From a virus: a stretch of 29,549 nucleotides of DNA. The stretch is taken from the IMG/VR virus record IMGVR_UViG_3300044624_003683, positions 1-29,549 of that record. One strand, 5' to 3'. The notes under the pieces were generated by a model. It searched no databases and was not told where the DNA came from. It worked only from the letters and a program-made list of their open reading frames with translations. The stretch's first letter is position 1. Each line of letters opens with the position of its first letter. The position numbers and the translations under genes were made by a program. Below, piece after piece: positions 1 through 29,549 of this stretch.

Positions 1-417
1 AGAGTGATTTGATAAAAGTTCTAAATCAATATTTTCCCATTGAACATCAGAATAAGCTATATCTAAAGTCCAAATATAAGATTTATTAAAATTAAAAGAA
101 ACTAAATTTAAATATTTATTGCAGATATCAATAATGCTTGTAACCATGAAATCTGCAACACTTTCATCTAAAGTTTCTTTTATTTTTATTTTGCAAAATT
201 GATAAAGATTGGAATCAATGCTTTTTTGCCCAGTGGACATGATCAAAAGATATTTATCCCCAAATCCAGCTAAATAAAATAAATTTTTAAAAAGATTTTT
301 TCTTTTTGGTTCTTTACCAGTCTTTATTAAATGAAAAGTTTTTCTAGCTAAATATTCATTCTTCAGAATCTGAAGCTGCTCGTTCAGTTCTGAGTTGTTC
401 GATTGTTTTAAATTCAT
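1..417 (-). CDS. Hypothetical phage protein, C-terminus off the left edge
   Basis: This frame stays open from an ATG at 417 down to base 1, giving 139 visible residues with no stop, so the gene continues outside the window. A GAAAG sequence lies 8 bases before the ATG and could be a ribosome binding site. The start overlaps the end of the next upstream gene by 62 bases, which is long but in keeping with the many overlaps here. The N-terminus is polar and Lys/Asn rich (MNLKQSNNSELNEQLQ). The middle has a hydrophobic stretch around LFYLAGFGDKYLLIMS. I do not recognise a family. A shorter form from the ATG at 240 is possible. Confidence 0.6.
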   Translation of the reverse strand, partial: MNLKQSNNSELNEQLQILKNEYLARKTFHLIKTGKEPKRKNLFKNLFYLAGFGDKYLLIMSTGQKSIDSNLYQFCKIKIKETLDESVADFMVTSIIDICNKYLNLVSFNFNKSYIWTLDIAYSDVQWENIDLELLSNHS

Positions 418-550
418 TTAATGATCTTTCGATTACGTAAACTATAAATTGATTAAAGGTCATCTCTTTTGAATGAGCGGCTCTTATTAAGCAAATAAGC
501 TCTTCTTTTGAAAAGTCTTCTAAATTTATTTCTAATGATTCAGTCTTCAT
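356..550 (-). CDS. Small conserved-type phage protein (64 aa)
   Basis: A 64-residue acidic protein. The segment KEELICLIRAAHSKEMTFNQ resembles a helical motif common in small T4-like phage proteins (E-E-L-x-x-L-I-x-x-A-H-x-x-x-M-T-F-N-x-F). That is family-level recognition only; no biochemical function is known to me. Its start overlaps the end of the 540-701 gene by 11 bases, and its end overlaps the gene at 1-417. This suggests translational coupling in one minus-strand operon. Confidence 0.7.
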   Translation of the reverse strand: MKTESLEINLEDFSKEELICLIRAAHSKEMTFNQFIVYVIERSLNEFKTIEQLRTERAASDSEE

Positions 551-701
551 CGTCTTTTGTATCTATTTTTTCTAAACCTATTAATCCAATGATAAAAGCC
601 AACATTATAAAAGGAAACGCAATAGTAGCCAAACAAACAACTAAAAATCGTTTAAAAAAACGTTCAAAGGCGTTTAAAAAATTATTTAATTTAATTAACA
701 T
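540..701 (-). CDS. Small single-pass membrane protein (53 aa)
   Basis: Found by reading the minus strand: ATG at 701 and TGA at 540. The N-terminal part is basic and aromatic (FERFFKRF). One strong hydrophobic segment follows at about residues 20-43 (core LVVCLATIAFPFIMLAFIIG), and the tail is acidic (DTKDDED). The positive-inside rule predicts the N-terminus in the cytoplasm. The 11-base overlap with the next gene (ATGAAGACTGA) is typical of this genome. No recognisable family. The opposite strand holds a long frame across this span that I consider a shadow. Confidence 0.7.
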   Translation of the reverse strand: MLIKLNNFLNAFERFFKRFLVVCLATIAFPFIMLAFIIGLIGLEKIDTKDDED

Positions 702-766
702 GATTTTTCATATTTTTCTAAAAAATTTTGGCGTGTGGAATATTATCAAATATAACATCAATAAAT

Positions 767-1141
767 TTAAGTACATTTTCCGTTTGAAGCAATTAATTTA
801 ACTATTTTTTCCGCCATTTCTTGGAGTGAAGGATATTCCCAATACAACAAACAATCTTTTCCAGCTATATCATAAAAAGCCTTCAATCCTTTTTGTTCTT
901 TTTCTGTCAAAGGCTGACTCTTTGGTCTTCCCGCACTAACTTCAGAAAGATAACTCACAATCTTATGACTTGTCAAGAGGCAAGCGAGTTCTAGTTCAGC
1001 AAAAGCTGGATTTATGGCTCTTCTGCAGCTCGTAGAACCCTTTTCAATAGAAATGAGCCAGTGTCCATTGTCTAAACCAGAGTAAGCCTCAGTATCGGCA
1101 ACTGGAACGTATTTTTTACCTACTTTTTTATAAAGCGTCAT
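767..1141 (-). CDS. Hypothetical protein coupled to the VWA/MoxR pair (124 aa)
   Basis: A soluble 124-residue protein with no signal peptide or membrane segment. The N-terminal half has a possible beta-rich stretch (YKKVGKKYVPVADTE and GHWLISIEKGSTSCRR), and the C-terminal half is helical. Its ATG overlaps the stop of the upstream VWA-like gene by four bases (ATGA). It is therefore probably co-translated with that gene and may act in the same process. I do not recognise a family and see no catalytic motif. Confidence 0.65.
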   Translation of the reverse strand: MTLYKKVGKKYVPVADTEAYSGLDNGHWLISIEKGSTSCRRAINPAFAELELACLLTSHKIVSYLSEVSAGRPKSQPLTEKEQKGLKAFYDIAGKDCLLYWEYPSLQEMAEKIVKLIASNGKCT

Positions 1142-2313
1142 AGATGGATTGTTTCTCCAAATGGAGCAATAGTTGTTTTATTGTGATAACCAACGAAAAT
1201 AGTATCGCAATAGTTTGGATCTCCCCAACTTCCATATGGATATAGATCGGTAAACATAATAAAAAGTTTAGGATCTATTTCATGTTTTTTCATGTATTCC
1301 CAATTGCATTCGTAATCAGTTCCCCCACCACCTTTGGGTTCGTATTCAAGCACGCTAGAATCGCCATCTGACGAGTATTCTTTGACATTGTATACTTTTG
1401 TATCAAAACTCCACATCTTGATATTCCAAGATTTAAAATCAGAAATAATTCCAAAAATCTCAGACTTGAATAAGGAAATCAAATCATCGCCAATCGATCC
1501 CGAAACATCAAACGCAATGCAAATATCAATATGATCTTCTACATGCATGCTTGGAAGATAAACTCCAGTATGAAAAGATCTTTTGCTTGGACGCATGAAA
1601 GTGAAATCATTTCTTATTTTTGATTTGCACTTTTGGCGAATTACTTCTTGCCAAGATAATTGAGGATTAGTAATTGATCCAACAATTCTATCAATGCCTT
1701 GAGGTCTATTTCCAGAATCGCAAGATTGGATTCCTGAAATGATATCTTGTTTAATTTGATTAATTAAACTTTCAATTTCTTCTTGAGATCTTTGATTACC
1801 CTCTCCATCTTTGTCCATTGGAATATGAGTATCAAGAATCTTTGAAGCTAAATCTTTTAAGAACTTATCGTAAGCAGCCGCATTTTTAGGAGCATTCTTT
1901 TGTAGATCGTCATAAATTTCTTCAGAATAAGAATTTTTATATTTGTCACTCCAGAGGCAATCATCAACGAGTTTGCCAATTTTATTTGCTTTTAAAATGT
2001 CATTCGCAGCATAATCAGAAGCGGCATTCCACATTTGGCTTATCCTATCATTTTGTCTTTCCCAATAGAGAAATATAATATGACAAGCTTCATGGGCAAC
2101 AAAAAATAAAACTTCAGCTGATGTTAATTTGTTAATGAAGTCTGGATTAAAATATAATTTATATCCATCTGTCGCCCCAGTGGGATACTGCGTTGTTTCA
2201 ACAAGCTCAAGTCTGGAAACGATATTCCCAAAAAACGGTTGACTCAAAAGCAATTTTATTCTTGCCGATATAATTTTATCGGTAGCTGACAATTCTTCCG
2301 TTTTTTTAGGCAT
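1138..2313 (-). CDS. Metallopeptidase-like and VWA-like domain protein (DUF2201/COG3864 type)
   Basis: The protein has 391 residues. The N-terminal half carries HEACH at residues 74-78, preceded by a hydrophobic helix (VLFFVA). This fits the HExxH-type zinc-binding motif of the putative metallopeptidase domain in the DUF2201 family. The C-terminal third has a VWA-like metal-ion-dependent adhesion motif, D-V-S-G-S, after the strand DICIAF, and a later FIMFTDL strand. Proteins of this kind usually pair with MoxR AAA+ ATPases. Here the ATPase gene lies immediately upstream, ending 1 base before this start. Together they probably form a chaperone or assembly/remodelling machine in the cytoplasm; the substrate is unknown. 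No Shine-Dalgarno sequence precedes the ATG. Confidence 0.85.
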   Translation of the reverse strand: MPKKTEELSATDKIISARIKLLLSQPFFGNIVSRLELVETTQYPTGATDGYKLYFNPDFINKLTSAEVLFFVAHEACHIIFLYWERQNDRISQMWNAASDYAANDILKANKIGKLVDDCLWSDKYKNSYSEEIYDDLQKNAPKNAAAYDKFLKDLASKILDTHIPMDKDGEGNQRSQEEIESLINQIKQDIISGIQSCDSGNRPQGIDRIVGSITNPQLSWQEVIRQKCKSKIRNDFTFMRPSKRSFHTGVYLPSMHVEDHIDICIAFDVSGSIGDDLISLFKSEIFGIISDFKSWNIKMWSFDTKVYNVKEYSSDGDSSVLEYEPKGGGGTDYECNWEYMKKHEIDPKLFIMFTDLYPYGSWGDPNYCDTIFVGYHNKTTIAPFGETIHL

Positions 2314-2314
2314 A

Positions 2315-3406
2315 TTAATTAAAGAGATGTTTTTCTACTTTTTCCATGAAAGCATTATATGTCTTGAGCTTGCATGGATCGATTGGCAGTTCATAATTCC
2401 TTAATGCGAATTTAACTGCCACAACTATCATCTCTTGCATGAAATTGTCAAGAGCAAATTGAAAATAATTATCTACTTGTTCTAGCCAATTTTTTTGACC
2501 GATTCTCTCTCTCAATTCTGAGCAGCAGTTAATGCAAACCGCATAAAGAATTGAAATATCTTTTGAGTTCTTTAACTTCTTGAGCGAACCATCTAAAATT
2601 TCATCAGTTTTGGGGAGTTTGCTTGCCAACTTTCTATAAGTCATAAAACTGATAGCTAATCCATCGCCAATTGCACCTCCAATTAAAGAAGTAATTAAAT
2701 TTTCAGATTCATTAGTTACATGCTTCAAAATGTTAGAAGCTTTTTCCCAAGAACGTGGAGTCGCAAATGCCATTGATGAAGACTTTGGATCAAAATCAAA
2801 AAGATCTTTCTTTGACCAAGTCAAGAATGAAACTACATCGTTATGAACATCATTATTAATAGCCCATTGAAACCAATCATTAAAATCCGCTTTCATCTGA
2901 AGGTGAATGAGTCGATTAGCCAAAGGCATTGGCATCTTATAAGTAACACCACGATCATTTTCACGATTTCCAGCGCAAATCATATCTGCACCTTTTGGCA
3001 AAACATATTCGCCAATCCTACGATTTAAAGTAATTTGATATGCGCCGACTTGAACTGTAGGAGCAGCAGATGGAAGCTCATCAAACAAAATAATTGGATT
3101 CTCTTTTTCGCCTTGTGGCAGCTCTGAAGGTGGAGCCCATTTCATTGTTTTGGATTCTGGATCGTAAAAAGGAATCCCACGAACATCAGTTGGTTCCCAT
3201 AAAGCCAAGCGAATATCCAAAACCTTTCGATTAGTCTCCTTACCAATTTCGAAACAGAGATCTGATTTGCCGACTCCTGGCGGTCCCCAAATCATGGGGA
3301 CTTCCCTAGCTTTCAACAGAGTTTTAATAGCTGATTTAATCGCAGATGGTCCAAGCGCATTAGTTTGCGTTGTTTTTGTAACGTCAATTTTTTTATCAGT
3401 ACTCAT
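2315..3406 (-). CDS. MoxR-family AAA+ ATPase
   Basis: The protein has 363 residues with a Walker A motif GPPGVGKS at 41-48 and a Walker B motif IILFDEL with D109-E110. Downstream comes a sensor-1-like region (MICAGNREND) and the arginine-rich segment NRLIHLQM. The order and spacing match MoxR/RavA-type AAA+ ATPases, which hydrolyse ATP to remodel partner complexes together with VWA proteins. The gene directly downstream encodes such a partner. The start has no ribosome binding site. It lies 6 bases after a promoter-like -10 element, so its mRNA may be leaderless. This would be the first gene of an operon running left. Confidence 0.9.
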   Translation of the reverse strand: MSTDKKIDVTKTTQTNALGPSAIKSAIKTLLKAREVPMIWGPPGVGKSDLCFEIGKETNRKVLDIRLALWEPTDVRGIPFYDPESKTMKWAPPSELPQGEKENPIILFDELPSAAPTVQVGAYQITLNRRIGEYVLPKGADMICAGNRENDRGVTYKMPMPLANRLIHLQMKADFNDWFQWAINNDVHNDVVSFLTWSKKDLFDFDPKSSSMAFATPRSWEKASNILKHVTNESENLITSLIGGAIGDGLAISFMTYRKLASKLPKTDEILDGSLKKLKNSKDISILYAVCINCCSELRERIGQKNWLEQVDNYFQFALDNFMQEMIVVAVKFALRNYELPIDPCKLKTYNAFMEKVEKHLFN

Positions 3407-3412
3407 GCAGAT

Positions 3413-3440
3413 ACTTTAACAGATTTATATATTTAGTCAA
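3413..3440 (-). promoter_or_regulatory. Sigma70-like promoter before the AAA+ gene
   Basis: On the minus strand, TTGACT (3435-3440) and TAAAGT (3413-3418) are separated by 16 bases, and the -10 element is 6 bases from the ATG at 3406. The same spacing appears before the genes starting at 13532 and 20224. Transcription would begin at or very near the start codon. Predicted from sequence only. Confidence 0.5.
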
Positions 3441-3442
3441 GA

Positions 3443-3592
3443 TTAAAAGTGAATATTTACTCCAAGATAAAGGAAAATTTGTTCATATAAATTTTCTTTA
3501 TTTTTTGCTTTTCCAACAATGATTCCACTTTCAGTTTCAGCTACCCAAAGTTGACTCAGATTATTAAAACTAATTTTAATTTTTTTTCCCAT
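3443..3592 (-). CDS. Small hypothetical protein (49 aa)
   Basis: Found by reading the minus strand: ATG at 3592, overlapping the end of the upstream 115-aa gene by 17 bases, and TAA at 3443. The product has a compact alpha/beta-looking sequence (LSQLWVAETESGIIVG, then NKENLYEQIFLYLG) with even codon composition like its neighbours. It fills the only gap between the 3576-3923 gene and the promoter of the AAA+ gene. No family recognised. Coding is supported by the protein-like composition and gene packing, not by homology. Confidence 0.6.
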   Translation of the reverse strand: MGKKIKISFNNLSQLWVAETESGIIVGKAKNKENLYEQIFLYLGVNIHF

Positions 3593-3923
3593 TAGAGGTT
3601 TTTACACCTTCTATAATGGTTTCTGATTGCTTTTGGAACTTATCAACTTCGGCCTCAAGGGCTTTTAAATAATCATCAATTTTTATTTGCATCTTTTCAG
3701 CCTTACCTTCTAGGTCATTAATATTAAATAAAACGACCTCTGGCTTACTCAATTTCCAATCGCCAGTTTTTTTGTCGTATTCTGCATACCCCTGTTTGAG
3801 AAGCATTTCTTTCCATTCTCTATCGTTCAAATAAGAATCGTAAGTAACTGCAACTGAGGCAACCGACAATACTGCGAGAGATGTCATCAATACGTCTTTA
3901 ATTTTTTGAGATGTAATCATCAT
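3576..3923 (-). CDS. Membrane-anchored protein with coiled-coil tail (115 aa)
   Basis: The N-terminus is basic and is followed by a hydrophobic segment at about residues 11-28 (VLMTSLAVLSVASVAV), a likely signal anchor. Residues from about 70 onward are heptad-like and charged (EGKAEKMQIKIDDYLKALEA), suggesting a coiled coil. No lipobox cysteine is present. It could be exposed to the periplasm. It follows the sigma-factor gene by only 4 bases and so belongs to the same transcript. In sigma operons such a membrane protein could be an anti-sigma factor, but no anti-sigma motif is visible and that is speculation. Confidence 0.65.
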   Translation of the reverse strand: MMITSQKIKDVLMTSLAVLSVASVAVTYDSYLNDREWKEMLLKQGYAEYDKKTGDWKLSKPEVVLFNINDLEGKAEKMQIKIDDYLKALEAEVDKFQKQSETIIEGVKTSNGKKN

Positions 3924-3927
3924 ATAA

Positions 3928-4476
3928 TTATGCTTTTGCTTCGTTCAACAGATGTTTTCTTAGATTATTTTTAGCTTCGTTAATTAAAAACCCGACATTT
4001 GTGACTTTGCTTTTTGTTTTTTGCGCAATTTCTTCGTAGCTCAAATTTTGAAAAAATCTTAATACTATGACTTCTTTTTGCTTTTTACTTAACTTGTTTA
4101 AGACTTTTTTAATATTATTTTTTCTCAATTTTTCCTCTTCGGATTCCGATAAAACACTAAAGCCATTTGAATGATCAATTAATTGAAAATTATTATTTTC
4201 ACTTATGAATTCCGAATGTTCGCACAAAAAATATCTGTTGTTTCTTTTGTAATAAGTATAAAGACAATTCCTAACAACAACTCTGAGCCAAGCTTTAGCT
4301 GCATTCAAATCTTCAAAAGAATGTTTACTTTTTGCTAATTTTGTAAAACTCTGCTGTGCAGAGTCTTTGGCGTGAGTAAAATTAGAAGTGAATTTATGTG
4401 CATAGGCGACAAGCTCCGAAAAGAATTCTTTAAAGAGATTTTCAATTTCTTGTTGTTTTAATGTATTAGTCTTCAT
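3928..4476 (-). CDS. ECF-like RNA polymerase sigma factor
   Basis: Sigma70 region 2 is seen in the N-terminal half (HAKDSAQQSFTKLAKS, then AKAWLRVVVRNCLYTYYKRN). Region 4 is seen at the C-terminus (LSKKQKEVIVLRFFQNLSYE, then EIAQKTKSKVTNVGFLINEA), a typical helix-turn-helix. Regions 1 and 3 are missing, as in extracytoplasmic-function sigma factors. I chose the ATG at 4476 (182 aa) because GAGGA lies 7 bases before it and it overlaps the upstream stop by only 11 bases; an in-frame ATG at 4515 is less likely. It would redirect host RNA polymerase to phage promoters, and its targets could be the GTGTAAAT-type sites found elsewhere in this window. Confidence 0.88.
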   Translation of the reverse strand: MKTNTLKQQEIENLFKEFFSELVAYAHKFTSNFTHAKDSAQQSFTKLAKSKHSFEDLNAAKAWLRVVVRNCLYTYYKRNNRYFLCEHSEFISENNNFQLIDHSNGFSVLSESEEEKLRKNNIKKVLNKLSKKQKEVIVLRFFQNLSYEEIAQKTKSKVTNVGFLINEAKNNLRKHLLNEAKA

Positions 4477-4756
4477 AAATTTCCTCAAACATATCATGAA
4501 ATTCGGAACTGTCAAGGTTGTTCTTTAGTTTAAAGAAGAAATATTTATTTTTATCGATTACTTCAAAAGTATCTTCTGGCGAATATTTATTTGAATAATT
4601 ACGTTGCAAAAATCTCAAACCGCTATAGAGGTCAAATTCTTCATAGAAAGAATCTATTTTAGCTTCCGACAATTTATCTGGATTTTTCTTCTTGCAACTT
4701 CGAATCCAATTGTGAATGAAATCTTGATAAATTAACGAATCAATTCTTACTTTCAT
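4466..4756 (-). CDS. Hypothetical protein upstream of the sigma factor (96 aa)
   Basis: A soluble, charged protein with many aromatic residues (SLIYQDFIHNWIRSCKKKN at the N-terminus; FFFKLKNN near the end). It starts 2 bases after the stop of the preceding secreted-protein gene, and its own end overlaps the sigma-factor start by 11 bases. No family, metal-binding motif or membrane segment is recognised. Co-transcription with the sigma factor makes a regulatory role possible but unproven. Confidence 0.65.
   Translation of the reverse strand: MKVRIDSLIYQDFIHNWIRSCKKKNPDKLSEAKIDSFYEEFDLYSGLRFLQRNYSNKYSPEDTFEVIDKNKYFFFKLKNNLDSSEFHDMFEEIYED
4488..4515 (-). promoter_or_regulatory. Possible internal promoter for the sigma-factor gene
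   Basis: Inside the preceding coding region, a perfect TTGACA (4510-4515) is followed after 16 bases by TATGTT (4488-4493). The sigma-factor ATG is 11 bases further on. It could give the sigma gene its own host-dependent expression. Because it lies within a coding sequence it may be coincidental. Confidence 0.35.
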
Positions 4757-4758
4757 TC

Positions 4759-5172
4759 TTAGATTTCGGCATTTGGGATTTTTAAACGAAAAATAAATCC
4801 ACCGAGAATGCCATCAAATTTAGCTTCATAGATTTTGCCATCGTCTTGATAGACAACAGCTCCAGCAAAAATGCTTGGAGTCAAGCCAAAACCGAAACCG
4901 CAATCTTTCCTATTTAAAATCTCTCCAAATATTCTAACTGAATCTTTTTCTTCTTTTTTTGATTTTACAATGCCAATTTCTTCGGTCCCATCGGGAAAGT
5001 AAAATTTAATTGAGTCTCCAACATTTAAAGAAATAATTAAATTAGGTTGGAGTATGCCAAGCGTAGTGCTAATAATTTTTTCTTGATTTAATTGCAAATT
5101 TTGTAAAGTGATTCCAGCAGCAGCGTTTGGCTGAGATAAAAGTAACGAGATTGCTGTAATATATTTAATCAT
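4759..5172 (-). CDS. Secreted or periplasmic hypothetical protein (137 aa)
   Basis: The first 20 residues (MIKYITAISLLLSQPNAAAG) look like a Sec signal peptide with a plausible AAA-G cleavage site and no lipobox. The mature part is beta-rich and glycine-rich (SLNVGDSIKFYFPDGTEEIG resembles a small SH3-like barrel; later DCGFGFGLTPSIFAGAV). No enzyme motif is seen. Overlap with the upstream gene is four bases (ATGA). A protein exported during infection could alter the envelope or exclude other phages; this is inference from localisation only. Confidence 0.65.
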   Translation of the reverse strand: MIKYITAISLLLSQPNAAAGITLQNLQLNQEKIISTTLGILQPNLIISLNVGDSIKFYFPDGTEEIGIVKSKKEEKDSVRIFGEILNRKDCGFGFGLTPSIFAGAVVYQDDGKIYEAKFDGILGGFIFRLKIPNAEI

Positions 5173-5432
5173 ATGCCGTATTTAATTCTTGCTACTGAAA
5201 ATAATTTTTTATCTACCAATAATAAATGATAATTTGATTTATCTACAGATAAACCCGCATAATTAAAACCATAATTTAATTCAAAAATTTGATTAACATA
5301 ATTTTTTTCAAAAGCTGATAATCTGTGTATTTCGGCAATATGTTGATTTTCAGTTTTATGATGCTTGGGATAAATTTCCCTAAAGAAATCATCAAATTTA
5401 TCTTTTGAAATTTCTATAATATTTTCGCGCAT
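5169..5432 (-). CDS. Hypothetical protein (87 aa)
   Basis: A soluble 87-residue protein beginning MRENIIEISKDKF. I prefer the ATG at 5432 over an in-frame TTG at 5459. The segment FREIYPKHHKTENQHIAEIH is rich in histidine and could bind metal, but no defined motif is present. The C-terminal half (NYHLLLVDKKLFSVARIKYG) looks like beta strands. The end overlaps the following secreted-protein gene by four bases. Family unknown. Confidence 0.6.
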   Translation of the reverse strand: MRENIIEISKDKFDDFFREIYPKHHKTENQHIAEIHRLSAFEKNYVNQIFELNYGFNYAGLSVDKSNYHLLLVDKKLFSVARIKYGI

Positions 5433-5462
5433 TATATTAGAATAATTTTTTATTTGCAAAAA

Positions 5463-5981
5463 TCAAGTATTTTGAAACCAATTTGGTTTGTCGCGCTTAG
5501 TCCAAGTTGCAAAAGGTTTATCGTATTGATAATATAAACGATATTTACCAACTGAATTTACGTCATTAAATGTCGCGTGTTGACGACATTGCATTGTAGG
5601 CGCAATGGCTACTGCAAATTCTGTTTGATTGCCATAGGGAACTACCGATTTGTCAAAGTTGTCAGCAACCCAGTTGATAAACCGTATTGAAAAGTGTGGA
5701 TTGTATCCACGATAAATACGCTCGCGCTCAAGAGCGAAAGCGTGGTCGATAGACCAAAGAAGGTTGCCGATTGTTTCCCGCATCCACTTAGATACAGGAT
5801 GATTGAAGTAAGAATGCTTGCGAGGTTGGCCAAGCATATTAGGTGGAGCAGATTTAAGTACGGTGACATCGAAACAATTAGCGGCCATTTGAGAAATTTC
5901 TACGACAATTTTTGATAAATGTTTGTCGCAATTATACTCTGCTGCTTTTTTGGGACAAGAATCTAATACAAATATATTCAT
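5463..5981 (-). CDS. Conserved-type phage protein of unknown function (172 aa)
   Basis: The N-terminal signature (MNIFVLDSCPKKAAEYNCDK followed by HLSKIVVE and then SQMAAN) resembles a recurring phage family whose members begin with a short beta strand and an A-A-x-x-x-C-D-K-H motif. The middle has HPVSKWMRETIGNLLWSIDH and the C-terminus has YRLYYQYDKPFATWTKRDKP. Conserved His, Cys, Asp and Lys hint at an enzyme, but I know of no demonstrated activity. Its ATG is 34 bases from the divergent homing-endonuclease start, which may have separated this gene from its original promoter. Confidence 0.75.
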   Translation of the reverse strand: MNIFVLDSCPKKAAEYNCDKHLSKIVVEISQMAANCFDVTVLKSAPPNMLGQPRKHSYFNHPVSKWMRETIGNLLWSIDHAFALERERIYRGYNPHFSIRFINWVADNFDKSVVPYGNQTEFAVAIAPTMQCRQHATFNDVNSVGKYRLYYQYDKPFATWTKRDKPNWFQNT

Positions 5982-6001
5982 GACAATAAGATTAATTTTG
6001 A

Positions 6002-6010
6002 GTGTAAGAA
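6002..6010 (+). promoter_or_regulatory. GTGTAA-type element before the GIY-YIG gene
   Basis: GTGTAAGAA lies 5 bases before the ATG at 6016. It is a variant of the GTGTAAAT element seen at the same distance before several other genes here, and is a candidate phage-specific (late) promoter -10 element. Confidence 0.3.
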
Positions 6011-6015
6011 CTAAT

Positions 6016-6855
6016 ATGGGTTTAATTTACGCAATAAAGTGCGCGTTGTCAATGAAAATGTATGTAGGATCTACAAATAATTTTCAAAAAAGAAAGAGTA
6101 GACATTTAAATGATTTAAAAAAGGGAAAGCATCATTCAAAAAAGTTGCAAAGGTCTTGGATTAAGTATGGCGAAAATAATTTTAGTTTCATAATTTTAGA
6201 AGAAGATGTAAGAGAAAATTTAATTGAAAGAGAGCAGTATTGGATAAATTTTTTAAACACATATAAAAATGGATTTAATTCAAGACCAGACGCTCATGCT
6301 GTTTTATATGGCGAAAATCATCATTGGTATAAAAAGCAACCCTATAATAAGGGGCATAAAAGTAATAATAGAAAAAAAATTGTTTCGTACAATTTAATTA
6401 CTGGAGAAGTTAAGCATTATGATTTTTCTTCCCAACCAATAGAAGAAGGTTTCCATCCTCAATATACTTCTACTTTTAAAAAAATGTCAAAATCTCAAGA
6501 TAGATTATGGTTTTTAGAAAAAGATTTTTGTTTTTCTTTTTTTAAGGAAAAATACTTAAATGTAGTTTATCGAAAAAATAAAAATTTAGGTAAAACAAGA
6601 ACTCAACAAACTAAAGATAAAATTTCTTTAGGAAAAATTGGTAAAAAATTTACACAAGAGCATGTTAAAAATCTATCAAAAGCAAAATTTAACAAAGGGC
6701 AATCCATACAAAGATCTGATGGAATTATTTATAGTTCAATAGCTACTGCTGCGAGAGAACTTAAAGTTGACAGTTCAATAATTTCAAGAAGCTTATCTAA
6801 AGAAAGAAAATCTTCAGTAAAAGGTTATTTTTTTAAATATTTAAACAGAGATTAA
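6016..6855 (+). CDS. GIY-YIG homing endonuclease with NUMOD domains
   Basis: The start at 6016 gives 279 residues and places the GIY-YIG core at the N-terminus: LIY at residues 3-5, YVG at 16-18, a catalytic-type Arg in QKRKSRH, and the Glu in EREQYWI near residue 73. After a linker come a NUMOD3-like stretch (NLGKTRTQQTKDKISLGKIG) and a C-terminal NUMOD1-like helix-turn-helix (YSSIATAARELKVDSSIISR). These modules bind the target DNA. It is a free-standing homing endonuclease that would cut related phages lacking it and spread with its flanks. It is the only plus-strand gene in this stretch and converges on the 6852-7010 gene with a 4-base overlap, consistent with insertion. Confidence 0.93.
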   Translation: MGLIYAIKCALSMKMYVGSTNNFQKRKSRHLNDLKKGKHHSKKLQRSWIKYGENNFSFIILEEDVRENLIEREQYWINFLNTYKNGFNSRPDAHAVLYGENHHWYKKQPYNKGHKSNNRKKIVSYNLITGEVKHYDFSSQPIEEGFHPQYTSTFKKMSKSQDRLWFLEKDFCFSFFKEKYLNVVYRKNKNLGKTRTQQTKDKISLGKIGKKFTQEHVKNLSKAKFNKGQSIQRSDGIIYSSIATAARELKVDSSIISRSLSKERKSSVKGYFFKYLNRD

Positions 6856-7010
6856 TCTTTTTCATTCTTGTCAACAATTTTCCATACATCTAGGTTGTTT
6901 TTGTCTGAAATGTCCACCGACAATCCCATAAAAAAATTATATAAATCATACGCCGCCAATCGACAGCATATGTCACCTAAATAATAGAAAAATAAACATA
7001 AAATCTTCAT
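6852..7010 (-). CDS. Small conserved-type phage protein (52 aa)
   Basis: Found by reading the minus strand: ATG at 7010 and TAA at 6852. The sequence FFYYLGDICCRLAAYDLYNF followed by DVWK resembles a recurring small phage protein in which L-G-D, an arginine, a Y-x-L-Y-N motif and a W-K ending are retained. The N-terminus is hydrophobic and probably membrane-associated. It starts 1 base after the upstream stop, and its last four bases overlap the end of the convergent homing endonuclease. Function unknown. Confidence 0.7.
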   Translation of the reverse strand: MKILCLFFYYLGDICCRLAAYDLYNFFMGLSVDISDKNNLDVWKIVDKNEKD

Positions 7011-7011
7011 T

Positions 7012-7398
7012 TTAGGAGAAGATTTTTCTCAAGGAAAAGTAGACATCTTTTTGTTTATCCATTGCACTTACCGCAAAACCAAGCGCTCTCCTAATACCTT
7101 TTCTTTTAACATAGGCGTCATCCTCAGAGCAGACGGATATGCCTTGAGTTGTGCTTTTTCCATCTGGAGACGTTAAATCAATTACTGTTTCTCCACCTTT
7201 GCAATCAATAAAGAATTCCTCACATTCCTTAATATCTTCTGGCTTTGCTAGAGGTGCATGCTTTTTAGAATGGAAAGCGGCCCAAAAGGTGCGCTTTTTA
7301 CCAGTTTGAGGATCAAAGCGAAAGAATTTTCTAATGTGAGTAACTCTAACTTTGTAACCCGCTTTTCTTAATTCGTGAATGGTTGGTACTTTTTTCAT
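7012..7398 (-). CDS. Hypothetical phage protein (128 aa)
   Basis: I start this at the ATG at 7398 (MKKVPTIHELRKAGYKVRVT); the same frame is open further upstream inside the kinase-like gene. The basic N-terminal third (HIRKFFRFDPQTGKKRTFWA) could bind nucleic acid. The C-terminal part has a beta-rich segment (GGETVIDLTSPDGKSTTQGI) followed by CSEDDAYVKRKGIRRALGFA, a pattern I associate with uncharacterised phage proteins. It overlaps the kinase-like gene by 53 bases and the next gene starts 1 base after its stop. Confidence 0.65.
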   Translation of the reverse strand: MKKVPTIHELRKAGYKVRVTHIRKFFRFDPQTGKKRTFWAAFHSKKHAPLAKPEDIKECEEFFIDCKGGETVIDLTSPDGKSTTQGISVCSEDDAYVKRKGIRRALGFAVSAMDKQKDVYFSLRKIFS

Positions 7399-7813
7399 GT
7401 TTTTCTGTAATAATATTTTCAGGATCTCTCTCCTTATTCTCATTTGAAATGACCTCAAAGTCAATCAAAAAAAGCTTACCTCCATCACTTTCTACAATAT
7501 TTTTCCATCTGATATCGTTGTGATACAAATTTAATCCAGCCAAAACCTTAACCATTTCTCTTATTTGTGGCTTGAATTTATACCTGTCTTTGGGTATATA
7601 TTTTAAATTTAAAGATTGACCGCAATATTGAGTCCAAATTGTTTTTGTTTCGTCGTTAAATTTATGTAGCTTGGGTATAAAATCAAGCAAATGACCAGTA
7701 AAAAGATAAAAATCTCTTTCTTTTTTGTACTTATTCCAAGTTTGGAATACTTTTTTTACAAAATCCCCTTCTTTTTCGACAGATATTGTAGCTACGCCTT
7801 TTTTAAATTTCAT
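7346..7813 (-). CDS. Protein kinase-fold phosphotransferase (short)
   Basis: The protein has 155 residues. The catalytic-loop-like motif HNDIRWKN (H98, D100, N105) and the metal-binding IDFE (D118) twelve residues after N105 match the kinase-like superfamily that includes aminoglycoside phosphotransferases and lipopolysaccharide kinases. It lacks most of the large C-lobe found in full-length kinases, and no clear glycine-rich loop is seen, although VATISVEKEGDFVKKVF could provide strands and the ATP-binding lysine. The substrate is unknown; it might modify host protein or envelope sugar. It overlaps its neighbours by four bases upstream and by 53 bases downstream. Confidence 0.7.
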   Translation of the reverse strand: MKFKKGVATISVEKEGDFVKKVFQTWNKYKKERDFYLFTGHLLDFIPKLHKFNDETKTIWTQYCGQSLNLKYIPKDRYKFKPQIREMVKVLAGLNLYHNDIRWKNIVESDGGKLFLIDFEVISNENKERDPENIITEKHEKSTNHSRIKKSGLQS

Positions 7814-8292
7814 AAGAAAATTTCGCTAAAGAAATTTTCCCACATTTCGTGATGATTTGCAATTGAATTTTTACCATTTTTTTCAAAAACGAGCTTCGAT
7901 ACTCTTCGATAATAATCTGGAGATGGCGCTCCATGATATTTCCATCTTTTCTCCATAGCCTTGTAATAAATAGAAAGTGCAACTAAAGTTTTTTGAGCGA
8001 GCAGAAAGCCATGATCATCCGTTATATATGGTAATGGATTTGTATCCTTTAATCTATTAAAAAATATAACAGCAACCTCTTGGCATTCTTCTTTAGAATC
8101 TGCAAAAGAAGCCGTCATACATATTAAACTGAGTATGTCTAAGGGTTTAGAATTTATAAAAGTTTCTTGTTTTTCTATAATTTTTTGACCAAAAGCTTTG
8201 AATAAAAGTTCCCTTGAAGAAGGATCTTCTTTGTATATCGAACGTATTAATTTGACGGAATCGTCATCGTAAAGCTGCTCTATAAGACTCAT
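7810..8292 (-). CDS. Hypothetical protein (160 aa)
   Basis: A soluble, mostly helical protein (SLIEQLYDDDSVKLIRSIYK at the N-terminus; LVALSIYYKAMEKRWKYHGA near residue 115). The pattern resembles helical-repeat proteins, but no family is recognised. No signal peptide. The four-base ATGA overlap with the kinase-like gene suggests coupled translation and perhaps a shared role. The start follows the upstream stop by 1 base, with no Shine-Dalgarno sequence. Confidence 0.65.
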   Translation of the reverse strand: MSLIEQLYDDDSVKLIRSIYKEDPSSRELLFKAFGQKIIEKQETFINSKPLDILSLICMTASFADSKEECQEVAVIFFNRLKDTNPLPYITDDHGFLLAQKTLVALSIYYKAMEKRWKYHGAPSPDYYRRVSKLVFEKNGKNSIANHHEMWENFFSEIFL

Positions 8293-8293
8293 A

Positions 8294-8884
8294 CTATCTG
8301 TTTCTTACATCTTGAAGGTGAAGAATTTGATCGAAAACATCCAACCAAGCTTCTTTTTCTGATTTAATTTTTAATTTTTCTTTTAAAAATTTGTTTAGAT
8401 AATTTGCTTCGTCCATATTTGTCACTCTCGACATTAATTTGTACGCAATATAATCAATAGCTTCTAAATCATTATTTGAGCCGTTTTTTGCTTCTTCTAT
8501 TAGTTTGAGAGACGCTTCTTTAACCGAATCATTGGTCACTTTTTCTGAACTTCCAACTATGTAAAGTATAATTTTATTTAATTTATCTTTAGATAAGGGC
8601 ATTTTTCTGAAACTTTTATACTCTTCAGAAAGAAGAATTTTTTTTGCTTGTTCTTTATTTACGTGATCCCAGCTATAATTTGGGTGTTTTAATAGCCAAT
8701 CTACAGCCATTTCGTAGCCATTTCTACTGTATATACAATACCAATCAATTTCTTCTGCGGTTGGTACTACGCCAATCACATCAATATATGCCCTGCGTAT
8801 TAAAAATGATTCGTCTTCATTGCAAATAACTTTCGCTGCTAAAATTAGAAGGCAAATTAAAGCAATGAATGTTATTTTTTTCAT
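8294..8884 (-). CDS. Secreted protein with DUF1549 (PSCyt2)-like motif
   Basis: I start at the ATG at 8884 (196 aa); an in-frame TTG precedes it. Residues 1-22 form a Sec signal peptide (MKKITFIALICLLILAAKVI). Immediately after comes SFLIRRAYIDVIGVVPTAEE, close to the F-L-R-R-x-Y-L-D-L-x-G-x-P-P-T-x-E-E signature of DUF1549 domains, common in Planctomycetota and Verrucomicrobiota, and then WLLKHPNY, matching the usual L-L-x-S-P-x-Y. The rest is helical, without haem CXXCH motifs. It may have been captured from a host. The gene follows a terminator, so it probably has its own promoter. Confidence 0.65.
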   Translation of the reverse strand: MKKITFIALICLLILAAKVICNEDESFLIRRAYIDVIGVVPTAEEIDWYCIYSRNGYEMAVDWLLKHPNYSWDHVNKEQAKKILLSEEYKSFRKMPLSKDKLNKIILYIVGSSEKVTNDSVKEASLKLIEEAKNGSNNDLEAIDYIAYKLMSRVTNMDEANYLNKFLKEKLKIKSEKEAWLDVFDQILHLQDVRNR

Positions 8885-8890
8885 CAATTT

Positions 8891-8899
8891 AATTTACAC
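8891..8899 (-). promoter_or_regulatory. GTGTAAATT element before the secreted-protein gene
   Basis: On the minus strand GTGTAAATT lies 6 bases before the ATG at 8884 and directly follows the T-run of the terminator of the previous operon. The stretch TTTTTTGTGTAAATT is repeated before the gene starting at 14550. Candidate phage promoter -10 element. Confidence 0.4.
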
Positions 8900-8928
8900 A
8901 AAAAAACCCCGATTCTTTCGAATCGGGG
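8900..8928 (-). terminator. Rho-independent terminator
   Basis: On the minus strand, a perfect 9-bp GC-rich stem (CCCCGATTC with GAATCGGGG, 8907-8928) is capped by a GAAA tetraloop and followed by seven T residues (8900-8906). It ends the transcript of the small gene at 8952-9170. A second weaker inverted repeat (GCATAAA with TTTATGC, 8931-8947) lies just before it. Confidence 0.9.
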
Positions 8929-8951
8929 CTGCATAAACGTTTTATGCTGTT

Positions 8952-9170
8952 TTATTTCTTATCTTCTTTTTGAGACTCTTCTTTTCCAGTTTGTTTGGCT
9001 TTACCGACATTAAGAGCGAGCCAATCTACAAGTTTATACGCTTTTCCTAAAAAGGTATCATCCTTGGGCGTAGGAGTCAAGGCGGCTAGTGCAGACGCAC
9101 CAGTCACGATTGCCGTAAGAGCGTCAATAATTTGATCGCTATGCTGTGATAACCATAATATTGCTTTCAT
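8952..9170 (-). CDS. Small amphipathic or membrane protein, holin candidate (72 aa)
   Basis: The N-terminal half has a hydrophobic helix (IIDALTAIVTGASALAALTP), then the turn TPKDDTFLGKAYKLVDWLAL, and a highly charged tail (TGKEESQKEDKK). Similar short phage proteins exist with the A-L-T-P-T-P-K-D-D and D-W-L-A-L-N motifs. The hydrophobic helix with a charged C-terminus fits a holin or other small inner-membrane protein. The nearby spanins support a lysis role, but ThyX and an HNH gene lie between them. It is the last gene before a strong terminator. Confidence 0.5.
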   Translation of the reverse strand: MKAILWLSQHSDQIIDALTAIVTGASALAALTPTPKDDTFLGKAYKLVDWLALNVGKAKQTGKEESQKEDKK

Positions 9171-9171
9171 A

Positions 9172-9879
9172 CTACTCTTTACACATAAGCGCCTTCCAAG
9201 AAACTGGAAAATTCTTTTCGGCTAATTTGTAAATCATGTCTGCAATGTCTCTTGTTTCTTTTTGAGTATCTTTCTTAAGTCTTAAGCCGCAAATACGAGC
9301 AAAAGCATATAAAGATCCACTCCAATACCATTCTGTATACATATTTTGCGGCAAGATCATTCTTGCTTGTTCTGCACAAACTTGCATGTCGATCATTGCA
9401 TTGTACAGTTCTCTGCACATATTTACGACTGCTTTAGGCTGACATTCTTCAGCGAATGTTAATTCAACAAATTCGTCGTCATAACTACCTTGTTTTTTAT
9501 CTGGATTTTTTTTTCTCCACTTTTCTGGAAAATAAAATTCTGGTTCACTGTCTACGTAACGACGAGAAATTTCATTCCAAGTAAGTCCTACTTGATGCTT
9601 GCCTAATTGACGAGCAACAAAAATTGGAGCCTTGATTCTGAATTGAAGAAAACAATGGCTAAATGGAGTCCAGTGATTTTCGCGAGCCAAGAAATTAATT
9701 AATTTTTTATCAGCTTCTTTTAATTCTTTAACTGGAGATGTTACGACTATTCTGGAATCATCCCAACATTCTTTTTGATGACTTACAATATTCCAATCTG
9801 ATTGTTTGTCAAAGCTAACTCTAGCGGCATTAGCGACTGTCAAGTCGCTACCCATGTAATCAATTAAATCTACTTTCAT
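9172..9879 (-). CDS. thyX: Flavin-dependent thymidylate synthase (ThyX)
   Basis: The protein has 235 residues. The N-terminus (VDLIDYMGSDLTVANAARVS) and ENHWTPFSHCFLQFRIKAPI followed by FVARQLGKHQ and WNEISRRYVD match ThyX, which makes dTMP from dUMP using FAD, NADPH and methylene-tetrahydrofolate. The usual R-H-R-x7/8-S signature is altered here to K-H-Q with the downstream Ser retained; related phage enzymes may share this. The C-terminus (MIYKLAEKNFPVSWKALM) is also typical. Together with the dCMP deaminase it would supply thymidylate for an AT-rich genome. The ATG overlaps the HNH gene stop by four bases. Confidence 0.9.
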   Translation of the reverse strand: MKVDLIDYMGSDLTVANAARVSFDKQSDWNIVSHQKECWDDSRIVVTSPVKELKEADKKLINFLARENHWTPFSHCFLQFRIKAPIFVARQLGKHQVGLTWNEISRRYVDSEPEFYFPEKWRKKNPDKKQGSYDDEFVELTFAEECQPKAVVNMCRELYNAMIDMQVCAEQARMILPQNMYTEWYWSGSLYAFARICGLRLKKDTQKETRDIADMIYKLAEKNFPVSWKALMCKE

Positions 9880-10370
9880 TTTAAATATCTTTTATAATAA
9901 ACAATGTTATGAATTATTTTTTTGTCAACATTGTATTTTCTTGCAGTCGCATTAATAAATCCACGTTTTTTAATTAAAAGTGAATATTCGTTTCTAATTT
10001 CAGTCGCTTGTTCTATTGACAATTTTCTTTTTCTTAAAGCAGATAAATAACCTGCATGTTTTCTTTGTTCAATTGGCTTATCAAGTTGATTTTGCTTGGA
10101 CGTACCAATTTCAATATTTTGAAATGAAAAATCTAATTTATTTCCATTTAAATGACGAACTTGCATTTCTTTTTCAAAAATTGCATTTCCAAATTTTTGA
10201 TAAGCAACAAGCCTATGCACTCTAACTGCATGCCTAGAAATTGTTATTGTTGGATAGCCATCCTGCAACCAAAAATTTATTTTCTGACACAAATGATTGA
10301 AAATTTCACCATTTTCAACTCTATAACCTTTTTTAAAAGCTTCAATTATTAAAAGATTACTTTTACTCAT
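9876..10370 (-). CDS. HNH homing endonuclease
   Basis: The protein has 164 residues. The HNH core is visible: VHRLVAYQKFG (H52), VRHLNGNKLDFSFQNIEIGT (H73, N75 and the closing N-I-E-I-G-T) and SKQNQ, the arrangement of the HNH_3 family. A C-terminal helix-turn-helix-like segment (ATARKYNVDKKIIHNIV) probably binds DNA. The gene sits between the spanins and ThyX with four-base overlaps on both sides, so it is cleanly inserted in the operon and probably spreads by homing. It has no obvious promoter of its own. Confidence 0.88.
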   Translation of the reverse strand: MSKSNLLIIEAFKKGYRVENGEIFNHLCQKINFWLQDGYPTITISRHAVRVHRLVAYQKFGNAIFEKEMQVRHLNGNKLDFSFQNIEIGTSKQNQLDKPIEQRKHAGYLSALRKRKLSIEQATEIRNEYSLLIKKRGFINATARKYNVDKKIIHNIVYYKRYLK

Positions 10371-10678
10371 TTATACAAAGATTCTCTTTCTAGTTTTCTA
10401 TAACGTGCATCGCTGTGCCAAACTTCATTCGATTGAGCAATGTATCGACCATCAATAGTAATCACTTCAGTTCCCTCCTTCAGTCTTAGAATATTGGGCT
10501 GTAAGATGTTCGGCATATCTCTGTTCTGACTTGAGACGCATGAAAAGAACATCTGCCCGATCAGTAGAAGACTGAGTGCCTTCAGCGCGAAGTTTTTCGA
10601 TTTCTTCTGCGAGTTGGTTACATTTAGTTCTGGATTTTTCGAGTATATCATAATAAAAAGATTTATTTTTAAGCTCAA
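10367..10678 (-). CDS. Outer-membrane spanin lipoprotein (Rz1-like)
   Basis: In a different frame from the i-spanin gene and overlapping it by about 210 bases, this frame encodes a lipoprotein-like signal: a basic stretch QKKSKNFALK, a hydrophobic core ALSLLLIGQM and FFSC with the lipid-acceptor Cys47. The mature part is short and polar. Overlapping Rz/Rz1 genes of this type are typical lysis genes of phages of Gram-negative hosts; the pair fuses inner and outer membranes in the last step of lysis. The true start is uncertain: ATG at 10678, ATG at 10651, or a non-ATG codon nearer the lipobox. It extends 100 bases beyond the i-spanin stop. Confidence 0.7.
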   Translation of the reverse strand: MSLKINLFIMIYSKNPELNVTNSQKKSKNFALKALSLLLIGQMFFSCVSSQNRDMPNILQPNILRLKEGTEVITIDGRYIAQSNEVWHSDARYRKLERESLYK

Positions 10679-10727
10679 AATATGCTACTGCTAGTTTTAA
10701 TAAATTACTAATTAATGGTAAGATCAT
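10467..10727 (-). CDS. Inner-membrane spanin (Rz-like)
   Basis: The protein has 86 residues. The N-terminus is a hydrophobic anchor (MILPLISNLLKLAVAYFEL). The rest is a charged helical coiled coil (ILEKSRTKCNQLAEEIEKLR and RLKSEQRYAEHLTAQYSK) with a cysteine that could link dimers. This is the classic i-spanin layout, and the overlapping lipoprotein frame supports it. The gene follows the cupin gene by 1 base. Length is short compared with lambda Rz but within the range for spanins. Confidence 0.72.
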   Translation of the reverse strand: MILPLISNLLKLAVAYFELKNKSFYYDILEKSRTKCNQLAEEIEKLRAEGTQSSTDRADVLFMRLKSEQRYAEHLTAQYSKTEGGN

Positions 10728-10728
10728 A

Positions 10729-11112
10729 TTAATCGCCTTTAATTACTCTATAACTATCTTCGTCATAATGTGTAGTTGAGAATTCGAAGATTTCAGAATC
10801 TTCAATTGCTTCAATTCTATGAACTAACTCTCTTGGAATGTGAAAGCTTTCGCCTTTTTCTAAAATAATATCGTCAGCCAAAGAAATATCTTTATCCCAA
10901 CCATAAATAATTCTGACTCTGCCACTTTGGCAAAACATTACTTCATCTTTTACGATATGGTAATGCCAAGATAATTTTTTACCTTTAATTATTTTTAGTA
11001 ATTTACCGCAATAGTTTTGGTTGTTTGTGACCCAGAGTTCATAACCCCAACCTTTTGGAACTAAAGTATGAGTTTTATTATGCTGATAATCGTTTTGAAT
11101 GTATTCGCTCAT
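10729..11112 (-). CDS. Cupin-domain protein (sugar-phosphate isomerase-like)
   Basis: The protein has 127 residues. Cupin motif 1 is WHYHIVKDEVMFCQSG (H50, H52, E57) and motif 2 is SFHIPRELVHRIEA, which would bind a divalent metal. The upstream PKGWGYELWV resembles the entry strand of type II mannose-6-phosphate isomerase cupins. It could isomerise a sugar phosphate or a sugar nucleotide precursor, possibly supplying the glycosyltransferase-like gene in the same operon; that link is inference. The start overlaps the phosphoesterase stop by four bases. Confidence 0.85.
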   Translation of the reverse strand: MSEYIQNDYQHNKTHTLVPKGWGYELWVTNNQNYCGKLLKIIKGKKLSWHYHIVKDEVMFCQSGRVRIIYGWDKDISLADDIILEKGESFHIPRELVHRIEAIEDSEIFEFSTTHYDEDSYRVIKGD

Positions 11113-11837
11113 GCATTTTTAATAATTAAATTTCCTTCATCAATAATCAGAAATTGTTTTAAGTGAGTGTCGATATTGACCGTTTTTGAATTGAAACTTT
11201 TACCTCTTTTAATTTTAATTTTATCTCTTGTAGTGTGGCCGACAATTTGAGTGACGCCATCAAATACTTCGCAGTTTGTCCAGTGATTCCAAAGCAATCC
11301 TCCCTTTTGACATCTTCCGCCCCTATACATATCAACAGCAGTTAAGCATGCAGTTTGAGGACTGTCGAAAAGTCTATTTTCAATAGCTTCGTCAGCTTCT
11401 TTAACTTTTTTCTCAACTATTTCTGTCGTGAGTCCCAATACAGGATGCTTAAACCAATGAGTGCTAACGCCAGCGTGAGAAAACCAGTATGTTGTTGTAT
11501 CATCTTTTTCATGGTGAAAATATTTTATCATTTTCCAATCAGAAATCGATAATTCTAAATTAATTGCTTCATATTTTTCCAGAGTAAATCCAGTGCAGTA
11601 GTAAGCCCCTGGAGGGCGAATACGATAATTATAATCGTGATTGCCCATAAGATGAATCCTATTAGGTCTTTGCAAAGATTGCTTAAGCCATTGGGCGGTT
11701 CTTCTCGCATCTTCTACAGTGTCATTAAAGTCATCAAAATAATCTCCAATAAATATAATTTGATCAGTCCAATCTGAAATTATTTTTTCGACTTGATCTA
11801 TTTTTTGATGAATATCACCAACTACAAGAGTTTTCAT
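11109..11837 (-). CDS. Calcineurin-like metallophosphoesterase
   Basis: The protein has 242 residues. All blocks of the metallophosphatase fold are present: GDIH (residues 7-10), IFIGDYFDD (about 29-37), LMGNHDYNY, FSHAG and VGHTT. These bind two metal ions. Related phage enzymes hydrolyse phosphomonoesters or act on phosphoproteins and nucleotides; the substrate here is unknown. The tail is short. The start overlaps the end of the upstream gene by 23 bases and has no Shine-Dalgarno sequence. Confidence 0.93.
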   Translation of the reverse strand: MKTLVVGDIHQKIDQVEKIISDWTDQIIFIGDYFDDFNDTVEDARRTAQWLKQSLQRPNRIHLMGNHDYNYRIRPPGAYYCTGFTLEKYEAINLELSISDWKMIKYFHHEKDDTTTYWFSHAGVSTHWFKHPVLGLTTEIVEKKVKEADEAIENRLFDSPQTACLTAVDMYRGGRCQKGGLLWNHWTNCEVFDGVTQIVGHTTRDKIKIKRGKSFNSKTVNIDTHLKQFLIIDEGNLIIKNA

Positions 11838-12417
11838 CTGGATATTTAGATTCAGCTTTTTGTCTCAAGTATGTTTTGAAAGAAGAGTATTTGCGACTAA
11901 CTGGATAAAAGAATCTATTAATTTTCCATTCAATGTTGTTGATAAAATCCCATAATCTCCATTCTGGAGTTGAGCGAATTTTTGCCCACCTTTCTTGGAT
12001 TTTTTTACCATTCTCTTCCATTTCTTTGATATTAGTTCTCTCTATTTGAGAAACTGAAATATCTTGGACTTCACCCTTAACAATATGAGCTTTAAAAGTA
12101 ATAAAAACACTGTCTTCTCCAACCCGCCCTAAAGCATCATAAAATTCAATATATGTTGTGCGAGTATCGTGAGTAGCTTCTTGAAGTTCATTTCTGCCTC
12201 CCCAACGCTCAGTTTCGTCTCTAATGAAACCATATCTTTGTTCCATTAATTTTTTATCTTCATCGATTTTGTAGCAAAACAAACAGTTTTCTAAATCTTT
12301 TGTTTGGAAAGAGAGAAAACTATCTTCAATATCTCTTTGGATAGCTTCGAAGATGTCTTTGTCAACCAATGGTTTAATTAATTTATCTTTGACGAGAACT
12401 GTGTCAAACATGCCCAT
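11815..12417 (-). CDS. Hypothetical phage protein (MGMFDTV family-like, 200 aa)
   Basis: The N-terminal MGMFDTVLVKDK resembles a recurring family of phage proteins beginning M-G-M-F-D. The central part contains CLFCYKIDEDKK, which could be half of a metal site, and a beta-rich segment (YIEFYDALGRVGEDSVFITF). The C-terminus is helical and basic, ending in PDENSCSW. Function unknown. It starts 1 base after the stop of the 65-aa gene and overlaps the phosphoesterase start. Confidence 0.7.
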   Translation of the reverse strand: MGMFDTVLVKDKLIKPLVDKDIFEAIQRDIEDSFLSFQTKDLENCLFCYKIDEDKKLMEQRYGFIRDETERWGGRNELQEATHDTRTTYIEFYDALGRVGEDSVFITFKAHIVKGEVQDISVSQIERTNIKEMEENGKKIQERWAKIRSTPEWRLWDFINNIEWKINRFFYPVSRKYSSFKTYLRQKAESKYPDENSCSW

Positions 12418-12418
12418 A

Positions 12419-12616
12419 TTATAAGTCTTTTATCCTTTCCGCTAAAGCTTTTGACATTTTAGATTTTAAAATCAATTCGTCGGCTACACCTTTCAAATAT
12501 TTGAATGCAACTTTTCTTGAACTTTTATCTGTTTCGAGTTGATAATTCCATAAAGCTTCTTTAACGATCTGCAATTCATCTTCCGTTAATTGAAGCTGTA
12601 TAATTTTCTGGTCCAT
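12419..12616 (-). CDS. Small helical protein (65 aa)
   Basis: A short charged protein, IQLQLTEDELQIVKEALWNY followed by LETDKSSRKVAF. This looks like a beta strand followed by helices, a form common in small phage proteins of unknown role. The start lies inside the end of the glycosyltransferase-like gene (41-base overlap), suggesting coupled translation. No catalytic motif. Confidence 0.65.
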   Translation of the reverse strand: MDQKIIQLQLTEDELQIVKEALWNYQLETDKSSRKVAFKYLKGVADELILKSKMSKALAERIKDL

Positions 12617-13532
12617 AAATTAAATATTTAATGTCGTCCAATACCTTTTTCTTTTCTTGTGCCGCTTTCATATCCCAATTCACCAATAATTGAATCATAT
12701 AATCTCGATTTTCTTTTACGAAGTTATATCTTTCTTTCAACTGATCGGCATTTGAAAAAATTAAATCAGTTGTAATTGGATACTTTGAAAGCTCAATAGT
12801 ATTAATGCACTCTTCAGAGAAGAGTGGTATAACATTATAATTTAAGGACTCGTAAAATCTATTGGCTAAGTGATTGTAATAGGTGTGAGTTTTTTCATCT
12901 TCGATATAAAGTGAACAAAGGTATGGAGCTAGTCCATCTTTGTCCCATTTAATTCTGTCGATGAATTTTTCTGTTTTTACTCCAGCGTTTAAGAATTTTT
13001 CACGATTCTTCTGATGAGTACTAACGATAACGTCAGCGCTAAGATACTTACTAAAATATTTTGCTCTGTCGGCCCGAAATGAGCCATGATAAATGATGTC
13101 ATTTTTACTAGATATGTCTGTTTTTACTCGCGAATAAATTAATGAATTTAAATTAAGAATGTTCCACTTGTCTACATACTTCATTACTACCTTACTAGGT
13201 TCATGAGAATGATTTGCAATAACATCATACTTGCGTCCACGTTTAACAGCCATCCAAAGTGCGCGAGGTTCGCCCAAATTATATTCATTTGTAATGTAGA
13301 AAAGTTTGGCATTTGGACTTTGCTCTAACCACTTATAATCCACGAAAGAATAATGAGATGCGTGATTAAAGATAATAGCGTCATAGCCAGATTTAATGCT
13401 ATCATTGACTCCCTCATACGACCAGATGAGGTCTGCACCCAAGTGATCTGCGATTGTTTTTGCATTTAATAGATGTAGGTTGTTGGAAAGTTTTGGTCCA
13501 CCTTTGTGAGAATCAATGACTAGCGTTTTCAT
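12576..13532 (-). CDS. Putative glycosyltransferase-like protein
   Basis: The protein has 318 residues. It starts with a Rossmann-like strand (MKTLVIDSHKGGPKLSNNLH) and contains DAIIFNHASHY and LFYITNEYNLGEP. The C-terminal half has IIYHGSFRADRAKYFSKYL and then HLANRFYESLNYNVIPLF, resembling the donor-binding half of GT-B enzymes and phage sugar-transferring proteins. It might glycosylate modified phage DNA bases or envelope sugar, but no base-modifying gene is seen in this window. It is the first gene of a minus-strand operon. Its ATG is 6 bases after a -10-like element, suggesting a leaderless mRNA. Confidence 0.5.
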   Translation of the reverse strand: MKTLVIDSHKGGPKLSNNLHLLNAKTIADHLGADLIWSYEGVNDSIKSGYDAIIFNHASHYSFVDYKWLEQSPNAKLFYITNEYNLGEPRALWMAVKRGRKYDVIANHSHEPSKVVMKYVDKWNILNLNSLIYSRVKTDISSKNDIIYHGSFRADRAKYFSKYLSADVIVSTHQKNREKFLNAGVKTEKFIDRIKWDKDGLAPYLCSLYIEDEKTHTYYNHLANRFYESLNYNVIPLFSEECINTIELSKYPITTDLIFSNADQLKERYNFVKENRDYMIQLLVNWDMKAAQEKKKVLDDIKYLIYGPENYTASINGR

Positions 13533-13538
13533 GTGTTC

Positions 13539-13566
13539 AAAATATAGACTTTTTTCTGAAAGTCAA
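13539..13566 (-). promoter_or_regulatory. Sigma70-like promoter before the glycosyltransferase-like gene
   Basis: On the minus strand TTGACT (13561-13566), 16 bases, TATTTT (13539-13544), then 6 bases to the ATG at 13532. The arrangement is identical to the promoters at 3413 and 20231. The region is shared with the divergent gene at 13582. Confidence 0.5.
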
Positions 13567-13575
13567 GTGTAAATA
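13567..13575 (+). promoter_or_regulatory. GTGTAAATA element before the 13582 gene
   Basis: GTGTAAATA sits 6 bases before the plus-strand ATG at 13582 and directly abuts the -35 of the opposing promoter. This is the best match to the recurring GTGTAAAT element and is reminiscent of the single -10-type late promoters of T4-like phages (TATAAATA). Confidence 0.45.
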
Positions 13576-13581
13576 CTAAAT

Positions 13582-13803
13582 ATGCCGCTTCCAACTCCCA
13601 AAAAGAACCAAGAAGAAGATTCCTTTATGCAAGATTGCATGGGCGATCCCACGATGAATAAAGACTTTAAAGACCAAAAGCAAAGAGCCGCAGTTTGTTA
13701 TCGTCAATTCAGAGTCAGGAAAGACAAGAAATCAAATGCCTCAGACTCATCAGAAGTAAAATGGTCTGATGTTAGCAAAGATGGTGCGATTGGTTTGATC
13801 TAG
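13582..13803 (+). CDS. Small phage protein with MPLPTPKKNQ motif (73 aa)
   Basis: The N-terminal MPLPTPKKNQEEDSFMQDCM, then GDPTMNKDF and QRAAVCYRQF, matches a short module often found in phages, either alone or at the front of larger virion or protease proteins: two conserved cysteines and a Q-R-x-A-V-C motif. The rest is charged and probably disordered. It is an isolated plus-strand gene in the minus-strand half and has its own promoter-like element, so it may be expressed late with structural genes. Function unknown. Confidence 0.75.
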   Translation: MPLPTPKKNQEEDSFMQDCMGDPTMNKDFKDQKQRAAVCYRQFRVRKDKKSNASDSSEVKWSDVSKDGAIGLI

Positions 13804-13962
13804 TTACCAATGGCGAATTACGCCAGCAATAATCACAAAGTTTGTGATTAAATAAATCAATAAAATTATTGTCCTAATGATGGCAACTCTATCAGCTATC
13901 TTAGGATCTTCGTGAGCTTTTTCTCCAAGAGCTTTAAACCAAAGATATAAAATATTTTTCAT
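13804..13962 (-). CDS. Small membrane protein (52 aa)
   Basis: Found by reading the minus strand: ATG at 13962 overlapping the deaminase stop by 1 base, and TAA at 13804. The N-terminus is amphipathic (MKNILYLWFKALGEKAHEDP). A transmembrane helix follows at about residues 29-48 (IRTIILLIYLITNFVIIAGV), ending RHW. Small phage membrane proteins with this layout recur in large phages. It meets the convergent 13582-13803 gene end to end with no gap. Role unknown; a lysis or envelope function is possible. Confidence 0.75.
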   Translation of the reverse strand: MKNILYLWFKALGEKAHEDPKIADRVAIIRTIILLIYLITNFVIIAGVIRHW

Positions 13963-14372
13963 TAGTCGCAATGATATAATTCTATTTTATAAATGTGAGC
14001 CATTTTTGCAAGAATTGATTTGTCACATTTGTCGTAGTAGGATTTAAAATAAATTTTTTTAACTCCATAAGATGCCAAATTCTTTAGGCAATCGTAACAA
14101 GGAGCTAAAGTTACTGCAACATTTGGACATTCTTGAGGTTTAATATATCTTAATAAATTTGTTTCTGCGTGGATAACAAATTGTCTTCTTTTTTCTCGAT
14201 CTGACCAATCAATTTCTATTTTAGGTGGTGCGCCATTGTAACTAACACCAGCAATTGAGCCATCTTCTCTAATTGCTACTGCACCAACTTTGTGATAAGG
14301 ATCTTCACTGCGCTTTGAAGCGATATCTGCTAATTCAAGCCACCAATCAATCTTGTCTATTCTTCCACTCAT
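13962..14372 (-). CDS. dCMP/cytidine deaminase family protein
   Basis: The protein has 136 residues. The zinc site is clear: HAE (in QFVIHAETNLLRY) and PCYDC (in TLAPCYDCLKNLASYGVKK). The N-terminal YHKVGAVAIREDGSI is typical of deoxycytidylate deaminases, which convert dCMP to dUMP, the substrate of ThyX. The presence of ThyX in the same genome supports that role. No allosteric insertion is visible, and its length is close to the minimal family. It overlaps the upstream small gene by 26 bases. Confidence 0.85.
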   Translation of the reverse strand: MSGRIDKIDWWLELADIASKRSEDPYHKVGAVAIREDGSIAGVSYNGAPPKIEIDWSDREKRRQFVIHAETNLLRYIKPQECPNVAVTLAPCYDCLKNLASYGVKKIYFKSYYDKCDKSILAKMAHIYKIELYHCD

Positions 14373-14550
14373 TATTAAATTCTTTTATCTTTTCTAAACA
14401 AATTAATTTATTTTTACGATGAGAATAAGTGCGATTATGTAAACACCAAGCGCATGAGCCATGATTTCGACAGGAATAATCAAACCTCTGAGAATATCTA
14501 TAAGGTTTTCTTCTTTCCTTACCATGAAGAATTGCTTTTTCTAAACCCAT
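14347..14550 (-). CDS. Small Cys/His-rich phage protein (67 aa)
   Basis: The protein has 67 residues. MGLEKAILHGKERRKPYR followed by CRNHGSCAWCLHNR matches a recurring small phage protein with a probable zinc site from two or three cysteines and a histidine. The sequence is strongly basic and may bind nucleic acid. A GTGTAAATT element lies 5 bases before the ATG, immediately downstream of the tRNA-Cys gene. Function unknown. Confidence 0.7.
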   Translation of the reverse strand: MGLEKAILHGKERRKPYRYSQRFDYSCRNHGSCAWCLHNRTYSHRKNKLICLEKIKEFNNEWKNRQD

Positions 14551-14555
14551 AAAAG

Positions 14556-14564
14556 AATTTACAC
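14556..14564 (-). promoter_or_regulatory. GTGTAAATT element before the 14550 gene
   Basis: On the minus strand GTGTAAATT lies 5 bases before the ATG at 14550, within TTTTTTGTGTAAATT, a 15-base string shared exactly with the site at 8891. The T-run just after the tRNA-Cys gene may also help end the tRNA transcript. Confidence 0.4.
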
Positions 14565-14571
14565 AAAAAAC

Positions 14572-14643
14572 ACCACCGTGCTAGAATCGAACTAGCATTC
14601 GCAGTTTTGCAGACTGCTCCCTTAGCCATTTGGGTAACGGTGG
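14572..14643 (-). tRNA. tRNA-Cys (GCA)
   Basis: Minus strand. The acceptor arms CCACCGT and ACGGTGG pair over 7 bp. The anticodon arm GCAGT-CTGCAAA-ACTGC gives anticodon GCA, and the T loop is GTTCGATTC-like. The discriminator is U, as expected for tRNA-Cys. CCA is not encoded. Length is 72 bases. Confidence 0.93.
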
Positions 14644-14697
14644 ATGCCACAACTAAAACTTGAGCAAGTTAAATATTTTAGCAAAGAATCTTTTAAT

Positions 14698-15324
14698 TCA
14701 ACCTTTGATTTGATCCAAAGCTGATTCGATGTCAGCTTCTGCTTCGTCGAGTTCTTCTTTGATTTTTCTCTTAACGGCAACTAAAGTTTGATTCAAATTG
14801 GCGATTTTTTCTTCGGAAGCCAAAAGCTCTTCATTTTTAGCATTAAGATTATCGTATGCTTCTGTTAATTTATTATTCAATTCGGTAATTTGATTTTGCA
14901 AATTATTTAATGCGTTAGATGAGTCTGACAGTGAATTTGAGATTGACTGCAAGTCACTTCTTAATAAAGAAGCTTCACTTTCTTTAGATTGCAATTGTTG
15001 CGCTAAAGAATCTCTTTCTGCAGTCACTGCGGAAACTAAACTTTGTAAAGCGTCAGTTTGGGCGCTACTCGAAGCGGAACCAGAATTAATTTGATCAACT
15101 AATTGCTGATAACTTGATTGAAGATTGCCAATTGTGCCATTTAGATTATCTATTTGGTTTTGCAATTCGCGATTTACGTTTTGTAGATTGCTGTAATCAG
15201 CTTCTGAATATGAAGAATAATTACTATTCTGAGCTTCTTGTAGGAAGTTGTTTAAAGTGCCAATTGTATTGTTTTGAGAATTGATTAGCTCTTGGAGGAT
15301 TTGAATGAATCTATAGTTGTCCAT
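14698..15324 (-). CDS. Long coiled-coil protein (208 aa)
   Basis: Almost the whole protein is heptad-repeat coiled coil rich in Gln, Asn, Leu and Ser (for example NVNRELQNQIDNLNGTIGNL and DSLAQQLQSKESEASLLRSD), ending in an acidic segment (ELDEAEADIESALDQI). It has no signal peptide or membrane helix. Such proteins can be structural rods, scaffolds or tethers. The isolated position between tRNA genes, with its own promoter-like element, suggests independent expression. No function can be assigned. Confidence 0.75.
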   Translation of the reverse strand: MDNYRFIQILQELINSQNNTIGTLNNFLQEAQNSNYSSYSEADYSNLQNVNRELQNQIDNLNGTIGNLQSSYQQLVDQINSGSASSSAQTDALQSLVSAVTAERDSLAQQLQSKESEASLLRSDLQSISNSLSDSSNALNNLQNQITELNNKLTEAYDNLNAKNEELLASEEKIANLNQTLVAVKRKIKEELDEAEADIESALDQIKG

Positions 15325-15335
15325 AATTTATCAGA

Positions 15336-15344
15336 TATTTACAC
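15336..15344 (-). promoter_or_regulatory. GTGTAAATA element before the coiled-coil gene
   Basis: On the minus strand GTGTAAATA lies 11 bases before the ATG at 15324. It is identical to the plus-strand site at 13567, but with longer spacing to the start. Confidence 0.4.
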
Positions 15345-15386
15345 GTTTAAAATTAAGCTAATTAACAGTTTTGAAAATTTAATTTA

Positions 15387-15395
15387 GTGTAATAT
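15387..15395 (+). promoter_or_regulatory. GTGTAATAT element before the Vsr-like endonuclease
   Basis: GTGTAATAT lies 5 bases before the ATG at 15401. It is a variant of the recurring element; position and spacing agree better than the sequence. Confidence 0.3.
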
Positions 15396-15400
15396 TTTTT

Positions 15401-16075
15401 ATGAAAATGTTAATTCTTGAAGAAGAGATAAAAAACTTTAAGTCTATACCTTGTGAATGTAAGGATTGTAATATTATTTTTTATATAACTAAAAGTCAAG
15501 CGAGAAGAGGAATTAAAGGGACTAAAAAAAATGATTTTTGCTCAAAAGCATGTAAAAATAGCTATGCTTCCAAAAAAGGCAATATTGAATGCGAATGTTT
15601 AAATTGTAAAACAAAAATTACGAAACATAAAAATCAATTTAATAAATACGCAAATCATTTTTGTGGCAGTTCGTGTGCGGCAACATACAGTAACACGCAC
15701 AAAACTAAAGGTAATAGAAAATCCAAGTTGGAATTTTATCTAGAAAAAGAATTACCATTACTATATCCAAATTTAGAATTTCATTTTAACAGAAAAGATA
15801 CGATTAATTCTGAATTAGATATTTATATTCCAAGTATAAAATTAGCTTTTGAATTAAATGGAATATTTCATTATGAACCTATATACGGTGAAACAAAATT
15901 AAATCAAATACAAAATAATGATAAGCGTAAATTTCAAGCTTGTTTAGAGCGTGGAATAGAATTATGCATTATAGATAGTTCTAAATTAGTATACTTTAAG
16001 GAAAGTAAAGCTAAACCTTACTTGGACATAATAATTAATATAATTAATCAAAAATCAGCCTCTGACCAGAATTGA
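15401..16075 (+). CDS. Vsr-like (EDxHD) homing endonuclease with zinc fingers
   Basis: The protein has 224 residues. The N-terminal half has two or more Cys-rich fingers: CECKDC with FCSKAC, and CECLNC with FCGSSC. The C-terminal domain fits the Vsr-like EDxHD nuclease fold: KSKLEFYLEKEL (E111), SELDIYIPSIKLAFELNG (D140), FHYEP (H157) and NNDKRK (D174). Free-standing homing endonucleases of this class occur in phages. The gene is on the plus strand among minus-strand genes, and its 3' end overlaps the antisense of tRNA-Thr by 19 bases. The nearby ORF-less group I intron in tRNA-Asn is a possible partner. Confidence 0.85.
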   Translation: MKMLILEEEIKNFKSIPCECKDCNIIFYITKSQARRGIKGTKKNDFCSKACKNSYASKKGNIECECLNCKTKITKHKNQFNKYANHFCGSSCAATYSNTHKTKGNRKSKLEFYLEKELPLLYPNLEFHFNRKDTINSELDIYIPSIKLAFELNGIFHYEPIYGETKLNQIQNNDKRKFQACLERGIELCIIDSSKLVYFKESKAKPYLDIIINIINQKSASDQN

Positions 16076-16127
16076 ACTGGTATCAAGGGTTTACAAAACC
16101 CACGTTTTACCATTAAACTAAAGAGGC
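16057..16127 (-). tRNA. tRNA-Thr (UGU)
   Basis: Minus strand. The acceptor GCCTCTT pairs with CAGAGGC except for the last pair (U7/C66). The anticodon loop TTTGTAA in the stem GGGT/ACCC gives anticodon TGT, and the T arm is ACCAG-TTCAATT-CTGGT. The discriminator is U and CCA is not encoded. The 3' end overlaps the stop region of the convergent endonuclease gene. Confidence 0.85.
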
Positions 16128-16161
16128 ATTATGGCGTATTGCATTAATTTTTATTTAAAAA

Positions 16162-16421
16162 TGGCTCCAAGACCTGGATTTGAACCAGGAACCGATCCGT
16201 TACATCTACCCACAAGTTTTCTTTCCATGTGGAATGGACTTTGTCTTCATCCCATAAGGATGTTCCGTGTAAAGTCTCTACTCTTGCCCAGTCTTTCGAC
16301 TTGCTAGATCGGCGTTGGCATTTCAGCGTTCACCGAATTAGCGGAATTTTTCAAATAGAATTTCTTCTATAAGCTGCCATTTTACCTACAGCGGATTGCT
16401 CTACCGTTGAGCTATCTTGGA
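16162..16421 (-). tRNA. tRNA-Asn (GUU) split by a group I intron
   Basis: The 5' exon (16388-16421, 34 bases) ends in the anticodon loop at CTGT. The 3' exon (16162-16202, 41 bases) begins TAACGGAT. Joined, they give a complete tRNA: acceptor TCCAAGA/TCTTGGA (7 bp), D arm GCTC/GAGC, anticodon stem ATCCG/CGGAT, loop CTGTTAA with anticodon GTT, T arm CCTGG-TTCAAAT-CCAGG, discriminator G and an encoded CCA. The U1-A72 pair and G73 are typical for tRNA-Asn. The intron interrupts the anticodon between its second and third base, so splicing is needed for function. Confidence 0.9.
16203..16387 (-). ncRNA. Compact group I self-splicing intron (185 nt, no ORF)
   Basis: P1 forms between the 5' exon end GCTGT and intron GCAGC (16368-16372), with the conserved U-G wobble at the splice site. 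The last intron base is G (16203). P2 is ATAGAA-GAAA-TTCTAT. P3 is TTCCG/CGGAA (16342-16346 with 16263-16267). P6 includes GTC-GAAA-GAC. P7 is GACTTT/AAAGTC (16271-16276 with 16237-16242), inside R-like AGAGACTTTA and S-like AAGACAAAGTCC sequences. P8 is CATCC/GGATG and P9 is TTCCA/TGGAA. This is the full expected order of a group I ribozyme. No ORF is present. Confidence 0.88.
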
Positions 16422-16476
16422 TTTTAATTAATAAAGAACTGCTATATAGTAAATAGTCACTATACTTTTTCTAAAA

Positions 16477-16561
16477 TGGTGGGTAGTGATGGACTCGAAC
16501 CATCGATGACCGAAGTCGGGAAATTTACAGTCTCCTGCAATAGCCGCTATGCGAACTACCC
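16477..16561 (-). tRNA. tRNA-Tyr (GUA), long variable arm
   Basis: Minus strand. The acceptor is GGGTAGT/ACTACCC. The anticodon stem is GGAGA/TTTCC with loop CTGTAAA, anticodon GTA. A long variable arm (GAC-TTC-GGTC) is present as expected for bacterial tRNA-Tyr. The T arm is GATGG-TTCGAGT-CCATC, the discriminator is A and CCA is encoded. The preceding gene's stop codon falls within its first six bases. Confidence 0.93.
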
Positions 16562-16795
16562 TTTTTTACTAAAATTTAAACCAAAACACGTTCCAAAAAA
16601 CGCGCCAAGACAAGCAGGAAAAATTAACATATGGTTTGATGTATAATTTATAACCACTTGACTTGAAATGAAAAAAATAACAGCAGCCCAAAAGCCAGCG
16701 TTTATTCTTTTATTCTGCTCTGCAGACTTCAGATAAAGAATATAAACAAAGTCAATGATAAATAAAGCTAAAAATGTTAAAATCCAAGCCATCAT
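16556..16795 (-). CDS. Small membrane protein with about three helices (79 aa)
   Basis: I start at the ATG at 16795 (MMAWILTFLALFIIDFVYIL), because the frame upstream runs into the structured non-coding block. Hydrophobic helices are seen at about residues 2-21, 33-50 and 56-75, with FWAAVIFFISSQVVINYTSN in the middle and MLIFPACLGAFFGTCFGLNF near the end. Phages often carry similar small integral proteins of unknown role. Its stop codon (TAG, 16556-16558) lies inside tRNA-Tyr, so gene and tRNA share six bases and are probably processed from one transcript. Confidence 0.65.
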   Translation of the reverse strand: MMAWILTFLALFIIDFVYILYLKSAEQNKRINAGFWAAVIFFISSQVVINYTSNHMLIFPACLGAFFGTCFGLNFSKKG

Positions 16796-17207
16796 ATAAA
16801 AAATTCTAGTCTCTCCCAGTGTCACACCACTTTGCACTGCTGGCAGGTGTCGCTCTCTATAGATGTCTCTCCATTAGTCACACCACTAACTCAACCAGCG
16901 TAAGCATTAGGTGCTATGCTAAATCAAGTCTGGCGGCATGGAGCCACCAGCAGGTGTCGCACCCCAATTGGGGGATTAAGTAATGGTTTTTTGCAGAGTG
17001 TTTAAAAGATCTCAGTCACAGTATCTCACCATTGCACTCAAGTGCTCCTAGTCTCTCCCAGTGTCACACAACTCAGTCGTCTGGAAATCCAGACCAAGCA
17101 CCCCGTATTCACAGAGAGGCATGTGTCGCTTTCGAGCAGGATTTCTATGCTGCTACATTCCAATTACAGCAAAACCTACTACCATTGGGTTTGTGGTTAC
17201 TCGAAAG
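16796..17207 (-). ncRNA. Candidate large structured non-coding RNA between tRNA-fMet and a membrane-protein gene
   Basis: About 410 bases with no convincing gene and clearly higher GC than the flanks. On the minus strand many short stems can form: CTTTCGAG (17200-17207) with CTCGAAAG about 60 bases on; GTCTGGA/TCCAGAC around 17077-17092; GCACT/AGTGC near 17035-17046; CCCCAATTGGGG near 16961-16973; CACC/GGTG near 16946-16956; AGCAT/ATGCT near 16902-16920. It also contains internally repeated motifs. Large ornate phage RNAs such as GOLLD and ROOL often lie next to tRNA genes, which this recalls, but I cannot show homology. The direction is assumed from the neighbours. Confidence 0.45.
16806..17130 (-). 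repeat. Imperfect repeat units within the candidate ncRNA
   Basis: A 22-base sequence is identical at 16806-16827 and 17048-17069 (minus strand GTGTGACACTGGGAGAGACT plus AG), with a diverged copy at 16864-16887. A second motif (minus strand GCGACACCTGC) occurs near 16843-16853 and 16950-16960, with a variant near 17119-17129. The two motifs alternate in the same order three times, with interiors of different length, as if a unit had been duplicated and then diverged. Confidence 0.6.
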
Positions 17208-17283
17208 TGGTTGCAGGTGTGGGATTCGCACCCACGATCTCTTGGTTATGAGCCAAGCGACTTAACTACTTGTCCAACCTGCG
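17208..17283 (-). tRNA. Initiator tRNA-fMet (CAU)
   Basis: Minus strand. The anticodon stem CTTGG/CCAAG with loop CTCATAA gives anticodon CAT. The acceptor CGCAGGT pairs with ACCTGCA except C1:A72, the hallmark mismatch of bacterial initiator tRNA. The D stem has A11:U24, another initiator feature, and the anticodon stem keeps two of the three usual G-C pairs. The T loop is TGCGAAT, with an unusual G at the position normally pseudouridine 55. The discriminator is A and CCA is encoded. Confidence 0.85.
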
Positions 17284-17289
17284 ATTAAA

Positions 17290-17514
17290 TTAATCAATCA
17301 GTTTTCTGTACCCATTAGAATACACTTCATAAAGTCTATAATCTGGACGATATTTCAGAGTATCTCGCGCCATTTTTAGGCCATCAAGACGACCATTTGT
17401 ATTCTTTTTTAAATCAGCACTGTAGGCAGTGATATACTCGTCCTTGCCATCAAGGATTTCGTAACTTACTACAGTAACCAAATTATCAAATTGAGAAACT
17501 GACTGTTCTTGCAT
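17290..17514 (-). CDS. Hypothetical protein (74 aa)
   Basis: I start at the ATG at 17514, 4 bases after the upstream stop and preceded by GGAAG; an in-frame TTG at 17553 would overlap the upstream gene by 35 bases. The sequence (FDNLVTVVSYEILDGKDEYI, then LKMARDTLKYRPDYRLYEVY) looks like a small alpha/beta domain. No family recognised. It ends 6 bases before tRNA-fMet, so gene and tRNAs may be co-transcribed from the promoter at 17806. Confidence 0.65.
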   Translation of the reverse strand: MQEQSVSQFDNLVTVVSYEILDGKDEYITAYSADLKKNTNGRLDGLKMARDTLKYRPDYRLYEVYSNGYRKLID

Positions 17515-17518
17515 TTTT

Positions 17519-17785
17519 TTAATTTCTTCCAGCAAGTTGCTTTGACTTGCCAAGAAGGATGTCGTGAATCATATGGCGACTCTTGTAGTCTACAATAAAA
17601 CCATTTTCATTCACGGGTAATTCTTTGCAAGCCAAATCCAGATCAAAATTAAGAACTTCGGCCATGCATTTGATCTTGCGCAAGATACCAATTTCCTTAT
17701 ATTTCAAGATTGCCCAAAGGCAGTCTACTTGAGCTGAGTTTGCTTTGTTGATTGCTTCGCTGATTGTAGGGATTTCTTCATTCAT
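17519..17785 (-). CDS. Hypothetical protein (88 aa)
   Basis: A soluble helical protein (TISEAINKANSAQVDCLWAI, then ILRKIKCMAEVLNFDLDLAC) with several cysteines but no metal-site spacing I recognise. A strong promoter-like sequence lies 20 bases upstream of the ATG, so it is probably the first gene of the transcript that leads into the tRNA belt. Function unknown. Confidence 0.65.
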   Translation of the reverse strand: MNEEIPTISEAINKANSAQVDCLWAILKYKEIGILRKIKCMAEVLNFDLDLACKELPVNENGFIVDYKSRHMIHDILLGKSKQLAGRN

Positions 17786-17805
17786 AAATTTCGTATATTT
17801 CCAGA

Positions 17806-17834
17806 ATAATACGTCAAAGATTTGGAAATGTCAA
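17806..17834 (-). promoter_or_regulatory. Strong sigma70-type promoter toward the tRNA belt
   Basis: On the minus strand TTGACA (17829-17834) and TATTAT (17806-17811) are separated by exactly 17 bases. Transcription would begin about 14 bases before the ATG at 17785. This is the closest match to the bacterial consensus in the window and would drive two small genes and the tRNAs. Confidence 0.65.
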
Positions 17835-18499
17835 CTGATATTTTCGCCGTTGCAGTGATAAACTTGCTTGAGATCCCAGTTTTCTTTTTCTACTGCTAAG
17901 AGCATGTCTCTTGTTCTGTAGATGGTTTTTCTGAGAATTGGATTAGAGTGGTTCTTGAGCCATTCGTGTCTTACGTTCAGGTAAGAAGTGATCCATTCTT
18001 TTTCGCCTCCACCCTTGGAAGGAATTGAAGCGGAAAATTTATTCCTTAAAAAGCTCAAAATACTACCAGAATGAATGAAAGAATCATAGATCACCAACAT
18101 AGAAAGCGGCAAAGTAAATTTGTTTGATTCGAACCATTTTACTGCAGGCTTCCAATAATGCTCATCAAAAAATTCATCTTGAGATTGTTGCATGATTGGA
18201 TCAGAACCAGAAGCTTTTAAAATTGAAAGTAAATTTGCATCATTAACCAATGAAACTTTTCCGATCTTTTGTAAATATGGTTTTAATTCATCAGCGAATT
18301 TTCCATTTTTTTGAACATATAAGGATATTAATTTATTTAAATTGCCCCATTCTGTTGTTTGGCTCTTGCCGAATGTGATTTGCTTGATTTGATTTGGCCC
18401 ATCCTTATACAAGGATATAGCTGCATAATTTCCATTTTGCGAGCCAGATTCTATATAGTTTAAAATTCTTTGTATTTTGTTTTTGGTTTCGGGAGTCAT
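17831..18499 (-). CDS. GH46 chitosanase-like endolysin
   Basis: The protein has 222 residues. The N-terminal YIESGSQNGNYAAISLYKDG contains the catalytic-type Glu17 and a candidate Asp33. ITFGKSQTTEWGNLNKLI and the later VIYDSFIHSGS match the glycoside hydrolase family 46 pattern, in which a Glu and an Asp flank the sugar cleft. Phages use such domains to cut cell-wall glycans, so this is the best endolysin candidate. There is no signal peptide, so a holin would be needed for release; one candidate lies at 8952. The start overlaps the GMP reductase stop by four bases, and AAGGAA lies shortly upstream. Confidence 0.78.
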   Translation of the reverse strand: MTPETKNKIQRILNYIESGSQNGNYAAISLYKDGPNQIKQITFGKSQTTEWGNLNKLISLYVQKNGKFADELKPYLQKIGKVSLVNDANLLSILKASGSDPIMQQSQDEFFDEHYWKPAVKWFESNKFTLPLSMLVIYDSFIHSGSILSFLRNKFSASIPSKGGGEKEWITSYLNVRHEWLKNHSNPILRKTIYRTRDMLLAVEKENWDLKQVYHCNGENIS

Positions 18500-19461
18500 A
18501 TTTTTTTCCTTACTTCCATTTTACACAATTCGTAAGGTGATGATGCTCCAGCGTATGACATTGATGATTTAATTCCCTGCTCAAATTTTTTCAAAAGAAC
18601 AAAGGTGGAGTCTTGTGACGGTTGTATCAAGCTTTCTCTTCCTTCTACATATTTCTCTTCCCCTTTATTTCTTGCAGAAGCGGAGCCATAAAAAACTTTT
18701 TTATCGCCGTTAAATGGAGCTGCGCTGTCGTAGCAGGCAGCAAACATACCCCCAATCATTACCATTTCCGCTCCAGCGTGTAGGGCTTTGCAAACATCAC
18801 CAATTTCCCTAACTTGACCATCAGCAATGATTGGAACTGTTGGCATGATTTTATTTTCCATTGCTTGTTTGATTTCAGAAATGATGGAGTACATTGGCGT
18901 ACCTACCCCAGTATTATTATAAGTAGTGCATGCTGCTCCCATAGAAAGTCCAACCTTAATTGCGTCAGCACCCCATTCAATTAAATCCTTCGCTCCTGAA
19001 ATTGAGCCAGCATTTCCAACAATTAGTTTTGGCTTTTTTGTCCAAGGCAAATGATGGAAAAATTTGCAGATATTTTTAACAAGAATATTATGCCCATGCG
19101 CGACATCGATTGTAATAAAATCAACTTTGTAGTTGTTTTCCGCTAAATTTTCGAGAAGATCGTAGTCAGCATCCTTAACTCCAATACTAATACTTAGAGG
19201 AAAATTTGAATAATTTTTTTCAGTCAACCATTGCAAAATTTCTTTGTACTCATAGAACCTATGCAAGATATAAAAATAACTTTCTTTGCCGAGGGTTTCT
19301 GCCCATTTAAAGTTAATAGTACAAGCCATGTTTGACGGCAAAACTGGCAATTTAAACTTTGTACCGAGAAAATCTACTTCTGTAGATAGACTATCTCTTG
19401 ATTTTGTTTCTGAATAATTTGGAAGCAAAACTACATCTTTATAAGAAAGCATTTCTTTCAT
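18496..19461 (-). CDS. GMP reductase / IMP dehydrogenase family enzyme
   Basis: The protein has 321 residues. LSYKDVVLLPNYSETKSRDS at the N-terminus, IDVAHGHN, IVGNAGSI and GADAIKVGLSMGAACTTYNN followed by TGVGTP carry the active-site Cys178 of the family. Then come ADGQVREIGDV and MIGGMFA. No CBS domains are inserted, and the length fits GMP reductase (GMP to IMP with NADPH) better than IMP dehydrogenase. It would change purine pools during infection. It lies between the endolysin and a small gene with four-base overlaps on both sides. The exact reaction direction is inferred. Confidence 0.85.
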   Translation of the reverse strand: MKEMLSYKDVVLLPNYSETKSRDSLSTEVDFLGTKFKLPVLPSNMACTINFKWAETLGKESYFYILHRFYEYKEILQWLTEKNYSNFPLSISIGVKDADYDLLENLAENNYKVDFITIDVAHGHNILVKNICKFFHHLPWTKKPKLIVGNAGSISGAKDLIEWGADAIKVGLSMGAACTTYNNTGVGTPMYSIISEIKQAMENKIMPTVPIIADGQVREIGDVCKALHAGAEMVMIGGMFAACYDSAAPFNGDKKVFYGSASARNKGEEKYVEGRESLIQPSQDSTFVLLKKFEQGIKSSMSYAGASSPYELCKMEVRKKI

Positions 19462-19721
19462 TTGTTTATTTTTGTTAAAAGAACTTTAATATTGCCTATG
19501 AGATAACCTATTTGAGCTAAACCTTCGATTGTAATGCCTTCAACAACGAATTCAACCTTGGGATTTTTATTAAAATAAATCTCGCTACCATCATCTAACT
19601 TGCATAAAATACAACTTATTTCATTAGCTACGATGGAATAAGCTTTGAATTCTTTATCCAAATGATCCTTTAATAAGCCATTTGTGCCTATTATTTTTAA
19701 ATTTGCTGAGATTTCTTCCAT
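19458..19721 (-). CDS. Hypothetical protein (87 aa)
   Basis: A soluble, beta-rich small protein (CILCKLDDGSEIYFNKNPKV, then EFVVEGITIEGLAQIG) with a C-x-x-C pair that could bind metal or form a disulfide. It overlaps the GMP reductase start by four bases and the nuclease-like gene end by 25 bases. No family recognised. Confidence 0.65.
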   Translation of the reverse strand: MEEISANLKIIGTNGLLKDHLDKEFKAYSIVANEISCILCKLDDGSEIYFNKNPKVEFVVEGITIEGLAQIGYLIGNIKVLLTKINK

Positions 19722-20224
19722 ATTGTTGTCTTTATATTATCCAATATGTCCTGCATTTTGATCATAGAAATTTCATCATTTCTACCGATTCTTGAGTAAA
19801 TTTTATACAAAGCATCTTTTGAGGTGGTTGTTTTTGAATTTTTATTCACTAAGCGTTCGCAAAGTGTGACTAAGTTTGATCTTGAGGCGATGATAAAATC
19901 ATCTTCCCTTTCAAAAGCGATATAGTCTGCTGCTCCATAAAGCCAGCCATTATTACCAGAAACATTTTTAAATTCAATCCAAACTAATTCATCACTTACG
20001 CCACTATCAGATCTAGAGCTTTTTTTTCTAGCTTTTACATCTACTAGATACTTTGAACCATTTTTTGCGGTTAAAATAAAATCTATGTGAGAAATTTGTT
20101 GCCTTGTTGTCGCTTTGATGGGATTTAATTTTTTTTGTTTAGCCAAATCTTCAAAAAGATTTTCTGCAGATTCTCCCATCTTCTGGCTTTCGCCACTGTG
20201 GTCATATTTACTCCTAAAGCCCAT
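19697..20224 (-). CDS. PD-(D/E)XK nuclease-like protein
   Basis: I start at the ATG at 20224 (175 aa), which lies 6 bases after a promoter -10 element; an in-frame TTG at 20242 lies inside the promoter. GESAENLFEDLAKQ is followed by QISHIDFILTAKNGSKYLVD and then VKARKK. That matches the E...D...(D/E)xK layout of restriction-like nucleases and resolvase-type proteins. The later WLYGAADYIAFEREDDFIIA resembles the core beta sheet end. It may process phage DNA or attack foreign DNA. Assignment rests on motif pattern only. Confidence 0.65.
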   Translation of the reverse strand: MGFRSKYDHSGESQKMGESAENLFEDLAKQKKLNPIKATTRQQISHIDFILTAKNGSKYLVDVKARKKSSRSDSGVSDELVWIEFKNVSGNNGWLYGAADYIAFEREDDFIIASRSNLVTLCERLVNKNSKTTTSKDALYKIYSRIGRNDEISMIKMQDILDNIKTTIWKKSQQI

Positions 20225-20230
20225 ATAATG

Positions 20231-20258
20231 AGTGTAAAACAATCTAGTAAAAAGTCAA
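20231..20258 (-). promoter_or_regulatory. Sigma70-like promoter before the nuclease-like operon
   Basis: On the minus strand TTGACT (20253-20258), 16 bases, TACACT (20231-20236), 6 bases, ATG at 20224. It has the same geometry as at 3413 and 13539. It would drive the nuclease-like, 87-aa, GMP reductase and endolysin genes. Confidence 0.5.
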
Positions 20259-20276
20259 TCCTAAATTATTATTAAT

Positions 20277-21308
20277 ATGGCAACTAGAGAAGAGTTAGGG
20301 AAAATAGCTAGGCAAACAATCGGAAAATCTTTGATTGATTTGGAGCCATCCGCAATTCTTGAATTATATGAACTTTATTTTGATGTAGAACAAGAGCCCT
20401 ATAGATTCCATTCTGGAACAAATAACTTATTAAAAAATATTGTTTGGAATGGTAATGAATATTTTGCTTCAGCAATCGAAGTTGAAGGTTTCGAAGCGAA
20501 TATTATGGGCAGATTGCCAAGACCGAAAGTTACTGTGGCGAACGTAGATTATGCCATATCTAACATATTAAGAGATTATTCTGATTTCAGAAATGGCAAA
20601 TTTGTTAGAGTAAGACTATTTTTAAAACATTTGGACGCAATTAATTTTGATGAAGAGGAAAATCCATTTGGTACGCCAGATCCATTAGCATACATTTCAC
20701 AAGAAAAATATCTAATTTCGCAAAAATTAGTAGAAAATAAACAAATAATTCAATTTGAACTTATTACTCCGTTTGACCTGCAAAGTTTAGAGACAGCAAC
20801 TAGAGCCATATATGGAAGATATTGTTATTGGCAATATAGGGGTGCTGGCTGTGGATATCAAGGAGATTTAATCTGTCAAGAAAATGATGTTGACTTTTCG
20901 AGCGCTCCAACATCAAACAACCATTTAAAAGATTCTGTAGGACAATTCATAGATGGCAATTATGATGAAACAATTAAAAAATTTAAATGGATTGTAGATA
21001 AAGATTATTCAGATGGCGATATTGTTTTTGTAGAGAATATTGATTTGAATGGTTTTAAAGATCCAGCTAGAACATTTTTTGTGTGCATTAAAACGCACAC
21101 TTCTTCAAAATTTATTACGCCAAACAAATCTTATGATTATTGGCAAAAAGATGGATGCTCAAAAACAATCAAAGCTTGTAAAAAAAGATTTGTATTACCT
21201 CAGTACAATTCATTTTTAGGTTATATTGCCTATAATGATTCCGATACAGTAAATGGAATTATGCCATTTGGAGGTTTTCCAGGTACTGATAGATTTCAAT
21301 ATCAATAA
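20277..21308 (+). CDS. Minor tail protein L-like (iron-sulfur tail-tip protein)
   Basis: The protein has 343 residues. The N-terminus (PSAILELYELYFDVEQEPYR) and YCYWQYRGAGCGYQGDLICQ (Cys183, 192, 200) match lambda gpL, whose C-terminal cysteines hold a 4Fe-4S cluster. More cysteines follow in WQKDGCSKTIKACKKRF. It is a structural part of the tail tip complex, connecting the tail tube to gpJ. It is the first gene of the plus-strand late block (L, K, I, I', J order). The start is 34 bases from the divergent minus-strand open frame. No Shine-Dalgarno sequence is visible. Confidence 0.9.
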   Translation: MATREELGKIARQTIGKSLIDLEPSAILELYELYFDVEQEPYRFHSGTNNLLKNIVWNGNEYFASAIEVEGFEANIMGRLPRPKVTVANVDYAISNILRDYSDFRNGKFVRVRLFLKHLDAINFDEEENPFGTPDPLAYISQEKYLISQKLVENKQIIQFELITPFDLQSLETATRAIYGRYCYWQYRGAGCGYQGDLICQENDVDFSSAPTSNNHLKDSVGQFIDGNYDETIKKFKWIVDKDYSDGDIVFVENIDLNGFKDPARTFFVCIKTHTSSKFITPNKSYDYWQKDGCSKTIKACKKRFVLPQYNSFLGYIAYNDSDTVNGIMPFGGFPGTDRFQYQ

Positions 21309-21309
21309 G

Positions 21310-21708
21310 ATGGATAAAATTTTTATAAAAATTGAAGATTTAATAAGCTTTTTGAAAAAAGAAGCAGAATACAGTCTTTTTGCAGAATTGTGTGCTTTAA
21401 TTGGATTTAACAAAAATAATGAAATTGTATATAGAAAAATGCAAAATAGATCAAAAAATCCAGAAATTTTTTTCATGATTGATCCTTATGAGTATTTGGA
21501 ATTTATAAATGAGTTTAAAATTATTTCAGTTTTTCATAGTCATTTGGTGGGAAGTGAGGAACCTTCCGAATTTGATCGAAAAACTTCTGAGAATTGCTGT
21601 TTGGCTTTTATTATTTATTCTGTTTGTAGTGAAAAATTTTTTATTTATGAGCCTCAATATAAAGATTATGATGTAAATATTATACAAAGGTTAAAGGATT
21701 TAGTGTGA
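21310..21708 (+). CDS. Tail assembly protein K-like JAMM metalloprotease
   Basis: The start at 21310 is 1 base after the gpL-like stop (132 aa). The JAMM motif is complete: E26 in AELCALIG, and HSHLVGSEEPSEFD with H76, H78, S86 and D89 (H-x-H-x7-S-x2-D), which binds zinc. Lambda gpK joins this domain to an NlpC/P60 peptidase; that second domain is absent here. It would act in tail tip assembly or cleavage of a tail component. The stop overlaps the following GTG start by three bases. Confidence 0.88.
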   Translation: MDKIFIKIEDLISFLKKEAEYSLFAELCALIGFNKNNEIVYRKMQNRSKNPEIFFMIDPYEYLEFINEFKIISVFHSHLVGSEEPSEFDRKTSENCCLAFIIYSVCSEKFFIYEPQYKDYDVNIIQRLKDLV

Positions 21709-22322
21709 CTACTGTAAAAATATACGGATTATTGTCAAGGGAGTTTGGAGAAACAATAAAAATTCATTTAGGTAAAATAAATGATGTTTTGATTGCAATT
21801 GATGCTGTAAAAAATGGTTTTAGAAAAAAAATAAATGAATTAAATAAAAATGAATTTAATTATTCTATTTATTTTGACCCTAAGAAGAAAACTTTGTATA
21901 TATTACCTGTAATTGGTGGAAGCGGTAAAGCTTGGAAGTGGATAGTTACAGCATTATTGGTAGTTGCAGCGATTATAGCTTTTGTTTTTCAAATGCCAGG
22001 TTTGGGAATGATGTTTTTAAACATGGCGATGAGTATGGCTCAATATGCGGCATTTAAGCCTAGCATAATGAAACCCCCTAAAATGCCAGATCAATCAATT
22101 GGAGGTGCTGCTTTTTCAGCAGAATCTGCTGGTAAAAGTTATATTTTTGACAATATGCAAAACACATCTTCACAAGGAACAATAGTTAATTTTGGATATG
22201 GAAGGTTTAAAACTGCCTCTAAAATTTTAGCGATTTCAGTTAAAAGTTATCCAACAAACATTACCTTTAGAGAAGAAGCTGATTTTTATAATTTGGCAAA
22301 TAAAATAGATGTTTATGACTAA
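21705..22322 (+). CDS. Tail assembly protein I-like (first copy)
   Basis: The protein has 205 residues with a GTG start overlapping the gpK-like stop; AAAGGA lies 6 bases upstream. The N-terminal part (TTVKIYGLLSREFGETIKIH) has the ubiquitin-like beta-grasp form of gpI, followed by a glycine-rich hydrophobic stretch (WIVTALLVVAAIIAFVFQMP) and a C-terminal region with AESAGKSYIFDNMQNTSSQG. In lambda, gpI helps assemble the tail tip around gpJ and is not in the final virion. The following gene is a paralogue. Confidence 0.82.
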   Translation: MTTVKIYGLLSREFGETIKIHLGKINDVLIAIDAVKNGFRKKINELNKNEFNYSIYFDPKKKTLYILPVIGGSGKAWKWIVTALLVVAAIIAFVFQMPGLGMMFLNMAMSMAQYAAFKPSIMKPPKMPDQSIGGAAFSAESAGKSYIFDNMQNTSSQGTIVNFGYGRFKTASKILAISVKSYPTNITFREEADFYNLANKIDVYD

Positions 22323-22986
22323 TATTTATTTATACGGAGAATTGGCTCATACTTTTGGCAAATTTTTTAAATTAAAAATTAATAATGCACTATCTGCACT
22401 AAAGGGGATAGATGCTAATAAAAAAGGTTTTTTTCAAAAAATGTCGTCACTAAATAAAAATGGTATTTATTATTCTATATTAGTTGATAATCAAGAAGTG
22501 CAAAATCAAAACGAATTAATTGAAAAAAGAAATATAAAATCAATTCATATAATTCCAATCATATATGGGAGTGGTGAGCTTGTTGCTGCGGGATTAAGTA
22601 TGACCGTGACGGTAGCTGGAGTAACCACTTTGACTGTAGCTGGTCAAATTGTAGCTGGATTAGTGAATATGGCAATTTCTTTAGGAGTTTCATTTTTAAT
22701 GAGTGCGCTAATGAAGCAAGCTGCACCTCCCTCAGCAGGCGTTCAAAATATAGCAGTTGGTGGAGCAAGCGCAGCCATAGAATCTGCTGGAAAAAGCTAT
22801 GTTTTTAGTAATAGCGTAAACACTTCTGAGCAAGGATCTGCAATTCCAGTTGGATATGGTAAAATTAAAACAAGCTCTAATGTAATCTTTTCTTCAGTGC
22901 ATAATTATCCAACGAGTTCTAAAACTTCTGAAGAATTTATTCGCGGAGAATCTTTAATTTTATTTTCTGAATTTTTAGCTAGTTAA
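22315..22986 (+). CDS. Tail assembly protein I-like (second copy)
   Basis: The start at 22315 (223 aa) lines up with the first copy (MTNIYLYGELAHTFGKFFKL against MTTVKIYGLLSREFGETIKI); an ATG two codons earlier is also possible. It repeats the layout: beta-grasp N-terminus, hydrophobic glycine/alanine-rich middle (AAGLSMTVTVAGVTTLTVAG), then the shared motif IESAGKSYVFSNSVNTSEQG and the SVHNYPTSSK end. It is a tandem duplication of the gpI-like gene. The two may form a hetero-oligomer or suit different parts of a very large gpJ. It overlaps the first copy by eight bases. Confidence 0.8.
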   Translation: MTNIYLYGELAHTFGKFFKLKINNALSALKGIDANKKGFFQKMSSLNKNGIYYSILVDNQEVQNQNELIEKRNIKSIHIIPIIYGSGELVAAGLSMTVTVAGVTTLTVAGQIVAGLVNMAISLGVSFLMSALMKQAAPPSAGVQNIAVGGASAAIESAGKSYVFSNSVNTSEQGSAIPVGYGKIKTSSNVIFSSVHNYPTSSKTSEEFIRGESLILFSEFLAS

Positions 22987-22989
22987 AAG

Positions 22990-25900
22990 ATGAAACATTT
23001 ATTTAAAAAAAATAAATTGACTATCTGTGGAGCTGGTGGCGGTGGTGGATCAAAATCTCCACCACCTTCGCCACCACCAACAGTTACTCAATATCCTTCT
23101 GTATTGGCTCCTCCGCAAATGGGTGATGTTAATACAGTTTCTTCTTTTTCTTATGCCGAATTAATAGATTTAATTTCAGATGGCCCAATCGAAGGATTGG
23201 TTAATAAAAATGGCAAAAAAGTATACGAAGAAAATATTTTTGAAGGTATTTATTTAAATGATGCACCAATCAAAGAAACGTCTTCAACTAAAACTCAAAA
23301 AATATCAATAGATTTTTTAAAAAGAGCGTTAAAAGATTTTTGGGAAACTAATAAGTATGTTTTTAAATATTATTATAAAAATAGTACAGTTAACTTACCA
23401 TTAGTTGAAACGGGTAATACTTTGGGACAATTCGTGCAAAGGTCGTCTTTACTTCAGGATATACAATCTTTGGGTTATAATTCTTTGATAAGTGCAGATG
23501 GAAATACGCTTGTTTTAAGTGATGCAAAAAATAACTCTATATTTGTATATACATATAATCCATCAAAACAAATTTGGGAAAAAGTAAGTGAAGTTGTTGA
23601 CGATATACGTGGTTCTGGTTTTGGCACATCTATAGCAATGAATGATTCAGCGACAATTATTGCTGTTGGCGCTCCAACTAGCCCTTTATTTGGTTATACT
23701 TGGTTAAATGAATTTCCGACAACGCAAAGGCCGTATACTTCTTTTGTGGCGGGTAAAGTTGTGCTATATTCTTTTAATCCTACTGTAGGATTAAAATATA
23801 AAACAACAATTTACCCAAATAATCCCAGCGTTAATTATGTACGGAGCAGTTCTAATTATTTTAAATTTTTCTCAGAAAATAGAGTTTCCAAAGATAATAA
23901 TACAATTTCTTCATCCCAAGCAGCAACTGAGTTAGCTAGTTATTGGGGCTTATCAGTTGCAATTAGTGATAATTCATTAATTGTCGCTGGCATAAATCCG
24001 AACGCATTTAAAACTTATGATTTAGAAGGAAATGAACAATCAAAATTTGGATACCTGCATTTGTATGAATCAGGCAGATTTCGAACTTCTACTGATCCTA
24101 TAAACATTGCTTACAGGCTAGGTGCCTCTTTCATCTACGATGCGCGTAATATTTATAGAAAAATTTTTATAAGTAAAGATGAAAATACAATTCTAAGTTC
24201 AAATCGGAAATCGGGCATTTTATACAAAAAAACAGTAATAAATAATAAAATTACGTGGAATGTTTTTAAAGATTTGTCACCAATATCTAATACTTATTTT
24301 TATACATCTTCAACTCCATCACATGGATATTTCAGAATAAATAAAAATGCAAATAAAATATTTTCATTTTATTTTTCTGGTAGTAGAAATCAACTTGCGA
24401 CTCTGAATATTAGAGTACACGACATTAATTTTAATCAAATAGGTTCAACCATATCAATTAATACAAGCCTCAAATATGAATTCGTTACCTATCTTCCATT
24501 TGATTCTATAAATGCAGAAATAAATGAAGATTTTAATAGAATTATTGTTGCAATACAACCTTCGGAATTAAATTTAGATCCTTACATTCCTAGAATTTAT
24601 GTTTATGATTGGAATGGGTCTGATTGGGCAAGATTAGAAACACTTAATTTAGATAACAAATTAATTTATAACACAACTGATGCTACAAAATTTACTGGTA
24701 TAACTATCCCAGCACCAAGTCCGACTTATTATAAAGTATTTATAAATCCTAATGGATCAAGAATTGCCATTTTTTATAGGGAGATTCAGTTAAAAACTAC
24801 AAGAGGAAACACTAATAATTTCCAATCAAAAATTCAAATATTTTCTTTCAATGAAAATTATGCGGAACCCAAACCTTTTGACTTTGATCCAAAAGAATAT
24901 AATAGTGATGGCTATGCAGTAAAAACAACAAAAATATTAAAAATTGGATCTGAAAAAACTGATATTGATAACGTTAATTTTGATCCTGGAATAGAAATAT
25001 CTTCATATAGCCCAAGTGTTTCTGCCTATAATTTTATTAAATTGCTTGGTGGATCGTTTGACGTACAATCTTTATTGGAAAAAACATTTAATCTTTCACC
25101 AATTGAAAATGAAAATATATTTTTGACGACGATAACAATACCTAAATTTACAATGTTTTTAAATAAAACATTTGATACGAGTGAAGGAGGTGTAGATGGA
25201 AGATATCCATTAAAAATGGCCGTGCCAAACTTAAGTAATTATATATATTTTTCAATTGGCTCTGATTCATTGAATTCTTTTAATTACTTTGAAATGCCAA
25301 GATCGTATGCAGAAAATAAATCTTTAACTCCTGCGGGTCAAAAAACTTTTTTAAAGACATTAATAAGTTCGAATAATTATCATCAATACGATGTATTTAA
25401 TGCGAGAATTTTTATCTGGTCAATTTATAGCGAAATTGAAGGAATTAAAAATATCGATAATGTTCTGGACAAATATTTTAATAATATAATAATTTATCAA
25501 AATGATCCATCTTTATATAATTACAACTTAGTCCAAGCTGAATTCAAAAATGGATCTGAAATACAAATACCCTTAAAAGCTTTTGACAGAATTGAAATAG
25601 AAAATAATATTGGAAAAGAATTAATTGGCGCATTTAAATTAACTTCATGTAAAATTGGAAATGCTACTACCACCAATCCAGCAATTTACATGGGAGTGCC
25701 TAGGTTGACAAATTTAACTGCAAATTCAAGTTCGAAACCAACTTATACAAATATTCAAGAATCTTCCGATGACATAAGGTACATAAAAGCTTGGCCAGTA
25801 GAATACGATAATGCTGGCTCTCCATATTTAATTTGTAATCTTTATGCAAATTATTCTTTATATGATAAAACTTCTGCCTCAAGATCTTCTCAAGAAGCTG

Positions 25901-28900
25901 TGCCGATAACTCATTACATAGCAAATGAAAATGTAGAAGAAGTTTATGTAACATTATCTTTAGATGCTTTATATGATACGGCTCATGTGGATTTAGTGGA
26001 GCCTGGACAATTCGGAGATTCGAATAAAGCTGCCCAAACATTGGCTCCGCCTCCAGGCACTAAAACTTGGGCACAAATTCAAAAAACAGACTATATAACC
26101 AACACTCTTAAAACAGGTTATTTTTTAATTGCTGGAGATTCAATTAGTAATGGTTACATAATTGATGAAAGCGACGATTTAAATTGTATTTTTTGCAATA
26201 TTAAAAATGTAACTTCAAAAAATTTAGATTATTATTCTGCCATAAAAAGTTCAATAGGTTTATGCAGTAAAATAAATGATATTGATAAATATATCACGGC
26301 AAGCACGGATGGAATATCGAATATAAAATACGATCTATCCATAACAAGTCCATTAATATGTTGGACTGTTCCAAATCAATCTTGTTATACAAAAGAATCA
26401 ATATGCATAAATGCATATTTTTCAAATCCAGACGCATTCGAAACAAAATTAAAATCAAAAAATATTGATGGTAGTATTGCATATGCGTATGGATTAACTG
26501 AAAGAGAAAGCCTATTTAGAAATGGAACATCTTTTCTAAAGCCAGTTCCACCCGATAAATGGCCATCTGAATCAAGACCACAAAACATAAGCATTGCTGA
26601 ATATAGTTATTATACTGCTCCAGAATCTGAATTGAAAAAAAGAGCTGTTGTTGCTTTGATATTGAATAGCTATATTGACTATAGTTTAATTTTTAAATAT
26701 TGGTATAATGGTGGAATTAACAAAGAAAAAACAAATACAATTGATAATTTAGATATTTTATATCCAAATATCAAAAAATATATTGTTGATCCATTTTTAA
26801 GGTATTGGAGCTCCATAACTTCAGCAACTTTTTACACACCAAGACATAATGAGCAAGATGTAATTAAAAATTTATATTTAATTGGTTTTAATAAGCATTA
26901 TTTAGATAGTCAAATTTCTTATTTTGAATCTTCTGGAAAATTAAAACTAAGTGTTTTGGATCAATTAATAGAAGAATATGCTTTAAAAACTTTATCTGGA
27001 TTAACAAATTCACCAAGTATTGAAGTTGAATCAAAAATTACTGATCCTTCATTCACTTTTGGCTTACAGGAAAGTTTAAAGAAATTTGAAGGTGGAAAAT
27101 TAGTTGGATTTTCTTCTGTTTATTTATTTGAAAAAGTAAAAAATTTAACCTCCTTAACTCCATTGGCAAGTTCTGCTGATTTAGCAAAAATATCAAATAA
27201 TAGAATTGATGTTTTCTTATTTAATGGAAATACATTTAATTACGAGTTTTTTGATCCAAAAAATATTTTTATTATTAATGGAGGATATTCAAGAGTTAAT
27301 TTAAATTATGATGTTGTAATATTTTATCAATTATATTCAAACATATCGTCAAACATCAATAATCCTAATTTAGATGCAATAAGTTATTACAAAGGCGAAG
27401 TTGGTAAAGCTACGGTAACTAAAATCAACTCTTTTGGAAATTATTTACAAAATATAACTGCTGGAACAAGATTACCAGCAGTCGTAAAAATTCAAGTTGA
27501 AACTGGATATGAATCAAAAGAAAAAATTTATTGCATTGGCCCAGATGAATATTTTAAATATTATTTTGACATATTTGGAATATCTACCCAACAATCATTT
27601 ATTGATTTAGGTAGAAAAAATTATGATTTCGTATATGGAGATAAAGGAAGTTTTGACTCTGGTGGTTATTTAACAAAAACTACAAATATTTATTATCAAA
27701 ATAGAAAATTATACTTATTAAAAGTCACTTTTTCAAATGGAGTCGGAACTCCAAGTATTAAATTCTTTTTGACAGATGATAAAAATATAGATTTTGTAGA
27801 TTTAGATTTAAAATTTAGATTAAAAGACGAAGCTTTAGGAATTTTTGAGATAAAACAAAATGACGTGGTTGTGGGCTTAAAACAAAAAATTAATATTGAC
27901 AATTCAGTTTATGGCTCGCAAGCTATAGAAAAATATAATGACTTAATTTTTGGATTGAATTCAAGTTTAAATGAATATAAAATAGGGGATCTTGACGAAG
28001 GCGGTTCTTTATCACACTCATTAATTGTTAATAATTTAGGTAATTCGGGAATTAAAGATTTTGCTTTTGGAGAAGGTTGTTATGTAGTAGTTAGTAGTGG
28101 CGGTTTATTAGCGACATCAAATAATTTACAAACTTGGACGACTCAAACAAGTAGTTTTGGTAATACTGGAATTGAAAAAGTAATTTATGGAGATAATTTG
28201 TTTGTTGCGGCTGGACAAAGTGGAAAATTAGCAACATCTGAAGACACGTTTATTTGGGAACAACAAGCAACTAATTTTTTAACTACTGGAATTAAGGCAT
28301 TAATTTATGGTCAAAACTGTTATGTAATAGCAGGCCCATCTGGAAGATTATCGAATTCCCCAGACGCTAAAATTTGGACGACTCAAAATATTAATTGGGG
28401 TTTTACTGGCATAAATACAGCTACTTATGGAGATGGAATTTTTATAATTGCTGGACAAAGTGGAAAATTAGCAACATCTAAAGATGCAAACACTTGGAAT
28501 GAAGAAATAAGTAGTTTTGGCAATACTGGAATTAATTGCGTGATTTATGGAAAAAATTTATTTTTAGCTGCTGGATTAAGTGGAAAAATGGCCGCATCTA
28601 ACAATGGAACAAATTGGACTCAAATAGATAGTAGTTTTGGAATTACTGGAATTTGCACGTTATCTTATAATAGCACTGATGGATCGTATTATGCTGGTGG
28701 AATTTCTGGCACTTTAGCTAAATCTTTAGATGGTTTTAATTGGAAGCAGGATTTAAATTTCAGTAATCAATATGGAAGAATAGAAAATAATAATGTTTGT
28801 TCAATTTTAAATGCTCAAAATAGTATGATTGCTGGTGGAAATTTAACTGGAAAATTTGTTTTGTCGAATTCGCCATCAACAAGCTATTATTTTAATAATC

Positions 28901-29549
28901 AATATGAAGAGCTTGATCTTGCCAGAAGTCAAGATTTTTTACGAACTAAAAGAGGAAATGGTAAACAAATTTTAACTGAAAAAATACTAACTGTTGAAAA
29001 TTATGCAAATTCTTATTCTGAATTTGCATCAAATGTTAATAATTTTGATACATTTATGGTGTACGATTGCTCTGATGAAAATAAATTTATAAAAGTTCAA
29101 TCATATAATTATGATTACTCCGCATTTGAAGTTGTTGATATTCCAACAGAGTTACAAATAAATGAATATTCTTCTATAAATTATTATATAGCTTTTTACT
29201 TTGAAGAATTTATTGGATATAGAGGAAATGCGTACCAATCTCTTTACGCAAGTTTAGAAAGATTATTTCCAAATGATGCGATTATTAATTTACCCGCTTT
29301 AGAAACTAATTCTTCTAAAACGAGAGTCATCTCTGAAGAATATAACTGGCAAAGGGGAAATTTTATTGTAAGAATAAGTAAAGCGCCTTTCGATCCAATT
29401 GCTAATATTAATGAATTTACTGTTGCTGATAAAATTTTTGGTAATTATAAAACTGTATTAGATTCCAGTTTTAAAATTAATTTATCAAATCATATTAATG
29501 CTTATTTAAACGAAGAACTTATTTTAGATAAAATAAATTCAAAAATTGT
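22990..29549 (+). CDS. Giant gpJ-like tail tip / host-specificity protein, 3' end off the right edge
   Basis: From ATG 22990 I found no stop to the end of the window (over 2180 residues); in the early part I checked codon by codon, later at sampled points. The N-terminus has a glycine/proline-rich linker (GAGGGGGSKSPPPSPPPT) and SYAELIDLISDGPIEGL, the gpJ hallmark. After residue about 158 comes a seven-blade propeller-like insertion. The gpJ-like core then resumes near residues 640-1030, with QAEFKNGSEIQIPLKAF and VPITHYIANENVEEVYVTLS. Near residues 1686-1925 lie six 40-residue repeats. It binds the host receptor and closes the tail tip. Lambda gpJ has 1132 residues, so this one is much longer. 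Confidence 0.9.
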   Translation, partial: MKHLFKKNKLTICGAGGGGGSKSPPPSPPPTVTQYPSVLAPPQMGDVNTVSSFSYAELIDLISDGPIEGLVNKNGKKVYEENIFEGIYLNDAPIKETSSTKTQKISIDFLKRALKDFWETNKYVFKYYYKNSTVNLPLVETGNTLGQFVQRSSLLQDIQSLGYNSLISADGNTLVLSDAKNNSIFVYTYNPSKQIWEKVSEVVDDIRGSGFGTSIAMNDSATIIAVGAPTSPLFGYTWLNEFPTTQRPYTSFVAGKVVLYSFNPTVGLKYKTTIYPNNPSVNYVRSSSNYFKFFSENRVSKDNNTISSSQAATELASYWGLSVAISDNSLIVAGINPNAFKTYDLEGNEQSKFGYLHLYESGRFRTSTDPINIAYRLGASFIYDARNIYRKIFISKDENTILSSNRKSGILYKKTVINNKITWNVFKDLSPISNTYFYTSSTPSHGYFRINKNANKIFSFYFSGSRNQLATLNIRVHDINFNQIGSTISINTSLKYEFVTYLPFDSINAEINEDFNRIIVAIQPSELNLDPYIPRIYVYDWNGSDWARLETLNLDNKLIYNTTDATKFTGITIPAPSPTYYKVFINPNGSRIAIFYREIQLKTTRGNTNNFQSKIQIFSFNENYAEPKPFDFDPKEYNSDGYAVKTTKILKIGSEKTDIDNVNFDPGIEISSYSPSVSAYNFIKLLGGSFDVQSLLEKTFNLSPIENENIFLTTITIPKFTMFLNKTFDTSEGGVDGRYPLKMAVPNLSNYIYFSIGSDSLNSFNYFEMPRSYAENKSLTPAGQKTFLKTLISSNNYHQYDVFNARIFIWSIYSEIEGIKNIDNVLDKYFNNIIIYQNDPSLYNYNLVQAEFKNGSEIQIPLKAFDRIEIENNIGKELIGAFKLTSCKIGNATTTNPAIYMGVPRLTNLTANSSSKPTYTNIQESSDDIRYIKAWPVEYDNAGSPYLICNLYANYSLYDKTSASRSSQEAVPITHYIANENVEEVYVTLSLDALYDTAHVDLVEPGQFGDSNKAAQTLAPPPGTKTWAQIQKTDYITNTLKTGYFLIAGDSISNGYIIDESDDLNCIFCNIKNVTSKNLDYYSAIKSSIGLCSKINDIDKYITASTDGISNIKYDLSITSPLICWTVPNQSCYTKESICINAYFSNPDAFETKLKSKNIDGSIAYAYGLTERESLFRNGTSFLKPVPPDKWPSESRPQNISIAEYSYYTAPESELKKRAVVALILNSYIDYSLIFKYWYNGGINKEKTNTIDNLDILYPNIKKYIVDPFLRYWSSITSATFYTPRHNEQDVIKNLYLIGFNKHYLDSQISYFESSGKLKLSVLDQLIEEYALKTLSGLTNSPSIEVESKITDPSFTFGLQESLKKFEGGKLVGFSSVYLFEKVKNLTSLTPLASSADLAKISNNRIDVFLFNGNTFNYEFFDPKNIFIINGGYSRVNLNYDVVIFYQLYSNISSNINNPNLDAISYYKGEVGKATVTKINSFGNYLQNITAGTRLPAVVKIQVETGYESKEKIYCIGPDEYFKYYFDIFGISTQQSFIDLGRKNYDFVYGDKGSFDSGGYLTKTTNIYYQNRKLYLLKVTFSNGVGTPSIKFFLTDDKNIDFVDLDLKFRLKDEALGIFEIKQNDVVVGLKQKINIDNSVYGSQAIEKYNDLIFGLNSSLNEYKIGDLDEGGSLSHSLIVNNLGNSGIKDFAFGEGCYVVVSSGGLLATSNNLQTWTTQTSSFGNTGIEKVIYGDNLFVAAGQSGKLATSEDTFIWEQQATNFLTTGIKALIYGQNCYVIAGPSGRLSNSPDAKIWTTQNINWGFTGINTATYGDGIFIIAGQSGKLATSKDANTWNEEISSFGNTGINCVIYGKNLFLAAGLSGKMAASNNGTNWTQIDSSFGITGICTLSYNSTDGSYYAGGISGTLAKSLDGFNWKQDLNFSNQYGRIENNNVCSILNAQNSMIAGGNLTGKFVLSNSPSTSYYFNNQYEELDLARSQDFLRTKRGNGKQILTEKILTVENYANSYSEFASNVNNFDTFMVYDCSDENKFIKVQSYNYDYSAFEVVDIPTELQINEYSSINYYIAFYFEEFIGYRGNAYQSLYASLERLFPNDAIINLPALETNSSKTRVISEEYNWQRGNFIVRISKAPFDPIANINEFTVADKIFGNYKTVLDSSFKINLSNHINAYLNEELILDKINSKI
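23461..24870 (+). other. Propeller-like insertion in the gpJ-like protein
   Basis: About 470 residues (158-627) interrupt the usual gpJ core. I count seven blade-like units, each with a short strand, a DG/ND turn, a second strand and an aromatic third strand: for example SADGNTLVLSDAKNNSIFVY, GTSIAMNDSATIIAVGAP, GLSVAISDNSLIVAGINP, SKDENTILSSNRKSGILY, INKNANKIFSFYF, INEDFNRIIVAIQP and INPNGSRIAIFYRE. The VAVGAP-type text resembles FG-GAP/integrin-type propellers. This is structure inference from sequence pattern. Confidence 0.55.
28045..28764 (+). repeat. Six tandem 120-nt (40-aa) beta-propeller repeats
   Basis: The unit beginning T-G-I recurs at 28045 (variant S-G-I), 28165, 28285, 28405, 28525 and 28645, exactly 120 bases apart. 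Each unit reads T-G-I-x-x-x-x-Y-G-x-x-x-x-x-x-A-G-x-S-G-K-L-A-T-S-x-D, then x-x-x-W-x-x-x. This resembles BNR/YCF48-type blades found in other phage tail proteins. Units differ at many positions, so the array is old rather than recent, yet no indel has disturbed the period. Confidence 0.85.

Follow-up and report, generated by a model that had tools for sequence, protein, structure and literature searches.

A tRNA-Asn gene on the minus strand of positions 16162-16421 of this viral DNA (the window, 29,549 nucleotides in full) has its anticodon GUU split between U35 and U36, which raises the question of what the insert is, whether it could be removed to give a mature tRNA and how it came to lie in a phage tRNA gene.

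A tRNA-Asn gene interrupted within its anticodon

The contig is a virus record in which phage tail genes are present (PF05100, 1.5e-37). The split gene and the tRNA genes on either side of it are arranged as follows:

16477-16561, minus strand: tRNA-Tyr, upstream; synteny anchor to sister phages with an uninterrupted tRNA-Asn
16421-16388, minus strand: tRNA-Asn 5' exon, 34 nt; acceptor strand, D arm, anticodon stem and loop up to U35
16387-16203, minus strand: predicted group I intron, 185 nt, no ORF; begins after U35, final base G
16202-16162, minus strand: tRNA-Asn 3' exon; from U36 through the encoded CCA, discriminator G73
16057-16127, minus strand: tRNA-Thr, downstream of tRNA-Asn

An earlier, sequence-only reading of this DNA had proposed that the tRNA becomes whole once 185 bases are removed and that the cut falls between the second and third anticodon bases. 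Both proposals were confirmed with ARAGORN, which called a 75-nt tRNA-Asn(gtt) from the joined exons and placed the junction at 35/36, behind the second base of the anticodon. The acceptor stem is of 7 bp, the discriminator is G and the CCA is encoded; the tRNA is intact once the intron is removed and the insertion lies in the anticodon loop, as it does in bacterial anticodon-loop tRNA introns. The unspliced gene was missed by ARAGORN at the settings used and fell below the cut-off of the Rfam tRNA model under default settings. Splice points shifted by one base were considered and rejected: one base earlier, the anticodon becomes GGU and the intron ends in U, while a shift to one base later gives the anticodon GUA, but the long arm of tRNA-Tyr is missing and the U-G pair at the splice site is broken. 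A second, intact tRNA-Asn, which the same reading had named, in combination with a lack of spliced product from the split gene, as evidence that would weigh against it, was not found in the 29.5-kb contig by tRNA search; the contig is possibly a fragment, so that another tRNA-Asn may exist elsewhere in the phage, and how far the phage depends on the split gene is to be read with that in mind.

Identity and secondary structure of the insert

The covariance model RF00028 matched positions 16218-16397 with 37.6 bits (E=3.2e-8, 381-base search), below its gathering score of 50, which is a curation cut-off and not a biological feature. A second covariance model, R1, was made from 16 aligned tRNA introns of public contigs, with the window and all relatives of more than 80% identity left out of the training alignment. 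R1 found the intron at 129.1 bits (E=3.8e-40) with exact boundaries, its match running from the exon bases of P1 up to the 3' exon, and the next-best place in the window scored 5.5 bits. The covariance-model check suggested in the earlier reading was thus positive with both models, and the lack of any group I match that it had named as a refutation was not encountered. The helices drawn on the window are listed below, with the fraction of alignment cells paired and the covarying pairs where these were scored for the helix:

P1, 16392-16373, minus strand: exon GCUGU 16392-16388 with guide GCAGC 16377-16373; U-G at the 5' splice site
P2, 16370-16355, minus strand: AUAGAA 16370-16365 with UUCUAU 16360-16355; 6 of 6 pairs covary, 97% of cells paired
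P3, minus strand: UUCCG 16346-16342 with CGGAA 16267-16263; 5 of 5 pairs covary, 95.5% of cells paired
P4, 16336-16309, minus strand: UCGGUG 16336-16331 with CGCCGA 16314-16309; 5 of 6 pairs covary, 100% of cells paired
P5, inside P4, minus strand: short, GC with GC
P6a, 16301-16290, minus strand: AGUC 16301-16298 with GACU 16293-16290; GAAA loop
P7, minus strand: GACUU 16276-16272 with AAGUC 16241-16237; guanosine-binding helix, 99% of cells paired, 1 covarying pair
P8, 16262-16248, minus strand: CAUCC 16262-16258 with GGAUG 16252-16248; 4 of 5 pairs covary, 84.5% of cells paired
P9, 16232-16210, minus strand: CCACA 16232-16228 with UGUGG 16214-16210; 4 of 5 pairs covary, 86.4% of cells paired

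All 43 drawn pairs form in the window. Across 22 aligned introns the pairs were kept in 91.9% of cells, compared with 67.6% after shuffling, and covariation reached 0.631 against 0.178 for the shuffled alignments, none of the 500 shuffles being as high. When the partners were displaced by 1-3 columns, covariation fell to 0.15 or less; drawing the structure on the window biases this comparison in favour of that structure, and the compensatory changes come from the other sequences. Covariation is clearest in P2, P3 and P4 and weakest in P6a, which pairs in the window and its close relatives and is weak in distant rows (56-68% of cells). A P3-P4-P6-P7-P8 core with the crossing of P3 and P7, as in group I introns, is present, and the core columns that are invariant in all relatives are kept in the window. 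The order of P3, P7 and P8 put forward in the sequence-only reading therefore holds both in the window and across the 22 introns, as do the details it gave for the splice sites: the 5' site follows the U of CTGT, which is paired U-G in P1 (GCUGU/GCAGC in the window) in 22 of the 22 introns, and the last intron base is G (16203, minus strand), a G preceding UAA in all aligned rows. Less favourable to this structure, thermodynamic folding alone gave a z of only -2.45 and a minimum-energy structure without P1 and P2.

Judged from its sequence, the 185-nt insert is a group I intron. In being small and lying in a tRNA it would suit subgroup IC3 (Azoarcus, Anabaena type), core subgroup features aside. 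The reading preferred here, to which a probability of about 90% is given, is that of a mobile group I ribozyme, short and ORF-less, whose predicted splicing would yield mature tRNA-Asn. In the transcript, exon GCUGU would pair with the internal guide GCAGC to form P1, a guanosine bound in P7 would cut after U35, and the freed U35 would attack after the terminal G, joining the exons as GUU in a mature tRNA-Asn. Such splicing would be expected to occur in vivo and presumably to need no phage protein.

Uninterrupted relatives and mobility

The neighbouring IMP dehydrogenase/GMP reductase-like gene led to close relatives of the phage (83-92% protein identity). In four of these relatives (L159, L160, L161 and L163) a tRNA-Asn(GTT) without any interruption lies close to the same tRNA genes, and the locus therefore occurs both with and without the intron. 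From tRNA-Tyr onward, L163 is 97% identical to the window over 122 bases and then continues into a different, uninterrupted tRNA-Asn. Since the tRNA-Asn exons differ as well, the entire gene may have been exchanged at this locus rather than the intron alone inserted.

The window intron is 88% identical to that of L019 and 85% identical to that of L017, the exons being 66% identical in both comparisons. Empty alleles in close relatives together with an intron more alike than its exons, the pattern of a mobile intron, show mobility of this intron, the mechanism aside. In a tree of 74 introns, whose deeper branches are weak and whose bootstrap had not settled, the window intron groups with that of L019 (95/97) and then with those of L017 and L006 (96/98), and most bacterial tRNA-Asn introns fall elsewhere. 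By this tree the window intron is in a phage clade that spans dissimilar tRNA-Asn genes.

Neighbouring endonuclease-like ORFs and intronic endonucleases

Endonuclease-like ORFs were found near the intron-bearing tRNA in all four phages of this clade (the window, L017, L006 and L019):

15401-16075, plus strand: free-standing homing-endonuclease-like ORF, 224 aa, beside the split tRNA-Asn; putative role in mobility
L017, 6613-7350: endonuclease-like ORF homologous to that of the window
L006, 8133-8894: endonuclease-like ORF
L019, 1906-2865: endonuclease-like ORF

The ORF of the window matches PHROG 559 (HNH endonuclease, 7.7e-14) and PHROG 3339 (homing endonuclease, 4e-9); it is without matches in Pfam and NCBIfam and without a convincing one in the PDB, and its AlphaFold model is poor (mean pLDDT 36.7). 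Its homologue in L017, beside a related intron, is 41.5% identical over 106 aa, and the ORFs of L006 and L019 are homologous to each other (47%). In the sister phage L163 the interval from tRNA-Thr to the following gene did not show this ORF. As phage tRNAs often have endonuclease genes among them, the association in the clade is suggestive only, and the ORF at 15401-16075 is a possible mobility partner of the intron.

The 185-nt window intron itself holds no endonuclease ORF of the intronic kind found in homing introns. Related phage tRNA-Asn and tRNA-Lys introns (L014, L005) do contain a PF11645 PD-(D/E)XK ORF, which matches PDB 2ost (E=4e-5), the structure of I-Ssp6803I from the Synechocystis tRNA-fMet intron. 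A PD-(D/E)-XK endonuclease is carried by that Synechocystis intron (PMC3073962). In the uninterrupted sister L160, a PF11645-type gene lies directly before tRNA-Asn. Spread between phages would take place by homing, for which the related phage introns have a PD-(D/E)XK enzyme of their own; in the ORF-less clade it would be possibly the adjoining endonuclease gene that moves the intron instead.

Distribution among phages and bacteria

A near copy of the whole gene was absent among 50,697 annotated phages searched by BLAST, and a plasmid search gave no matches to the intron. Two pattern scans of viral contigs, from which tRNA introns were collected, yielded about 17 distinct viral-contig lineages with group I introns at 35/36 of tRNA-Asn, as well as tRNA-Lys(TTT) introns. 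Terminase matches back the phage origin of the L008, L017, L019, L152, L155 and L158 contigs and, weakly, that of L011; rIIB is found in the L011 contig and a head protease in that of L153. The viral contigs L016 and L025 match Fibrobacter genomes, and some IMG/VR contigs are therefore not phage. Further phage introns, identified as model matches read by eye, lie in tRNA-Tyr (L151), tRNA-Leu UAA (L147, a phage of 735 kb, and L007), tRNA-Arg (L145) and CAU tRNAs (L172, L180). The tRNA-Arg of Microcoleus phage My-WqHQDG is annotated as 286 nt, and in this deposited record the annotated gene already takes in an intron of this kind. Intron matches in HTVC120P and KM23-C739 (capsid gene), crAss-like phages (helicase region) and BSP7 (DNA polymerase) are in protein genes and were not counted as tRNA introns.

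In bacteria, tRNA-Asn(GTT) introns at 35/36 were found in at least 92 species genomes from many phyla (loci L028-L143), with Omnitrophota, Patescibacteria, Nitrospirota, Clostridia and others as hosts among the matches listed; some of the bacterial tRNA-Asn introns listed are about 500-690 nt long. A broader proposal, whose chances we consider evenly balanced, is that group I introns commonly inhabit phage tRNA genes (Asn, Lys, Tyr, Leu, Arg, CAU) without being annotated and circulate among phages as lineages of their own, the short ORF-less ones being moved by free-standing tRNA-adjacent endonucleases (collaborative homing), for which the anticodon loop would be the conserved target.

Several other interrupted RNA genes were noted during these searches. 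The 410-kb viral contig L155/G010 has five tRNA-intron-model matches, including one in tRNA-Asn and one in a tRNA read as Lys. In L163 (L172 1501-1706) a group I intron (93.8 bits) lies in a CAU tRNA whose loop is split before the anticodon, with CT ahead of the intron and CATAA after it, the same site being used in L180. The tRNA-Asn of Sinorhizobium phage phiM12 (L176, KF381361 about 94960-95081) is cut at the same point as that of the window, CTGT preceding the insert and TAA following it, and phiM7 and phiM19 have the same-site insert. This insert is of about 46 nt, is not group I and resembles a tRNA acceptor and T arm; the split tRNA is annotated as a tRNA-OTHER pseudogene or tRNA-Thr, and an HNH gene adjoins it. 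The 212-kb viral contig L011 (L182 3-534, G009 96200-97000) contains a permuted tmRNA of cyanobacterial type (RF04321 47.9 bits, RF01851 48.8 bits), the T loop of which (GGGGUUCGAU before and CCCC after the split) is interrupted by about 290 nt that score 48 bits against the group I intron model.

Alternative explanations

It is unlikely that the intron is retained because it benefits the phage, for instance by shielding the anticodon against host anticodon nucleases up to the moment of splicing, or by making tRNA maturation depend on the GTP level. Such a role would be in keeping with the position of the intron within the anticodon loop, with the share of Asn among the codons of the window (6.2%) and with the occurrence of phage introns in Lys and Tyr tRNAs as well, these being known anticodon-nuclease targets. 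However, sister phages do without the intron, bacteria carry introns at the same sites, and mobility accounts for the patchiness without any advantage.

Less probable still is a degenerate, non-splicing remnant that leaves the tRNA-Asn a pseudogene. One outer pair of P5 has been lost in the window (C-C, as against A-U in L006) and the host supplies its own tRNA-Asn, both of which would suit a decaying gene, but the full set of drawn pairs (43/43), the tRNA stems, the discriminator and CCA are intact and the conserved columns of the catalytic core are kept. Removal by a protein splicing endonuclease in the style of archaeal and eukaryal tRNA introns, or an unrelated insertion, is very improbable: a short non-group-I insert does occupy the same tRNA-Asn site in phiM12, phiM7 and phiM19, but the covarying P3-P8 group I core and the R1 match (E=3.8e-40) explain the window insert without a bulge-helix-bulge.

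Relation to known introns

As a short mobile group I ribozyme, the preferred reading, the window intron resembles bacterial anticodon-loop tRNA group I introns, which are likewise small, have U-G at the 5' splice site and share the same core architecture; it differs from the known ones in lying in tRNA-Asn(GUU), between U35 and U36, and in a phage genome. Gene and site are shared with the 35/36 introns of bacterial tRNA-Asn(GUU) (at least 92 genomes), whereas these mostly occupy tree branches separate from the phage introns and some are about 500-690 nt. Enzymes of the I-Ssp6803I type (PD-(D/E)XK, PDB 2ost, PF11645) belong to the same family as those in the L014 and L005 introns, while the window intron is ORF-less. 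The introns of T4, Twort, SPO1, crAss-like and Jug phages are of the same ribozyme class with endonuclease genes nearby, but as described they lie in protein genes and that of the window in a tRNA gene.

According to a 2014 review, every intron seen in phages up to then lay in a protein-coding gene, in spite of the abundance of phage tRNA genes (PMC3984707), and papers on crAss-like, Jug and Bastillevirinae phages, in the text available from them, place introns in protein genes only (PMC7886860, PMC12363816, PMC11878797). The window case and its relatives point in the opposite direction to the statement of the review. No report of phage tRNA introns was found in the literature searched, which was mostly without subscription journals and preprints. 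The sequence-only reading had known of no description of such a phage tRNA-Asn intron, and on this its claim of novelty stands in part: the review is in agreement with it, but same-site tRNA-Asn introns are widespread in bacteria and present in many other phages, and PMC12641178 cites a preprint by Nakagawa et al. (2025, bioRxiv 2025.07.03.662931) whose subject is a novel site for group I introns in the tRNA genes of Patescibacteria. By its title the preprint concerns bacteria, in contrast with the phage genome of the window, and it may cover the bacterial tRNA-Asn 35/36 site. Bacterial tRNA group I introns were already known, and what appears to be new is the phage tRNA-Asn case and its phage relatives.

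Phage tRNA introns would have been overlooked because ARAGORN, at the settings used, skips the split gene, RF00028 scores it below the cut-off and tRNAscan-SE is not built for them, its authors stating that it was not designed for group I intron detection (PMC8450103). With split tRNA genes missed, phage tRNA counts are too low and arguments on absent phage tRNAs need rechecking. The anticodon loop, a target of host nucleases, would become a meeting place of mobile ribozymes, phage tRNAs and endonucleases.

Other features of the window

GIY-YIG and HNH_3 homing endonuclease genes lie at 5923-6855 and 9876-10370, adjoining ThyX, a thymidylate synthase, and other metabolism genes. Positions 17831-19461 hold a phage-encoded glycosyl hydrolase of family 46 (chitosanase family) and the IMP dehydrogenase/GMP reductase-like gene. 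At 17032-17288, three overlapping ORFs run antisense to tRNA-Met (17208-17283) and are probably spurious tRNA-antisense products.
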